A stretch of DNA of 53,443 nt from Acidobacteria bacterium 13_1_20CM_3_53_8. Lineage in GTDB: Bacteria > Acidobacteriota > Blastocatellia > Pyrinomonadales > Pyrinomonadaceae. Below the pieces are notes generated by a model. That model was not told the DNA's origin. It saw only the letters and a list, made by a program, of their open reading frames with translations, and searched no databases. Numbering within the stretch: the stretch's first letter is position 1; the number at the start of each line of letters is the position of its first letter. Position numbers and translations under genes: made by a program. Location: assembly GCA_001920415.1 (NCBI GenBank), contig MNJR01000033.1:1-53443 (forward strand), read 5' to 3'. Shown here piece by piece: positions 1-53,443 of the stretch.

Positions 1-320
1 TGGTTAAGAGATATATTGCTATTCTTACTCAGGGCGGGACGGACGCGCCGGCTGCCAGCGTGCATGAAAATACGCTTGGCGGAACTGTGGTTTGGACGCG
101 CCTCAGCGCGGGTGCGTACATAGCAACACTAGCGGGCGCCTTTCCGATTGGGCGAACTGTTCCTAAGGTAGGCGTTGACTACAATGGCAATTGTTATTTC
201 GCTTCCGCCAACATGATAGGCAGTGCGCCAGATGCTTTTTCGCTTCTGACATTCGATAACACCTTCACTAACGTAGACCATAATTCTCAAATTTACGTCG
301 AGATTGACGTTTATCCATAG
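1..320 (+). CDS. Hypothetical protein, C-terminal part (5' end outside window)
   Basis: The reading frame is open from base 3 to the stop at 318-320, so the gene probably starts just before the window. The internal GTG at 60 is unlikely to be the real start because the upstream residues (VKRYIAILTQGGTDAPAA) continue the same protein style. The visible 105 or so residues are rich in T, G, A and aromatic residues, as in small beta-rich proteins found beside phage structural genes. It lies 12 bp upstream of a second small protein and the Gp37-like gene, so it probably belongs to the tail or appendage module. I do not recognise a named family with confidence and give no function. Confidence 0.55.
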   Translation, partial: VKRYIAILTQGGTDAPAASVHENTLGGTVVWTRLSAGAYIATLAGAFPIGRTVPKVGVDYNGNCYFASANMIGSAPDAFSLLTFDNTFTNVDHNSQIYVEIDVYP

Positions 321-332
321 AAAGGCAAAGCT

Positions 333-698
333 ATGCAGAAAATTGAAGTCGAACACATCACGAGTGTTGAGGGCGTGCTTATTGATGACACAGACCTTCA
401 TCCTATCTTCATCGTGCCGTCTCGCAAGCGATTCGTCTCGGTCGTCGCAGTATTCCGCGATCAGACCGTTGAGGATTTTGCCGTAAGGTTCAATCTCGGT
501 TACGACGCGAACGGCTCCAATGTTACCAGCGGCCATTGGGCTGGCTTGAGTACGAATCAGTCGGTCGCGGCTGACATGTATAACAATACCGCAATCGGAA
601 ATCCGGGCGACGTGCTGTATAGCAGGTGCGATATCGCAAGTATTCATGCAGGCGCACGAGTGACAATTGACCTTTTCGGTTACTTCTTGCCTGCATAA
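333..698 (+). CDS. Hypothetical protein of the phage-tail cluster
   Basis: This 121-residue protein has no signal peptide or membrane segment. The sequence is beta-rich, and the C-terminus ends with an aromatic strand, TIDLFGYFLPA. It sits between another small protein and the Gp37-like gene, all on the + strand with gaps of 12 to 22 bp, which suggests one transcript. Position alone suggests a virion decoration, head-tail joining or tail accessory protein. The start ATG at 333 is preceded by AAAGGCAAAG, a modest purine-rich ribosome site. No catalytic motif is visible. Confidence 0.6.
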   Translation: MQKIEVEHITSVEGVLIDDTDLHPIFIVPSRKRFVSVVAVFRDQTVEDFAVRFNLGYDANGSNVTSGHWAGLSTNQSVAADMYNNTAIGNPGDVLYSRCDIASIHAGARVTIDLFGYFLPA

Positions 699-720
699 GC
701 AGATTGTTTCATAGAAGCCC

Positions 721-1368
721 GTGCCAATTATGGATCGCGGATTTTCATTTTTCGTCGGCGGCATTGAAGACGCGATGATTGCAGCGCTCGCGGAACAGGC
801 TGCTGAATATTCAGGTGACATTGCTCCTTACGCTGGCGAATTCGGTGATGAAAAGAAGCTGCGAGAAGCTATTGATTCTTTGACACCACGCTTCCCTCTT
901 TTCCTAGTTGGCTATGGCAGCGGCCATGATAAGAGAGAAACGCAGCTTTTTCCTGAGCATGGTTCACCTTGGGTCAAGCGCCATGATTGCACGTTCATCG
1001 TAATCCTAGCCGATAACGATGCACGCGGTGAGGAGCAACAGCGACGTGGAGCAACAGGCATCTACAGGATGATTGACGATGTGCACGCCGCGCTCGAAGG
1101 TCGCCAGTTTGTTGCGCTCATTGGCGAAGGCGAAGAGCAGGAGCGAGTGATCTTGAATCCCGGCGAGTTCATCGCAACTGATGTAGAGCACATTGTTCAC
1201 TTCGCCGACATGACAGCTTATGCGGTTCCTTTTGAAACCTATTTTAGATATTTGACGCCGGATCGCCGCGAGCCTGGCTTAGACATAGAGGCAATACAGT
1301 TTGAGATTGACCTGACGAATAGGCATCGCGTGATTCCAGGTGACGCGCCAGGTGTCCATGTTAGGTGA
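721..1368 (+). CDS. Gp37-like phage tail protein (DUF1834 type)
   Basis: The 215-residue protein resembles Mu Gp37 (DUF1834) proteins, which lie directly before the small Gp38 and the sheath in Mu-like phages. The N-terminal part (IEDAMIAALAE) and the central part, with FPLFLVGYGSG followed by a strand carrying TFIVILADND, fit that family. The same order is kept here: this gene, a small protein, then the sheath. In the family it is a tail component needed for completion, with the precise role unclear. An alternative start is the ATG at 730. The last residues (roughly HRVIPGDAPGVHVR) lie in DNA with GGTGACG/GGTGTC words that continue into palindrome E1, so the C-terminus seems to have been altered or extended by repeat DNA. 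Confidence 0.7.
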   Translation: MPIMDRGFSFFVGGIEDAMIAALAEQAAEYSGDIAPYAGEFGDEKKLREAIDSLTPRFPLFLVGYGSGHDKRETQLFPEHGSPWVKRHDCTFIVILADNDARGEEQQRRGATGIYRMIDDVHAALEGRQFVALIGEGEEQERVILNPGEFIATDVEHIVHFADMTAYAVPFETYFRYLTPDRREPGLDIEAIQFEIDLTNRHRVIPGDAPGVHVR

Positions 1369-1436
1369 CGGGTATCGGGTGTCAGGTGTCAGTAAAAGCT
1401 TTTAACCGTCACCTGACACCTGATACCTGACACCCA
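1361..1436. repeat. Heptamer palindrome E1 (GGTGTCA word, AAAAGCTTTT apex)
   Basis: The left arm (1365-1393) is a run of 7-bp words GGTGACG, GGTATCG, GGTGTCA, GGTGTCA. The right arm (1404-1434) is the complement with a few substitutions. The apex at 1394-1403 is AAAAGCTTTT. The palindrome lies between the Gp37-like gene, whose stop codon is inside the left arm, and the next small gene, whose AAGGAG ribosome site follows the right arm. It is the only member inside the phage-tail cluster. Confidence 0.85.
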
Positions 1437-1450
1437 TTTAAGGAGAGAAG

Positions 1451-1690
1451 ATGCAGAGAGTTGTTAATAACGAGACGCAGGCTGTGACGCTCGATGACGG
1501 CACGATTGTTCCTGCCGGTGCTACGAAAGAAGTGAGCCTGAGCGAGAAGGATCACAAGCGCCACGTCACTCGCGGTCGTTTCACTATCCTGCAAGACAGT
1601 GCTGCTGTCGAAACGAAACAGCAGAACGCTCCTGACTCAAAGCAACCGGAGACTTCAATCAAAGACTCAACTAAGAAAGTGAGTAAATAA
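1451..1690 (+). CDS. Small tail-cluster protein at the Gp38 position
   Basis: This 79-residue protein lies directly before the sheath gene, 2 bp away, where Mu-like phages carry a short Gp38 (DUF2635) protein. The N-terminal part fits a small beta domain (TQAVTLDDGTIVPAGATKEV) with a later charged loop. The C-terminal 25 residues are Q, S, T and K rich and look disordered. A good AAGGAG ribosome site lies at 1440-1445 before the ATG. The Gp38 assignment rests mainly on position and size. The molecular role of this family is not established. Confidence 0.6.
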   Translation: MQRVVNNETQAVTLDDGTIVPAGATKEVSLSEKDHKRHVTRGRFTILQDSAAVETKQQNAPDSKQPETSIKDSTKKVSK

Positions 1691-1692
1691 GC

Positions 1693-3228
1693 ATGCCAGC
1701 ACTTATTACGGGCGGCGTCGCGCCCGGTGTGCACGTTCATCTGAATGAAGGTCAGATTTCTAGACCTGCGCCGCCAGAGACGGCTTCAACTTTCTTTCTT
1801 GTTATCTATTCGACGTGGGGGCCTGTCAATCAACCGACTGTGATTACAAGTTATGCTGATTGTACACGGCACTTCGGCGGTCTCGATCCGAACAGTCACG
1901 GAATGGATGCGCTCAACATCTACTTCAATCGCTTCCCTGGCACGCGCGCAGTTGTGTGTCGTGTGGTCGGCACAGGGGCTGCGGTGGCGACAGCGACTCT
2001 GCAAGATAGAGGTGTAGGCGGAAACCAGCACAACACGCTGCGAATTGATGCAAAGCATCCTTCGAGCGCGGTTGCTGTGAGATACACAGTTGAGGACGGT
2101 ACGATAGGCAATACTTTCAAGCTCACTGTTTACAGCCCAACGCTTGGCTCTATGAGTAAGGAAGTCTATGACAACCTCATGATGGATGCTCCATCCATCG
2201 CGCGAGTCAATCAACAGTCGAAGCTGGTGAAGCTAACGAACCTCAATAGCGCGAATGTCGCTCCGACTAATCGGCCTGTCGTAACTGCTGATACCTCTTT
2301 GCACGGCGGCTCAGATGATTTCGATTCTCTCACAGATGCGGATTTCATTGGTACGGATTCCGGCGACGCGAAGACAGGCTTACAGGCTTTCAACAGCGAC
2401 GAATGGGGCACGGGGCAGGTTGCCATTCCGGGCATTACTACTGATGCCACGCACGCTGCGTTGATCGCACATGCAGAGGCTTTTAAGCGGCTGGCGCTGC
2501 TTGATCCGCCTTTGGGAAGCGAAAAGTCAGACGTGGTTGGTATACGCTCTCTATACGGCACGAACTTCGCGGCGCTCTACTGGCCTTACATCGAGATGCT
2601 AGACCTCGCTGGCAGCACTCTTCATAAGTTCTATGCGCCGAGCGGCGCTGTCGCAGGTGCGTGCGCTCGCGCCGATCTGGAGCATGGGCCACACAAAGCC
2701 CCTGCGAATTACGTTATTCCCGGCGCGCTCGATGTTGAGCGATATGCTGGCGGCGCGGCACAGACGGACGAAGGGACGCGCGCATACTTGAATGATAACC
2801 AGGTGAACGTCATCACGCCTTTGCCCGCGCAGGGCATAAAAATTTATGGCGACCGCGTGATGACGGGCGACAACCGCGTGCAGATGGTTCACGAGATACG
2901 CGTGCTGAACCTCATCTTCTATCAACTGAAGCGCATGTATCAGGGCTTGCCGTTCGGCGTCGTGAATGGTGAAGCCTTCTTCCGCCAGGTGCGCTCGATT
3001 ACTGAGAGCTACCTGCGCACGCTCTACAGAGCAGGTGCGCTTACAGGCGATAGAGAGAAGGACGCTTTCGTTGTCATCTGCGACCGCACGAACAACCCGC
3101 CAGAGGAACTCGACGCGCAACGTGTGCATGTGCAAATTGGTGTTCACATCGTAGCCAGCGCAGAGATGATCTTCGTCAACGTTGACAATGTTCCGCTCAC
3201 GCAGGATTTGAGCGTGCTGCAAAATTAA
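1693..3228 (+). CDS. Contractile tail sheath protein
   Basis: This 511-residue protein is a tail sheath subunit, which polymerises around the tube and contracts to drive it into a target. The opening (ITGGVAPGVHVHLNE) and the domain with TAFFLV-like FLVIYSTWGPVNQP, YADCTRHFGG and a later PGTRAVVCRVVG are typical of Mu/P2-type sheaths. The C-terminal third carries the conserved region that interacts with the tube (VNVITPLPAQGIKIYGDRVM, then FFRQVRSITESYLRTLYRAGAL). The length is within the usual 380-520 range. It is followed after 41 bp by the tube gene, the standard order. Function is secure from family and context, but whether the product is a phage or a tailocin is not. Confidence 0.92.
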   Translation: MPALITGGVAPGVHVHLNEGQISRPAPPETASTFFLVIYSTWGPVNQPTVITSYADCTRHFGGLDPNSHGMDALNIYFNRFPGTRAVVCRVVGTGAAVATATLQDRGVGGNQHNTLRIDAKHPSSAVAVRYTVEDGTIGNTFKLTVYSPTLGSMSKEVYDNLMMDAPSIARVNQQSKLVKLTNLNSANVAPTNRPVVTADTSLHGGSDDFDSLTDADFIGTDSGDAKTGLQAFNSDEWGTGQVAIPGITTDATHAALIAHAEAFKRLALLDPPLGSEKSDVVGIRSLYGTNFAALYWPYIEMLDLAGSTLHKFYAPSGAVAGACARADLEHGPHKAPANYVIPGALDVERYAGGAAQTDEGTRAYLNDNQVNVITPLPAQGIKIYGDRVMTGDNRVQMVHEIRVLNLIFYQLKRMYQGLPFGVVNGEAFFRQVRSITESYLRTLYRAGALTGDREKDAFVVICDRTNNPPEELDAQRVHVQIGVHIVASAEMIFVNVDNVPLTQDLSVLQN

Positions 3229-3269
3229 TGTCCAAAGTCTAATGTCCTTGGACAATATTAAGGAGCTTT

Positions 3270-3710
3270 ATGGCTATTACAGGCAGGCCGAGCGCGGAGA
3301 CTCGGTTTCTGATAGAGATTGACGGCGTGACAGGTATCGTTGCAACGGATGCGACTCCGGGCGGTGTGAAGCACACGCCTGTGAAATATAAGCCCGGCAA
3401 CGCGAGAAAGTCTATTCATCTTCCCGGCGATCATGAGTTTGAAGAATTCAGTTTCAAACATGCGGAGATAATTAATGACGTTGGGAGACAATTGCTTCAA
3501 TGGCTGCTTGATTATTCACGCGGCGTTAATGTTACGCCGCGCACCCTACGCCGACTAAGAATGGATGAGTCAGGCATCACACCTGTAGAAACGCTTGAAC
3601 TGCGTGACTGCATTCCTACCATGTACAAGCCGGAGAGTAGCTCAGGCACAGGCACAGGCGTGGCATCATTTTCGTTCAGCGTACAGCCAGACGATATAGA
3701 GATGATTTGA
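3270..3710 (+). CDS. Tail tube protein (gp19/FII-like)
   Basis: The 146-residue product fits the gp19-type tail tube family: an early beta strand FLIEIDGVTGIVATDATPG, then a middle section with HEFEEFSFKHAEIINDVGRQ, and a C-terminal strand FSFSVQPDDIEMI. Tube subunits form hexameric rings inside the sheath. The gene directly follows the sheath and precedes the chaperone, as in most contractile systems. The ATG at 3270 has AAGGAGC 6 bp upstream, which supports this start. Confidence 0.82.
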   Translation: MAITGRPSAETRFLIEIDGVTGIVATDATPGGVKHTPVKYKPGNARKSIHLPGDHEFEEFSFKHAEIINDVGRQLLQWLLDYSRGVNVTPRTLRRLRMDESGITPVETLELRDCIPTMYKPESSSGTGTGVASFSFSVQPDDIEMI

Positions 3711-3801
3711 TGATTTAATCAGCTTGACCGATTAGGGAGTTACATTCGCGGCGATCTACTCCTGCTCGCTAGCAGAGAGCTTGGACGGTTTAAGGACAGA
3801 G

Positions 3802-4458
3802 ATGAGCGAACCCACTCACACAATTGAACTCATAGAGGGCTACAAAGATGACAAAGGCACGGAGCATAAGCGCGTCACTTTCGGCCATCGCATCATGGTT
3901 AGAGAGATTATAACTCTTGACACCGACCCGCAAGGGAATGATCCTACGCAATATCAAGACCTTCTTCACCGTGCTTCCATTATAGAGTTTGGCGCTTTGT
4001 CTATGCCTGTCCCGCTCTCTGTTCTGCTATCGCTTTTTGATATTGACCGCGAAGACATCGCAAGTGGTTACAAAAAGTTTCAGGAATTGAGCAGCGCAGG
4101 TCATACATCTGAATTCCTTTCAGATAATAAAGTGAAATTAGGCTGGGGCTTCGAGCGCAATGGACTCACCTATCCCGTCGTGAAATTCGGCAACAGACTT
4201 ACTGGAATGGATGAGGTTGCGGCCAATGGCGCTAAGCTGAAAGGAATCGCGCGCTCATGTTTTTTGCTCGGAAGGCAAATCAGCGCAATCATGACAGGGG
4301 ATAGCAACGCGAAGCTTGATGGCCCTTTGGAATTAGAATGGTTTGATAATCTACTAGATGCAGCAGACATCTTGACCCTGTTAGCCGCCAGTGAACTCTG
4401 GCGGCAATCGTTTCGCCGCAAACGAACAGGCATACTGGCAAAGCAGTCTGGCACGTAG
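3802..4458 (+). CDS. Tail assembly chaperone, Gp41-like
   Basis: The 218-residue protein resembles the Mu Gp41 tail assembly protein: an N-terminal domain with KRVTFGHRIMVREIITLD, and a middle section in which LSMPVPLSVLLSLFDIDRED fits the family's substrate-like helical part. These chaperones coat the tape-measure protein before the tube polymerises. The gene lies between the tube and the tape measure, the normal place. I prefer the ATG at 3802 over an in-frame TTG at 3781, because residues before SEPTHTIEL have no family character. The stop at 4456-4458 overlaps a second open frame (4385-4573), which suggests a frameshifted long form. Confidence 0.72.
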   Translation: MSEPTHTIELIEGYKDDKGTEHKRVTFGHRIMVREIITLDTDPQGNDPTQYQDLLHRASIIEFGALSMPVPLSVLLSLFDIDREDIASGYKKFQELSSAGHTSEFLSDNKVKLGWGFERNGLTYPVVKFGNRLTGMDEVAANGAKLKGIARSCFLLGRQISAIMTGDSNAKLDGPLELEWFDNLLDAADILTLLAASELWRQSFRRKRTGILAKQSGT

Positions 4459-4573
4459 CGTTTATAACATCGCCGGTCATACGGGGTGGACTGAAAGTGA
4501 GATATTAAATCTCTCCATCGAGCGATTGAATACTTATATCGAAATTCATAACGATATATACGAAAAGGATTGA
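4391..4573 (+). CDS. Out-of-frame chaperone extension (Gp42-like), probable frameshift product
   Basis: This frame is open from 4385 to 4573 and is shifted +1 (or -2) relative to the upstream chaperone, with which it overlaps by 74 bases. The downstream residues GWTESEILNLSIERLNTYIE have the Trp, acidic and Leu pattern of T-type extensions in tail chaperones, which bind the tape measure. In many phages the two parts are joined by programmed frameshifting, and a -2 event has been reported for Mu-like phages. I see no textbook slippery heptamer. Candidate sites are the AAA-CGA-ACA stretch near 4423 or the end of the first frame. Independent translation from the GTG at 4391 is the alternative. 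Confidence 0.6.
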   Translation: MNSGGNRFAANEQAYWQSSLARSVYNIAGHTGWTESEILNLSIERLNTYIEIHNDIYEKD

Positions 4574-4605
4574 GGAGGTGGAGGCTGAAACCCCATCTCC
4601 TTTTT
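4574..4605 (+). terminator. Intrinsic terminator after the chaperone genes
   Basis: GGAGGTGG (4574-4581) pairs with CCATCTCC (4593-4600), with one G-T wobble and an 11-base loop, followed directly by TTTTT (4601-4605). It starts one base after the stop codon of the chaperone extension. A terminator inside a tail operon is unusual, because the tape measure is normally cotranscribed. Confidence 0.7.
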
Positions 4606-4613
4606 GGTAGAAT
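4585..4613 (+). promoter_or_regulatory. Possible sigma70-type promoter before the tape measure gene
   Basis: CTGAAA (4585-4590) and TAGAAT (4608-4613) are separated by 17 bp and could form a promoter that overlaps the terminator. It would restart transcription towards the tape measure. The -35 match is only four of six bases, so this is a weak call. Confidence 0.3.
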
Positions 4614-4657
4614 AGCTCAACAATCAGCGCCCCATTAAAGGGCTGGAATAATCAAGA

Positions 4658-4733
4658 GAGGCTCAGCAGCAGCCCGTTGGTCGAGGCTCAGCAGCAGCCC
4701 GTTGGTCAATGTGACCAACGGGCTTTCCCTTTT
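4658..4733 (+). promoter_or_regulatory. Tandem 25-bp repeat with 12-bp hairpin abutting the tape measure start
   Basis: A 25-bp unit occurs twice without a mismatch, at 4658-4682 and 4683-4707. The second copy ends in AGCCCGTTGGTC (4696-4707), which pairs perfectly with GACCAACGGGCT (4713-4724) around a 5-base loop, followed by TTCCCTTTT. The first copy (4671-4682) carries the same 5' arm and could pair with the same 3' arm, so two exclusive hairpins are possible. The tape measure ATG (4734) follows at once with no Shine-Dalgarno sequence. The element looks like a terminator or attenuator-like leader. Function is inferred. Confidence 0.6.
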
Positions 4734-7193
4734 ATGGCTGGTGAAATATACGAGTTAGCAATCCTTCTGACGCTCAAAGATATTGCGAGCGGCGGGCTTG
4801 ACCGTGTGGAGCATAAGCTTCAGGCGACTGGCAAGGAAGGTAGAGCTATGCTCAAAACCTTCCAAGAGTTAAGAAGCGACCTGAAGCAGGGACTGGCTAT
4901 CGGCGGCGCTGGTCTCGCTACGCTGGCGATGCTGAGAAACGGCGTCAATGCTGCGGGTGATTTTGAAGCTTCAATGGCAGACCTGCGCCTCTCGATACAA
5001 GAGCTAGGCACAGACGGACAGATCAACGTAGCCAAGATGAATGCTGAGATGAATGAACTTGAGCATCTGAGCCTGCGCTTGGGGAACGCCCTGCCCGGAA
5101 CGACCCAAAATTTTGTGGAAATGCTTAGTACGTTAAAGCAGGGAGGTCTTTCAACACAATCGATCCTCAACGGGACAGGTGAAGCCGTCGCTAATCTCGC
5201 TGTCATTACCCACCAGGTTCCGAGAGACTTGGCTGAGCCATTCGCTCAGTATGCACAACAATTCCAACTGACGGGTGAAGAGGCTACGAAGCTCGCGGAC
5301 ACGCTGGCTCGATTGAAATTCGCAACGGGTCTGAACCCGCAGGAGTTGATCGAAGGTTCTAAATTCTTCCAGCTACGCGCTGGCTCTCCGCTCGGCCTGA
5401 CAGGGTTGCAGGGCGCAGAGATGAGTGGGCGATTGCTCGGCACGCTACGGCGCTATGGACTCGAAGGCGGAATCGGTGGGCGTGAGCTTGCAGACTTTGT
5501 ATTGAAGCTGAATTTTAAGGGCGATGAACAGAAGAAAGCTCTTCAAGAATTGCACAAGATGGGCATTGACCTTCAGTTCTTTAATAAGCGTGGTGAGTTT
5601 TTAGGATTCGACAATCTGTTCACACAGATGCAGAAGCTGCGCGGCCTTAACACTCAGCAATCATTGTCAATTGGTGAAACTTTGTTCGGGCGCGAAGCTC
5701 TGGGCATTGCATCAGCTTTTACGAAGGCAGGCTCTGAGGGTTGGAATAAGATAAATAACGACATTAATAAATCTTCGACGGCGCAGCAGAAGCTGAATGA
5801 GATCACATCAACCTACAATGCGAAGCTTGAGGCAGTTGAAGGCACGCTCACAAATATTAAGGCAACAGCATTTTTACCCCTGCTCGAACAAATAAAGCCT
5901 GCTCTGGATTTCGCAAACGAGTTTGCATCAGGAGTGCAAGATTTCTCGCAGGCTCATTCAACAATTGCTTTAATCACAAGTGACCTAGTTAGTCTGGGTG
6001 GAATTACTTTAACCGTGTATGGCGGTTTCAAGGTGCTTACTACTGGCTGGAAGCTGTGGCGAATTGCTTCTGCTGTTGGCTCGCATGAATCTGGCCTGAT
6101 TAACTTTTTGAAGCGTACTAATACGGAAGCTGCTCGCGCTGGAGATTCTTTAGGGGCTGCAAGCGCCAAAGCCGGTTCTCTAACTGGCAGATTAGGTGGA
6201 TTAGCCAGAGGGTTCACGATAGCTGTCAGAGTCGCAGAGGTTATTGGTCTTGAGTATGCAATTCAAAAAGCTATTACTGAATATGAAAATGCTCAAGAGG
6301 CGCGTAGGGGAGCGGCACAGGCATCGCAAGAAGGCGCTGCTGCGCTCGCTAGATTGAGAGAACATTCTGCTACGGCTGGCGTTGCGATTGAACCAAGAAT
6401 GTATGAGGGCCAAGCTGCAAGCGCATTCGCCATTCTTAACTTAAATAATCAGCTTAGAGAAGCTTTCGCTTTCGGGCAGTCGGGCTACTCAGGGATGCTT
6501 CGTGATATATCAAATCCATATCGTTCATGGGGCGGGATTGGAGGCTTTGACCCGGAGAGAGCGCGAAATTATTTCAAACAAATGGCTCCTGATCTTCAGT
6601 ACACAGAAGTAATGCGTGCGTTCCTGAAGAAGTTGGAGACTTCAATACCGGATACGCAGCAGCGCCACCAGGTTCTTAATGTGCTGCAACAGGATTTTCC
6701 TACCGCATTCCGCGAAGCAACACAACAGACTACTGAGTCGCTTACTCAACTTCGTGAGCCATTGCAACAGACCAATATTTCATTTCAACAAATGCCGCAA
6801 CGTGTGGATAGCGCAAACAGGAGCCTAGACACATTTTCAAATAAGCTTAATAACTTGCAGCTTTCATCGCCCTGGATCACTAACACGCCCGCACCCGCTG
6901 GCCCGGTGAACACGACAACGACGCCAGCGAACCCTTTTCTTCAGCCGCATAGCCAGTCGAGAGCTTTCCCCTCGATGAGCATGCCGGAAGCTAATCCGCG
7001 CGGGAGTTCTTCGGTTTCACGCGCGGGCGATGTGCGTTTTACATACTCTCCGCAAGTAACTCTGCATGGCTCTTCAAGCGAAGAATTAAGAAATGAGTTC
7101 GCAGCAATGTTGGATGACCACTCGCGCGACATTGAAAGGATTGTAACGCGACGTTTGGAGGAAGGAAGAGCGAGGGCTGGACGCAATGGCTGA
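4734..7193 (+). CDS. Tail tape measure protein
   Basis: The 819-residue protein has the TP901-type tape measure region in the first half: a helical N-terminus, then AAGDFEASMADLRLSIQELG and repeated helices with phage-type ALPGTTQNFVEMLSTLKQGG, and further GLNPQELIEGSKFF. A hydrophobic stretch around residues 410-440 fits the membrane-insertion segment of such proteins. The C-terminal part is Pro, Thr and Ser rich, then charged. Tape measures set tail length and help eject DNA or effectors. The ATG at 4734 is chosen over an in-frame TTG at 4677, because the intervening codons lie in the tandem repeat and hairpin. It overlaps the next gene by 8 bases. The length would suggest a tail of roughly 120 nm using the common rule of about 0.15 nm per residue. 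Confidence 0.85.
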   Translation: MAGEIYELAILLTLKDIASGGLDRVEHKLQATGKEGRAMLKTFQELRSDLKQGLAIGGAGLATLAMLRNGVNAAGDFEASMADLRLSIQELGTDGQINVAKMNAEMNELEHLSLRLGNALPGTTQNFVEMLSTLKQGGLSTQSILNGTGEAVANLAVITHQVPRDLAEPFAQYAQQFQLTGEEATKLADTLARLKFATGLNPQELIEGSKFFQLRAGSPLGLTGLQGAEMSGRLLGTLRRYGLEGGIGGRELADFVLKLNFKGDEQKKALQELHKMGIDLQFFNKRGEFLGFDNLFTQMQKLRGLNTQQSLSIGETLFGREALGIASAFTKAGSEGWNKINNDINKSSTAQQKLNEITSTYNAKLEAVEGTLTNIKATAFLPLLEQIKPALDFANEFASGVQDFSQAHSTIALITSDLVSLGGITLTVYGGFKVLTTGWKLWRIASAVGSHESGLINFLKRTNTEAARAGDSLGAASAKAGSLTGRLGGLARGFTIAVRVAEVIGLEYAIQKAITEYENAQEARRGAAQASQEGAAALARLREHSATAGVAIEPRMYEGQAASAFAILNLNNQLREAFAFGQSGYSGMLRDISNPYRSWGGIGGFDPERARNYFKQMAPDLQYTEVMRAFLKKLETSIPDTQQRHQVLNVLQQDFPTAFREATQQTTESLTQLREPLQQTNISFQQMPQRVDSANRSLDTFSNKLNNLQLSSPWITNTPAPAGPVNTTTTPANPFLQPHSQSRAFPSMSMPEANPRGSSSVSRAGDVRFTYSPQVTLHGSSSEELRNEFAAMLDDHSRDIERIVTRRLEEGRARAGRNG

Positions 7194-7641
7194 CGGCATA
7201 GCGCTCATTAATACGGAAACAGGCGATGCGTGGGTCTTTCAATTCTTCCCATCGCAGCTATCGAGCGACGATCAGGCGAACTGGACGCCGCAGGACGTGA
7301 GCGTAGGCACGAAGCCTTTGATCTATTCGAACCGCGACCCGCAGCGCATTGAAATCCCGGAGGTCTTGCTGGATTCAACAGATACCGGAAAATCTCTGAC
7401 CGAGGAGATTGAGCAACTCAGGTCATTGATGAGAGAGACGATTAATCACACGCCGCCTCTGCTTTATTTAATCTGCGGTGACTGGCAACAGCGTGTTGTG
7501 ATGGAAAGGCTGAGAGTGGAAAGGAAATTATTTAACAGCGACGGCCAGCCCATACGTGCTTATTTGAACATGTCTTTTATAGAGTTTCGCCAGGTCGAGC
7601 GTGTGACGGTCAACATATCTGACTCAATAGGTAATTTCTGA
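7186..7641 (+). CDS. CIS tube/baseplate protein (Afp7/Pvc7 N-terminal domain type)
   Basis: The 151-residue protein resembles the CIS_tube domain found at the N-terminus of Afp7/Pvc7-like proteins. The visible pattern is an early FQFFPSQL strand, RDPQRIEIPEVLLDSTDTG, a helix around TEEIEQLRSLM, then PPLLYLICGDWQQRVVMERL and LFNSDGQPIRAYLNMSFIEF. In injection systems this protein sits at the tube-baseplate junction. In the classic fusion a LysM domain follows. Here LysM is encoded separately by the next gene, whose ATG overlaps this stop by one base (TGATG). Start and end overlaps show tight translational coupling with the tape measure and the LysM gene. Confidence 0.75.
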   Translation: MADGIALINTETGDAWVFQFFPSQLSSDDQANWTPQDVSVGTKPLIYSNRDPQRIEIPEVLLDSTDTGKSLTEEIEQLRSLMRETINHTPPLLYLICGDWQQRVVMERLRVERKLFNSDGQPIRAYLNMSFIEFRQVERVTVNISDSIGNF

Positions 7642-7886
7642 TGCGTGTAAGCCCTTATGAACGCTATGGAGAGTATCGCCCTGAGACGGATGCCTCTTTG
7701 CGCGTTCACGGGTTCAATGCGACTGAAATCATCACGGGGTTGGCTGATCTCTATTACGGAGACTGGCGGTTGTGGAGATTGATAGCAGATAGAAACAAGA
7801 TCGCTGATGTGAGGAAGATCGTAGTTGGAACGCAACTGTTGATTCCTTTGAAGCCAGCGGAGAGAGGTCGCTATGTCGCTCTATGA
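7641..7886 (+). CDS. Small LysM-like tail protein (gpX type)
   Basis: The 81-residue product is mostly a LysM-like fold: a tryptophan- and tyrosine-rich part LADLYYGDWRLWRLIADRN, then a strand VVGTQLLIPL. P2 gpX and the C-terminal domain of Afp7-type proteins have this form and attach the hub or contact peptidoglycan. Its ATG overlaps the previous stop by one base, and its own end overlaps the hub gene by 14 bases. The order tube-like protein, LysM, gpD hub, spike is that of P2-like and extracellular injection systems. Confidence 0.75.
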   Translation: MRVSPYERYGEYRPETDASLRVHGFNATEIITGLADLYYGDWRLWRLIADRNKIADVRKIVVGTQLLIPLKPAERGRYVAL

Positions 7887-8898
7887 TCCGCACGCCATCA
7901 TTGAGATTGAAGGGCAGACGTTCGACTCTTTCAGGAATAAGTCATTCTTTTCTTCGTTAAACGTGCAGCTAACTACAAACGAAGCGTCGCAGGTTGATTT
8001 CACAGTGATTGATGAGCTTTACGATTTTCTGAACGGTTTCGCACGCAGCGACGGTGTGCCGCTCGCTCCTGCATTAGTTTGGCTGGGCTTTGGAAATGAT
8101 TTGGGCGAGCCGGTTTTCGATGGGCTGCTTGCTGGCGTTGGTCATGGCGATGATAAGAGCACACTAAAATTTTTCGACAGAAGTTTATTGATGAGGCTTC
8201 ACCAGAAGACCGAATATCACAAGGGGTTGGATGTTGACGTAATAAAGAAGCTCGGCGCGAGAAACGGTCTGGAATTTGAAGGGCCGGGAAGCAGCTTCAA
8301 GGGGCTACCACTGAAATCTAAAAAGCAAGAGGCGCAAACCGATTGGGAGTTCGCAATGAGCCTGGCCGAAGATGCTGGACTCGTCTTATTCGTTCGCGGC
8401 AACACGCTCTTTGCAAAACTTCCGGCGCGCACAGGAGAGCCTGCTATTAGTTTTGGAAGACGCGATGCGCGTGTGTTGAGGAGCACAGACCAGCAGTACA
8501 AAGTCCCTGAGAATATTGAAGGCCGACCGCGCAGGGTTGAGGTAAGAGGTCGTGGACGAGGTGGAAAGAGATTGACAGGGGTATCTGATGAGAGTCGGCG
8601 CGGGCACACGCATGTTGTTATTAATCGAAGCATAAAGCACGCATCTGCGACCGAAGCCAGGCGACGTGCGCAGGCGAAGAAAGAGTTGAAGCGCGAGCAT
8701 GCCTTTAATTGTCGAATTCGCTCTCTTCTGCAAGTCCAGCCGCACGTTGATGTGCGACAGACTATCGAATTGTTGGATCACGGTCTGATTTTTTCCGGGA
8801 AATATCTGGTTGACAAGGTAGAGCACAGTTTTGGCCCAGGAAAGCTTGAGACTGATTACGACCTGTATAGAGACATTGAAGATATTGGAAGGTTTTAA
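7873..8898 (+). CDS. Baseplate hub protein, gpD (late control D) family
   Basis: This 341-residue protein matches the gpD/gp27 hub family, a trimer joining the tube to the spike. The visible features are an N-terminal barrel (HAIIEIEGQTFDSF), a second barrel with TEYHKGLDVDVIKKL, and a middle section QTDWEFAMSLAEDAGLVLFV, which is the typical family signature. A C-terminal barrel runs through LLQVQPHVDVRQTIEL and GKYLVDKVEHSF. The arginine-rich loop around RPRRVEVRGRGRGGKR is a natural linker in this family. Overlap with the LysM gene and a 3-bp gap to the spike fit one operon. Confidence 0.85.
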   Translation: MSLYDPHAIIEIEGQTFDSFRNKSFFSSLNVQLTTNEASQVDFTVIDELYDFLNGFARSDGVPLAPALVWLGFGNDLGEPVFDGLLAGVGHGDDKSTLKFFDRSLLMRLHQKTEYHKGLDVDVIKKLGARNGLEFEGPGSSFKGLPLKSKKQEAQTDWEFAMSLAEDAGLVLFVRGNTLFAKLPARTGEPAISFGRRDARVLRSTDQQYKVPENIEGRPRRVEVRGRGRGGKRLTGVSDESRRGHTHVVINRSIKHASATEARRRAQAKKELKREHAFNCRIRSLLQVQPHVDVRQTIELLDHGLIFSGKYLVDKVEHSFGPGKLETDYDLYRDIEDIGRF

Positions 8899-8901
8899 TT
8901 G

Positions 8902-9402
8902 ATGCCGTCTCTTTTTCAGAAAATTGCTGAGCAGCATAAGCAGCAAAGGGAAATAACTCAGTTGGGGAACTGGTTTCAGTGCATCGCTGCGATTGTGGCT
9001 GACAACAACGATCCAGAACGCCAACACAGAATCAGAGTCAAGCTTCCATACATGGATGAAGAGGACGTACACGACGAGTGGATTAGGCAAATGGGTCTGC
9101 ACTCCGGCGCGCGTGGTTATGGAAGTTTTTATATTCCAAAAATCGGCCAGGAAGTGCTTCTCTTCTCCGAGTTCGGAGAGGGCGAGAATCTCTTTTACAT
9201 GTGCGTCTATAACGAAGACTATGACGTACCAGGTGATTGCCCTGATGAGACTGTAACAGGTGAGCGTACTGATTGTGATCGAAGGATTATTGCAGAGGGT
9301 GACATTTACATACGCGGCGGAAGCATTACGCTTGAGTCAGAATTTGGTGCAATAAAGATAATCAGCCCTGCGGGTGTGTTCACCTTAACAACAAGAGAAT
9401 AG
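8902..9402 (+). CDS. Baseplate spike protein (gpV/Gp45-like)
   Basis: The 166-residue protein has an OB-fold domain typical of gpV or VgrG spike proteins: ADNNDPERQHRIRVKLPYMD, then YIPKIGQEVLLFSEFGEGEN. The C-terminus IKIISPAGVFTLTTRE is a short repetitive beta stretch like the stalk of a spike trimer. The spike sits at the tip of the tube and pierces the target membrane. The ATG at 8902 is chosen over a TTG at 8899. No metal-binding tip motif is visible, and the tip may be supplied by a separate protein not recognised here. Confidence 0.82.
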   Translation: MPSLFQKIAEQHKQQREITQLGNWFQCIAAIVADNNDPERQHRIRVKLPYMDEEDVHDEWIRQMGLHSGARGYGSFYIPKIGQEVLLFSEFGEGENLFYMCVYNEDYDVPGDCPDETVTGERTDCDRRIIAEGDIYIRGGSITLESEFGAIKIISPAGVFTLTTRE

Positions 9403-9405
9403 AAA

Positions 9406-9924
9406 ATGAGTCTCGTTCCGAAGCTACCGAATGTTCAGTTGCCGACGATTGCCAATCTGCCGACGATTCCGGGCGTTGGCTGTGTAAGCGGATCAGCGAC
9501 AATTTATCACGGCACTCAGTTCGGTGGACTGCCTTCTCTTCAATCTGTGCTGCATATCAAGGCGCTGAAGAAGCAATACGAGGACATGATGCAGACTTTA
9601 ATAGAGGGCTATGTGCCAGCAGCATTGAGAGCGCCTGTCTGGGCTGTGCGTGTGGCTAACTATACAGCTTATGTTGCAAGCCTAGTTGCAGAGGCGGAAG
9701 CGCTCATCAATAACATGGCTGCTGAAATCAGCGCTTCTATTATGTTCATTGATTCCAAAATAAGCGAATTGAATGCAGCGAAAACTCTGATTCTGAATAT
9801 GCCAGCAAATGCGCGTTCTAAAGTTCAGGTCGCAATGCTTCAACGCTATAACAGATATTTGGGGGAGCTTGAGAGGCAGTCTGCGCGGCTGCAATCAACT
9901 CTCTCCTGCATAGGAATCTTCTGA
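9406..9924 (+). CDS. Hypothetical helical protein between spike and gp25
   Basis: The 172-residue protein has a Pro-rich N-terminus (SLVPKLPNVQLPTIANLP) and a largely helical remainder with a likely coiled coil over residues 50-165. Two cysteines are visible, one near residue 26 and one near the C-terminus. Genes at this position often encode a spike-tip or hub accessory protein, but I see no PAAR motif. The start overlaps nothing: the spike gene ends 3 bp earlier, and the next gene starts 1 bp after the stop. It is clearly part of the baseplate operon, with unknown function. Confidence 0.6.
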   Translation: MSLVPKLPNVQLPTIANLPTIPGVGCVSGSATIYHGTQFGGLPSLQSVLHIKALKKQYEDMMQTLIEGYVPAALRAPVWAVRVANYTAYVASLVAEAEALINNMAAEISASIMFIDSKISELNAAKTLILNMPANARSKVQVAMLQRYNRYLGELERQSARLQSTLSCIGIF

Positions 9925-9925
9925 C

Positions 9926-10336
9926 ATGAGCATACACGGTTCATGCCTGATGTGGCCTTTTCAACCTGACCAGCGCGGGACGCTTCGGACTGTCTCAGAC
10001 CCTGTTGAGATGGCCGAGCAGTTTCTGACCGATCTTATTGAAACGTTTTTGCAGGAAAGGGTGATGCTCCCATGTTATGGCATGCGAGATCGAGTTTTCG
10101 GGGTGCTGAATGTGGGGTTCACTGCCCAACTCGCTGCCGATCTGGATGAACAGGCTCGCTTTTATCTGCCGATCATAAAGTCAATCGAAGTTCTGGCAGG
10201 CGAATTGAAGGATGAAATTTTTATTCCTGGATTCGCTAAAGACGAGCAGCGCGCGGCCATTAAGGTTAAGTTTACCGTGCGCGGCTCAAATATTCCTCAA
10301 AATCTTGTCTATCCGACGTGGAAGCTGCGCAGCTAA
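9926..10336 (+). CDS. Baseplate wedge protein, gp25/gpW family
   Basis: The 136-residue product resembles gp25-like baseplate proteins: VSDPVEMAEQFLTDLIETFLQERVMLPCYGMRDRVFGVL is the family pattern, with a short N-terminal extension and a C-terminal beta strand. In T4 and P2 this protein is the first wedge component and shares the handshake fold with the sheath, giving the point where sheath assembly begins. The stop TAA at 10334-10336 overlaps the ATG of the J gene by one base (TAATG), so the two are translationally coupled. Confidence 0.82.
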   Translation: MSIHGSCLMWPFQPDQRGTLRTVSDPVEMAEQFLTDLIETFLQERVMLPCYGMRDRVFGVLNVGFTAQLAADLDEQARFYLPIIKSIEVLAGELKDEIFIPGFAKDEQRAAIKVKFTVRGSNIPQNLVYPTWKLRS

Positions 10337-11541
10337 TGGCTCTTATTGAACCGCCAGTGCTGGACGACCGCAACGAAGAGCAGATAGCCGCACAAGCTAT
10401 TGCGCGCGTTTCCGGGAGTCTGACAGTCGAACGAATTAATAGCGAGATTGCGAAGCTTCAGGCTCTGCGCCCAATGGTCGAGAGCGGCGCGCTTCAGCCG
10501 CCAGTATGCCCGGAGTTGACGAATGCAAATTATTCTTCGCCGCACACAGCGTTGCTAGAAGCCATAGCGTGGATGCTCGGATTGCAGGCATACAAAATCA
10601 ATCAACTGCCAGTGCGAGATGAGATTGAATTTGTTCGTCTGTTCAGCACTGAGCTACGTGAGGCAACGCGCGCAACTGCGACGCTTCGATTTAACGTCGC
10701 GGCTCCGCTCGATACAGAAGTCACGATTCCGTCTGGCACGCTGGTTGGCACTGCTAGCGGTGACATTATTTTCGAGACCGATGAAGAGCTTGTGATTCCG
10801 TATGGCATCGCTTCGGCCACAGTCGCTGCGACGCGCACGGTCGCAGGCGCAACCTTCCTTTCGCCGGATACGCTTACAAAGATGGTTGATGCGTTAGCGT
10901 TCGTTACCTCAGTGACAAATCCAACAGCAATTGATTCAGGGTCGGAGGCTGAGACTGTAGAAGAAGCTTTGGAGCGCGCCCGAAGTTATCAGCGTCGTGG
11001 CGAGCGTCTGGTGAACGCGCGAGATTTGGAAGAAGCGATTCTTTATGAAGTGCTGGCTGGGCGTGGCATCGTTCGCGCGTTTCCGCTTGTGGCCGCTGGC
11101 GATTTCAGCGCTCAGCACGCTGGGCATACGACAGTCGTTGTGATGACGCCGACCGGATTGCCAATTTCGGATGAGAAGAAAGAGGCGATCATCTCTCTTT
11201 TCGCCCAGGCAATAGGCAATCAGTTCCTTTATCTGCTTGATCCTGTGTACGTGGATTTCAGTGTGACGGCCACATTGAAGCTTTCCGGGTTGATGTCGCA
11301 GAACGTGACGCTCAGCGCAGTTGAGGCGAGCCTCCGGGCGTTCTATGCAGCGAAAGCAGGCAACTTCGGAAGAAGGATTTTGAGAGCGGAGATCATTGCA
11401 GTGATTGAAGGGACAAATGGTGTAGAGCGCATCGCTTCAGATGTGACCGGGCCAATTCTTTCAAGCCCGGCTGAAGATGTAGTGCTTGCGCCTTACGAAT
11501 TGCCGCGACTCGTCAATGTTTTATTGAACGTCGCAAGTTGA
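10336..11541 (+). CDS. Baseplate J-like protein (gpJ/Gp47)
   Basis: The 401-residue product is the main wedge protein of the contractile baseplate. The visible family features are an N-terminal helical part with LLEAIAWMLGLQAYKINQL, a beta region with VTIPSGTLVG and ATVAATRTVAGATFL, and the family motif ESAEEALERAR-like ETVEEALERARSYQRRGERLVNARDLEEAIL. The C-terminal domain with VDFSVTATLKLS and VEASLRAFYA is also typical. The ATG at 10336 fits the overlap with the gp25 stop, while an in-frame GTG at 10318 would add six residues. The usual partner gpI is separated by three genes here. Confidence 0.85.
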   Translation: MALIEPPVLDDRNEEQIAAQAIARVSGSLTVERINSEIAKLQALRPMVESGALQPPVCPELTNANYSSPHTALLEAIAWMLGLQAYKINQLPVRDEIEFVRLFSTELREATRATATLRFNVAAPLDTEVTIPSGTLVGTASGDIIFETDEELVIPYGIASATVAATRTVAGATFLSPDTLTKMVDALAFVTSVTNPTAIDSGSEAETVEEALERARSYQRRGERLVNARDLEEAILYEVLAGRGIVRAFPLVAAGDFSAQHAGHTTVVVMTPTGLPISDEKKEAIISLFAQAIGNQFLYLLDPVYVDFSVTATLKLSGLMSQNVTLSAVEASLRAFYAAKAGNFGRRILRAEIIAVIEGTNGVERIASDVTGPILSSPAEDVVLAPYELPRLVNVLLNVAS

Positions 11542-11554
11542 ATGAGGCTATGAG

Positions 11555-12403
11555 ATGAAACTCAGTGAATATTCAGAACTCGTTGAGCCAGCCGACGACG
11601 ATCTGCTCTACATTGTGCGGCCAAGCTCGCCGCCAGGCAACAAGGTGACGGTCGAGCATCTGGTTGACGCCCGTGTACTCTCTATGGCGAGTGCGACGGC
11701 GCTGCCGAGCACGCTGGTGAGGCGCACTGGTGACGGCGACATTGAGGCCACTTCTGTCATGCTCAGCGACTCGCTCGTACTCGGCGGCGCAACGCTTTAT
11801 AGTAATGGCATAGGCGTGATTGAGCAGAGAGAGGCCGCGAACCCGCAAGAATACCGACTCTATTACTCGTCAATAGACCCGTCGAATTATCAGAGATGTG
11901 CGCTGAGAGCCAGCGCATCGGCTGTCTCACTTGTTGCCGAAAGTGCTGGCACGGGCGCGAGCGATATAGACATCATCCTTCAATCGCACGGCAACGGTTC
12001 GGTCAGAGTCCCCAACGGCACTGCTGCCAAGCCAGGCGTCGAGTTTCTCGGTGGCTGTGGAATCTATACTGAAGGCCCTGGCAACACAGTAACAATATCA
12101 ATCGGTGGTGCCAGGGTTCATCAATTCGGAGGGGAGAATTATTATTTTTTAAATGACAATGCTCACATACATTTGGGCGCTGGCTATGATAGCGGACTCG
12201 CACGAGCCGCAGCGAAACTTATCGGCGTAACTGACGGCGATGTAGGGGGCGGAGGGTTTGAGTTCATAGAGATGGGCGCAGACTTCGCCGCGCCTTCTGC
12301 CAACAAAGCCAGACTCTACTGTAGAGACAACGGCTCAGGAAAGACTCAGATCGTCGTGCGTTTCCCCACAGGCGCAATCCAAGTCATAACAACAGAACCT
12401 TAA
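11555..12403 (+). CDS. Probable tail fibre or appendage protein
   Basis: The 282-residue protein begins with a short domain like those anchoring appendages (MKLSEYSELVEPADDDLLYIV), followed by Gly- and Ser-rich beta repeats and a C-terminus with APSANKARLYCRDNGSGKTQ and ATGAIQVI-like PTGAIQVITTEP. That C-terminal pattern is common in phage fibre or capsid-decoration proteins. It lies between the J and gpI-like genes, where receptor-binding parts are often encoded. There is no signal peptide and no enzyme motif. A fibre role is inferred from composition and position. Confidence 0.55.
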   Translation: MKLSEYSELVEPADDDLLYIVRPSSPPGNKVTVEHLVDARVLSMASATALPSTLVRRTGDGDIEATSVMLSDSLVLGGATLYSNGIGVIEQREAANPQEYRLYYSSIDPSNYQRCALRASASAVSLVAESAGTGASDIDIILQSHGNGSVRVPNGTAAKPGVEFLGGCGIYTEGPGNTVTISIGGARVHQFGGENYYFLNDNAHIHLGAGYDSGLARAAAKLIGVTDGDVGGGGFEFIEMGADFAAPSANKARLYCRDNGSGKTQIVVRFPTGAIQVITTEP

Positions 12404-12415
12404 AGGAGTGATTCG

Positions 12416-12757
12416 ATGGCAATGATAGTAGTCACAAATCTTGATTCTCTTCAGCAGGCTGCACTTCAAGCAATAGTTGCTGCGCGAAATGCTGCGACTA
12501 TGACAGAGGCTCAACAGAAAGCGCAGCACACTGACGCTGAGTTCGACCCTGCGAGCGTGCCGCAGATAACCGTTGATGATTACCTCTCTGAAATCTTCAA
12601 CGCTGCGCTCGACTCCTATGCTGAGCAGTTCAAGGCAGAAGAGACGGCCAAATTGCGCAGATTCGGAGAGGCGATCATCACCGCCTCGCCTGAGCAGGCT
12701 GCACAGATTCAACCGTTGATCAAAGAGGCCAAGCGGATTCTCGGAATGCAGGAGTGA
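12416..12757 (+). CDS. Hypothetical helical protein of the tail cluster
   Basis: The 113-residue protein is Ala and Gln rich and predicted to be largely helical. No family is recognised. It has a strong AAGGAG ribosome site (12404-12409) before the ATG and is followed after 3 bp by another short helical protein. Being between fibre and gpI-like genes, the pair may be chaperones or adaptors for the appendages, which is only a guess from position. Confidence 0.55.
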   Translation: MAMIVVTNLDSLQQAALQAIVAARNAATMTEAQQKAQHTDAEFDPASVPQITVDDYLSEIFNAALDSYAEQFKAEETAKLRRFGEAIITASPEQAAQIQPLIKEAKRILGMQE

Positions 12758-12760
12758 GCA

Positions 12761-12958
12761 ATGAAAGGCAGTAAGACTAAAGATAAGAGGTCATCTGACT
12801 TGAGTAAGATGAACAGCATTGAATTGAAAGCCGCTGCCTATGACGTGCTCGCAGGCATACAGGGCCGCGAGCGCGAGATCGGCGCGCTGCAACAAAACTT
12901 GGAAGAGATAAACGTCGCTATCCGGGCTGCCATAGAGCGCGAGAAGAAAAATAAGTAG
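12761..12958 (+). CDS. Short coiled-coil protein
   Basis: The 65-residue product is highly charged at both ends (K-rich start, EREKKNK end) with a heptad-like helix in the middle (ELKAAAYDVLAGIQGRERE, then LQQNLEEINVAIRAA). No family is recognised. The ATG has GGAG 8 bp upstream. The stop codon is immediately followed by the next ATG, so it is cotranslated with the gpI-like protein. Confidence 0.5.
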   Translation: MKGSKTKDKRSSDLSKMNSIELKAAAYDVLAGIQGREREIGALQQNLEEINVAIRAAIEREKKNK

Positions 12959-13660
12959 ATGCCGGAAACGAATCTTGATTATCTATATGAGCATCTGCCA
13001 TCGCGCATGCGGCGCGATGATGAAGGGCGATTCCTGAAAAGGTTTCTAACGCCTGCCTGCGAGGAACTGGACAGCTTTGATGAAAAGCTTGATACGTTTT
13101 ATCAGAAGATCGCGCCGGAGACATCGCCTGTTGAATTTATCGAATGGTGGCTGTGGTCGCTGTTCGGATGGGGCTGGTTTCCGCCCTGGTTCACGCTTTC
13201 GTTGAAGCGCGCGTTCTACTCGCACATCGCACGTCACTATGCGAGGCGCGGCACAGTGCGCGGCATCACAGAGTTCCTTGCAGACTTCGGCGTGCGTGCA
13301 ATAGTCGAGGCAACGCCGCTTGCATACGGAGAGTTTGCCTGGGGTGAGAACATCTTTGAGATTTCCGGCCCGCTCGGAATAGTCGTCAGAATCTTCCCAG
13401 AGGCCGCTGCCCTTCCCGCCGACCTCTCCTTCTGGGGCGCGTTCGTCGTCGGCGAATCAGCATTGGCCGAACCCGGCAATAACCTTCAAGTTGTTGACGT
13501 TGATGAATTGCTTCGATTCCAACAGCCGCTCGGTCAAATAATTATGATCGAATATCTACAATTTCCATCGCCGCCTCCGATAGACATAACTATCTTGACT
13601 GACGAGAGCGGCGACGCATTAAAAGACGAGGGTGGACAAATTCTGCATTCTGAAAGCTGA
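12959..13660 (+). CDS. Baseplate gpI-like tail protein
   Basis: The 233-residue protein fits the phage tail protein domain found in gpI-type proteins: LYEHLPSRMRRDDEGRFLKR, then LDSFDEKLDTFYQKIAPETS, PVEFIEWWLWSLFGW and a basic motif ARHYARRGTVRGITEFLADFG. In P2 and related systems gpI pairs with gpJ in the wedge and connects the fibre. Its ATG follows the previous TAG without a gap. The C-terminal 40 residues (ITILTDESGDALKDEGGQ) look like an adaptor sequence. The fibre gene follows after 9 bp. Confidence 0.75.
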   Translation: MPETNLDYLYEHLPSRMRRDDEGRFLKRFLTPACEELDSFDEKLDTFYQKIAPETSPVEFIEWWLWSLFGWGWFPPWFTLSLKRAFYSHIARHYARRGTVRGITEFLADFGVRAIVEATPLAYGEFAWGENIFEISGPLGIVVRIFPEAAALPADLSFWGAFVVGESALAEPGNNLQVVDVDELLRFQQPLGQIIMIEYLQFPSPPPIDITILTDESGDALKDEGGQILHSES

Positions 13661-13669
13661 GCAAAAGAG

Positions 13670-15520
13670 ATGAAACAAATTGTACTCACTTCGCAGCAGC
13701 CTGACCCGGAGGGGCCGGAGTTTGGTAGAGTCGCAAAACCTTCAGACCTATCTGATATGCAGACTTTCATGCAGCAGATGGTGCGAGTATTAATCCGTGA
13801 CCTGCTATTAAAGACAGCGACCGGCCCGCAGGTGACTGGATTCGGGGCGACGCTCGCGGGCGGTCTCGGTGTAGAGATCGCAGCAGGCGAAGTGTATGGG
13901 GTGGACGGCAATATTTATGATTTTGACGAAGCGGCGACCGTGCAGGTTGGGGCTGCTAATGCAGCTAATCCACGCATTGATCTGATAGTTGCTGCATTGG
14001 AGGTTGACGCGCCAACGGATATTCAGTACGAACCGTTCAAGCGTCTTCTAGCGAACGCTGAGATACTCGCTGGCACAGTCTATACGATTGAACAATTCAA
14101 TGTCGCAACCCGGCTTTCGACGCGCGCTACGATTGCGGTGCGACAGGGCGTTGCAGCAGCCGATCCTGCGCCGCCAGTTCCGGCAGCCAATGAAGTTCCG
14201 CTCTGGCGCGTCCACGTAGCTGCGAACCAAACGAATTTAGGGGGCGGCGATCTGACTGACGTGCGACCCATCGCGCGCAGTCTCACTCAAGCACTCACTT
14301 TGATTGACGCGCTCAACGCTGCGATGGCCGTGTTGCCGGAGATGGTGCAGGATATTGTGGGCGCGTTTGTAGAGGCTGGCGATGCGAGTATTGTCATCGT
14401 ATACAACGACGTGGGAGGCATCGAATCAATCAAGCTCGCTCCTGCTTACAAGGCGCTGCTTGATAATGCGACCGACACGAACACGGCGAGCACGTTAGTG
14501 AAGCGCGACGCGAGCGGCAACTTCTCAGCAGGTGTCGCTACTTTGAATCCGCCGAGCGCGCCAGTTGGCGGCTCATCGCAACCTGGCCTTGCATTGCAAG
14601 CGCCGGATAATTCTGAGGCTATCGTGTTGACGCTCGGCACTAAGCCTCTATTCGGTCACGCGGTCGGCGGCGGAAAGTTCGCCGTCATCGGCGTGCCGGA
14701 TCAGAACAACTGCTCGATCTTGTTCTTCAATAATAGAGGCGGCAATCCTGGCTCTGATAAGCTCAGATGGATGAACGATGAGCTAGGCAGAACATATCAA
14801 TATGGTGAAGTTCATATCCTTGTTGATCAGGATGGACTCGGTGGAAGTTTGAGCGTCCTGGGTTCGTTCACGGCAGGCTCGAAAGCATTCCTGATTGACC
14901 ATCCCTTGCACCCCACAACGAAGAATCTTCGTCACTCTGCCATTGAAGCTCCGCGCCGCGATCTGATTTACAGAGGTGTGGCAACCTTTACTGGAGATGA
15001 AGACCCTGACGGCGTGTTGACAGTGTATATTGACGAAGCGAGCGGCATGGAGGCTGGCACGTTCGACGCTCTATGTATGAACGCGGAGGTGTATCTTCAG
15101 CCGAAGGCAGCCGCAACTGCTACCTCTCGACCTTATCCGAGCGCCGTCGCGGACGGTCGATTCACAATTCATACTGGAACCGGCCTCGACACTGTTGGAG
15201 ACGTAGCTTGGATGGTAGTTGCAGAGCGAAAAGATGAATACGCGCTCGCGCTTCCCGACTCAGATGAAGCCGGACACCTTATTGTTGAAGAAGATAAACC
15301 CATAGGCGACGCCGGGCTGCTTGGTGATGGTGAGCGCACAACACGCGCAGTCGAGGCCGCGCCTGATGAGACTGTGACGGAGATCGTCTCCGAGTTGATT
15401 GGAACCGCAGGCTACCCGATACACGCAGCTTTCGCGCCCGGCTTAGGCCCCGTGCCGATGCGGGATGTCACAATCCACATTGACGATGAGGAAGGCAATC
15501 CGTATGGAGGTGGAGATTGA
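13670..15520 (+). CDS. Tail fibre or receptor-binding protein
   Basis: The 616-residue protein starts with a region that resembles upper-baseplate or fibre anchors (GLGVEIAAGEVYGVDGNIYD, PRIDLIVAAL). After a helical linker it has the phage-fibre signature TASTLVKRDASGNFSAG around residue 270. The rest is beta-rich with no recognised enzyme domain, and the C-terminus is acidic. Being the largest protein after gpI, it most likely forms the receptor-contacting fibre. No separate fibre chaperone gene is seen downstream. A terminator-like hairpin follows the stop, so this probably ends the tail operon. Confidence 0.7.
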   Translation: MKQIVLTSQQPDPEGPEFGRVAKPSDLSDMQTFMQQMVRVLIRDLLLKTATGPQVTGFGATLAGGLGVEIAAGEVYGVDGNIYDFDEAATVQVGAANAANPRIDLIVAALEVDAPTDIQYEPFKRLLANAEILAGTVYTIEQFNVATRLSTRATIAVRQGVAAADPAPPVPAANEVPLWRVHVAANQTNLGGGDLTDVRPIARSLTQALTLIDALNAAMAVLPEMVQDIVGAFVEAGDASIVIVYNDVGGIESIKLAPAYKALLDNATDTNTASTLVKRDASGNFSAGVATLNPPSAPVGGSSQPGLALQAPDNSEAIVLTLGTKPLFGHAVGGGKFAVIGVPDQNNCSILFFNNRGGNPGSDKLRWMNDELGRTYQYGEVHILVDQDGLGGSLSVLGSFTAGSKAFLIDHPLHPTTKNLRHSAIEAPRRDLIYRGVATFTGDEDPDGVLTVYIDEASGMEAGTFDALCMNAEVYLQPKAAATATSRPYPSAVADGRFTIHTGTGLDTVGDVAWMVVAERKDEYALALPDSDEAGHLIVEEDKPIGDAGLLGDGERTTRAVEAAPDETVTEIVSELIGTAGYPIHAAFAPGLGPVPMRDVTIHIDDEEGNPYGGGD

Positions 15521-15523
15521 ATC

Positions 15524-15554
15524 CTCCCGCGCTTTGAAAAGCGGAGATTCTTTT
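15524..15554 (+). terminator. Probable intrinsic terminator after the fibre gene
   Basis: CGCTTT (15530-15535) pairs with AAAGCG (15538-15543) with an extended outer CTCC/GGAG pairing, followed by ATTCTTTT. It lies 4 bp after the fibre stop, and immediately before the GTG start of the zinc-ribbon protein. Confidence 0.5.
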
Positions 15555-15556
15555 GA

Positions 15557-16069
15557 GTGACTAAGCGTTGTACAAAATGTGGCGAGGTAAAGCCTCTTAC
15601 GTCTTTCGGCGTAAGCAAGTCTTGGTGCAAACCTTGTGTAGCGGCATACACAAGAGCATGGAAACAAAGAAATCCTGCAAAAGCGCGCGAAATCAAAAAA
15701 CGGTGGTTGCAGACGGAGAGCGGCAAAATCTCTAATCGAGCGAGCAACAGACGATATAGAGAGAGAAATTTGGGAAAGGTGCGGGAATACAGAAGGCGGT
15801 GGGGTCAGACGGAGAGGGGTCAAGCCTCATGCCAGCGAGCGAGTCTGAAGTGGCTTGCTAAGCATCCAGACGCCAGCTTGTTCGCTGGCAGCATGGTCTC
15901 TCTGGACGCGCTGCACAGTGAGGCGCTGTACAGTATTGCAGACAAATCCGGGACTCCCCTTGAGTCGCTTATTCAAGCAGAAGCGATATGCAGGATTATC
16001 AATCGTGTAGTCAGCGAGCGCGGCTTAGACTACTACGGCGCATATCAGTTGATACACAGTTATTTGTAG
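15557..16069 (+). CDS. Zinc-ribbon basic protein, HNH-endonuclease-like N-terminus
   Basis: The 170-residue protein begins with a zinc ribbon (CTKCGEVKPLTSFGVSKSWC-type, cysteines near residues 5, 8, 24 and 27) and a strongly basic repetitive section with NPAKAREIKKRW and RNLGKVREYRRRW. This arrangement is typical of the N-terminus of phage HNH or homing-type nucleases. The HNH catalytic part is not present; the last 70 residues are a helical domain of unknown type. It may be a nuclease remnant, a DNA-binding regulator or a small moron-type gene. The start is a GTG and the preceding ribosome site is poor. It is the last gene of the phage-like region. Confidence 0.55.
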   Translation: MTKRCTKCGEVKPLTSFGVSKSWCKPCVAAYTRAWKQRNPAKAREIKKRWLQTESGKISNRASNRRYRERNLGKVREYRRRWGQTERGQASCQRASLKWLAKHPDASLFAGSMVSLDALHSEALYSIADKSGTPLESLIQAEAICRIINRVVSERGLDYYGAYQLIHSYL

Positions 16070-16080
16070 TGTTAGTTGAG

Positions 16081-16149
16081 GCGCGATTTTGAAAGCAATC
16101 GCGCGGAGGCTGTGGCTTCCTCTCTCACTTAAAAAGAGAGAGTCTCCGC
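16081..16149. other. Two hairpins in the noncoding gap after the phage-like region
   Basis: GCGCGATT (16081-16088) pairs with AATCGCGC (16097-16104). A second nested hairpin has GCGGAG (16103-16108) against CTCCGC (16144-16149), with an inner CTCTCTC (16120-16126) and GAGAGAG (16136-16142). No clear T-tract follows on the + strand. They may end transcription or form part of the noncoding control region (16070-16537). Confidence 0.45.
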
Positions 16150-16262
16150 CGATATTCTGATGAAGAACAAAGTGTCTAAGGCTGATTGAATGCTCTTTCA
16201 AGAGCCTTTCAATTGTTCTAAAATGGGTGAATATTCTCGCTGAAATTGACTGGATTTGAGCG

Positions 16263-16354
16263 CGTTTAGCAAAAGATATGAAAATCGTCATTTAGCAAAT
16301 GATGTGAAAACGTTTAGCAAATGATGTGAAAACGTTTAGCAAATGATGTGAAAA
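16263..16354 (+). repeat. Iteron-like 22-bp direct repeats (four copies)
   Basis: The unit CGTTTAGCAAATGATGTGAAAA is repeated at 16289-16310, 16311-16332 and 16333-16354, in perfect 22-bp register with one base change in the first. A degenerate copy lies at 16263-16284. A 22-bp period places every copy on the same face of DNA, as in iterons bound by replication initiators or in operator arrays. It lies 47 bp from three DnaA-box-like sequences. No initiator gene is seen nearby, and the arrays are not CRISPR-like, as there are no spacers. Confidence 0.75.
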
Positions 16355-16400
16355 TCTACATAGTATTGAGCGAGCAGCATGCTCAGACATACTTCTGAAA

Positions 16401-16436
16401 TTTTCCACAGGTTTCTGTGGAAAAGCCTGTGGAAAA
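16401..16436. promoter_or_regulatory. Cluster of three DnaA-box-like sequences
   Basis: TTTTCCACA is found on the + strand at 16401-16409 and on the - strand at 16416-16424 and 16428-16436. Each differs from the TTATCCACA consensus at one base. The first two form a perfect 10-bp inverted repeat around GTTT. Together with the upstream repeats, this looks like a replication-origin or DnaA-titration-type site. A plain hairpin with an accidental match is the alternative. Confidence 0.5.
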
Positions 16437-16537
16437 AGCTGATTTCGATGTTACAAGTTTCTGAAAATTTTAGACTTCTAGCATTTTGCACACAAACGGG
16501 GCAAAGCTTTGCGAACCCGTGACGGAAATCACCTCAC

Positions 16538-16888
16538 ATGCGGCTCCATCAATTATCCAAAGCACGTATGATTCTCTCATCGCTACTCGTTCTTCTGCTT
16601 TTCAGTGCGGCTTGCGTCCGTCTTCCGCGCCATGAGATGAGCGCTAGCTATGTGAGCGCGCGTGCGGTCATCACGAAAAATTCCGCAAGCCACCCTCTCA
16701 TCAACATTAACACGGCGACCGCAGATGAGTTGGAAAGATTGCCGGGCATTGGCGCTGCGCTCGCCGCACGAATCGTGGAGCACCGCGAGCGCTACGGTCG
16801 TTTTCGTCGCGCAGAGCACTTGCTAATGGTTCGCGGCATCAGCGACCGTCGTTTCCGAGAACTTCGCGCGCTAATCACAGTGGAGTGA
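16538..16888 (+). CDS. ComEA-like helix-hairpin-helix lipoprotein
   Basis: The 116-residue protein has a hydrophobic signal sequence ending in a lipobox (FSAAC, cysteine near residue 26) and a C-terminal helix-hairpin-helix domain (INTATADELERLPGIGAALA, then RIVEHRERYGRFRRAEHL). ComEA proteins bind incoming double-stranded DNA in the envelope during transformation and pass it to ComEC. This copy is short, as in many Gram-negative ComEA-like proteins. ComEC is encoded 6 kb away on the other strand, and pilus motor genes are at the end of the window. A methionine at codon 11 could also be the start and would leave a more typical signal peptide. Confidence 0.75.
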   Translation: MRLHQLSKARMILSSLLVLLLFSAACVRLPRHEMSASYVSARAVITKNSASHPLININTATADELERLPGIGAALAARIVEHRERYGRFRRAEHLLMVRGISDRRFRELRALITVE

Positions 16889-16894
16889 TAGAGG

Positions 16895-18256
16895 GTGTCA
16901 GAGCTTACGAAGTTGCGCGCCGCCGCACTTGAGATTTTCAATGAAGCGCTGAGAAGCGTTGATGCGTATGAAGCCGTGCGCCGCTCAATACGCTTGAAGG
17001 GCGCGAAACTCGGAATCGCCGGGAAGATTTTTGATCCAGTCAATCAACCGAAAGAGATTTACGCGCTCGCAGTTGGCAAAGCCGCGCTTCCTATGGCCGT
17101 TGCGCTCGAAGACGCACTCGGCGAGAAATTGACTGCGGGGTTTCTCTCAGGCTCTGTAGAAGTTTTGTCATCAAGCAGGACTCACAACCTTTCTACAAAA
17201 AATTTATCCAACAACTGGCGCTGGTGTGAAGGCGGTCATCCGCTTCCTAATGAAGCCAGCCTGTTTGCAGCAAAAGAAGCGTTCGATCTTTTGCGTCGAG
17301 CAGACAAGCAGCGCGCGCTTCTCATCTTTCTAATCTCCGGCGGCGGCTCTGCAATGATCGAGTGGCCTAGCGACGAACGAATCACTCTGGCAGATTTGCG
17401 CGCCGCCAATAACGTCCTAATCTCATGCGGCGCGTCAATCTACGAGGTTAATGCTGTTCGCAGAGCATTCTCGGCTGTCAAAGGCGGCCAACTCTCTTTG
17501 CGCGCGCCGAACGCGGATCAAGTTAGCCTGATAATCTCTGACACAAACAGAGGCGAAGAAGGATGCGTCGCATCAGGCCCTACCGTTCAACCTGCTGCCG
17601 GTGCGCCAGACCCGCGCGCAGTTGTTATGCGCTACCGGTTAGAGACTGCGCTGCCCCTGTCAATCATGCAAGCAATCAAAGATTATCAGGTCGCACAGGT
17701 TAGATCATCACTTGCCGCGCGAGAGTTTTTTGTTCTTCTGAGTAACGAAAGCGCTCTGGAAGCAGCGGCGGAAGCGGCGAAGTCGCGCGGATTTATTGTA
17801 GAGATTGCGCACGACCTTGTTGAGCAACCCGTTGATGAGGGCTGCGTCACACTGATTGCGCGATTGAATGATTTAAAGCGTCGTCATGAAGGTAAACGAG
17901 TATGCCTCTTATCCGGTGGCGAGTTCGCCTGCCCTGTGAAAGGCTACGGCCTTGGCGGACGAAATTCAGAGACCGCGCTTCGCTGTGCAATTGAGATTGA
18001 GAGGTTGAAAGAGAGAGGCGACGCATATGGCATGGTTGCGCTCAGCGCCGGTACAGACGGTATTGACGGCAACAGTCCGGCAGCCGGATCACTCGCCGAC
18101 AGCGAAACTATTTCACGTGCACGCGAACTCAATCTTAACCTCGAAGATTTTCTAGCGATGAGCGCGTCTTTCAGCTTCTTTCAGAAACTCGGTGACGAGA
18201 TTATCACTGGGGCGACCGGAACAAACGTGCGCGACCTGCGCGTGCTGCTCTCGTGA
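16895..18256 (+). CDS. Glycerate 2-kinase (DUF4147/MOFRL family)
   Basis: The 453-residue protein has the two family domains: an N-terminal DUF4147 domain, with AVGKAALPMAVALEDAL and the glycine-rich LISGGGSAMIEWP, and a C-terminal MOFRL domain with GGRNSETALRCAIE and SAGTDGIDGNSPAAGSLAD. It phosphorylates D-glycerate to 2-phosphoglycerate, feeding lower glycolysis. The start is a GTG that lies 6 bp after the ComEA-like stop, so the two may be cotranscribed, though no functional link is apparent. The length is typical for the family. Confidence 0.85.
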   Translation: MSELTKLRAAALEIFNEALRSVDAYEAVRRSIRLKGAKLGIAGKIFDPVNQPKEIYALAVGKAALPMAVALEDALGEKLTAGFLSGSVEVLSSSRTHNLSTKNLSNNWRWCEGGHPLPNEASLFAAKEAFDLLRRADKQRALLIFLISGGGSAMIEWPSDERITLADLRAANNVLISCGASIYEVNAVRRAFSAVKGGQLSLRAPNADQVSLIISDTNRGEEGCVASGPTVQPAAGAPDPRAVVMRYRLETALPLSIMQAIKDYQVAQVRSSLAAREFFVLLSNESALEAAAEAAKSRGFIVEIAHDLVEQPVDEGCVTLIARLNDLKRRHEGKRVCLLSGGEFACPVKGYGLGGRNSETALRCAIEIERLKERGDAYGMVALSAGTDGIDGNSPAAGSLADSETISRARELNLNLEDFLAMSASFSFFQKLGDEIITGATGTNVRDLRVLLS

Positions 18257-18282
18257 GTCAGTACCCACCTGCGGCAGTTTCG

Positions 18283-18407
18283 CAAAAGAAGTCAAAAGTA
18301 AAAAGGTAAAAGTCAAAAGGAAGGCTGAAACCATCTTTTAATTAAAGATGTAAAAATGCTTTTCGCCTTATCCCTTTTGCCTTTTACCTTTTTACTTTTG
18401 CCTTTTT
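18283..18407. repeat. Heptamer palindrome E2 (AAAAGTC/AAAAGGT words)
   Basis: The left arm (18283-18320) is made of AAAAGTC, AAAAGTA, AAAAGGT and AAAAGTC words. The right arm (18366-18407) is its complement with few changes. The apex holds a small extra hairpin (CATCTTT/AAAGATG) and AAAAATGCTTTT, close to the family's common apex. It lies between the glycerate kinase and cysteine dioxygenase genes. Confidence 0.8.
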
Positions 18408-18506
18408 ATGGGATTGACTCGCACGTCGCGTGTGAACTATAAAACTTTGGCGTCGCAAATGTGGCGCGCGCACCTTTTTCACGAAACGTCATTGAAGGAG
18501 TATTGG

Positions 18507-19097
18507 ATGTCAACCAACATCGAACAACCTGTCACGCAATCGGCCACAATTTCAGAGGAGCAGATGCGCCGGTTCTCTCTTCAAGAGATTGCCAGAACGC
18601 TCGCTGATTGCGAGGCCGTGCCTACTCTCGAAAAGCTTGGCGGAATATTGCAGAAGGCCGAAGTGACTTGCGACGACCTGCGCCCGTACCGCAGTTTCAA
18701 GCCCGGCACCTATGCGCGCCACCGCGTCTTTCGCAACGAGTTCGTAGAAATGCTTGTGCTCTGCTGGCGGCCTGGGCAGCGAACGCCCATTCACGATCAC
18801 AATGGCTCGCATGGCGCTGTGATGGTCTGTGAAGGAGTGATGTGGGAGACGCTGTTCGCGCTCGACGAGGATCAGAAACTTTTTTATCGCTCAGGTCGTG
18901 AGTGGCGCGCGTGTCAGGTAACAGGAGCAGAAGTCCCGGACATACATCAACTCGGCAACCCGGAGGTTAGCGGGCGCGATCTCGTCACGCTGCACATCTA
19001 CGCGCCGCCGCTCACAGTCCTCAATACCTATCGCGTAGGCAGCGCGGAGGTAGGCCACTACACGCCGGATCAGTTTATGGATGGAGCGGGAATCTGA
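18507..19097 (+). CDS. Cysteine dioxygenase, type I
   Basis: The 196-residue protein is a cupin iron enzyme oxidising cysteine to cysteine sulfinate. The metal ligands are visible as H96 and H98 (RTPIHDHNGSHG) and H147 (PDIHQLGN), with the conserved LHIYAPPL around residue 163. The usual bacterial glycine is found where eukaryotic enzymes have the crosslinked cysteine (MVCEGVMWE). The start is the ATG at 18507, with GAAGGAG 6 bp upstream. The longer open frame from 18408 is repeat-derived and has no family similarity. Downstream, a GGGATGA array separates it from modA. Confidence 0.85.
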   Translation: MSTNIEQPVTQSATISEEQMRRFSLQEIARTLADCEAVPTLEKLGGILQKAEVTCDDLRPYRSFKPGTYARHRVFRNEFVEMLVLCWRPGQRTPIHDHNGSHGAVMVCEGVMWETLFALDEDQKLFYRSGREWRACQVTGAEVPDIHQLGNPEVSGRDLVTLHIYAPPLTVLNTYRVGSAEVGHYTPDQFMDGAGI

Positions 19098-19103
19098 AGA
19101 GCA

Positions 19104-19150
19104 GGGATGAGGGATGGAACAAGGGATGAGGGATGAGGGATGAGGGATGA
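19104..19150 (+). repeat. Heptamer array E3 (GGGATGA, single arm)
   Basis: GGGATGA occurs at 19104-19110, 19123-19129, 19130-19136, 19137-19143 and 19144-19150, with a variant GGGATGG at 19111-19117. The complementary arm is missing. The same word forms palindrome E13. The modA start codon (19140) lies inside the array, and the repeated GAGGG can serve as its ribosome site. Confidence 0.8.
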
Positions 19151-19973
19151 AGGTTTTGCTGGCAAGCATTCTTCTTTCCGTGTCATCGCTAAAAGTTCAG
19201 CGCTTCTTTTCTTTCTCATTTTAGTTTGCTCGATTATCTTCATCGGTTGCTCGCGCCAGTCTTCTCAAATTAATCAGACAAGCTCGGAAGAGATTACGGT
19301 TGCAGCGGCAGCGAATCTTACGGACGTTTTCGCTGAAATCTCCAGAAAGTTTACTGCGCGAACGGGCGTTCGTGTGGTTTACAGCTTCGGCGCAACGGCA
19401 GACCTTGAGAAACAGATTGAGAATGGTGCGCCCTTCGACGTTTTCGCTTCGGCTGACGTTGAGCACGTTGTGGCGCTAGACCGTTTGAATCTTCTCACAC
19501 CGAACACGCAGAAGATTTTCGCACGAGGCCGTCTCGTGCTATGGATTCCGCAGGGCAGTAGCCTCCGTCTCAATCGCCTTGAAGATTTGGCGGAAGTGAA
19601 TGTCGAGCGCGTGGCAATCGCAAAGCCTGATGTAGCCCCGTACGGGCGCGCAACCGTAGAAGCATTACGCGCGCTGAATCTCTGGACACGGATTGAGCCG
19701 CGCGTCATTTACGCGCAGAACGTCACTCAAACCAAACAGTACGCAGCCACAGGCAACGCAGACGTTGCGTTCATCCCGCTCTCACTCGTACGTCAGGGCG
19801 AAGGCCAGACGATTGATGTCAACGAACAACTGCACCAGCCGATTGACCAAGCCATAGCTATAATAAAATCTTCTACAAAACAAGAAGCCGCACAAAAATT
19901 CCTCTCCTTCATCTTCAGCCCGGAGGGTCAGGCGATTCTTGAGCGATATGGATACAGGAAAAGTGATGAGTGA
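19140..19973 (+). CDS. modA: Molybdate ABC transporter substrate-binding lipoprotein
   Basis: The 277-residue protein has a signal sequence ending in a lipobox (IFIGC, Cys37) and the ModA pattern: VAAAANLTDVFAEISRKF, FSFGATADL-like YSFGATADLEKQIENGAPFD, VFASAD, and a middle part ending in GNADVAFIPLSLV. It captures molybdate (or tungstate) outside the membrane for a ModB channel. The only start upstream of the signal sequence is an ATG in the GGGATGA array. No modB or modC is adjacent; a modB gene lies 14.5 kb away. The last residues (KSDE) and the stop codon lie in the palindrome E4. Confidence 0.85.
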   Translation: MRDEGFAGKHSSFRVIAKSSALLFFLILVCSIIFIGCSRQSSQINQTSSEEITVAAAANLTDVFAEISRKFTARTGVRVVYSFGATADLEKQIENGAPFDVFASADVEHVVALDRLNLLTPNTQKIFARGRLVLWIPQGSSLRLNRLEDLAEVNVERVAIAKPDVAPYGRATVEALRALNLWTRIEPRVIYAQNVTQTKQYAATGNADVAFIPLSLVRQGEGQTIDVNEQLHQPIDQAIAIIKSSTKQEAAQKFLSFIFSPEGQAILERYGYRKSDE

Positions 19974-20084
19974 TAAGAAAAGCGGGTGAATGGTAAATAG
20001 AAAGAAGCCGCTTCTTCCATTTACCATTTACTATTTACCATTTACCTTCTTATCACTTATCACTTATCACTCATCACTCATCAC
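19961..20084. repeat. Heptamer palindrome E4 (outer TGATAAG/TGATGAG, inner TGGTAAA)
   Basis: The outer arms use TGATGAG and TGATAAG words (left 19962-19978, right 20047-20084). The inner arms use TGGTAAA words, longer on the right side. The apex contains GAAGCCGCTTC. It lies between two converging genes and holds the stop codons of both modA and comEC. Confidence 0.8.
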
Positions 20085-22812
20085 GTATAAATGTTTTCAC
20101 GCTCAAATCATGCCCGTCTGTGGTGACTGTGATTGTGCCGCTCTGGCCTGTGGTTAGAACCTGTGCGCCTGACGAGCGCCAGCGTTGGAGGACTTCAGGG
20201 TGAGGATGGCCGAAAGGTGAGGTTAGACCTACGGAGATGATTGCAAGACGCGGGTGCGACGCGTTAATGAAGTTTTGGGTTGATGACGTGCGGCTTCCGT
20301 GATGGGCTACTTTGATTATGTCGCAACGTAGATTTTCTGGCTGAACGGTGAGCGCGGCTTCCGCTTCCCTTTCCATGTCGCCTGTTAACAGGAACGCTCT
20401 TTCACCGAACTTTAGGCGCAATACGATTGAATCATTATTCTGCGAGGGCGATAGAGAGCTTGTGGTGCGTGTGGGCCAAAGCACTTCCCCTGTGACACCA
20501 CCAAAGTGAAACACGTCGCCGCGTCCTACCAGATAAACGGGCACGCCTCTTCTTTGCGCGGTTTCTGCGAACTCTCTGAATTCCGCATCTACTGCTGGCG
20601 CGCGTGCAACCAGCGCAGCGCGCACGCGAAAATTTTTGACTATATCGTTCAAGCCCTGTATGTGATCTGCGTCGGCGTGCGTTGCCAGAACATAGTCAAC
20701 GTGATCCAGGCCGCGATGCCATAAGTATTCGGAGACTACTGCCTCACCTACGTCGCGCGTGTCGCGCTCGAATGGTTCTGCGCCGCTCTCTTCCGTCTCT
20801 TCCCTTCTTCGCCCGTTCAATGCGGGTCGCCCGCCGCCGTCAATCAAAATCGTAGTACCATCCGGCATAGTCACCAACGCAGAGTCGCCCTGACCTACAT
20901 CCAGAAAATCAACGCGCAGCATCCCGCGCGGTCTAGCTTCGCTAAAAGGATGAAGAATGATGATGATTAGCAAGGCTGTGAAAAGTAGCGTGGCCGCAGG
21001 CGCTGCATAACGACGTGCGCGCCCCTTTTTCTTGCTTGAATCGGCTGGACGAGATAGAGGACGCCAGCGCGCTAGCATTAATGCAAGCAAGGCTAGCGGT
21101 AGAAAATAGGCGGCGTAGATGAGCGAAGGCAAGCCCACATACTCAGGCAATCTTAGCGATGCTATGTGCGCTGCACGAAACGGGTCAACGCTGTGAACCA
21201 TCAATCGGTTCAAAAATTCGGCGAGCGCAAATAGCGGCGCGGCCAAACCAGCGCTCAACTGCGCGAGCAACAGGCTTGCAAGCGCAAGCAGACCTAGCGC
21301 TGCCATCAATGCGCCGACCCAGATGTTAAGAATCAGAGAAGCTATAGAGAGGCGGTGGAAATAGAGCACCAGCAAAGGCAGCAGACCGAGTTGAACGCTG
21401 GCGGATATGATGATTGCGCTCGCCGCGTAGCGTAGAAAGCGCTGAACATGTATACGCTCAAACCGCGCAGCCCACTTCGTCTTGAACAATCTGTAATGGA
21501 ATACAGAGAGAGCGACCTCCTTTTTCCACTCCCTTTCATTCCAGAAAAGAATCTCGCTCGCCGTGCGAAACATGCGCGGGGCTACGGGCGGGTATGGCGT
21601 CGCGCTAGTCGGTCTCCATTCTCCCACCTCCTGAAACCTTTTTAGCAGCGGCCACGCTACAGAGATAATCATCAGCACGGAAAGAAATGTGAGTTGGAAT
21701 GAAGGATCGAACAACTCGCTCGGTCTCCATACGAGCAACGCTATTGCAGCAGCGCCCAGTGCGTTCAGGCTTTGCGCGCGACGATAGAGGACGGGCGCGA
21801 GCGCGACCACAGTGAACATGAATGCGGCGCGCACTACGGAAGCTTGCGCGCCAACCATTAGAGCGTATGCCCAGAGGATTATGACCGAGAATGCGAATTG
21901 AAGAGAGCGCCGTCGGGTCAAGCGTCTTGCAACGAGCCAGACCAGCCCGCCAATGAAGCTTATGTGAAGACCGCTGATGACCAGAACGTGAAATGTCCCA
22001 CCATCACGAAACCGCTCGGCGGAAGATTTTGAAAGCATGTAACGATCTCCCAAAAGCGCGGCATCCAGTACGCCCGCAGTCTCCGCCGAAAATTTTTCGC
22101 TGATGGAAGCTAGCAGCCGCTCGCGCCATTCGTAGACCCATGCGAGCGGCAAGAAAACTCTCTCGTCATCAAGCCGCTCAATTAGCAAAGGGCTTTTGAT
22201 TGTTGCGGTCGCAGCGTACCCACGTTTTTCGAGATATTCAGTGAACTGCGAGACTCCAGGATTTCTGTAACTCTCCTCTCGCTCCAATTGAGTCATCACG
22301 CGCACGCGCGCCCCGTATCGCAATTCGAGCGCTCTGTATTCCGCAATCAATGATTGTCGCGCCACTGGCGCAAATAGCAGAATCTGTCCCGATGCCACAC
22401 GCTCCTCTTCCCTGATACTCACTTTTTCAATCCGAAGCGTTATGTAGAAACCTTCAGGCGCAGGCTCCGGCGCTTCGACAAGCGCGCCCGTTAACTCCAC
22501 AGGGTCGCCAGAAGAGATAGCTCCACTCTCAAACAGATTCTCAATCCTGTCCGCACGCACAGCTTCCCTCTCAACAGTTCGCAGCGCAGCCCCGGCACAG
22601 AAGAACGCGAGCGCCACAGCAATTGTGGCCGCGCGCGGCTTTCGCCGCAGAAGAAACGCGACTGTGAGCGCGGCGGAAATGGTGGCTGTTGCTAAAGTGA
22701 TTTTGAGCGGAAGCTTTACGAAATGAGATGCGACGATGCCGAGCGCAAGAAACGCGGCCAGCAGTGTGAGCGGGTAAGGGGAAAATGAAGAAGGTTGAGA
22801 AGCTCTGTTCAT
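20074..22812 (-). CDS. comEC: ComEC/Rec2 DNA uptake channel
   Basis: This 912-residue membrane protein moves single-stranded DNA across the inner membrane during transformation. The order of domains is complete: N-terminal hydrophobic helices with an OB-type DUF4131 domain (to about residue 230), the Competence domain with many membrane helices and the signature FHVLVISGLHISFIGGL, and a C-terminal beta-lactamase-like domain with THADADHIQGL, LLTGDMERE and VAHHGSRTSS. The last four residues (IRDE) and the stop are encoded in repeat E4. A broken SLOG/SLATT-like gene ends 15 bp upstream on the same strand and may have shared its promoter. Confidence 0.9.
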   Translation of the reverse strand: MNRASQPSSFSPYPLTLLAAFLALGIVASHFVKLPLKITLATATISAALTVAFLLRRKPRAATIAVALAFFCAGAALRTVEREAVRADRIENLFESGAISSGDPVELTGALVEAPEPAPEGFYITLRIEKVSIREEERVASGQILLFAPVARQSLIAEYRALELRYGARVRVMTQLEREESYRNPGVSQFTEYLEKRGYAATATIKSPLLIERLDDERVFLPLAWVYEWRERLLASISEKFSAETAGVLDAALLGDRYMLSKSSAERFRDGGTFHVLVISGLHISFIGGLVWLVARRLTRRRSLQFAFSVIILWAYALMVGAQASVVRAAFMFTVVALAPVLYRRAQSLNALGAAAIALLVWRPSELFDPSFQLTFLSVLMIISVAWPLLKRFQEVGEWRPTSATPYPPVAPRMFRTASEILFWNEREWKKEVALSVFHYRLFKTKWAARFERIHVQRFLRYAASAIIISASVQLGLLPLLVLYFHRLSIASLILNIWVGALMAALGLLALASLLLAQLSAGLAAPLFALAEFLNRLMVHSVDPFRAAHIASLRLPEYVGLPSLIYAAYFLPLALLALMLARWRPLSRPADSSKKKGRARRYAAPAATLLFTALLIIIILHPFSEARPRGMLRVDFLDVGQGDSALVTMPDGTTILIDGGGRPALNGRRREETEESGAEPFERDTRDVGEAVVSEYLWHRGLDHVDYVLATHADADHIQGLNDIVKNFRVRAALVARAPAVDAEFREFAETAQRRGVPVYLVGRGDVFHFGGVTGEVLWPTRTTSSLSPSQNNDSIVLRLKFGERAFLLTGDMEREAEAALTVQPENLRCDIIKVAHHGSRTSSTQNFINASHPRLAIISVGLTSPFGHPHPEVLQRWRSSGAQVLTTGQSGTITVTTDGHDLSVKTFIRDE

Positions 22813-22827
22813 TTGATACAGAAATTT

Positions 22828-24666
22828 CTAGACAGCATGAGGCGGATCAACGGGTCTCTCTCTATGCAATAGTATCCAATCACCGTTTTCCACTAACGCT
22901 TCTTTTCCCAACTCTTCTATCAACTCGCGCGCAGCTTCCGCATCTTTTAAGCACTCCGCTGTATCGCGCGCGCCGTTTGAATGAAGGATTTTATCCAGTT
23001 GCTTCTCGGCTTTGCTAAATAGGCCGCTCATACGGCTGTACTGTTTGACGTGCTCTGAGAGCGCTGTTTTCTCCGTATAATTATGTAGCAAGGCGGCTCC
23101 GACCGGCGGCAGAGTCATCAGTAGAATCAAGCTGCCGTGCAGCAGTTCATCATGCGGTAAAGATTTATGAAACTCGTAGCCTAGAAGGTAGGAAGCGAGC
23201 AGGCTGAGCGCCAGCGCGATTGTGACTCCAACACCAAACCATAGCAGAACTTTGCTTAATCGCTCGTTACTCTCCAACTGCTCGTGATTATTCTTTGCGG
23301 TTTGAGTGAAGTAGGAAGCCTGACGGCGTATCCAATGCGTGAGGAGAAGATTTAGCGAGGTCATGCGCTCTCGGTCAACGGCTGAACGCCCGTTGCTGTC
23401 CGCTACCTCTGGAATATTCCAGACTCGAATAGCATGACGAATCCAATCCAATTCACTCTTCTGCTTTCGTAAATAGTGATCTGCGACCGAATGCTTGAAC
23501 TTCTTCAGAGACAGACCCGCAAGGCACCAGAAGAACTGCACGCGCATCCCTTCAGCCAGCGTGCGATAATCCTGATACTTGTTCTGGTATTTCCCTCTTT
23601 TCGCTCGATGATGTACCCATAGATGAGCGATAGCGATGATGAACAGATAGATGGTGATGATCAGCGGATAAAAGAATAGAGCCGTGCCCAAACCGGGCAG
23701 CAAGTGAGCATAGATGCCGAAGCAGAGGGCTGCGAGCGAGATGAGAATGAACAGTCTGTTGAGCGTGCTTCTCGTGCGTCCTTGAAAATAGATGGCTAGC
23801 CTGTCGGCGACGCCATAATGCTCTCTCAAGGTTTGTAGCTCAGAGGGAATTTTTTTAGCCTCTTCTTCAGGAAAGAGATCGTTCATGCTATCTTGCAGCT
23901 TCTCTCTGAGCAGTTGCTCTTGCTGGATAGCATCCTCGTTAAAAGCGTCCATGGTCTTGAAGACGCGATCATATACGCTCCAGTCTGCGGCATATCCTTT
24001 CGGGTAGAGAAGATTCAGTGTGAAAGGCTGCCCCGCTGTTTGATGTTTATCTCTGCTCCTTGGAGTCATGATGTGATAGACCGGGCCGCTTTCAACCACA
24101 TCGAGCGGTGTGCGATGCGGAGCGTACGGTTCAGGCACTCCCTCTCTCTGAAACTCTATAATCTTTGCCGTTCCGCCAACCAACTCCGTTTTCAGCCCGT
24201 CCCAAAGTGCTATGACTATCTGGCTGTGACGAGCAATGTAGGCTCCGACCTGTTCGTACTGTAGATCACGCGAATGACACTGCTCGCATATCTCTTCTTC
24301 AGGCCGGTCGTCAAGTACAGGCAGGACGAAGCTCTGCTCTGCCTGATTGAGAAGCTTATCGAACTCGGCCAGCGAATCGCGTTTAGTAAAGTCCTTCTCG
24401 TACAACTCCTTTCTCATAGGAAGCGGGACAATGAGTTGAATCTTCTTCAATCGGAGAGCAACACGCGCGACTAAACGATCAGCCCCTTCGGCCAGAGGTG
24501 AAAGCAAAATGATAGGCGTATGCGGATAACTAACCATCAGCGACTCGAAGATTTCGCGCACTTTTCCTTCAAGAGCGGCTCAATCCTCCACACGCAAGTC
24601 ACGATGGCCTGTGACGCCAATGACCAGCGGCAATGGTCCATACTTAGTATTTTGATTAGTAGCCAT
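22828..24666 (-). pseudogene. SLOG-domain protein with SLATT-like membrane part, broken by an in-frame stop
   Basis: The reading frame from the ATG at 24664-24666 gives MATNQNTKYG and then PLPLVIGVTGHRDLRVED, a typical first strand and loop of a SLOG-type nucleotide-binding domain. A TGA follows at 24580-24582 (codon 29), after which the same frame stays open for 583 codons, starting AALEGKVREIFESLM. The second part continues the SLOG domain (PLAEGADRLVARVALRL, then YIARHSQIVIALWDG) and ends in a membrane part with four hydrophobic segments (about residues 270-330 and 440-500 of the open part) resembling SLATT proteins. Such proteins are predicted nucleotide-sensing membrane effectors in immunity. 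Use of the GTG at 24561 would lack the nucleotide-binding loop. Confidence 0.75.
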
Positions 24667-24839
24667 CGCAGGAAGTTTTTAAAGTCCTACTTAGCCGAAA
24701 GACAGACAAGTGTGGAGATGTTGAGAAAAACAGTACAACTCATTTTATATTGGAAACACAGTTCAACACAATATTTTGAAACTAGCAGTAGTAAGTCAAT
24801 TTCACCATTGAAGAAATATCCATGAGCAAACACTCAGCT

Positions 24840-24903
24840 CTTAGCGCCTTTGCGTCTCCAGCGTGAAAAACTTTCCTCACGCTATAGGAGCAAAGACGCC
24901 AAG
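24840..24903. repeat. Palindrome of the CTTTGCG type (B1)
   Basis: CTTAGCGCCTTTGCGTC (from 24840) pairs with GACGC-type CAAAGACGCCAAG (to 24903) across an apex of AAAAACTTTCCT, with an additional AGCGTG/CACGCT pair near the apex. Arms are about 26 bases with several mismatches. The rest of the 24667-24985 gap is AT-rich and shows no gene. A related palindrome (B2) is at 35301. Confidence 0.7.
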
Positions 24904-24985
24904 AGAGAACTCGAAAGAGGTTTTCTATTGCTCTCTTGATGAAATTGTCACACTGCCATACAGGCTTATATTTGTATTTATGAAT

Positions 24986-26212
24986 TCAGAAGGAGACACG
25001 GTTTGCAAGGTGGACGACTGTTTCAACGTGGTGCGTCTGCGGGAACATATCGAATGCGGCGATGGAATCAAGAGAATAATTATCTACTACAAGCTCTTTG
25101 AGATCGCGCGCGAGCGTGGCCGGGTCGCAGGAGACATACACGATGCGTAGAGGTTTTAGGGCGAGTATGCCTTCGATTGCGCCCGGTTCTGCGCCCGCGC
25201 GTGGCGGGTCTAGCAGCACCAGATCAACGGGCGCTAATTTTTGTGCATTCTCTTTCAGCCAATCGGAGACAATCGCGCGCTCGGCCTTCGCGTTCGTCAG
25301 TCCAGCGCCTGCAAGGTTACGCCGCGCGTACTCGACAGCCGCTTCTACGGCTTCAATCCCTATAACAGAATGAAAGCGGCGCGCTAGAGGCAATGTGAAA
25401 AGTCCAGCGCCGCAGTAGAGATCAATTGCAGTTTCACCGCGCGCATCTGCGACCGCAGCCTCAATCAACTCTCCTAAGAGCGAGCGGTTAATCTGAAAAA
25501 ATCCATCGGCACGGAAGCTATAACTGAATTCTCCAATAGTGATGCTCGCCTCGGCGGACGAATCTTTATCGAGTGATGGGACGAGTGCAACGCCTTCATC
25601 GCCCGCCACACTCTGAAACTCTTTCACGTCATCGAGCAACGAGCCATTTCGCATTCGCTCGCGCAGATCGTTTAAAGTTTCCTGCAATGAAGGGACAAGC
25701 ACAGGACATTCAACAACGTCGCAAATATTGTGCGTTCCGCGCTCGAAGTAGCCCAGATGATTTCTCACCGTGTCGCGCTGCCATTGTGCGCGAGAGCGAT
25801 ACTGCCATTCGAGCGGCGAGGCGTGAATCGGAATCTCTTTCTGGTAATCAACACGCGCAATTCTTCTCAGGCAATCGCGTATTATCTCGACCTTAGCATA
25901 GAGTTGCGCGTCATAAGTCAATTGCTGAAAGTCGCAACCGCCGCAGCGACCGAAGTAAGGGCACGGCGGCTCACAACGCACGGGCGACGGCTCTATAATC
26001 TTTTCGATAGAAGCGAAAGCGGTCTTGCCTTTCGTTCTTCGCACCCGCACGCGCAGGCGGTCGCCCGGCGCTGCGAGTCCGACCAAGATAGTCTTACCGC
26101 CCGCATGCGCCAGCCCCGCTCCACCCGGCAAGATTCGCTCGACTTCTACTTCAAGAATCTCGCCGCTTTGATTACGGTCGTGCGTGCGGGCTGGTTGCTT
26201 GGATTTTCTCAT
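24986..26212 (-). CDS. 23S rRNA (uracil-5)-methyltransferase, RlmD/RumA type
   Basis: The 408-residue protein has a TRAM-like N-terminal domain (EVEVERILPGGAGLAHAGGK), an iron-sulfur motif (CEPPCPYFGRCGGCDFQQ) and a C-terminal SAM domain with DLYCGAGLFTLPLA, a DPPRAGAEPG motif and the catalytic Cys in YVSCDPATLARDL. Enzymes of this family methylate U1939 or U747 of 23S rRNA or U54 of tRNA, which cannot be told apart from this sequence alone. The ATG at 26212 is chosen over a TTG one codon earlier. It lies 14 bp after the upstream unknown gene on the same strand. Confidence 0.85.
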   Translation of the reverse strand: MRKSKQPARTHDRNQSGEILEVEVERILPGGAGLAHAGGKTILVGLAAPGDRLRVRVRRTKGKTAFASIEKIIEPSPVRCEPPCPYFGRCGGCDFQQLTYDAQLYAKVEIIRDCLRRIARVDYQKEIPIHASPLEWQYRSRAQWQRDTVRNHLGYFERGTHNICDVVECPVLVPSLQETLNDLRERMRNGSLLDDVKEFQSVAGDEGVALVPSLDKDSSAEASITIGEFSYSFRADGFFQINRSLLGELIEAAVADARGETAIDLYCGAGLFTLPLARRFHSVIGIEAVEAAVEYARRNLAGAGLTNAKAERAIVSDWLKENAQKLAPVDLVLLDPPRAGAEPGAIEGILALKPLRIVYVSCDPATLARDLKELVVDNYSLDSIAAFDMFPQTHHVETVVHLANRVSF

Positions 26213-26226
26213 CAAATCGAATCAGG

Positions 26227-26970
26227 TCAGAGATAGAAAAGGCTCAGGCGAGGTAGCGCGCGGCGCTCGCGCAAAAGTTTGAAGAGCAGATTTTCGTATG
26301 TCTGTTTGAAAACCTCTTTCTCCATTCGATTGCGATAAGGTTCTAACTGCTCAAGGGCTGCCGCGCGAGCCTCTGTCAGTTCTGTAGTTGAAAAGCTTGT
26401 TATCAGAGCCTCGTCCAGCATCTTTTCGAGGTTCGTCAAATAATCTTCCAGACGCTCTGCATCCGGTCTGACTGCGCGCTTGAAATCAGTTTCAAGCTCA
26501 CGCAGGCGCGAGATTGCGCGCCCTAACGCATCACGAAATGCGTCCCGTCCCATTCGCTCATCGTAAATACTTTGAAGAGAGACGCGCGCTTGACTCAAGT
26601 GTTCCACTATTGCCGCGCGAGGGAAAGGCAGTCGAGCGTCATCTTCAATAACCACCTGCTCATTCGCTTTCACTTCCGCAACTTCATCGCCTTCTCTTTC
26701 CGACGCGCCCACCTGCGATTCCAACCATTCCGCATACTGCGCCTCTACCTCTTCCTGACAGTACATCAGCGTCTTCACGCTGCGCTTTCTAGGCTTCGCA
26801 TCGTAAGAGTCGAAGGCGGTTTCGATGCCGCGCAAGACAACATGCAGCGGAATCCCCATCTCCTTCCACGCGCTCATCAACGCCCAGTCGAGCGTGCCCA
26901 GATGAAGATGCTTGCGCCGCCTGCGCACGAAAGCCTCTTCAATCTCTGTGAAGTAACTGAAGTAGTTCAT
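26227..26970 (-). CDS. Conserved protein of unknown function
   Basis: The 247-residue protein starts at the ATG 26970 (MNYFSYFTEIEEAFVRRRRK); the longer frame before it is translated heptamer repeat. It has a basic N-terminus, a motif LMSAWKEMGIPLHVVLRGIE seen in similar acidobacterial proteins, a charged linker and a helical C-terminal half with likely coiled coils. There is no signal peptide, membrane segment or catalytic motif. It precedes the RlmD-type gene by 14 bp and probably shares its transcript. I assign no function. Confidence 0.65.
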   Translation of the reverse strand: MNYFSYFTEIEEAFVRRRRKHLHLGTLDWALMSAWKEMGIPLHVVLRGIETAFDSYDAKPRKRSVKTLMYCQEEVEAQYAEWLESQVGASEREGDEVAEVKANEQVVIEDDARLPFPRAAIVEHLSQARVSLQSIYDERMGRDAFRDALGRAISRLRELETDFKRAVRPDAERLEDYLTNLEKMLDEALITSFSTTELTEARAAALEQLEPYRNRMEKEVFKQTYENLLFKLLRERRALPRLSLFYL

Positions 26971-26987
26971 TTGGGTAACAAGAATAA

Positions 26988-27081
26988 GTCTGGAGTCTAG
27001 AGTCTGGAGTCTGGAGTCCGAGGTCAAAAGCAAATCTCTTTTCTGCCTTTGACTCCAGACTCTAGACTCCAGACTCCAGAC
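26988..27081. repeat. Heptamer palindrome E5 (GTCTGGA word)
   Basis: The left arm (26988-27024) has GTCTGGA, GTCTAGA, GTCTGGA, GTCTGGA and GTCCGAG. The right arm (27047-27081) is the complement of GTCTGGA/GTCTAGA words. The apex holds CAAAAGCAAATCTCTTTTC, an altered form of the common apex. It lies between coaX and the downstream unknown gene (both - strand) and encodes the last residues of CoaX, SLESGV, and its TAG stop. Confidence 0.88.
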
Positions 27082-27850
27082 TTCCCTTCACGGCTTTTTC
27101 GTATATCAATCTCAGCCCTTCGAGCGTGAGCGTGTCATCAACGGTTTCTATTAGCTCGGAGCCTTTTGCTATCAGCGGAGCTAGGCCGCCCGTTGCGACT
27201 ATGTGCGGCGAATCATTGAGTTCCGTCGTCATGCGGCGAAGTATCCCGTCAACCAATCCTACATAGCCGTAATAGAGTCCAGACTGCATAGAGCCGACCG
27301 TTGAAGAACCTATTACGGCCTGCGGTCTTTTAATCTCCACGCGCGGCAGTCGTGCGGCTCGCGCGAAAAGCGCGTCCGCCGAAATCGTTATGCCGGGCGT
27401 GATAACACCGCCCATGTACTCGCCCTGCTGATTTATCGCGTCGAAAGTTGTCGCCGTTCCAAAGTCAACGACGATGCAAGGCGCGCCGTACCTGTGAATC
27501 GCTGCCACTGCGTCAACGATGCGATCAGCGCCAACGTCCGAGGGCGGCTCGTAAAGAATTCGCATGCCCGTGTCGGTCGTGTGATCCACGAAGAGCGGCG
27601 AATGATTGAAGTATTGTTCGGACATGCGACGCACTACGAAGTTCAAGGGCGGCACTACAGAGGCCACTGCAATGCCTGTGATGGCCTTGAAATCAATCCC
27701 TGCGAACTCGAAGAGGTTGCGCGCGTACACGCCATACTCGTCAACCGTTCGCACGCGCACCGTAGTCAAACGCCAGTGCCTGATTAATTCCGCGCCCTCA
27801 TAAACGCCCAGCGAGGTGTTCGTGTTTCCTACGTCAACGACAAGAAGCAT
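27062..27850 (-). CDS. coaX: Type III pantothenate kinase
   Basis: The 262-residue protein carries the family motifs: VDVGNTNTSLGVYEG at the N-terminus, the PPSDVGADRIVDAVAA segment, the VDFGTATTFDAI motif and GGVITPGI. It phosphorylates pantothenate in coenzyme A synthesis using ATP and a monovalent cation. Biotin ligase BirA is encoded 1.5 kb upstream, with a glycosyltransferase between; the birA-coaX pair is common in bacteria. The C-terminus from SLESGV onward is repeat-encoded, so this tail differs from the usual family end. Confidence 0.92.
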   Translation of the reverse strand: MLLVVDVGNTNTSLGVYEGAELIRHWRLTTVRVRTVDEYGVYARNLFEFAGIDFKAITGIAVASVVPPLNFVVRRMSEQYFNHSPLFVDHTTDTGMRILYEPPSDVGADRIVDAVAAIHRYGAPCIVVDFGTATTFDAINQQGEYMGGVITPGITISADALFARAARLPRVEIKRPQAVIGSSTVGSMQSGLYYGYVGLVDGILRRMTTELNDSPHIVATGGLAPLIAKGSELIETVDDTLTLEGLRLIYEKAVKGSLESGV

Positions 27851-27860
27851 GGTGGAAGAA

Positions 27861-27958
27861 GAGGACGCGGCGAGTGGGCGACGCGGAGACGCGGCGACAG
27901 AATAAAAAAGCTTCTCTCTTTCGCCGCGTCTCCGTGTCTCCGCGTCTCCGCGTCACTC
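27861..27958. repeat. Palindrome E6 (octamer GACGCGGA word)
   Basis: The arms use an 8-bp word, GACGCGGA, rather than seven (right arm 27921-27957, left arm 27864-27898). The apex is AAAAAAGCTTCTC, close to the common apex. The right arm contains the TGA stop of the glycosyltransferase gene. It lies between the glycosyltransferase and coaX on the - strand. Confidence 0.8.
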
Positions 27959-29236
27959 ATTCTTTTTTAACCTCCCTTCAATCAAATCCGCTGCGGTGCG
28001 TTCGCCGTTTTCGCTCTGGACGATTTGGGCGACCGTTGCGGCCTTTTGTCTGTAATGCGGTTCGTGTAGAAGCTGGCCTAACTCTTTTGCAACGCGGTCT
28101 GCGCGATACTTCACGCGCGGGAGTATGCGCGCAACGCCAAGGCGAGCTATGCGCGCGGCGTTGTCCGGCTGATCGTAGCTGAAAGGAACTATGAGCGTTG
28201 GCTTTCCTGCGCGCAAGGCTTGCGCGGTCGTTCCTATCCCGCCCTGGTGCACTATGGCTTTTGCTCGTGGCAACACTTCACTGTAAGGCGCGTACTCGAA
28301 CGCTGCAATGCCTTCAGGTAAAGGCGACGGAGGCATGTTGCGCGCATCGCCAATTAAAAGCAGAGCACGCTGTTCAAGCTTTCGCACAGCCTTTATGGAT
28401 TCCTGATAAAAATCTCCGGCTACCCATATTGCCGATGTGCCCAGCGTGAAGACAATTGGCGGCTCGCCCTCGTCCAGAAATTTTTGAACTTCCGGCGGCG
28501 TTGGCGTCATGTCGAATTTATCGTAGAAAGGAAAGCCTGTTATCTTTGTGTTCATGGGCCAATCGGGCTTCGCGTCGGTCATAACTTTCGAGAAGAGCGC
28601 GAGCACCAGTTCGGGCGAATGCATTCCTTTAAAGAGCGGGTGGCCGTCGGGCGGCAGTCCCAATTCAGTTCTGAGGTCTGAAACCTCTTGAAACCAGCGC
28701 TCAGTGTATTTACCCATCAATCCCTTCATCAACCTATTGAAGCCGGGAATGAAATGCAGCCTGGACGCCCAGGGCGCATTAGGAACAACAATCGGATCGT
28801 GAACTGAGAGAAAAGTCGCAGGCGCTAGAAGACTGGACGCCCAGCGAAGCTTCTTCTTCTGCGCGACGAGCGGCCCTGCGAATGTAATCGGATGCGTGAT
28901 GAGCATGTCCGCGCCAACGGTCGCGCGATCAAGGTCTTCGTACTGCTCGCGCAAGCTGGACATTATTATCCCTTTAAGCAACTCTTCCGCGCCCGTTTTC
29001 ACATCCATCAACTTTGAGACGATGCGCTGTATTTCATCTCTCTCATGAAACAAAGGCATTCGAGGGCGCGAAGCTATGAATTCAATCCCCTCGCCTTCTA
29101 TCTTCTCTCTATATCCTTCACTTGTAACGATGACGGGCGAGTGGCCGCGCGATTTCAATTCGAGCGCAATAGGAATGTACGGATGTATATCTCCGAACGA
29201 GCCTAGGGCTGTGATTACTATGCGCTTGCCGTTCAT
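27953..29236 (-). CDS. GT1-type (UGT/MGT-like) glycosyltransferase
   Basis: The 427-residue protein has an N-terminal Rossmann domain with ITALGSFGDIHPYIPIALEL and a C-terminal donor-binding region with VHQGGIGTTAQALRAGKP and LIVPFSYDQPDNAARI. The sequence fits UDP-sugar-dependent transferases of the sterol or macrolide type, which act on small hydrophobic acceptors. The acceptor cannot be inferred here. It is flanked by palindromes E6 and E7, and the stop codon lies in E6. No cluster of biosynthetic genes is adjacent. Confidence 0.85.
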   Translation of the reverse strand: MNGKRIVITALGSFGDIHPYIPIALELKSRGHSPVIVTSEGYREKIEGEGIEFIASRPRMPLFHERDEIQRIVSKLMDVKTGAEELLKGIIMSSLREQYEDLDRATVGADMLITHPITFAGPLVAQKKKLRWASSLLAPATFLSVHDPIVVPNAPWASRLHFIPGFNRLMKGLMGKYTERWFQEVSDLRTELGLPPDGHPLFKGMHSPELVLALFSKVMTDAKPDWPMNTKITGFPFYDKFDMTPTPPEVQKFLDEGEPPIVFTLGTSAIWVAGDFYQESIKAVRKLEQRALLLIGDARNMPPSPLPEGIAAFEYAPYSEVLPRAKAIVHQGGIGTTAQALRAGKPTLIVPFSYDQPDNAARIARLGVARILPRVKYRADRVAKELGQLLHEPHYRQKAATVAQIVQSENGERTAADLIEGRLKKNE

Positions 29237-29242
29237 AAGTCG

Positions 29243-29336
29243 AAGTGATTTTAGATTTTAGATTTTGGATTTTCGATTGGAAGAAGCGGAAAAGCTCTTA
29301 AATCGAAAATCCAAAATCTAAAATCTAAAATCACTT
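29243..29336. repeat. Heptamer palindrome E7 with perfect 36-bp arms (GATTTTA word)
   Basis: The left arm (29243-29278) and the right arm (29301-29336) are exact reverse complements over 36 bp and use GATTTTA, GATTTTA, GATTTTG and GATTTTC words. The apex (29279-29300) contains AAAAGCTCTT, a near copy of the common apex. It lies between birA and the glycosyltransferase gene. The birA stop codon is in the right arm. Confidence 0.92.
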
Positions 29337-30092
29337 GGTCTTTTCTTCTCTAATCGAGGTGATCTCGCCTGCGTGAATTGTTCTGATAACTCCCGCGTCA
29401 GTTTCTACCCGAAGAGCGCCGTCGCTAGCAAGCCCGCGCGTAGTCCCCCTAAAAATTTCTTCGCCTGTGTTGACGCTCACGCGCATTCCTTCTGCATACG
29501 AAGAGCGCTTTTTCCATTCGTCAAGAGTCTGCCGAGCGCCCACATCGCTCTGTAGCACACTGTAACGTTTTTGGAGCGAAGCGAGAAGAGATTGAAGCAG
29601 GCTCTCAACGATAACTCTGTTTCCCGTCTCTCGCTCTACTGAAGTCGCAACCTCGCTCAGTTCATCAGGGAAAGCTCTTTCGCTCAGGTTGACGCCTATG
29701 CCAACGATTACAGCGCGCTCTGTGTCTGTCTCTATAGTCTCCGCAAGAATTCCGCAGAGCTTTTTTCCAGATGCGTAAATGTCGTTAGGCCATTTGATGT
29801 CAGTTTCAAGAGCGCACACTTCTAGAAGCGCGTCGTAGACGGCGAGCGCTGTCATCAAAGTTATCAGCGGCCATTTTTCGACTGAAATTCGTGGCTTGAG
29901 TACCACGCTCAAGTAAAGCCCTGCGTCTTTCGGAGAAATCCAGACGCGCTGTTGTCGTCCGCGCCCGGATGCTTGTTCGCGTGCGACAATACAGAGACCT
30001 TCCTGCGCACCCAGCTGTGCCTGACGCGCAGCTTCCGTGTTCGTCGAAGCGAGCGAATCGAAACGAAGAATTATTGGCCGGAAAGTTTTCAT
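29331..30092 (-). CDS. birA: Biotin-[acetyl-CoA-carboxylase] ligase
   Basis: The 253-residue protein has the biotin ligase catalytic motifs: REQASGRGRQQRVWISPKDA for biotinyl-AMP binding and IKWPNDIYASGKKLCGIL. A C-terminal SH3-like domain follows (GTTRGLASDGALRVETD). There is no N-terminal DNA-binding domain, so it should be a plain ligase without repressor activity. It attaches biotin to carrier proteins such as AccB. The 74-bp gap to the divergent methylase gene should hold both promoters. Confidence 0.9.
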   Translation of the reverse strand: MKTFRPIILRFDSLASTNTEAARQAQLGAQEGLCIVAREQASGRGRQQRVWISPKDAGLYLSVVLKPRISVEKWPLITLMTALAVYDALLEVCALETDIKWPNDIYASGKKLCGILAETIETDTERAVIVGIGVNLSERAFPDELSEVATSVERETGNRVIVESLLQSLLASLQKRYSVLQSDVGARQTLDEWKKRSSYAEGMRVSVNTGEEIFRGTTRGLASDGALRVETDAGVIRTIHAGEITSIREEKTK

Positions 30093-30165
30093 CTTTGATT
30101 ATCTCTTGCATTATCATTCATAATTCAAATTGCTGCACCTATCATTTGTGAAGATGGAGAAATTC

Positions 30166-33100
30166 ATGCCTCACATCTCTGAATATCTGAAGAAGATCGA
30201 GAAGGCTTTGGCCGCAGGTAACGCGACTGAGCACACGCACCGCCCTGCATTGAAGGAATTGATTGAGTCAATCGCTAAAGGCGTTGTGGCGACGAACGAG
30301 CCTAAGCGCAGCAAGTACGGCGCGATTGACTTCGTTGTGACGCGCGGACGGACGCCGCTCGGCTATATCGAAGCGAAGGATGTAGGCAAACCGCTAGATG
30401 TGATTGAGCGCGGCGAGCAGATGCAGCGATATTTCGGCCTCGGCAATGTCGTGCTAACGGATTACCTTGAGTTTCGCTGGTACGTGCTGGGAAAGCTGCG
30501 CATGACGGCGCGGCTGGCAACGGTCGGGGCGAAAGGTAAGCTGCGCGTCGAGCAAGACGGAACCGAAAGAGTTACTGAGCTTTTAACAAATTTCCTTAGG
30601 AAAGAAGTCCCGACCGTCGCCACGCCGAAAGAGCTTGCCGAACGCATGGCGGCGATTGCTCAGACAATCCGCAACACTATCCGCCGCGCGATGAGCGAGG
30701 AGAAAGAGTCTGGCTCGCTTCACCAGCAGTTGGAAGACTTCAGGGAAGTTTTGATTCACGATCTGACGGAAGATCGGTTCGCGGACATGTACGCGCAGAC
30801 GATCTGCTACGGACTGTTCGCCGCACGTTGCAATGCCAGAGGCGGCGAGCCGTTCTCGCGCGATCACGCCGCGCGGTACCTGCCAAAGACAAATCCATTC
30901 CTGCGCAAACTCTTCGGGCACGTCGCGGGCGAGTATCTGGACGACGAGCCGCACGCATGGGCTGTTGATGATCTTGTTGCGCTGCTCAATCGCGCGAAAA
31001 TAAGTGAAATCTTACAAGACTTCGGCAAGCGCACGCGCCGTGAAGACCCTGTGGTTCACTTCTACGAAACTTTCCTTGCCGCCTACGACCCGAAGATGCG
31101 CGAGGCGCGAGGCGTTTACTACACACCTGAGCCTGTCGTCTCTTACATTGTGCGCAGCGTTGACCACATTCTTAAGACCGACTTCAACCTGACAGAAGGT
31201 CTGGCGGATTCAAGCCGGGTGAGAATGAGAACACCGGATGGTGATGAAACGGAAACACACCGCGTATTGATTCTTGATCCGGCGACGGGCACGGGCACTT
31301 TTCTTTACGGCATCATCAATCACATCTTCGAATCGTTTCGACGGAATCGCGGGATGTGGTCCGGCTATGTCTCTGAACATCTGCTGCCAAGACTCTTCGG
31401 CTTTGAGTTGCTGATGGCTCCTTACGCGGTTGCGCACATGAAGCTAGGTTTGCAGTTGGATGATACGGGCTATGACTTCAAGTCTGACGAGCGCGTAGGA
31501 GTCTATCTAACGAATACTCTTGAAGAGGCGCATACGTTAACGCGGCGGATGCCTTTCACCGAATGGTTAGCACAAGAGGCAAATGAGGCTGGCGGAATAA
31601 AGAAGGAAAAACCAATGATGGTTATACTGGGAAATCCGCCTTATTCTGGTAAATCAAACAATCCCAATGAGAAGGATACTCTTATAAATAAAGGCGCGAA
31701 GTACATACAAGACTGGGAAGTAGGACGTAATGGAAAACCGGCGGCTATTGAAAAGACAGCTAGACGAGCGATTAAGAAGAAGCAACCGACTTTTATTGGC
31801 CGACTGATGTGGGATTACTTTGTTATTGATGGGCAGCGACTTAAAGAAAAGAATCCTAAATGGGTGAATAATGATTACGTAAAATTTATTAGGTTTGCAC
31901 AGTGGCGGATTGAGAAAACCGGCTACGGCGTGCTCGCGTTCATTACCGACAATAGCTACCTCGATGGCCTAACCTTTCGCGGGATGAGGCAGAATTTGTT
32001 AGAGACATTTGATGAGATATTTGTTCTGAATCTGCATGGCAATAGTAATAAGAAGGAACGCGCCCCCGATGGCTCGAAGGACGAGAACGTCTTCGACATT
32101 AAGCAAGGTGTTGCTATCAGCATCTTCATCAAAAGGGCGAACGCTGAGAGGAAGCCTGCGCCCGTGCATCACGCGCACCTGTGGGGCTTGCGTGAAATTT
32201 ACGAAAAGAACGCTCAAGGCGAGCGCGTGCTTACAGGCGGAAAGTACCACTGGCTCTGGCAGCACGACGTGAACACAACAATGTGGACAACGCTTGAGCC
32301 TCAGTCGCCAATGTATTTCTTTGTGCCACGAGATATCAAGGTGCGAGAGGAGTATGAGGAAGGATGGAAGGTTACTGATATATTTCCTGTTAACAACGTT
32401 GGATTTGTTACTGCGCGTGATTCCTTAACAATCCACTGGAGCGAAGAAGATGCTTGGAATACCGTCAGAGATTTTGCTGCATTACAGCCTGAAGAGGCGA
32501 GAGTGAAATATGATCTGGGCAAGGATGCAAGAGATTGGAAAGTTAAACTAGCTCAGAAGGACTTGAAAGCTTCTGGACTAACTAAGACTAACCTCAAGGC
32601 TGCTCTCTACCGCCCGTTTGATGTCCGTTACACCTATTACACAGGCGTATCTAGAGGCTTTCATTGTATGCCACGCGGTGAAACCATGCGCCACATGATT
32701 GCTGGTAAGAACATGGCATTGATTACAACGCGGCAGACAAGAGATGAGTGGCATGTTCTGGCTACAAATCTAATTATAGGCCACAAGTCGCTTGCTGCTT
32801 ACGACATCAATACGCTATTCCCTCTTTATCTTTATCCCGATAGCAATAAAAAACATCTTTTCGACAATCACGAATCCACAGACGCGCCCGGCGGTCGTCG
32901 TCCGAATCTCGCGCCGGAATTTATCGAAGACTTAGCCGCGAAGCTCAAGATGGAATTCATCCCTGACGGCAAGGGCGATGGCATAAACATTTTTGGGCCG
33001 GAAGATGTCTTCGATTACATGTACGCGGTCTTTCACTCGCCAACATACCGCAGCCGCTACAGCGAGTTTCTAAAGATTGACTTCCCTCGCCTGCCGCTAA

Positions 33101-33507
33101 CTTCAAACGCAGAACTCTTCCGCGCTCTCTGCTCGTTAGGCTCAGAACTTGTCGCACTCCATCTGATGACAAAACACGCACCAGCCTTCACAGGCTTTCC
33201 AATCGAAGGCAACGACACAGTCGAGAGCGTGCGCTACACAACGCCGGGCGAAGGCGGCGCAGAGAGTGGCCGCGTCTGGATTAATCGCACACAGTATTTC
33301 GAGAACGTTCCGCCAGAAGTCTGGAACTTTCACGTAGGCGGCTATCAGGTCTGCCAGAAATGGCTCAAAGATCGCAAAGGCCGTAAGCTCTCATTTGACG
33401 ACCAGAGACATTACCAGCACATCGTCTCAGCCCTCGCCGAGACAATCAGGTTAATGTCAGAGATTGACACGGCGATTGAGCAACATCAAGGTTGGCCTAT
33501 TTACTAA
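30166..33507 (+). CDS. Single-chain adenine methylase with nuclease-like N-terminus (type IIG/ISP-like)
   Basis: The 1113-residue protein has an N-terminal PD-(D/E)xK-like pattern (D55, then E69-A-K71 in GYIEAKDVGKP), a helical spacer, and an N6-adenine methylase domain: motif I ILDPATGTGTF around residue 371 and motif IV NPPY at 490-493. A long C-terminal part probably recognises the target sequence. Cleavage and methylation in one chain, without helicase or separate specificity subunit, matches type IIG enzymes or the methylase half of type ISP enzymes. The ATG at 30166 has GGAG 6 bp upstream. No other defence gene is adjacent. Codon use is similar to its neighbours, although the middle section is more AT-rich. 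Confidence 0.8.
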   Translation: MPHISEYLKKIEKALAAGNATEHTHRPALKELIESIAKGVVATNEPKRSKYGAIDFVVTRGRTPLGYIEAKDVGKPLDVIERGEQMQRYFGLGNVVLTDYLEFRWYVLGKLRMTARLATVGAKGKLRVEQDGTERVTELLTNFLRKEVPTVATPKELAERMAAIAQTIRNTIRRAMSEEKESGSLHQQLEDFREVLIHDLTEDRFADMYAQTICYGLFAARCNARGGEPFSRDHAARYLPKTNPFLRKLFGHVAGEYLDDEPHAWAVDDLVALLNRAKISEILQDFGKRTRREDPVVHFYETFLAAYDPKMREARGVYYTPEPVVSYIVRSVDHILKTDFNLTEGLADSSRVRMRTPDGDETETHRVLILDPATGTGTFLYGIINHIFESFRRNRGMWSGYVSEHLLPRLFGFELLMAPYAVAHMKLGLQLDDTGYDFKSDERVGVYLTNTLEEAHTLTRRMPFTEWLAQEANEAGGIKKEKPMMVILGNPPYSGKSNNPNEKDTLINKGAKYIQDWEVGRNGKPAAIEKTARRAIKKKQPTFIGRLMWDYFVIDGQRLKEKNPKWVNNDYVKFIRFAQWRIEKTGYGVLAFITDNSYLDGLTFRGMRQNLLETFDEIFVLNLHGNSNKKERAPDGSKDENVFDIKQGVAISIFIKRANAERKPAPVHHAHLWGLREIYEKNAQGERVLTGGKYHWLWQHDVNTTMWTTLEPQSPMYFFVPRDIKVREEYEEGWKVTDIFPVNNVGFVTARDSLTIHWSEEDAWNTVRDFAALQPEEARVKYDLGKDARDWKVKLAQKDLKASGLTKTNLKAALYRPFDVRYTYYTGVSRGFHCMPRGETMRHMIAGKNMALITTRQTRDEWHVLATNLIIGHKSLAAYDINTLFPLYLYPDSNKKHLFDNHESTDAPGGRRPNLAPEFIEDLAAKLKMEFIPDGKGDGINIFGPEDVFDYMYAVFHSPTYRSRYSEFLKIDFPRLPLTSNAELFRALCSLGSELVALHLMTKHAPAFTGFPIEGNDTVESVRYTTPGEGGAESGRVWINRTQYFENVPPEVWNFHVGGYQVCQKWLKDRKGRKLSFDDQRHYQHIVSALAETIRLMSEIDTAIEQHQGWPIY

Positions 33508-33510
33508 TAC

Positions 33511-33582
33511 AGAGGTTTAGAGTTCAAGCTTTAGCTTGTCTGTTTCGAGAAGGACAAACTAAAGTTTGAACTCTAAACTCTT
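33511..33582. repeat. Heptamer palindrome E8 (AGTTTAG/AGTTCAA words)
   Basis: The left arm (33511-33540) pairs with the right arm (33552-33582). Where the arms differ, several changes would be G-U in RNA (AAGC against AGTTT), so the stem is kept. It lies between the methylase gene and the cyclase-family gene, whose GGAGG ribosome site follows the right arm. Confidence 0.78.
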
Positions 33583-33603
33583 CTCGCGCGGAGGATTCTA
33601 CGA

Positions 33604-34389
33604 ATGAAAAGACTATGCTTGCTACTTATCATTTCGCTTTTCACTTTCCCTGGCAAGACTACGCCTCCGAAGTTTCCTTCAGGCAGAATAGTTGATCTTT
33701 CGTATGCTTTCGACGAGCAGACCGTCTATTGGCCCACAGCAGATACTTTTCATCTGGAAACAGTCGCGGAAGGGATGACGCCGCAGGGCTATTTCTACTC
33801 GGCTTATAAATTCTCCGCAGCCGAGCACGGAGGCACGCACATTGACGCGCCAGTGCATTTCGCGCAAGGGCATAATACGGTTGACCGTATTCCGCTCGAA
33901 CAGTTAATGGGCGAGGCCATTCTAGTTGATGTGACGAAGCAGTGCGCAACGAACCATGATTACCTGATTTCGGTTGACGATTTTCAGAAGTGGGAACAAG
34001 CGAACGGGAAGATTCCGCAGGGCGCGATTGTACTGTTGAGAACAGGGTTTGGAAAATTCTGGCCTGACAGAAAACAGTATCTGGGAACTGATGAACGCGG
34101 GGCAGGCGCAGTCCCGAAGCTTCACTTTCCTGGTTTAAGCCCTGACGCGGCGCGATGGCTCACGCAGAATCGCTCAATCAAAGCAATCGGGCTGGACACT
34201 GCGAGCATTGATTACGGCCAGTCAACTCAGTTCGAGAGCCATCGCACGCTCTTCGCCGCAAACGTCCCTGCGTTCGAGAATCTTGCCAACCTGGACCAAC
34301 TGCCCGCGAAGAATTTTAATATCATAGCGCTTCCTATGAAGATTAAAGGCGGTAGCGGTGGGCCGTTGCGCGTGGTCGCTATTGTCTAA
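33604..34389 (+). CDS. Secreted cyclase-family hydrolase (kynurenine formamidase-like)
   Basis: The 261-residue protein has a short signal peptide (about residues 1-18) and the family motif HGGTHIDAPVHF, in which His and Asp bind metal, with the conserved IVDLSYAFDEQTVYWPT near the start. Members hydrolyse amide or lactone substrates, such as N-formylkynurenine, but many have unknown substrates. With an export signal, the substrate is probably extracellular or periplasmic. The ATG at 33604 has GGAGG nearby. No tryptophan-degradation gene is adjacent, so the specific substrate is open. Confidence 0.8.
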   Translation: MKRLCLLLIISLFTFPGKTTPPKFPSGRIVDLSYAFDEQTVYWPTADTFHLETVAEGMTPQGYFYSAYKFSAAEHGGTHIDAPVHFAQGHNTVDRIPLEQLMGEAILVDVTKQCATNHDYLISVDDFQKWEQANGKIPQGAIVLLRTGFGKFWPDRKQYLGTDERGAGAVPKLHFPGLSPDAARWLTQNRSIKAIGLDTASIDYGQSTQFESHRTLFAANVPAFENLANLDQLPAKNFNIIALPMKIKGGSGGPLRVVAIV

Positions 34390-34392
34390 AAT

Positions 34393-34517
34393 AGTGAGCA
34401 GTGAGCGGTAAGCAATGAGCAGTACGGAAAAGACTGAGGGGGTTTCAATCTTGAATCTTAATCTCTTAACCGCGAATGCTCTATAAATCTACTGCTCACT
34501 GCTTACTGCTTACTGCC
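34393..34517. repeat. Heptamer palindrome E9 (GAGCAGT/AAGCAGT words)
   Basis: The left arm (34393-34424) uses GAGCAGT, GAGCGGT, AAGCAAT and GAGCAGT. The right arm (34489-34517) complements AAGCAGT and GAGCAGT words. The apex is longer (about 65 bases) and contains GGAAAAGACTGAGG. It lies between the cyclase and modB genes. Confidence 0.78.
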
Positions 34518-34530
34518 TAGAATTTCTTCG

Positions 34531-35223
34531 GTGAGGGTGATGCTGGCGATTATGCAGGTCGGCGGGATTGATTGGTTCCCAATAAAACTTTCATTCCTAG
34601 TTGCGAGTGCGGCAACTCTGATTGCGCTCCTGGCAGGTTCAGCGCTCGCTTGGGCGTTGGCTCGAAAACGTTTCTTCGGTCGTGATCTGCTCGATGCTAT
34701 CATCACGCTTCCGCTGGTTCTGCCTCCAACGGTTTTAGGATATTACCTGCTCGTTCTGCTCGGCACGCGCTCCATCTTCGGCGCATTCCTTTACAATAAC
34801 TTCCGATTGCGTCTGACTTTTACAATCAAAGCTGCAATCATCGCGGCAACAATTCACGCGCTGCCGCTTGTTACGAAAAGCTTGCGCGCGGCCTTTGAAA
34901 GCGTGAGCACAGAGTTTGAAGCTGTGGCGCGCACGCTGGGAATGAGCAACTGGAAAATTTTCTTCCGCGTGACGCTGCCTCTAGCATGGCGCGGCGTTCT
35001 GGCTGCGACGGCGCTGGCTTTCGCTCGCTCGCTAGGCGATTTCGGCGTCACTATAATGATCGCAGGAAACATCCCCGGAAAAACTCAGACCGCTTCGGTC
35101 GCAATCTACGATGCAGTGCAGGCCGGGCGCGACAACGAAGCATTCACGCTCGCCGTCATCGTCTCGATCATCGCCGCAGTGCTGCTCTATCTCTTCAATA
35201 GATTCGGACGATTGCGATTCTGA
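34531..35223 (+). CDS. modB: Molybdate ABC transporter permease
   Basis: The 230-residue protein has five or six membrane helices and the family pattern LPLVLPPTVLGYYLLVLLG and the coupling loop EAVARTLGMSNWKIFFRVTLPL, which contacts the ATPase. It should form the channel for molybdate taken from ModA. The gene stands alone: modA is 14.5 kb upstream and no modC-type ATPase is in the window. The start is uncertain among GTG 34531, ATG 34540 and ATG 34552; the second is close to the first and both suit the sequence. Confidence 0.85.
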   Translation: MRVMLAIMQVGGIDWFPIKLSFLVASAATLIALLAGSALAWALARKRFFGRDLLDAIITLPLVLPPTVLGYYLLVLLGTRSIFGAFLYNNFRLRLTFTIKAAIIAATIHALPLVTKSLRAAFESVSTEFEAVARTLGMSNWKIFFRVTLPLAWRGVLAATALAFARSLGDFGVTIMIAGNIPGKTQTASVAIYDAVQAGRDNEAFTLAVIVSIIAAVLLYLFNRFGRLRF

Positions 35224-35300
35224 TAAGGTTTCCTTACATGCGAATTTTCCTCTCAAAAAAAGCCAAACAATTTCAGATTAGGAAATAACAATTCAACCCG

Positions 35301-35423
35301 CTTAGCGAGCTTAAGTATTTCTCTTTGCGCCTTTGCGTGAACCATCAATTCTCTCCATGCTCAAGATTCATGTGAATTGCTGTTTCTCGCAAAGGCGCAA
35401 AGATAAGAGATAAGCTCGCTAAG
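35301..35423. repeat. Long palindrome of the CTTTGCG type (B2)
   Basis: CTTAGCGAGCTTA (35301-35313) pairs perfectly with TAAGCTCGCTAAG (35411-35423), and CTTTGCGCCTTTGCG (35323-35337) pairs perfectly with CGCAAAGGCGCAAAG (35388-35402). The apex is about 50 bases. It lies in the converging gap between modB and the DUF1501 gene, and is a relative of the palindrome at 24840. Confidence 0.82.
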
Positions 35424-35448
35424 GCAGTTTTGGATATGGTCTAAGTTC

Positions 35449-35483
35449 AAAAAAGAGGGTCGCTTCCACGCGAAAGCGACCCT
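35449..35483 (-). terminator. Intrinsic terminator for the DUF1501 operon
   Basis: AGGGTCGCTT (35456-35465) pairs with AAGCGACCCT (35474-35483) perfectly. Read on the - strand, the hairpin is followed by TCTTTTTTG, a good T-tract. It lies 30 bp after the DUF1501 stop codon. Confidence 0.82.
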
Positions 35484-35513
35484 TTCAAGTTTGTCTCGTC
35501 TCTGACTTTCAGT

Positions 35514-36785
35514 TTATCCGAGCACTCCCCGGAACTTTGTCGCGCTCGCGGCGTAACCCGGAAATATTTTTTGAATATTGGAATTTCCCAGATGACGTTG
35601 CGCCATCTCGCCGAAAACGTCGCGGAAGTCTGTTGTTAGATTCAGTTCGCGCCCTTCGTACAATTGATCGCTCTTCAATCCAGGCCACTGACCGTAAACA
35701 CGACCGCCGCGCACAGAGTTTCCGACCACGAACATAGCGTTGGCGTGTCCGTGATCCGTGCCCCTGTTGCCATTCTCTCGCGCCGTTCGACCGAACTCAC
35801 TCATTGTGAGTATTACTATGTCATCCATTCGCTGTTGGCCCAGGTCTGTTGTGAGCGCTGCAATGCCCTGACTGAATTCTCTGAAGCGCAGAGCAAGCTG
35901 TCCCTGCACGTTGCCTTCATTAACGTGTGTGTCCCAGCCGCCTATGTCCGTGAAAGCCACTTCAAGTCCGACACCGGCTTTAATCAACTGCGCAATCTGA
36001 AGCAGCGCGTTGCCGTAAGGCGTGCGCGGATACTGCGCACCGTTTTCCGGCTTGTACTGCGCAGGGTTCACACGCTTTAGAAAATTCACTGCCTCGAACG
36101 TCTCGCGCCCCGTGCCGCTCAGCACATCTCCAGCAGCTTGATCGTAAATTGATTCAAACCCGCCCTGCACGCTCGCTGAATAAGCGCCCGCGCGTATTGC
36201 GAAATCGGAGAGATTTGAGATAGCAACGGCTCCAGCGCGCCCCTGAAGACTTCGCGGCAGGTTCTGCGTCATAGAGACTGCGCGGAACGGAGTCGCGCGC
36301 GGGTCAGGTTTTGTCTGCAAGTAACGATTGAGCCAGCCGTCCTCTGTGGACTTCACGCCGGGCGTGGCGCTCTCCATGTAATCCTGCGCGTCAAAGTGCG
36401 AGCGCGTGTTGTCTGGCGAGCCAACGGCGTGAACTATTGCAAGGCGCTTGGAATCCCACAGCGGCTTAAAGGGCGCGAGCGCAGGGTGCAGCCCAAAGAA
36501 ACCATCCAGATTGAGAGCCGCATCCGCGCTAGTTCCCTGCGGCTTAGGAATAGCCAGAGTCGGGCGCAGATTGTAATACTCGCTCTCGCCGTAGGGTACA
36601 ACCATGTTCAGGCCGTCAACCGCGCCGCGCTGAAATATCGCAATCAAAGTTTTGCGACGACCCTGCGCGCCCGTGACAGAGCTTTGCGCCATCGCAGCGC
36701 GCTGCAAAAATGGTGGCGCGGCCTGCACCATACCCAGACTTGCAAGGGCGATTCCGCCCGACTTCAAGAAAAATCTTCTGTCCAT
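35514..36785 (-). CDS. DUF1501 family protein with Tat signal
   Basis: The 423-residue protein starts with a twin-arginine-type signal (MDRRFFLKSGGIALASLG) and has the DUF1501 pattern: TLIAIFQRGAVDGLNMVVPY, RSHFDAQDYMES, FTDIGGWDTHVNEG, and MSEFGRTARENGNRGTDHGHAN, with histidines and aspartates like a sulfatase-type metal site. Its function is not established. It is regularly encoded with DUF1800 proteins in Acidobacteriota and Planctomycetota, as here, in the order DUF1800 then DUF1501. The GAGG ribosome site is 7 bp upstream of the start and lies just after palindrome E10. Confidence 0.85.
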   Translation of the reverse strand: MDRRFFLKSGGIALASLGMVQAAPPFLQRAAMAQSSVTGAQGRRKTLIAIFQRGAVDGLNMVVPYGESEYYNLRPTLAIPKPQGTSADAALNLDGFFGLHPALAPFKPLWDSKRLAIVHAVGSPDNTRSHFDAQDYMESATPGVKSTEDGWLNRYLQTKPDPRATPFRAVSMTQNLPRSLQGRAGAVAISNLSDFAIRAGAYSASVQGGFESIYDQAAGDVLSGTGRETFEAVNFLKRVNPAQYKPENGAQYPRTPYGNALLQIAQLIKAGVGLEVAFTDIGGWDTHVNEGNVQGQLALRFREFSQGIAALTTDLGQQRMDDIVILTMSEFGRTARENGNRGTDHGHANAMFVVGNSVRGGRVYGQWPGLKSDQLYEGRELNLTTDFRDVFGEMAQRHLGNSNIQKIFPGYAASATKFRGVLG

Positions 36786-36795
36786 AACTTACCTC

Positions 36796-36924
36796 GTGAT
36801 AAGTGATGAGTGATAAGTGATAAGAGGAAGAATTTCAGGTTTCAGGTTTCAAGTTTCAGGTTAAAAGCTTTTCCAACTCGAAACCTTAAACTTGAAACCC
36901 TTCTTATCACTTATCACTTATCAC
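36796..36924. repeat. Nested heptamer palindrome E10 (outer TGATAAG, inner GGTTTCA, AAAAGCTTTT apex)
   Basis: The outer arms are TGATAAG-type words (36796-36825 and 36901-36924). The inner arms are GGTTTCA-type words (36834-36862 and 36876-36900). The apex at 36863-36872 is AAAAGCTTTT. It lies between the DUF1800 gene and the DUF1501 gene, which are transcribed in the same direction. Confidence 0.9.
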
Positions 36925-36928
36925 CGCT

Positions 36929-39091
36929 TCACTGACGTTGGAACTCTGGCGAGCCAAGAATCAGTCCGACAATCTTGACGACTTCAGGGTTGCTGACCTG
37001 GCTCAGGTCTGCCATTGCTACTTGATTCTGTTGGCCCAATCGTCTTGCGGCGGGGCGCTGCTGCTGCGCGCTTTGAGCCGCGCTCGCGTCCATCTCGGTT
37101 GATTGATTCTGCGCGGTTGCTGTCGTGGTCGGGGCTTGCGGCAATGGTTGATTCAATTGCTTCAGAAGCGTCTGCTTCGTTCTGGGAGAAACATCACCCT
37201 GCAAGATCGCTTCAATGAAGCGATTCATTATTCGCTCTTGATTGGCCGCGCCGCTTGCCCCTCCAGTGAATTTTGTGAGGTCAACGCGCGTGCCCTGTAT
37301 GCGATTACTCGCGAGAGCCAACCCGAAGTTTAATCTTTCCAGAAGCGCGCCAGTATTGACCCACGCCTCAGCCACGTCCGCGTAGCCGTTCGGCGTCTGG
37401 TAGCCGTAGAGCGGCTGACCCATGCGCGCTATCCATTGCTGCAAAGGGGGCGCGCCTGTAGTGTCGCCTCCGAGAGTTCTAATCGCGCTCACTGCGAGTT
37501 CAAACGGCTGCTTTATCTTCGCGCGATATGCTTCCGGCGAATTGAATTCGGGCGAAGTGAATATAGCCTTCAATGTTTCGCGTATGTCGCCGCTTGAGCG
37601 CATGTAAGCCTGCGACACTCTATCAATCAGCGCCTGGCTTGGCTCGTCCGTCACGAAGCGCCGGCAAAGTTTTTTGGCAAGGAACTTCGCGGTCGAAGGA
37701 TGATGAGCGAGGATGTCAAGCACCATCAAACCATCGTTCATTCCGCCGCCCGCAGGAATTTTGTTTCCCAGAACAATCTTCTCGCCGTTGTCGTGCACGC
37801 GCGGGTTGAATACAAACGTGCCTGCTCGCTCCATCGCGCCCGGAAAAGCGAATGCGCCGCGCGGATTTTGAATCGTCCAGCCAGTGAAGCAACGCGCCAC
37901 TTCCTGAACATCTCTCTGCGTGTATCCGCCGTCAACGCCAAGCGTGTGAAGTTCCATCAACTCGCGCGCGTAGTTCTCGTTGATGCCGCGTCGCGCTCGC
38001 TGCTGTACCTGCACCTGCTCAGGACGCTGCGGAGGCACAGACATCACCGCCGCCTGCTCGCGCCTAATCTGCTGTTGCTGCGCGCGCTCGTTCTGCGCCT
38101 GCGTTCTACCACCCATCAAAAGATCGTAGAGCGGGCGGTTCTGTCCCTGCGCACGCTGAGCTTGCGCGTTCGGACTGACGCTCTGAAAGTTATCCAGGTA
38201 GAAGAGCATCGCCGGACTTTCGGCGTCAGCGACGAGCAAGTCATAAAAACTTCCCAAAGTATGCGGACGAATCGTGTCGCGGTCGTATGAAGTCAGAAGC
38301 CAGCGATCCGCGCCCTTGCCAGCGAAGACGTTGAAGTGGTTCGTCCAGAAATCAACCATCACTTCCTGTAGCTGGCGTTCACTGTAGACGGCGCGCAAGA
38401 TGCGCGACGCTTGAAGCTCTCCTATAAGAAACTGAGGCAGGCGAAGCCCGTGCTCTTCGTAATACTGGCGCAAGGCTTGACGATAACGGTTGTTGTTATC
38501 ATCGCCCTGACCCAGCGCTGCCTCGATTCTCCTGGCCGTCTCTTCATCCTGCGACATATTCGGCTGCTGCGGGTTCGCCGCCATAGCTTGCGCAGGCATC
38601 GCGTTCGTATTGTTCGCCGGAGCGACAGGAGTCGCTGACTGATTATTCCTGTTCTGCTGTCTTGCTTCAGCAATGGCCGCAAGCTCAGGCGGAAGATCGC
38701 CGCGTCGCTGCATCTGGCGAATTAGAAGATTAGGCTGCGGGTATTTCTGATAAAGCTCTGCGGTCGTCATCGTGAGCGACGGCAGATTTTTTACCTTCGC
38801 GTCGGCCACCATGTCCATGATTGTTTCTGGATGAAGCTGCTGCTCTATGTACCTGTCCAAGCCCATTGCGCGCACGCGCTCAACGTCGCCGGGGCGAGCG
38901 CCGAAGCCAAGGCGATTCAAAACATGAAGAATGCGCTGCTCCTCTGTAAGCCTAGCGGTCTGAACCGTAGAGGTACGCTGCTGCGCCGACAGTCCCAGCG
39001 CAAATGTGCTCGCAAGAAGAGCAAAGATAGAGAGAGTTGCTGCCGACTTGCGTGCAATGACTTTGTACGAGCTATTTTTGAAAGCTTTCAT
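36929..39091 (-). CDS. DUF1800 family secreted protein
   Basis: The 720-residue protein has a signal peptide (about residues 1-36) and the DUF1800 pattern: LTEEQRILHVLNRLGFGARPGDVERVRAMG near the start, a central QEVMVDFWTNHFNVFAGKGAD, YARELMELHTLGVDGGYTQRDVQE and VLDILAHHPSTAKFLAKKLC. There are Q-, N- and A-rich inserts around residues 145-185 and 315-365 and near the C-terminus, making it longer than most members. The function is unknown. It forms an operon with the DUF1501 gene. The ATG at 39091 is the first Met before the signal peptide. Confidence 0.85.
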   Translation of the reverse strand: MKAFKNSSYKVIARKSAATLSIFALLASTFALGLSAQQRTSTVQTARLTEEQRILHVLNRLGFGARPGDVERVRAMGLDRYIEQQLHPETIMDMVADAKVKNLPSLTMTTAELYQKYPQPNLLIRQMQRRGDLPPELAAIAEARQQNRNNQSATPVAPANNTNAMPAQAMAANPQQPNMSQDEETARRIEAALGQGDDNNNRYRQALRQYYEEHGLRLPQFLIGELQASRILRAVYSERQLQEVMVDFWTNHFNVFAGKGADRWLLTSYDRDTIRPHTLGSFYDLLVADAESPAMLFYLDNFQSVSPNAQAQRAQGQNRPLYDLLMGGRTQAQNERAQQQQIRREQAAVMSVPPQRPEQVQVQQRARRGINENYARELMELHTLGVDGGYTQRDVQEVARCFTGWTIQNPRGAFAFPGAMERAGTFVFNPRVHDNGEKIVLGNKIPAGGGMNDGLMVLDILAHHPSTAKFLAKKLCRRFVTDEPSQALIDRVSQAYMRSSGDIRETLKAIFTSPEFNSPEAYRAKIKQPFELAVSAIRTLGGDTTGAPPLQQWIARMGQPLYGYQTPNGYADVAEAWVNTGALLERLNFGLALASNRIQGTRVDLTKFTGGASGAANQERIMNRFIEAILQGDVSPRTKQTLLKQLNQPLPQAPTTTATAQNQSTEMDASAAQSAQQQRPAARRLGQQNQVAMADLSQVSNPEVVKIVGLILGSPEFQRQ

Positions 39092-39334
39092 ATCAACACC
39101 ATTTCAGAAATCGTATGAATTTGCAGGAGTTTCCGAGGAGGCTACCGAATTATAACTCCTTCGCAAGATCAAACGATTAGACGCTTCTCTGTAAGGAATG
39201 GTTGATGAAAGTTTATTGAAATGGGTCGCACTTAAAGCAAGAAATTTATAATCAGTACGCAAACTCAATGTTTTGAACAGCAATTGATTGGGTACGCGAG
39301 TTGCGACTATCTCTAGTAAGAAGGGGGTTTCAGT

Positions 39335-39859
39335 ATGAATACAAATCATTTGAAGGGCAAAATCGGACGAATCATTCTGGCATTCTCCTTACTGTTGGGC
39401 ATAGTGATAGCGTCAGGCATAACAACTCAGGCGCAGTATCAACAGTATCCGAATGATGATTATTGGCGTCAACAACGCCAGTACGAGCGCGAACAGCAAC
39501 GTCGTCAACGCGAATACCAACGCGAACAGATGCGTCGCCAACGCGAAGCGAGCCGTTACGGTAACTACGATTACAACGATACCGGTTACGGTAACTACGG
39601 CAACAACGGTTACGGAAACTATGGTTATGGCGTCCCGTACGAAGTTCGACAGACAGCTTTGAACGCTGGCTATAATGCAGGCATCAAGGCCGGGCGCAAT
39701 GATCGTAGTCGAGGCAGAGGTTTTGACTACGCTGACCAGAGCGCTTTTCGTAACGCTACGACAGACTACAACTCTCGCTTCGGTGACATAGAGTTGTACC
39801 GTCAGTTCTTCCGACAAGGGTTCGTGAATGGCTATACTGACGGCTACAGAGGATACTAA
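39335..39859 (+). CDS. Secreted Gln/Arg- and Gly/Tyr-rich repeat protein
   Basis: The 174-residue protein has a signal peptide ending near residue 33 (GITTQA-QYQ), a section of repeated charged words (QYEREQQRRQREYQREQM), a run of GNYGYG-type repeats, and a C-terminal domain with GYNAGIKAGRNDRSRGRGFD and GFVNGYTDGYRGY. The C-terminal domain resembles small secreted proteins common in Acidobacteriota. The function is unknown, but an envelope or stress role would fit. A rho-independent terminator follows 31 bp after the stop, so it is probably transcribed alone. Confidence 0.7.
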   Translation: MNTNHLKGKIGRIILAFSLLLGIVIASGITTQAQYQQYPNDDYWRQQRQYEREQQRRQREYQREQMRRQREASRYGNYDYNDTGYGNYGNNGYGNYGYGVPYEVRQTALNAGYNAGIKAGRNDRSRGRGFDYADQSAFRNATTDYNSRFGDIELYRQFFRQGFVNGYTDGYRGY

Positions 39860-39889
39860 AGGGCGACTGAAGCTGAGAGTTTCTTATCA

Positions 39890-39921
39890 GGGCGAGAGAT
39901 TGATATATCTCCCGCCCTTTA
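39890..39921 (+). terminator. Intrinsic terminator after the repeat protein gene
   Basis: GGGCGAGAGAT (39890-39900) pairs with ATCTCCCGCCC (39907-39917) with one mismatch and a 6-base loop, followed by TTTAATTTG. Confidence 0.78.
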
Positions 39922-39976
39922 ATTTGTCTTCATATTGTCCCAAGCAATTTTGTTAACCATATCTTTACTACTAACA

Positions 39977-40006
39977 TACTACTTTACAATGCAGTGCAAA
40001 GTAGTA
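39977..40006. promoter_or_regulatory. Operator-like palindrome with possible promoter
   Basis: TACTACTTT (39977-39985) and AAAGTAGTA (39998-40006) form an inverted repeat with a 12-base centre; TTTACAAT and GTGCAAA in the centre extend the symmetry. It resembles repressor sites with TACT-type half-sites. TTGTTA (39950-39955) and TAACAT (39972-39977) with 16 bp between could be the promoter, so a bound repressor would overlap its start point. The controlled gene would be the one at 40089. No regulator gene is adjacent. Confidence 0.45.
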
Positions 40007-40088
40007 GAATACGCGGCTAAATAGGGTAGCACATTCAGCGCACAGCCTACTCTGCGTTGCTGGGGTTAAGAACGAAGGAGATGCACTC

Positions 40089-40634
40089 ATGTCTAACTAC
40101 TGGACACAACTGCTCCCCACAATGAGCGCAAACCGTCCTTACAAGATCACGTCCTACGGTGCCGCGCTTAAAGGCAACAAGCAGCAGCTTCTCAATGCAT
40201 TCCACGTCCGTGCGATTCGTAACGAGCGGCGCGCGCTGATGATGGCGATGGCTATGATCGAGACGAACACTATGTCACCGAGCCAGCGTGACACAACGAA
40301 AGACACGAATACAGATATGTCAGCTAATGCTAGTATCTTCAACCTGAGTGAGGACATGCTTAACCATCTTGGATATCAGGGCAACATCCATTTATTGGAT
40401 ACGCTCACAAGCTTGCCGGATGTGGTCGGGCTGATAGACAAGGGTATCAATATGTGGGGTGTGACCCGGATGCTGAACTTCGTGCGCGGTGGACGTAAAG
40501 CATTCAACGACGGTGTAAGCTACGGCGCTATGGATTACCGCAACGCAGTGGCTACAATCCTCAAGGTCATAGATATGTTTCCTTCTCTAATGAGCGACGA
40601 CCGTCGCGTCGAAATATACGTTTCGCACCAATAG
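40089..40634 (+). CDS. Protein of unknown function with METNTM..QRD motif
   Basis: The 181-residue protein has no signal peptide. A central motif, AMIETNTMSPSQRDTTKDTN, followed by ANASIFNLSEDMLNHLG and a C-terminal RGGRKAFNDGVSYGAMDYRN, forms a conserved-looking core in which E, D and R could be active-site residues. I recall similar motifs in small proteins of fungi and oomycetes, but cannot confirm this without a search. A GAAGGAG ribosome site precedes the ATG. The gene lies downstream of an operator-like palindrome and opposite the M28 peptidase gene, and no partner is evident. Confidence 0.55.
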   Translation: MSNYWTQLLPTMSANRPYKITSYGAALKGNKQQLLNAFHVRAIRNERRALMMAMAMIETNTMSPSQRDTTKDTNTDMSANASIFNLSEDMLNHLGYQGNIHLLDTLTSLPDVVGLIDKGINMWGVTRMLNFVRGGRKAFNDGVSYGAMDYRNAVATILKVIDMFPSLMSDDRRVEIYVSHQ

Positions 40635-40673
40635 TGCGTTTGATTGCAAATCGCTGCCAGCCATCAATGGGCA

Positions 40674-42092
40674 TTAGCGAATAGGCTTCGGGTAACTGAC
40701 AGGGCTACGATTCCCATCTCTATCAACGGCGCACACGCCGAAAAAGTAGTTGTCCTTAGACATCCCTTTCATCACGTAACGCGTGACATTGCCTACCCGG
40801 AGCGAGTTAGTCCAATAAGCTGAGGTCGTCTCGCGCCAGACTATTTCGTAACCCGCAAGGTCTGGTTCGTGATTAGCGTCCCACTGAAGCTCCGTGTCAT
40901 TCGTGAGCTTCTTCGTCAGTAGGCCTACGTTCTTTGGCGAGGCGGGAGCTAGAGCAAGTGCGGCCAGAGCGGCGGCGTTAACGCGCGCTACACGCGCTAT
41001 GTAGTTAAAATCATCGAACTGCGGAAGGTCACCGTACTGAACTCCGTTCTCTATGCGCACGTTCTGATGTTGATGATGGTAATCCTCATTCGGCTCAGTG
41101 AAACGCACAGCCGCGTAGCCGCGCTCAACGAAAGGCATGTGATCGCCGCCTCGCAAATACCTGTCACGGCGATAGACCATACGCACTGTCATGCCCGGCA
41201 CGTATCGCTCGCCCACCTCTTTAATAAATCTAGCTAGCTGTCGCGAGGCAGAATCGTTCTCGCCGCCCACGCTACGGCGCGTCCTTGCCTCCTCTTCGGT
41301 CTCGCTAGACGGCACTCCTTCCGAGAAGACGCGAACCGTGTGTTCGTCGCGCATGCCCGTGTCGCTCGTTGAGCTTCCTATGATGTCGTTAGTAAACATC
41401 CCTTCTATGTCCAGATTGTTCTTCTTCGCCTGCTCTGCGAAATAGGTCGAGCCGAGAAGGCTCTGCTCTTCGCCGGCCACCGTCATGAAAATTATCGTCG
41501 CGTCGAATTTGTAATGAGACATCACGCGCGCCATCTCAAGAACCGCAGCCGTTCCAGACGCATCGTCGTTCGCGCCCGGCGCATCGCACTCTGCGTCAAT
41601 AGGGCTGGTGCACATTGAATCGTAGTGACCGCTCACTACATACAAACGGTTCACAGATTCCGGCTGCGTTCCCTTCAGAGTTGCTACTACGTTCGTGATG
41701 ATCGTGGGCTTCGGCACGCGACCGCGCGGAGGCGGCTGCGCTTCTTGAAGATAAGACTGCTTCTCAACTGTCATGCGCCCGTCCGATTGCGCAGCAATCT
41801 TCTGGAATTCGGAGAAGAGCCAGTCGCGCGCAGCGCCTATGCCGCGCATTGGGTTGTCCTGCGCCGAGAGAGTGTTCCGAGTGCCGAACGACACAAGCTT
41901 GCGAATCGTGCGCTCTATGTTGCGCGCCTCAATCTCCGTAACCATGCGCGCTATCTCAGTATTGCGACGCTGAAGATTTGCACGCGAACGATTCTGCGCG
42001 CTCGTTTCAAACCTCCCGATCAATGAAAGACAGATCGCAAGCAGAATGATAAACGCTATGCGGACATGCATAATCGAAGCTCTTCTCAGCAT
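40674..42092 (-). CDS. Secreted M28 zinc aminopeptidase with C-terminal fibronectin-like domain
   Basis: The 472-residue protein has a signal peptide (residues 1-33, ending near FETSAQ), an M28 peptidase domain with zinc ligands in VVSGHYDSMC and APGANDDASGTAAVLEMAR and the catalytic VAGEEQSLLGS, and HMPFVERGYAAVRFTE near the domain end. A fibronectin-like C-terminus follows (ELQWDANHEPDLAGYEIVWR). It should cleave amino-terminal residues of peptides outside the cell. The ATG at 42092 has GAGGA 7 bp upstream; the longer frame from 42146 is less likely. The gene is followed by E11 on its 5' side, towards the anti-sigma gene end. Confidence 0.85.
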   Translation of the reverse strand: MLRRASIMHVRIAFIILLAICLSLIGRFETSAQNRSRANLQRRNTEIARMVTEIEARNIERTIRKLVSFGTRNTLSAQDNPMRGIGAARDWLFSEFQKIAAQSDGRMTVEKQSYLQEAQPPPRGRVPKPTIITNVVATLKGTQPESVNRLYVVSGHYDSMCTSPIDAECDAPGANDDASGTAAVLEMARVMSHYKFDATIIFMTVAGEEQSLLGSTYFAEQAKKNNLDIEGMFTNDIIGSSTSDTGMRDEHTVRVFSEGVPSSETEEEARTRRSVGGENDSASRQLARFIKEVGERYVPGMTVRMVYRRDRYLRGGDHMPFVERGYAAVRFTEPNEDYHHQHQNVRIENGVQYGDLPQFDDFNYIARVARVNAAALAALALAPASPKNVGLLTKKLTNDTELQWDANHEPDLAGYEIVWRETTSAYWTNSLRVGNVTRYVMKGMSKDNYFFGVCAVDRDGNRSPVSYPKPIR

Positions 42093-42224
42093 GAGCAATC
42101 CTCTCCTCGGACACTTCAACAAACAAGCGTTGAGCCGTCTCTTCAACTCACCTTTGAGATTTTCAGGGTAAATTCAGGTCTAGAAGATGTTAGCGCGCGA
42201 CGATGGAAGAAACAAGGGGAGAAC

Positions 42225-42307
42225 AGTTTTCAGTTTTTAGTTTTCAGTTTTAAGTTAAAAGCTTTTCCCTCTTCTTTCTGAAAACTGAAAACTAAAAACT
42301 GAAAACT
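42225..42307. repeat. Heptamer palindrome E11 (GTTTTCA word, AAAAGCTTTT apex)
   Basis: The left arm (42225-42252) has GTTTTCA, GTTTTTA, GTTTTCA and GTTTTAA words; the right arm (42280-42307) is the complement, with 27 bp of nearly perfect pairing. The apex contains AAAAGCTTTT at 42257-42266. It lies just downstream of the anti-sigma gene stop. The word also occurs in the right arm of E14. Confidence 0.9.
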
Positions 42308-42308
42308 T

Positions 42309-43586
42309 CTATTTAATCTTGTACGCTCTGCCGTTCCAGACGACGATGATTTCGCCGCCGAGTTGTTCGGCGATGGTGCGGATTTCGGGGGCGTCGGCGA
42401 CGAGCGCGCGATAGCGGTCGGAGCCGCGCGACAGGCTAGTCGTTGACATGGAAGAACTGTAGGCCGTGTCAACCCAGACGCTTCCCTGTCGGCGGAATTG
42501 ATGACCAGCGACGCGTCGAGTCTCGCTTAGGGTGACACTGTTCTTGGTCGCAGCGCTGTTAGTTTCGCTATCTTCCGAGCCGCCTCTTCGCCGTGCTCTG
42601 GCAGAAGCGCCTGATTGCGCTCTGTCCTGCGGCTCAGTAGCAGGAGCTTGCGCGCTCAGCGTCGTTGCTGCTCCAGTTGTAGCCGCACGATTGTTTCTCT
42701 CTGAAGCACGCTCGTTTTCCTGTCTCTGTGCTTCCTCAGCGCTTCTAGCTCGCAGTTCATCTGCCTCGTTTGTGTTTGCGGTTGCTCCTGCGGAATATGA
42801 GCCTTGCGGCGTTGGCGGTTGAGGCTGATTCTCTGTTCGCGCGACCTCAGCCTCTCTTTGCCCGTTTAGTGTCCCACTAGCAGTCCCGGCGATGCCGCCC
42901 ACCTGAGTTTGGCTTTGCGCTTTGGCATTCTCTTCACTGCTTGGCTGGCGCGCGTCATCGGAAAGTTTGGCGGGCGTGCTTTGTGGCAAAGATGCATTTG
43001 CGGTGCGCGTTGATGTAGCTGAAGTGTTCGCGCTCGAAGATTCTGTCGTCCCAGTCGAAGCAGCTTCACCGCCAGATGTGTTCGCGTGATTCAGCGACGG
43101 TTCTTCTTCAGTTGCGCTTCCCGGCCTGGTATTCTGCGCGACAAGCGAATGCTCTTCCTGCTTTCGCTGCTGCATCATTATCAATGCTGCGCCTGCAATG
43201 CCGAGCAGCAGCAATGCGAGCGTGCCGAAACGAAGAACGGGCGAAGCGAACAGGGCAGCGAGCCAATCACTCCATGACCTGCGCTCACCTGTTTTCACAC
43301 CGACCTTGCCATCTTCTTTCAGAGGCGCATTCGCAGAAAGAGCCAGACGGGTTACAATCTTTCGACACTCTTCGCATTCCGCCAGATGCGCAGAATAACG
43401 CGCGCGTGCCGATGGCGGCAGCGCATTCTCCGCGTAGGCGCTAAGTTCATCTGCGTCCAGATGCGCTACGGCATTCTCCGCGCCGCCGTCGCCACGCATT
43501 GCGTGCGAGCCTCCAAACGCCTCTGCGCCGCGCCGCGCGTGACGGCGTAGCAGAAGGTCTATCTCTTTTTCATTTCCCTGATTCAT
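42309..43586 (-). CDS. Anti-sigma factor with zinc finger and long disordered outer part
   Basis: The 425-residue protein has a zf-HC2 motif near the N-terminus (H67-x3-C71-x2-C74), one membrane helix (about residues 119-138) and a long Ser, Thr, Ala, Gln and Asn-rich outer part. At the C-terminus there is a folded-looking tail (RRVAGHQFRRQGSVWVDTAY through IIVVWNGRAYKIK). It should bind and restrain the sigma factor encoded just upstream. The disordered outer region is much longer than in most anti-sigma factors. The start is Met at 43586, because the residues before it look unlike the family. Confidence 0.75.
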   Translation of the reverse strand: MNQGNEKEIDLLLRRHARRGAEAFGGSHAMRGDGGAENAVAHLDADELSAYAENALPPSARARYSAHLAECEECRKIVTRLALSANAPLKEDGKVGVKTGERRSWSDWLAALFASPVLRFGTLALLLLGIAGAALIMMQQRKQEEHSLVAQNTRPGSATEEEPSLNHANTSGGEAASTGTTESSSANTSATSTRTANASLPQSTPAKLSDDARQPSSEENAKAQSQTQVGGIAGTASGTLNGQREAEVARTENQPQPPTPQGSYSAGATANTNEADELRARSAEEAQRQENERASERNNRAATTGAATTLSAQAPATEPQDRAQSGASARARRRGGSEDSETNSAATKNSVTLSETRRVAGHQFRRQGSVWVDTAYSSSMSTTSLSRGSDRYRALVADAPEIRTIAEQLGGEIIVVWNGRAYKIK

Positions 43587-43677
43587 TAAATTAACGAGGT
43601 CGCAAGAAATGCAACGTTGATAGAACGCGCGTGAGCGCTTTATCTTGCGCCTTTCCCGTTTGAAAACCTTTTCGGCT

Positions 43678-44634
43678 TTAACCGCTGCCATGAGTCCGCT
43701 TCTCACTTGAAGCGTTCTCACTTGTCAGCATCAACTCAAGATCGGTCTCAAGATGCGCAGCAGTTTCGGCCAGCGAGCGACGCGTCTCGTCGCGCGTCCA
43801 GCCATGCTCTTTCATCAATATTGCTTCGACTCGCTCTCTGATTTCCGTCTGCACGCGCGCCAGCCTGCGACTCGCCGTAGCCTCGTGCACGCCCAGCACA
43901 GCGCCAGCCTCGCGCAGGCGCAGACCGTCGAAATAGTAGAGCTTGACTAACAGGCGATCCTCTGCGTTAAGCTCTGCGACGGCGCGAGCCAGCGAAGTTT
44001 CGACCGATTGCGCAGCGGTCTTGTCTGCGAGCGCCCGTTCTGGATTGACGCCCGTGCTCGCAGCGCTCAATGCGTTCTTATCTTCATTTGAAGCGCGAGC
44101 CATGCGGTCAAAGTCTGCATCCTCTTCCGTCTGAACGAATCGTGAAGACTTGCGGTGATAATCAACCGCAAGCTGCGCTACGACCGCGCGCAGCCAGCCT
44201 CCTAGCGAGCCGCGCCCCGAATAATAGGCAATCTTCCCAGACGGCCTGCCGTCATCGCGCAAGCGCAAACCGTGAAGCTCCGCCCAGATTGATTGCGCCA
44301 AATCTTCCGCAGCCTCTTCATTAGAACTAGCGGAGCGCGCAGCAGAGCGCACAGTAGCACCGAACCTTTCGACCAGATCGCTCCAAGCCTGCTCGCTGCC
44401 TGCTTCGCAAGCGACTATCAAACAGAGGTCGTCAGCGTGCAATCCGTCAATGAACTCATTAACAGCTTGCGCCGAAAGTTCAGGGTCATCCTTCAATAAA
44501 TATTTTTCGGTTGCAGCACGCACGCGCAATTCCAGCGCCGCAGCGTCAACGGAGCGTGCGTCTTCCGCGCGCGCAATCAAACGCCGCGTCCCTTCTACGA
44601 TCAGCCTGTCGGTTGCTGCCCTTCTCTGGCTCAC
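43678..44634 (-). CDS. ECF-type RNA polymerase sigma factor
   Basis: The 318-residue protein has sigma region 2 (EQAWSDLVERFGATVRSAAR through AEDLAQSIWAELHGLRL) and region 4 with a helix-turn-helix (LRLREAGAVLGVHEATASRRLARV). A Lys and Asp-rich stretch of about 100 residues and an N-terminal extension make it longer than common ECF factors, which have about 190 residues. It pairs with the anti-sigma gene, whose ATG lies 92 bp downstream. The GTG at 44634 with CAGGA upstream is the best start; the longer frame to 44838 is translated repeat DNA. The set of controlled genes is unknown. Confidence 0.8.
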   Translation of the reverse strand: MSQRRAATDRLIVEGTRRLIARAEDARSVDAAALELRVRAATEKYLLKDDPELSAQAVNEFIDGLHADDLCLIVACEAGSEQAWSDLVERFGATVRSAARSASSNEEAAEDLAQSIWAELHGLRLRDDGRPSGKIAYYSGRGSLGGWLRAVVAQLAVDYHRKSSRFVQTEEDADFDRMARASNEDKNALSAASTGVNPERALADKTAAQSVETSLARAVAELNAEDRLLVKLYYFDGLRLREAGAVLGVHEATASRRLARVQTEIRERVEAILMKEHGWTRDETRRSLAETAAHLETDLELMLTSENASSEKRTHGSG

Positions 44635-44794
44635 TAGATTTTCCTGAAAACCACTCCCGCGCGCTTCCCTTCGCCCTATGCTATCACGAAAAATATTCTT
44701 CTCACGCCAGACATTCGCACTCACCTGTGATGAACAAGACGACCTGCGCGCTGCCACCGCTTCCTTAAAACCTTTCTTTGACAGCTTGATAAAA

Positions 44795-44921
44795 CAGTGA
44801 TAAGTGATGAGTGATAAGTGATAAGAAGGGGAATACAAGAGTCAGAAGCCAGAATGTAAAGCTCTTATCTTCTGAATTCTGTATTCTTAATTCTGACTTC
44901 TTCTCTTATCACTTATCACTG
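44795..44921. repeat. Nested heptamer palindrome E12 (outer TGATAAG, inner CAGAATT)
   Basis: The outer arms are TGATAAG and TGATGAG words (44797-44825 and 44903-44920). The inner arms use CAGAA-type words with more mismatches. The apex includes TAAAGCTCTTA (44857-44867). It lies between two divergent genes, the sigma factor and queE, and ends 7 bp before the queE ATG. Confidence 0.8.
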
Positions 44922-44928
44922 CTTTTAT

Positions 44929-45573
44929 ATGCTTCGTGTCACAGAAATTTTTCGTTCGATTCAGGGTGAATCAACGCATGTGGGTCGCCCGTGCGCGTTC
45001 GTGCGGCTCACGGGCTGCCCCATGCGCTGCGTCTGGTGCGATAGCGAATATACTTTCACGGGCGGCGAGCATATGGAGATTAAAGAAGTGATGGAGCGCG
45101 TGCAAGCGATGGGGTGCAGACTCGTTGAAGTCACGGGCGGCGATCCTCTGGCGCAGCGCGAGGCTTTCGAGTTTATCAAGAGGTTGTGCGACGAAGGCTA
45201 TGAAGTTCTGATTGAGACGGGCGGTTATTTTTCGACAGAAAAAGTGGACGAGCGCGCGAAGATTATTCTGGATATAAAATGCCCTGCGTCTGGCGAGGAA
45301 TCGCGCAACCATTGGCCCAACCTTGAACGACTGCGCGCAGACCGCGATGAAGTTAAGTTCGTCATAGCGAATCGGGAAGACTGGGAATACGCGCGCGAGG
45401 TCATCAAGCAATATGATCTTGAGAGGCGCGCTCATTCGGTTCTCATCTCGCCCGTGTGGGGCGAAGTTGATCTACAGGAATTGGCCGACTGGGTTTCGTC
45501 AAGCGGCATGAACATTCGTTTGCAGCTACAGATGCACAAATACATCTGGGGGCCGGAGGCGCGTGGAGTGTGA
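44929..45573 (+). CDS. queE: 7-carboxy-7-deazaguanine synthase
   Basis: The 214-residue radical-SAM enzyme has the cluster motif C30-x3-C34-x2-C37 (RLTGCPMRCVWCDSEYTF) and the usual start LRVTEIFRSIQGESTHVGRP. It converts 6-carboxytetrahydropterin into 7-carboxy-7-deazaguanine in preQ0 synthesis. The product goes to QueC, encoded next. The 3-base spacing of the last two cysteines fits the short-cluster QueE type. No Shine-Dalgarno site precedes the ATG; palindrome E12 ends 7 bp upstream. Confidence 0.88.
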   Translation: MLRVTEIFRSIQGESTHVGRPCAFVRLTGCPMRCVWCDSEYTFTGGEHMEIKEVMERVQAMGCRLVEVTGGDPLAQREAFEFIKRLCDEGYEVLIETGGYFSTEKVDERAKIILDIKCPASGEESRNHWPNLERLRADRDEVKFVIANREDWEYAREVIKQYDLERRAHSVLISPVWGEVDLQELADWVSSSGMNIRLQLQMHKYIWGPEARGV

Positions 45574-45576
45574 AGG

Positions 45577-45701
45577 AAGGGATAAGGGCGGAGGGATGAG
45601 GGATGAATAGGAATTGAGCTAATTGCATGCTGACGCAATTACTCCTTCTTATTCATCCCTCATCCCTCATCCCTCATCCCTTGTTTCATCCCTCATCCCT
45701 T
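45577..45701. repeat. Heptamer palindrome E13 (GGGATGA word)
   Basis: The left arm (45577-45611) has GGGATAA, GGGCGGA, GGGATGA and GGGATGA words. The right arm (45651-45701) is the complement, TCATCCC, in five or more copies. The apex has ATTGAGCTAATTGCATGCTG. It lies between queE and queC, just 6 bp before the likely queC start. Confidence 0.85.
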
Positions 45702-45707
45702 AATATT

Positions 45708-46505
45708 ATGGGTGGATTCGACGAAAAAGCTTTTGACAGCCCGGCGGATGAGCCGGATGCGGAGGATGCTGAGCGCACAGATGAATCTGGTTCATCCCTC
45801 ATCCCTCCGCCCTCATCCCTTCCATCTTCCCTTGCTGTTTGTCTTGTCTCAGGCGGGATGGATTCGTGCGTGACTGCGGCGATTGCGCGTGAAGAGAATG
45901 CCGAGGTCGCTTTTCTTCACGTCTCTTATGGGCAGCGCACTGAGGCGCGCGAGCGCAGGGCGTTTGAAGAGATTGCAGATCACTACGGGGTCGCAAAAAG
46001 GCTCGCCGTCTCGATTGAGCATCTGGCTAAAATAGGCGGCTCGTCCTTGACGGATAAGAATATTCTTGTCGCGGAAGCTAATCTTTCAAGTAAAGAGATT
46101 CCCACCAGCTACGTTCCCTTTCGCAACGCGCACCTGCTCTCAATTGCAGCGAGTTGGGCCGAAGTCATCGGCGCCCGGAGCATCTACATAGGCGCTGTGG
46201 CTGAAGATTCTTCGGGCTATCCAGACTGCCGACCGGAATTTTATGAAGCGTTCGAGCGCGCGATTGACTTGGGCACGCGACCCGAAACTCATATTAAAAT
46301 CGTAACGCCTGTTATTGCCATGCGTAAGTCTGAGATTGTGCTGCGAGGACGCGAACTTGGAGCGCCGTTTCATCTAACGTGGTCATGTTATCAAGCTTCT
46401 GAGCTGGCCTGCGGCTCCTGCGATTCCTGCGCGTTACGCCTGCGCGCCTTCCGCGAAGCGGGCGCCCGAGACCCTGTTGGATACGCTCGAAACGAGCGCA
46501 TTTAA
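45708..46505 (+). CDS. queC: 7-cyano-7-deazaguanine synthase with repeat-derived N-terminal extension
   Basis: The enzyme part starts near [18 protein letters not shown] (PP-loop SGGMDS) and continues through [17 protein letters not shown] to the zinc site with [11 protein letters not shown] at the end. It turns 7-carboxy-7-deazaguanine into preQ0 with ATP and ammonia. Here about 42 residues precede the usual start. They include an acidic part and [14 protein letters not shown], encoded by TCATCCC heptamers at 45792-45826. There is no in-frame start between 45708 and the catalytic part other than the ATG at 45708, and it has no Shine-Dalgarno site. The frame also runs from an ATG at 45627 through the right arm of E13. 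Confidence 0.85.
45792..45826 (+). repeat. TCATCCC heptamer run inside the queC coding region
   Basis: TCATCCC occurs at 45792-45798, 45799-45805 and 45813-45819, with variants TCCGCCC at 45806-45812 and TTCCATC at 45820-45826, all in 7-bp register. It is the same word as in the right arm of E13. A gain or loss of one unit would shift the reading frame before the catalytic domain. Confidence 0.8.
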
Positions 46506-46622
46506 CGGCTCTCGGAAATGGCTGTTATGAAGTATAATGCTACAACCGTACCTTGCTCTCTTGCATCTTAATCTGGCCTATCGTAGACGAGGGGCCTTTA
46601 GAATTCCTTGGAGGAACACTTG

Positions 46623-47945
46623 ATGCTTCGTAAATACTTTTTCTTCTCAATCGCGGCCATAGCCGTGCTGCTTCTGGGAACGATAGCTGCCAGCGCTCAG
46701 CAGGGCGAATTGCGCGGTCACGTCGTCGCCAAACAAGCCGACGGAACGACTGCGCCTGTACCGGATGCCCTCATTGATGTTTATCGAACTGATATTCCCG
46801 GCAAATACAACACCAAGACCGACAGAAAAGGCCACTTCGTTTTCGCTGGTCTCCCATACACTGGCAAATACGTAATAGCGGTCAGCGCACAGAACATGAG
46901 TCCGAATATTCTGCCCGATGTGCTCGCAGGGCGCGGTGCTGACTACGAGATTGTTCTAGGCTCTGGCGACGGTCGTCGGTTTACTGAAGCTGAGATACGT
47001 TCGGCTGCAACCAGCGCTGCGTCCACTGGCGGAAATTCTGAAACTGCCGAGCAGCGCTCAGCGCGCGAAGCTAACGCCGCCCGCACTCGTGAAGTTGAGG
47101 ATAGGAATAAACATAACCAGCAGATTAACGAAGTTCTCAACCGCACTTTTACCGCTGGCAACGCCGCCATTGGCGCACACAACTACGACGAAGCGATCAA
47201 GCAGTTCGACGAAGGACTGGCCGCTGATCCTGAGCAGGCGGCTCTTTTGACTAGCCGATCCGTCGCTCTGAGAATGCGCGGCGTTGACCGCTACAACGCA
47301 GCCGCTCAGTCTGCGCAATACAAGACGGCTCTATCGTCCGGTGATACCGCCGCGATGGCATCGCTTTTAGAGCCTGCGAAAAGCGACATACACGAAGCCG
47401 TAGCTGCCGTGCAGAAAGCTGTAGCTATAGTAAAGGCCGAAACGGTTGCGCCGACGGACGCAGCAGCCCAAGCGCGTCATAACGGGAACCTTCTGGCGGC
47501 GCTCAAAACTCAGGCCGAGGCTATGCGCCTGTATGCAAAATACTTCGATCTCTCAACGGCTGATGCTACATTCGCAGCGTATCAGGAGTACGTTAATGCC
47601 GAAACCGATCCGGCCAACAAGCTCAAAGCCCAACTCGCAGCCGCTCAGGTGCTGCTGGACGCTAGCCAGGGCGCGAAGGCAGCCGAAGAGTTCAAAAAGA
47701 TTCTAGCGGCAAATCCAGATAATATTGACGCGGAGCTTGGCCTAGGGCTATCGCTCTTCAACACAGGCGTACCCACGAACTTTCAAGAAGCTGCTAATCA
47801 TATTCAGAAGTTCATTGATAATGCCCCTGACACCAATCCGCTGAAGCAGTCTGCCAGAGAGGCGCTAGACTACTTGAAGTCTCAGAACGTGCGACCCGAA
47901 AGGGGTAACACGACGACAGGCGGGCAGCGCCGCAGGCGCCCGTAA
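46623..47945 (+). CDS. Secreted TPR protein with N-terminal carboxypeptidase-regulatory-like domain
   Basis: The 440-residue protein has a signal peptide (residues 1-24, ending ASAQQ), a CarboxypepD-regulatory-like beta domain (GELRGHVVAKQADGTTAPVP through HFVFAGLPYTGKYVIAV), an Ala/Glu-rich linker, and TPR repeats in the second half (AHNYDEAIKQFDEGLAADPEQAALL, then LLDASQGAKAAEEFKKILAANPDNIDAELGLGLSLF). It is probably an envelope scaffold. The ATG at 46623 has GGAGGA 7 bp upstream. A TATAAT (46533-46538) lies in the preceding gap but with a poor -35. A strong terminator follows. Confidence 0.75.
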   Translation: MLRKYFFFSIAAIAVLLLGTIAASAQQGELRGHVVAKQADGTTAPVPDALIDVYRTDIPGKYNTKTDRKGHFVFAGLPYTGKYVIAVSAQNMSPNILPDVLAGRGADYEIVLGSGDGRRFTEAEIRSAATSAASTGGNSETAEQRSAREANAARTREVEDRNKHNQQINEVLNRTFTAGNAAIGAHNYDEAIKQFDEGLAADPEQAALLTSRSVALRMRGVDRYNAAAQSAQYKTALSSGDTAAMASLLEPAKSDIHEAVAAVQKAVAIVKAETVAPTDAAAQARHNGNLLAALKTQAEAMRLYAKYFDLSTADATFAAYQEYVNAETDPANKLKAQLAAAQVLLDASQGAKAAEEFKKILAANPDNIDAELGLGLSLFNTGVPTNFQEAANHIQKFIDNAPDTNPLKQSAREALDYLKSQNVRPERGNTTTGGQRRRRP

Positions 47946-47977
47946 AGCTCTTTCGAGTTAAATTTCCAACAATTTTC

Positions 47978-48020
47978 AAAGCCCCGCACGGATTATAAGA
48001 TTCGGCGGGGCTTTACTTTT
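47978..48020 (+). terminator. Intrinsic terminator after the TPR gene
   Basis: AAAGCCCCGC (47978-47987) pairs perfectly with GCGGGGCTTT (48005-48014), followed by ACTTTT. The 17-base loop is slightly long. It separates the TPR gene from the pilus operon. Confidence 0.82.
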
Positions 48021-48045
48021 CCCTTTAAATCCAGAAATTATCTTC

Positions 48046-48075
48046 TTGACACCCCATCTTATTAAACGGTAATAT
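48046..48075 (+). promoter_or_regulatory. Sigma70-type promoter for the pilB operon
   Basis: TTGACA (48046-48051) is an exact -35 and TAATAT (48070-48075) a near-consensus -10, with 18 bp between. The 110-base leader that follows has a hairpin from GCAACAGCG (about 48082) and CGTTGTTGC. It is the best promoter seen in the window. Confidence 0.75.
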
Positions 48076-48197
48076 GGCGTTGCAACAGCGTTTAGCGTTG
48101 TTGCCTCAGGTTGACGACAATCGCTGTTGTCTTCTTCGCACCTAAAAATCCGCCCCTTCTGAAAATGTTCTATCCAAGCCGCTGAGAATCCATAAAA

Positions 48198-50000
48198 ATG
48201 TCTGCCAAACTAGGCGAAATTCTCGTCCGCGAAAATCTGCTAACTCCGCAGCAACTCCGTCAGGCTCTAGATTACCAGCGCGAGCATGGTGGTCGTCTGG
48301 GTTTCAACCTGGTCAAGCTGGGTCTGGTATCCGATGACACCATCACGGCTGTTCTATCGCGCCAGTATGGAGTTCCTTCTGTCAACCTTGACCTCTTCGA
48401 CATAGACGAACCGGTCATACGACTCATCCCGCAGGAAGTAGCCCAGAAATATTCTGTGCTTCCTCTCTCGCGTGTTGGAGCGACGCTCACGCTCGCTATG
48501 GTTGACCCCACGAATGTCTTCGCCATGGACGATATAAAGTTCATGACGGGACTGAACATCGAGCCGGTCGTCGTTTCTGAAGCGAGCGTGCACGAGGCCA
48601 TTTCAAAGTATTACGACGTGTCGCGCGAGATTGAATTGGCCGGGATGGCAGATGCCGTAGTGGTTGATATGGGGAACGCGGCGCTCGGCGGGCTGGGTAG
48701 CGGTATTACGAAGGAAGACCTCGTCTCGCTCGAAAACCTTGAGCTGGACATGGAGGCAGCCGAGGGCGTTGAAGTCATAGACGACAACGAAGAGATTGAT
48801 CTCTCGACTCTCTCACGTATGAGCGAGGACGCGCCGGTCGTTCGGCTGGTCAACGTGCTATTGGTTGACGCGCTTCGTCGCGGCGCTTCCGACATTCACG
48901 TGGAACCTTACGAGAAAGAGTTGCGCATACGCTTTAGAATTGACGGCGTGCTCTACGATGTAATGCACCCGCCTTTGAAGCTGCGCGACGCTCTGGTCTC
49001 GCGTCTCAAGATCATGTCCAAGCTGGACATTTCGGAAAAGCGTTTGCCTCAGGACGGTCGCATCAAGATAAAAGTGAAAGTGGATGCGCGCTCGCGCGAA
49101 CTTGATTTCCGCGTCTCAACGCTTCCGACGCTTTTTGGCGAAAAGGTTGTGCTTCGTCTACTTGATAAAGAGAACCTGATGCTGGACATGACGAAGCTTG
49201 GGTTCGAGCCTGAATCCTTGGCGAAGTTCCAGCGCAACATCAATAAGCCTTACGGCATGGTGCTCGTCACAGGCCCTACCGGATCAGGCAAAACCAACAC
49301 GCTCTACTCTGCGCTGCAATCGCTGAACACGCCTGAGACGAACATCATGACGGCTGAAGACCCTGTCGAGTTCAACCTTCAGGGCATCAACCAGGTGCAG
49401 ATGAAAGAGCAGATTGGATTAAACTTCGCAGCCGCCCTGCGTGCCTTCCTTCGCCAGGACCCGAACATCGTCCTCGTTGGCGAGATTCGTGACTTTGAAA
49501 CGGCAGAGATAGCCATCAAGGCAGCGCTCACAGGCCACCTCGTCCTCTCGACTCTTCACACCAACGACGCTCCCTCCACCATCTCGCGCCTCATGAACAT
49601 GGGCATAGAGCCTTTCCTCGTTGCCACTAGCGTCAACCTCATTCAAGCGCAGCGACTCATACGCCGTGTCTGTAAAGACTGCAAGAAGGAGAATCCGACT
49701 CCTATAGAAGCGCTGCTCGAAATCGGCTTCACACAGGAAGAGGCCAGACAGATGAAGACTTATAAAGGCAAAGGCTGCCCGACCTGCAATAACACAGGCT
49801 ACAAAGGGCGCATTGGTCTTTACGAAGTGATGGAAGTGACAGACGATATACGCGAGTTGATTCTTATAGGAGCTTCAGCGCTGGAGCTGCGCAAAAAGGC
49901 TATTGACGACGGAATGATTACATTGCGCCAGTCCGGGCTGTACAAGATTCGTGCTGGTGTAACGACTATAGAAGAAGTCGTGCGGGAGACTGTTGCATGA
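48198..50000 (+). CDS. pilB: Type IV pilus assembly ATPase
   Basis: The 600-residue motor drives pilus extension. The N-terminal MshEN domain has two tandem motifs, KLGEILVRENLLTPQQLRQA and RLGFNLVKLGLVSDDTITAV, each ending LxxxQ, the pattern that binds cyclic di-GMP. A central domain follows, then the ATPase core with Walker A GPTGSGKTNTLYS (about residue 358), Asp-box GEIRDFETAEIAI and a tetracysteine zinc site (CKDCKK, later CPTCNNTGYKG). The promoter and terminator upstream mark the start of this operon. The stop overlaps the next ATG by four bases. Confidence 0.92.
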   Translation: MSAKLGEILVRENLLTPQQLRQALDYQREHGGRLGFNLVKLGLVSDDTITAVLSRQYGVPSVNLDLFDIDEPVIRLIPQEVAQKYSVLPLSRVGATLTLAMVDPTNVFAMDDIKFMTGLNIEPVVVSEASVHEAISKYYDVSREIELAGMADAVVVDMGNAALGGLGSGITKEDLVSLENLELDMEAAEGVEVIDDNEEIDLSTLSRMSEDAPVVRLVNVLLVDALRRGASDIHVEPYEKELRIRFRIDGVLYDVMHPPLKLRDALVSRLKIMSKLDISEKRLPQDGRIKIKVKVDARSRELDFRVSTLPTLFGEKVVLRLLDKENLMLDMTKLGFEPESLAKFQRNINKPYGMVLVTGPTGSGKTNTLYSALQSLNTPETNIMTAEDPVEFNLQGINQVQMKEQIGLNFAAALRAFLRQDPNIVLVGEIRDFETAEIAIKAALTGHLVLSTLHTNDAPSTISRLMNMGIEPFLVATSVNLIQAQRLIRRVCKDCKKENPTPIEALLEIGFTQEEARQMKTYKGKGCPTCNNTGYKGRIGLYEVMEVTDDIRELILIGASALELRKKAIDDGMITLRQSGLYKIRAGVTTIEEVVRETVA

Positions 50001-50914
50001 TTAAAAGCACACGTATGATGCGCACGACCGCGCTCGCTCTGCTGATGCTGATTGCGTTTTCTGTAGCGCTGCCAGTCCTTAACTCTTCAGCACACAACAG
50101 CCGCCATACTGCTGGCAGACACGGAAAACATTTCCGAAGACACTCGCGCGCGTGGTGGCGTCGTCACCGCGCTATGTTGCGCCGACGACGCGCAACGCTT
50201 GCTCTTCAAACCACTGCACAAAGAAAAGCTACCACGCTTTCGGCCATGCGTAACCATGACGAAGGTGTGCTGCCGCAAGTCTCCTCTACGACTCCCTCGA
50301 ACACAGTCCGTGCGATTGAAGAGCGCAGAACTACTAAACGAATGCAGGCGCGCATGGCGAATGCCGCAGCCGCTTCTCAGCCTGTCACGAACAGTAGCGT
50401 TCGCGCCTCTTGGAATCTGAATCTTCCTAGTGGATGGACTGCTCGCGCGCAGGGCGTAAACGGCGCTATGTCATTTCGCGTGGTCTCATCCGACGGTCGC
50501 CCCGTAGGACAGGCCGCGCTAACGCCGCTAGCATTCATCTCGAACACCAACGATGTAGTTTCGGGTAAGCCCAGAAACCGTACGCTCGGCGGCGTCTCAC
50601 TGCCGCAGCTTCGCGGCACAGTCATTGATCGCATGGTGAATGCCGGAGGGTGGGTCGTAAATGATTTTGACAGGGAGATTGGTAATCAGCGCGTTTACAT
50701 AGTAGTCGCGCAGACGCCAGCCTCTGAAGATGGGCGCACGCCGCCGCAGAATTGGGTCTTTTACTTCACTGTTCTCAACGGGCGAATCTACAGTTTCCAG
50801 ACGGCAGCGAATACGGATTACTCGGAGCGCGTTGCCGCAGACGTAGAGCGCATCATCGCTTCGCTGACAGCAGGAGCGGGGGCAGCAGCAGCCGCTGAGC
50901 CGCCTCGCCGCTAA
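49997..50914 (+). CDS. Secreted protein with basic N-terminal part, between pilB and pilT
   Basis: The 305-residue protein has a signal peptide (cleavage near residue 32, LNSSAHN) followed by a His/Arg-rich section (HFRRHSRAWWRRHRAMLRRR), and a C-terminal domain of about 160 residues beginning WNLNLPSGWTARAQG and ending DYSERVAADVERIIASL. I do not recognise the domain. The C-terminal fold pattern, with FYFTVLNGRIYSFQT, is like a PsbP/DcrB-type exported domain. It overlaps pilB by 4 bases and is cotranscribed with pilT, so it may help pilus function; its start and end fit the operon. Confidence 0.7.
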   Translation: MIKSTRMMRTTALALLMLIAFSVALPVLNSSAHNSRHTAGRHGKHFRRHSRAWWRRHRAMLRRRRATLALQTTAQRKATTLSAMRNHDEGVLPQVSSTTPSNTVRAIEERRTTKRMQARMANAAAASQPVTNSSVRASWNLNLPSGWTARAQGVNGAMSFRVVSSDGRPVGQAALTPLAFISNTNDVVSGKPRNRTLGGVSLPQLRGTVIDRMVNAGGWVVNDFDREIGNQRVYIVVAQTPASEDGRTPPQNWVFYFTVLNGRIYSFQTAANTDYSERVAADVERIIASLTAGAGAAAAAEPPRR

Positions 50915-51006
50915 CTCACATTAACTGAGAATGCAACCAAACGCCCTCTGATTGATTTCTCTCTCGCGAGAACAATCAGCGCGCCCTAGCAGGAGACGAT
51001 CACCGC

Positions 51007-52227
51007 ATGACGATGACCGATGCCACACCGCAGATAACATTATCCGAGCTTTTGAAGAAGATGACAGAACTTGGAGGCTCGGATTTGCACATTACAACGA
51101 ACACGCCGCCGCAGGTTCGCATTGACGGCCACCTGCGCCCGCTCGAAGGCTATAAACTGCTCACCTCTGCGGACACTAAGCAGTTGGCCTATTCAGTTCT
51201 GACGGACGCGCAGAAGCATCGTTTCGAGGAGAATCTTGAATTAGACTTCTCGTTCGGCGTCAAAGGTCTTTCGCGCTTTCGCGCAAACATCTTCAACCAG
51301 CGCGGCGCAGTCGGCGCAGTCTTGCGTGCAATCCCCTACGAGATTAAATCCTTCGACACACTGGGGCTGCCGCCCGTTGTCAAAGAATTGTGCAACAAGC
51401 CGCGCGGATTGATTCTGGTCACAGGGCCAACCGGTTCAGGCAAGTCAACCACGCTGGCCGCTATGATTGACAAGATCAACAACGAGCGGCACGAACACAT
51501 CCTGACCATAGAAGACCCCATAGAATTTCTTCACAATCACAAAAGCTGTCTCGTCAACCAGCGCGAGGTGAACGCAGATACTCGCAGTTTCGCGGACGCG
51601 CTTCGCACTGCGCTTCGCCAGGACCCGGACGTTGTGCTCGTAGGCGAGATGCGCGACCTTGAAACCATAGAGTCAGCGCTTCGTATTGCTGAAACTGGAC
51701 ACCTCACGTTCGCAACCCTTCACACGAACTCTGCGGCCTCTACAATCAACCGCATCATTGACGTGTTTCCATCGGAGCAGCAGGCGCAAATTCGCGCTCA
51801 ACTCTCACTCGTGCTCGAAGGGATTCTCTGTCAGTCGCTTCTGCCTCGAGCAAGCGGGCAGGGGCGCTGCATGGCGCTTGAAATCCTAGTGCCCAATCCT
51901 GCCATTAGAAACCTTGTACGCGAAGACAAGGTTCACCAGATTTACTCTATGATGCAGACAGGCCAGGACAAGTATGGCATGCAGACCTTCAACCAAGCGC
52001 TCGCGTCGCTCTATCATAAGCGACAGATCACGCTTGAGTTGGCTTTACAGCGCTCGTCCAACGCGGACGAACTGCGCGAACTCATTGATCGCGGCTCAGG
52101 CCTCAACACAGGCCAGTCGGGCGGCCCAATGGGTGGATCAATGCCGCAGCCAAGACCCGCGCCCGGCCAACACCCAAGCCCTTACGCCCAGCCGCGCCCC
52201 GTCGGCGTGCGCCCAACGACAAGATAA
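51007..52227 (+). CDS. pilT: Type IV pilus retraction ATPase
   Basis: The 406-residue motor powers pilus retraction, needed for twitching and DNA uptake. It has an N-terminal PAS-like domain (GGSDLHITTNTPPQVRIDG), Walker A GPTGSGKSTTLA around residue 140, Asp-box GEMRDLETIESALRIAETG and the retraction-linked motif AIRNLVREDK around residue 299. The C-terminal 40 residues are Gly/Pro/Gln rich and likely disordered, longer than in typical PilT. It follows the secreted protein and precedes pilC, with palindrome E14 between them. Confidence 0.92.
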   Translation: MTMTDATPQITLSELLKKMTELGGSDLHITTNTPPQVRIDGHLRPLEGYKLLTSADTKQLAYSVLTDAQKHRFEENLELDFSFGVKGLSRFRANIFNQRGAVGAVLRAIPYEIKSFDTLGLPPVVKELCNKPRGLILVTGPTGSGKSTTLAAMIDKINNERHEHILTIEDPIEFLHNHKSCLVNQREVNADTRSFADALRTALRQDPDVVLVGEMRDLETIESALRIAETGHLTFATLHTNSAASTINRIIDVFPSEQQAQIRAQLSLVLEGILCQSLLPRASGQGRCMALEILVPNPAIRNLVREDKVHQIYSMMQTGQDKYGMQTFNQALASLYHKRQITLELALQRSSNADELRELIDRGSGLNTGQSGGPMGGSMPQPRPAPGQHPSPYAQPRPVGVRPTTR

Positions 52228-52230
52228 AGC

Positions 52231-52333
52231 GGTGATAAGTGATAAGAAAGAAGAAGCGAAAAGCTTTTTACTGAAAACTGAAAACTAAAAACTGAAAACT
52301 GCTCTTATCACTTATCACTTATCACTTATCACT
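52231..52333. repeat. Heptamer palindrome E14 (outer TGATAAG, inner CTGAAAA, AAAAGCTTTT apex)
   Basis: The outer left arm (52232-52246) and right arm (52305-52332) are TGATAAG/CTTATCA words. The AAAAGCTTTT apex is at 52259-52268. CTGAAAA words occur only on the right side (52271-52299), so the inner left arm seems to be lost. It lies between pilT and pilC, whose AGGAG ribosome site follows the right arm. Confidence 0.85.
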
Positions 52334-52344
52334 AGGAGTCACAG

Positions 52345-53443
52345 ATGCCCACTTACGTTTTCAAAGGCCGCAACAGGATGAATGAAGTGATCGTTGGCGA
52401 GCGCGTCGCGGAAAACCGCGAGACGCTCCGCCAGATGCTTCGCCGTGAACAGATTACGCTCACTTCCGTTAAAGAGAAGGGGCGCGAGATAGGCATCCCG
52501 AAGATAGGCGGTCGCCAGAAGGTAAAAGCCAAGGAGCTTGCTGTCTTTACACGTCAGTTCTCCGTGATGATTGATGCCGGTCTGCCGCTTGTTCAGTGCC
52601 TTGAAATCCTGGCGCAACAGCAGGAGAACAAATTCTTTCAGCAGGTCTTGATGCAGGTCAGGCAGGACGTTGAAGAAGGTTCCACGCTGGCTATAGCAAT
52701 GGTACGTCACCCGAAAGTCTTCGACCAACTCTACGCGAACATGGTAGAGGCGGGCGAGACGGGCGGTATTCTAGACCTGATCCTACAGCGCCTCTCAACA
52801 TTTATTGAAAAGATCGTCAAGCTCAAACGCGATGTCATCTCATCCATGATTTATCCAGCCGCTGTCATACTCCTTGCCGTAGTCGCAGTGGCCGTCATCA
52901 TGATCGTCGTCATCCCGCAATTCCAGCAGATTTTCCTTGGACTGCTTGGGCCTGGCGAGCAGTTGCCGCTTCCCACACGCATAGTTGTAGGCATCAGTAA
53001 CTTCCTGGCTGGCTGGGGCGGTCTGGCGATTCTAGCCGTAATCATAGGCACTGTTGTCGGCCTGCGCTTCTACTACAGGACGCCGGGCGGTCGCCGCGTG
53101 CTAGACACAGTAATGCTCAAGCTCCCCATCATCGGCGGTGTCTTTCGTAAAATCTCCATCGCTCGCTTTTCGCGCACACTCTCGACTCTGCTCTCTTCGG
53201 GCGTCCCCATCCTGCAGTCTCTAGACATCACTGCTCGCACGGCTGGCAACGTGATTATAGAAGAGGCGATCATGAAGGTTCGCGCAGGCGTTGAGCGCGG
53301 CGAAAGCTTCGTTGATCCGTTGAAGGCTACGGAAGTCTTCCCGAACATGGTCGCGCAGATGATAGGCATAGGCGAGCAGACCGGCGCTCTCGACTCCATG
53401 CTAGGCAAGATCGCGGACTTCTACGAAGCCGAAGTTGACGCAG
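52345..53443 (+). CDS. pilC: Type IV pilus inner-membrane platform protein (3' end outside window)
   Basis: The first 366 residues are visible. The protein has an early strand MPTYVFKGRNRMNEVIVGER, a first GspF-type domain (VFTRQFSVMIDAGLPLVQCLEIL), a first membrane segment (IYPAAVILLAVVAVAVIMIVVI), a second (GGLAILAVIIGTVVGLRFYY) and a second GspF domain (ARFSRTLSTLLSSGVPILQSLD). PilC anchors PilB and PilT at the membrane. The ATG at 52345 has AGGAG about 9 bp upstream. The frame is still open at the window end, where roughly 40 to 50 residues are missing. Confidence 0.92.
   Translation, partial: MPTYVFKGRNRMNEVIVGERVAENRETLRQMLRREQITLTSVKEKGREIGIPKIGGRQKVKAKELAVFTRQFSVMIDAGLPLVQCLEILAQQQENKFFQQVLMQVRQDVEEGSTLAIAMVRHPKVFDQLYANMVEAGETGGILDLILQRLSTFIEKIVKLKRDVISSMIYPAAVILLAVVAVAVIMIVVIPQFQQIFLGLLGPGEQLPLPTRIVVGISNFLAGWGGLAILAVIIGTVVGLRFYYRTPGGRRVLDTVMLKLPIIGGVFRKISIARFSRTLSTLLSSGVPILQSLDITARTAGNVIIEEAIMKVRAGVERGESFVDPLKATEVFPNMVAQMIGIGEQTGALDSMLGKIADFYEAEVDA

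Follow-up and report, generated by a model that had tools for sequence, protein, structure and literature searches.

The queC gene of a member of the Pyrinomonadaceae probably includes, as a tolerated N-terminal tail of the encoded enzyme, the coding arm of a dispersed, heptamer-built palindromic family, in the manner of the Rickettsia palindromic elements (RPE) and with no role as a switch; this reading builds on sequence comparisons within the genome and across the family. The window, that is, the whole stretch of DNA analyzed (53,443 nucleotides), is contig C94 of a 6.1-Mb genome (G000). The features of the locus, all on the plus strand, are as follows:

44929..45573, plus strand: queE (7-carboxy-7-deazaguanine synthase), the upstream gene; NCBIfam TIGR04349 rSAM_QueE_gams and TIGR03963, Pfam Radical_SAM
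45572..45606, plus strand: left (purine-rich) heptamer arm, starting from the queE stop codon; RNA fold pairing and match to the in-gene arm
45607..45652, plus strand: palindrome centre, common to dispersed copies (25 of 26 aligned copies)
45653..45700, plus strand: intergenic right (pyrimidine-rich) heptamer arm, (TCATCCC)4 and (TCATCCC)2; TRF, pattern search and fold
45708..46505, plus strand: queC (7-cyano-7-deazaguanine synthase), 265 aa; Pfam QueC PF06508, TIGR00364
45708..45790, plus strand: queC start codon and codons of the MGG tail, probably the earlier portion of the extension; 38 of 90 loci start with MGG
45791..45833, plus strand: in-gene right arm of the repeat family, QueC residues 29-42; 42/43 identity to a dispersed copy

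The upstream gene matches TIGR04349 (E 1.4e-84, 283 bits, below the cut-off of 300 for this profile) and TIGR03963 (E 9e-54, likewise below the cut-off). The QueC assignment is based on PF06508 (E 2.4e-72 at residues 70-278 of the 292-aa ORF, with the whole core and the SGGxDS loop matched) and TIGR00364 (178.6 bits, above the cut-off of 150.3). Named relatives of this QueC come mostly from Pyrinomonadaceae and other Acidobacteriota, two being from Poribacteria and Calditrichia. A second QueC-like protein, with 35% identity, is encoded elsewhere in the genome (G000:C67:7183-7848).

Read from the ATG at 45708, at which translation would start, QueC has 42 residues ahead of AVCLVSGG, in agreement with the approximately 42 extra residues reported in an earlier note on this DNA. 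The heptamer units that the note placed in this extension are there, encoding residues 29-42 at 45791-45833, and the proposal that the queC start region has taken up heptamer DNA is borne out by the 42/43 match of this segment to a dispersed copy and by the existence of homologs without it. The start codon was also correctly described as lacking a Shine-Dalgarno site: no such 4-mer was found in the bases printed before ATG 45708, and in the sampled genome one precedes 125 of 383 well-scored ATG-started genes versus 21 of 383 at a control position. An enzyme start further downstream was rejected because in-frame ATG, GTG and TTG codons are all absent between the array and the SGG loop. Two statements required correction. 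The gap palindrome does end just before the ATG, at about 45700, but 7 bp away rather than 6 bp, and the extension is abnormal only in its repeat DNA, not as a whole, given that an MGG start and tail are found in 38 of the 90 queC loci compared.

An AlphaFold2 model of QueC, for which 30 sequences were aligned, gives residues 1-40 pLDDT values of 45-59 (blocks of ten) and residues 41-50 one of 95, with the first strand running from residue 42. The last codon of the in-gene arm is codon 42, the first residue of modeled beta strand 1, so that, according to the model, the repeat DNA would reach exactly to the fold.

TCATCCC occurs 22 times in the window, compared with 4.4 expected and a maximum of 9 among 100 shuffles, and 11 of the 22 occurrences are located within 45593-45819. 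The RNA of 45572-45707 is predicted to fold with -76.1 kcal/mol (z -10.5), pairing 45572-45613 with 45646-45687. The fold predicted for 301 nt joins the left arm to the intergenic right arm and not to the in-gene arm, and an attenuator-like competition of the two right arms for the left one was rejected on this ground. Segment 45572-45707 has 91 matches in its own genome, a count that includes both strands of each palindrome and for which 40 of 94 first-look candidates were scored. Among 26 aligned copies, a centre of approximately 45 bp is common to 25 (L300 differs), the arms form inverted repeats, and the heptamer arms vary in length. Beyond the arms, the flanking sequences of these copies have mostly nothing in common, and another palindrome makes up one or both flanks in five of them. 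Specifically, the TCATCCC element is embedded in a GTACCGCC...GGCGGTAC palindrome on both sides in L287, L295, L298 and L299, and on one side in L284. The gap palindrome thus belongs to a dispersed family of elements of about 100-150 bp that form a long stem-loop, as RPEs do. No transposase could be tied to the family by inspection of 1.5 kb around the four Y1_Tnp (RAYT) genes: only one of the four has a heptamer array within that distance, and its unit differs from that of this family, so that a RAYT is not established as the mobilizer.

The copy near G000:C25:50003 has a right arm identical in 42 of 43 positions to the coding segment at 45791-45833, an identity that spans the non-heptamer end TTCCATC.TCCCTT and exceeds the match of this segment to the reverse complement of the left arm at queE-queC (34/36). 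A 22-mer of the in-gene arm that includes the variant unit TCCGCCC has 32 exact copies in the genome and is also present in the left arm. Of these copies, 14 form 7 purine-first inverted pairs, six with a spacing of 54-96 bp and the queC pair with one of 207 bp. Because of this identity and the 32 copies of the 22-mer, the coding stretch is DNA of the repeat family rather than a private product of slippage.

Arrays with a period of 7 are a general feature of this genome. We detected 124 in 453 kb of its sequence and none in one mononucleotide shuffle; in the same 453 kb, there were no arrays with periods 4, 5, 6, 9, 10, 11 or 13, four with period 8, one with period 12, and 84 with period 14, a harmonic of 7. 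Many arrays are palindromes with a purine-rich left arm and a pyrimidine-rich right arm, and in 33 two-arm palindromes (arm identity of at least 75%), a variant unit in one arm often has its counterpart in the opposite arm. By eye, palindromes built of different heptamers often have AAAAGC...GCTTCTT or its complement in common in their loops (33 palindromes from the window and L041-L058), a likeness hinting that one system might lie behind all unit families. Period-7 arrays avoid coding DNA: in 846 kb, where our own codon-usage script assigns 81% of the sequence to genes, 28 of 372 arrays are located in these called genes. The 28 include two runs of N and one array (window 31095) that resembles ordinary coding sequence, and some others, in genes taken to be QueA-like (L143) and XdhC-like (L141), may precede the true start. 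Of the gaps of at least 60 bp, those between co-directional genes carry arrays in 112 of 327 cases, those between convergent genes in 13 of 56 and those between divergent genes in 10 of 68. Arrays in co-directional gaps are separated from the upstream stop by a median of 15.5 bp and from the downstream start by one of 45 bp. In many of the genome's heptamer families, the unit is not rich in G.

The comparison of queC across the family (119 genomes in total) included 90 loci, namely 89 of the 110 family genomes with QueC, with 21 left out, and one locus from outside the family (G045). The 38 of the 90 loci with the MGG start and tail include L020, taken as the isolate Pyrinomonas methylaliphatogenes K22 (L205). 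In 17 of the 38, the queC ATG overlaps the queE stop by one base; given these two counts, the MGG tail is probably older than the repeat. Where an element fills the gap instead, it is predicted to form a strong hairpin (for example, z of -9.6 in L009, -8.2 in L010, -11.6 in L015 and -7.7 in L026). Of the MGG loci, 13 have a gap of 40 nt or more; in eight of these, the MGG start is preceded by a hairpin with a z of -4 or lower, differing in sequence between loci, and no strong fold was found in the other five.

A period-7 array is present within 60 nt ahead of the QueC core in 24 of the 90 loci (shuffle p <=0.01). At a score of at least 9, 23 loci have an array of period 7, four of period 8, two of period 9 and none of periods 4, 5, 6 or 10. 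In 17 of the 24 loci, the array is coding, behind an ATG in the frame of the core, a status that follows partly by construction because the frame of the core was extended backwards. Six other arrays lie wholly or mostly ahead of the start used, and an 18th coding array (L117) was excluded from the 17 as it depends on a TTG start. Five loci (L100, L104, L117, L118 and L134) have no ATG in the open frame of the core and use GTG or TTG instead, and in L117 and L134 the TTG lies within or beside the heptamer array. At the same site of QueC, L115 appears, by eye, to contain a translated period-8 array (GTCTCCGC-like). In 20 queC-centred neighborhoods, arrays coding within the first 150 bases of a gene were found 5 times in queC versus once in other genes (Fisher p 4e-6, calculated with denominators of 19 and 266, whereas the actual set, chosen around queC, consists of 20 regions and 285 genes).

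The units at queC belong to the classes TCATCCC, TCATCCT, TCATCRC, TCAACCC, AATCCGR, AATCCCA and AATTTCA, with CTCTCCC recognized by eye in L029. We searched for unit classes, by six patterns, in 14 genomes, three of which (G014, G035 and G139) were left unscored because their queC unit falls outside the patterns. In 8 of the 11 scored genomes (G000, G004, G010, G007, G028, G030, G074 and G022), the class of the queC unit outnumbers all others searched for in the genome, after subtraction by hand of the copies inside queC (an assumed 3 for G074). None of 20,000 permutations gave as good a match for ten genomes; G026 was added after this test. In G005, G071 and G026, the queC unit is not common in the genome, the sole match in G026 being queC itself. 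With 1,807 matches to AATCCGRAATCCGRAATCC in 7.4 Mb, G074 has by far the highest count of the 14 genomes.

A universal partnership of left and right arms at queC was rejected: the complementary left arm of the same locus scores better than those of all other loci in 5 of 21 cases (L009, L010, L029, L036 and L131). Hence, most coding arms look solitary. The summed left/right score (451 versus a mean of 347) exceeds those of all 20,000 permutations, and this excess is driven by a few loci. A quick tree gives 17 state changes for 21 array carriers (L015, L028, L029 and L115 were judged by eye); however, because 48 of the 87 inner branches are weak, it yields no firm count of independent origins.

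Four other explanations of the queC arrangement were weighed. An origin by slippage in situ, with the array arising from a chance duplication within queC and unrelated to the intergenic elements, draws on the finding of one study that heptamers outnumber the other long simple repeats in most genomes, for which polymerase slippage was proposed (cited in PMC4679880, as excerpted). The dispersed copies already largely refute such an origin at queC, as the sequences compare: neither the near-identity to another locus that continues through the non-heptamer end nor the recurrence of the 22-mer with its TCCGCCC unit fits a local product, and we give this alternative hardly any credence. The earlier note proposed instead an on/off switch of preQ0 synthesis, in which gain or loss of one 7-bp unit would shift the frame. 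The arithmetic of such a switch holds (one unit is 7 bp and three are 21 bp), and some relatives (L011 and L018) have four identical units. Nevertheless, the MGG start is in none of the 38 MGG loci found solely out of frame, and an ATG, GTG or TTG in the frame of the core is available in all 90 loci (GTG or TTG only in five), although L011 and L106 have an additional out-of-frame ATGGGNGG beside the in-frame one; these allele counts represent one genome per species. Furthermore, the in-gene array of the window has at most two identical adjacent units, compared with four in the intergenic arm, so queC lacks the long run of identical units typical of phase-variable genes, and because the coding segment matches the dispersed copy, the number of units is not specific to queC. 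In the present data, with one genome per species, a phase switch finds no support, and we regard it as very improbable.

Two further alternatives are less easily dismissed, yet both appear unlikely. Old vertical inheritance, whereby a single ancestral in-gene array drifted genus by genus with no new insertions, would explain why TCATCC-like arrays are largely confined to the clade that has the MGG tail and why the degenerate forms SSHIPSTSSL (L014) and SSINPPPSSL (L015) look like decay. Against it, the unit classes differ in kind (TCATCCC, AATCCGR, AATTTCA and, by eye, CTCTCCC), in 8 of 11 genomes the unit belongs to the class that is most frequent there among those searched, and the tree requires 17 state changes for 21 carriers, even if many of its inner branches are weak; on balance, this scenario has a small but appreciable probability. 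Slightly more room, still well short of an even chance, is left for a regulatory element, that is, for the queE-queC hairpin, or a G-quadruplex of GGG tracts, setting mRNA stability or queC translation. The strength of the predicted fold, the hairpins of differing sequence at 8 of 13 long-gap MGG loci, and the frequencies of arrays in co-directional, convergent and divergent gaps of this genome all speak for such a role, as does the reported preference of Xanthomonas and Nostoc heptamers for sites near the stops and starts of co-directional genes (PMC4692102, as excerpted). Conversely, there is no intergenic gap in 17 of the 38 MGG loci, and a strong fold is missing from 5 of the 13 with a long one; the 301-nt fold pairs the left arm with the intergenic arm and leaves out the in-gene one; and the many heptamer families that are not G-rich do not fit a quadruplex.

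Under the preferred explanation, a tolerated tail derived from the repeat family, the gap palindrome is one member of a dispersed, non-autonomous family with arms (AGGGATG)n...(TCATCCC)n around a common centre, and a further right arm of the same family is part of queC itself, presumably acquired through mobility or conversion. Translated, the in-gene arm would form a flexible Ser/Pro-rich linker between the older MGG tail and the QueC fold. Family DNA would be retained where a protein tolerates extra residues, in this case flush with the first beta strand. As the pyrimidine-rich arm is free of stop codons in all three frames, family DNA could stay in such tolerant sites, and any number of TCATCCC units would be translatable as a 7-residue repeat, with the frame set by the total length only. 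Selection on the enzyme would then keep the unit number in frame and, therefore, QueC on. The mRNA hairpin formed right after the queE stop would replace the one-base stop/start overlap of relatives and probably uncouples queC translation from that of queE.

Palindromes and heptamers are read through in other proteins as well. In PurL of this genome (L048:13371-15899, minus strand), the two halves of the protein are separated by a complete heptamer palindrome that is read in frame: the part aligned with the solved chain 3viu_A breaks off at chain residue 371 (query 379) and picks up again at residue 391 (query 486). MurB of the same genome (L142:3236-4357, minus strand) ends in SLESGVWSLES.VSSS..DETGTIENPKSKIENQ.DSRLQTPDSRL, nearly the peptide of the PurL insert and in the same frame. 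In both PurL and MurB, a GATTTTCG array is situated inside an AGTCTGG palindrome, a nesting at palindrome centres like that of the TCATCCC copies. An RNA pseudouridine synthase (PF00849; L145:11156-12202, plus strand) reads through an imperfect heptamer palindrome. Judging from open frames, in-frame copies in conserved genes, as known for RPEs, would thus occur in queC (one arm), PurL, MurB and the RNA pseudouridine synthase. A TetR regulator repeats the queC layout, with the right arm coding and the left arm after the upstream stop. In relatives, the same linker site of an M16 peptidase is occupied by different in-frame heptamers in three genomes (L069:1465-2736, L074:11291-12562 and L078:1544-2821); a protein resembling DNA polymerase III alpha, possibly DnaE2 (L062:12664-16191, minus strand), contains eight detected heptamer arrays in frame; and heptamers are also read through in LpxK. 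At L049:5122-5649 (minus strand), an AAAAGGC/CTTTTGC palindrome encodes a Lys-rich and then hydrophobic N-terminus that ends in FFTSC, precedes a DUF4019 domain and, by eye, resembles a lipoprotein signal peptide. A VWA protein (L139:9420-11108) opens with a CTTTTGC-like array.

A broader interpretation, which we offer tentatively and consider possible though somewhat short of probable, is that the palindrome pool of each Pyrinomonadaceae genome copies or converts its own unit, in frame, into fixed protein sites that can be dispensed with (the N-terminus of QueC, the linker of the M16 peptidase and that between the PurL domains), resulting in concerted evolution of non-coding repeats and linkers. 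In free-living bacteria, repeats would become protein segments, repeatedly at one enzyme site and often with the unit of the respective genome, which raises the testable question of whether the palindromes are merely tolerated or supply linkers, tails and signal peptides. For annotation, such N-terminal extensions can be genuine reading frames rather than gene-calling errors.

As far as the excerpts of the papers cited here go, the components of this arrangement are known separately: in-frame palindromes in enzymes (PMC2229807) and heptamers near gene ends (PMC4679880, PMC4692102). Searches of the open-licence PMC literature retrieved no title on such elements in Acidobacteria among the best matches listed; the combination of Acidobacteri- with heptanucleotide gave none, and that of Pyrinomonadaceae with palindromic gave titles on other subjects. 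The combination of these components with a genome's own unit at one orthologous site was not found in the literature searched. Like the TAACTGA repeats of marine Beggiatoaceae, the heptamers described here occur near starts that lack a Shine-Dalgarno site, some are read through at protein ends, and the stop-free orientation decides placement (PMC4679880); unlike these direct repeats, they have other units and a palindromic layout. With GGGAATC and GGGGAYT of Xanthomonas and Nostoc, they share dispersal, rarity in genes and divergent gaps, and proximity to sense-strand stops, but those heptamers are described as G-quadruplex units, and in-frame use at one orthologous site does not appear in the excerpts of PMC4692102. 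REP/RAYT systems likewise involve short many-copy palindromes, some inside genes; however, REPs are 20-40 bp long and tagged with GTAG or CGTC (PMC3733652, as excerpted), and no RAYT link is established for the heptamer palindromes. In mitochondria of Nematomorpha, translated genes contain inverted repeats that keep both pairing and protein, with both arms encoding conserved protein (PMC6649704, as excerpted), whereas the QueC arm encodes a tail modeled at low confidence. The closest resemblance is to RPEs and other bacterial MITE/ORF fusions, among which an RPE-bearing guanylate kinase was reported to be translated and active (PMC2229807). Both are palindromes of about 100-150 bp with many copies, mostly intergenic and in some cases in frame in conserved enzymes (PMC2229807, as excerpted); the arms in Pyrinomonadaceae differ from RPEs in being tandem heptamers of many unit types, often with one arm coding, and in that the units found at one protein site vary from genus to genus.
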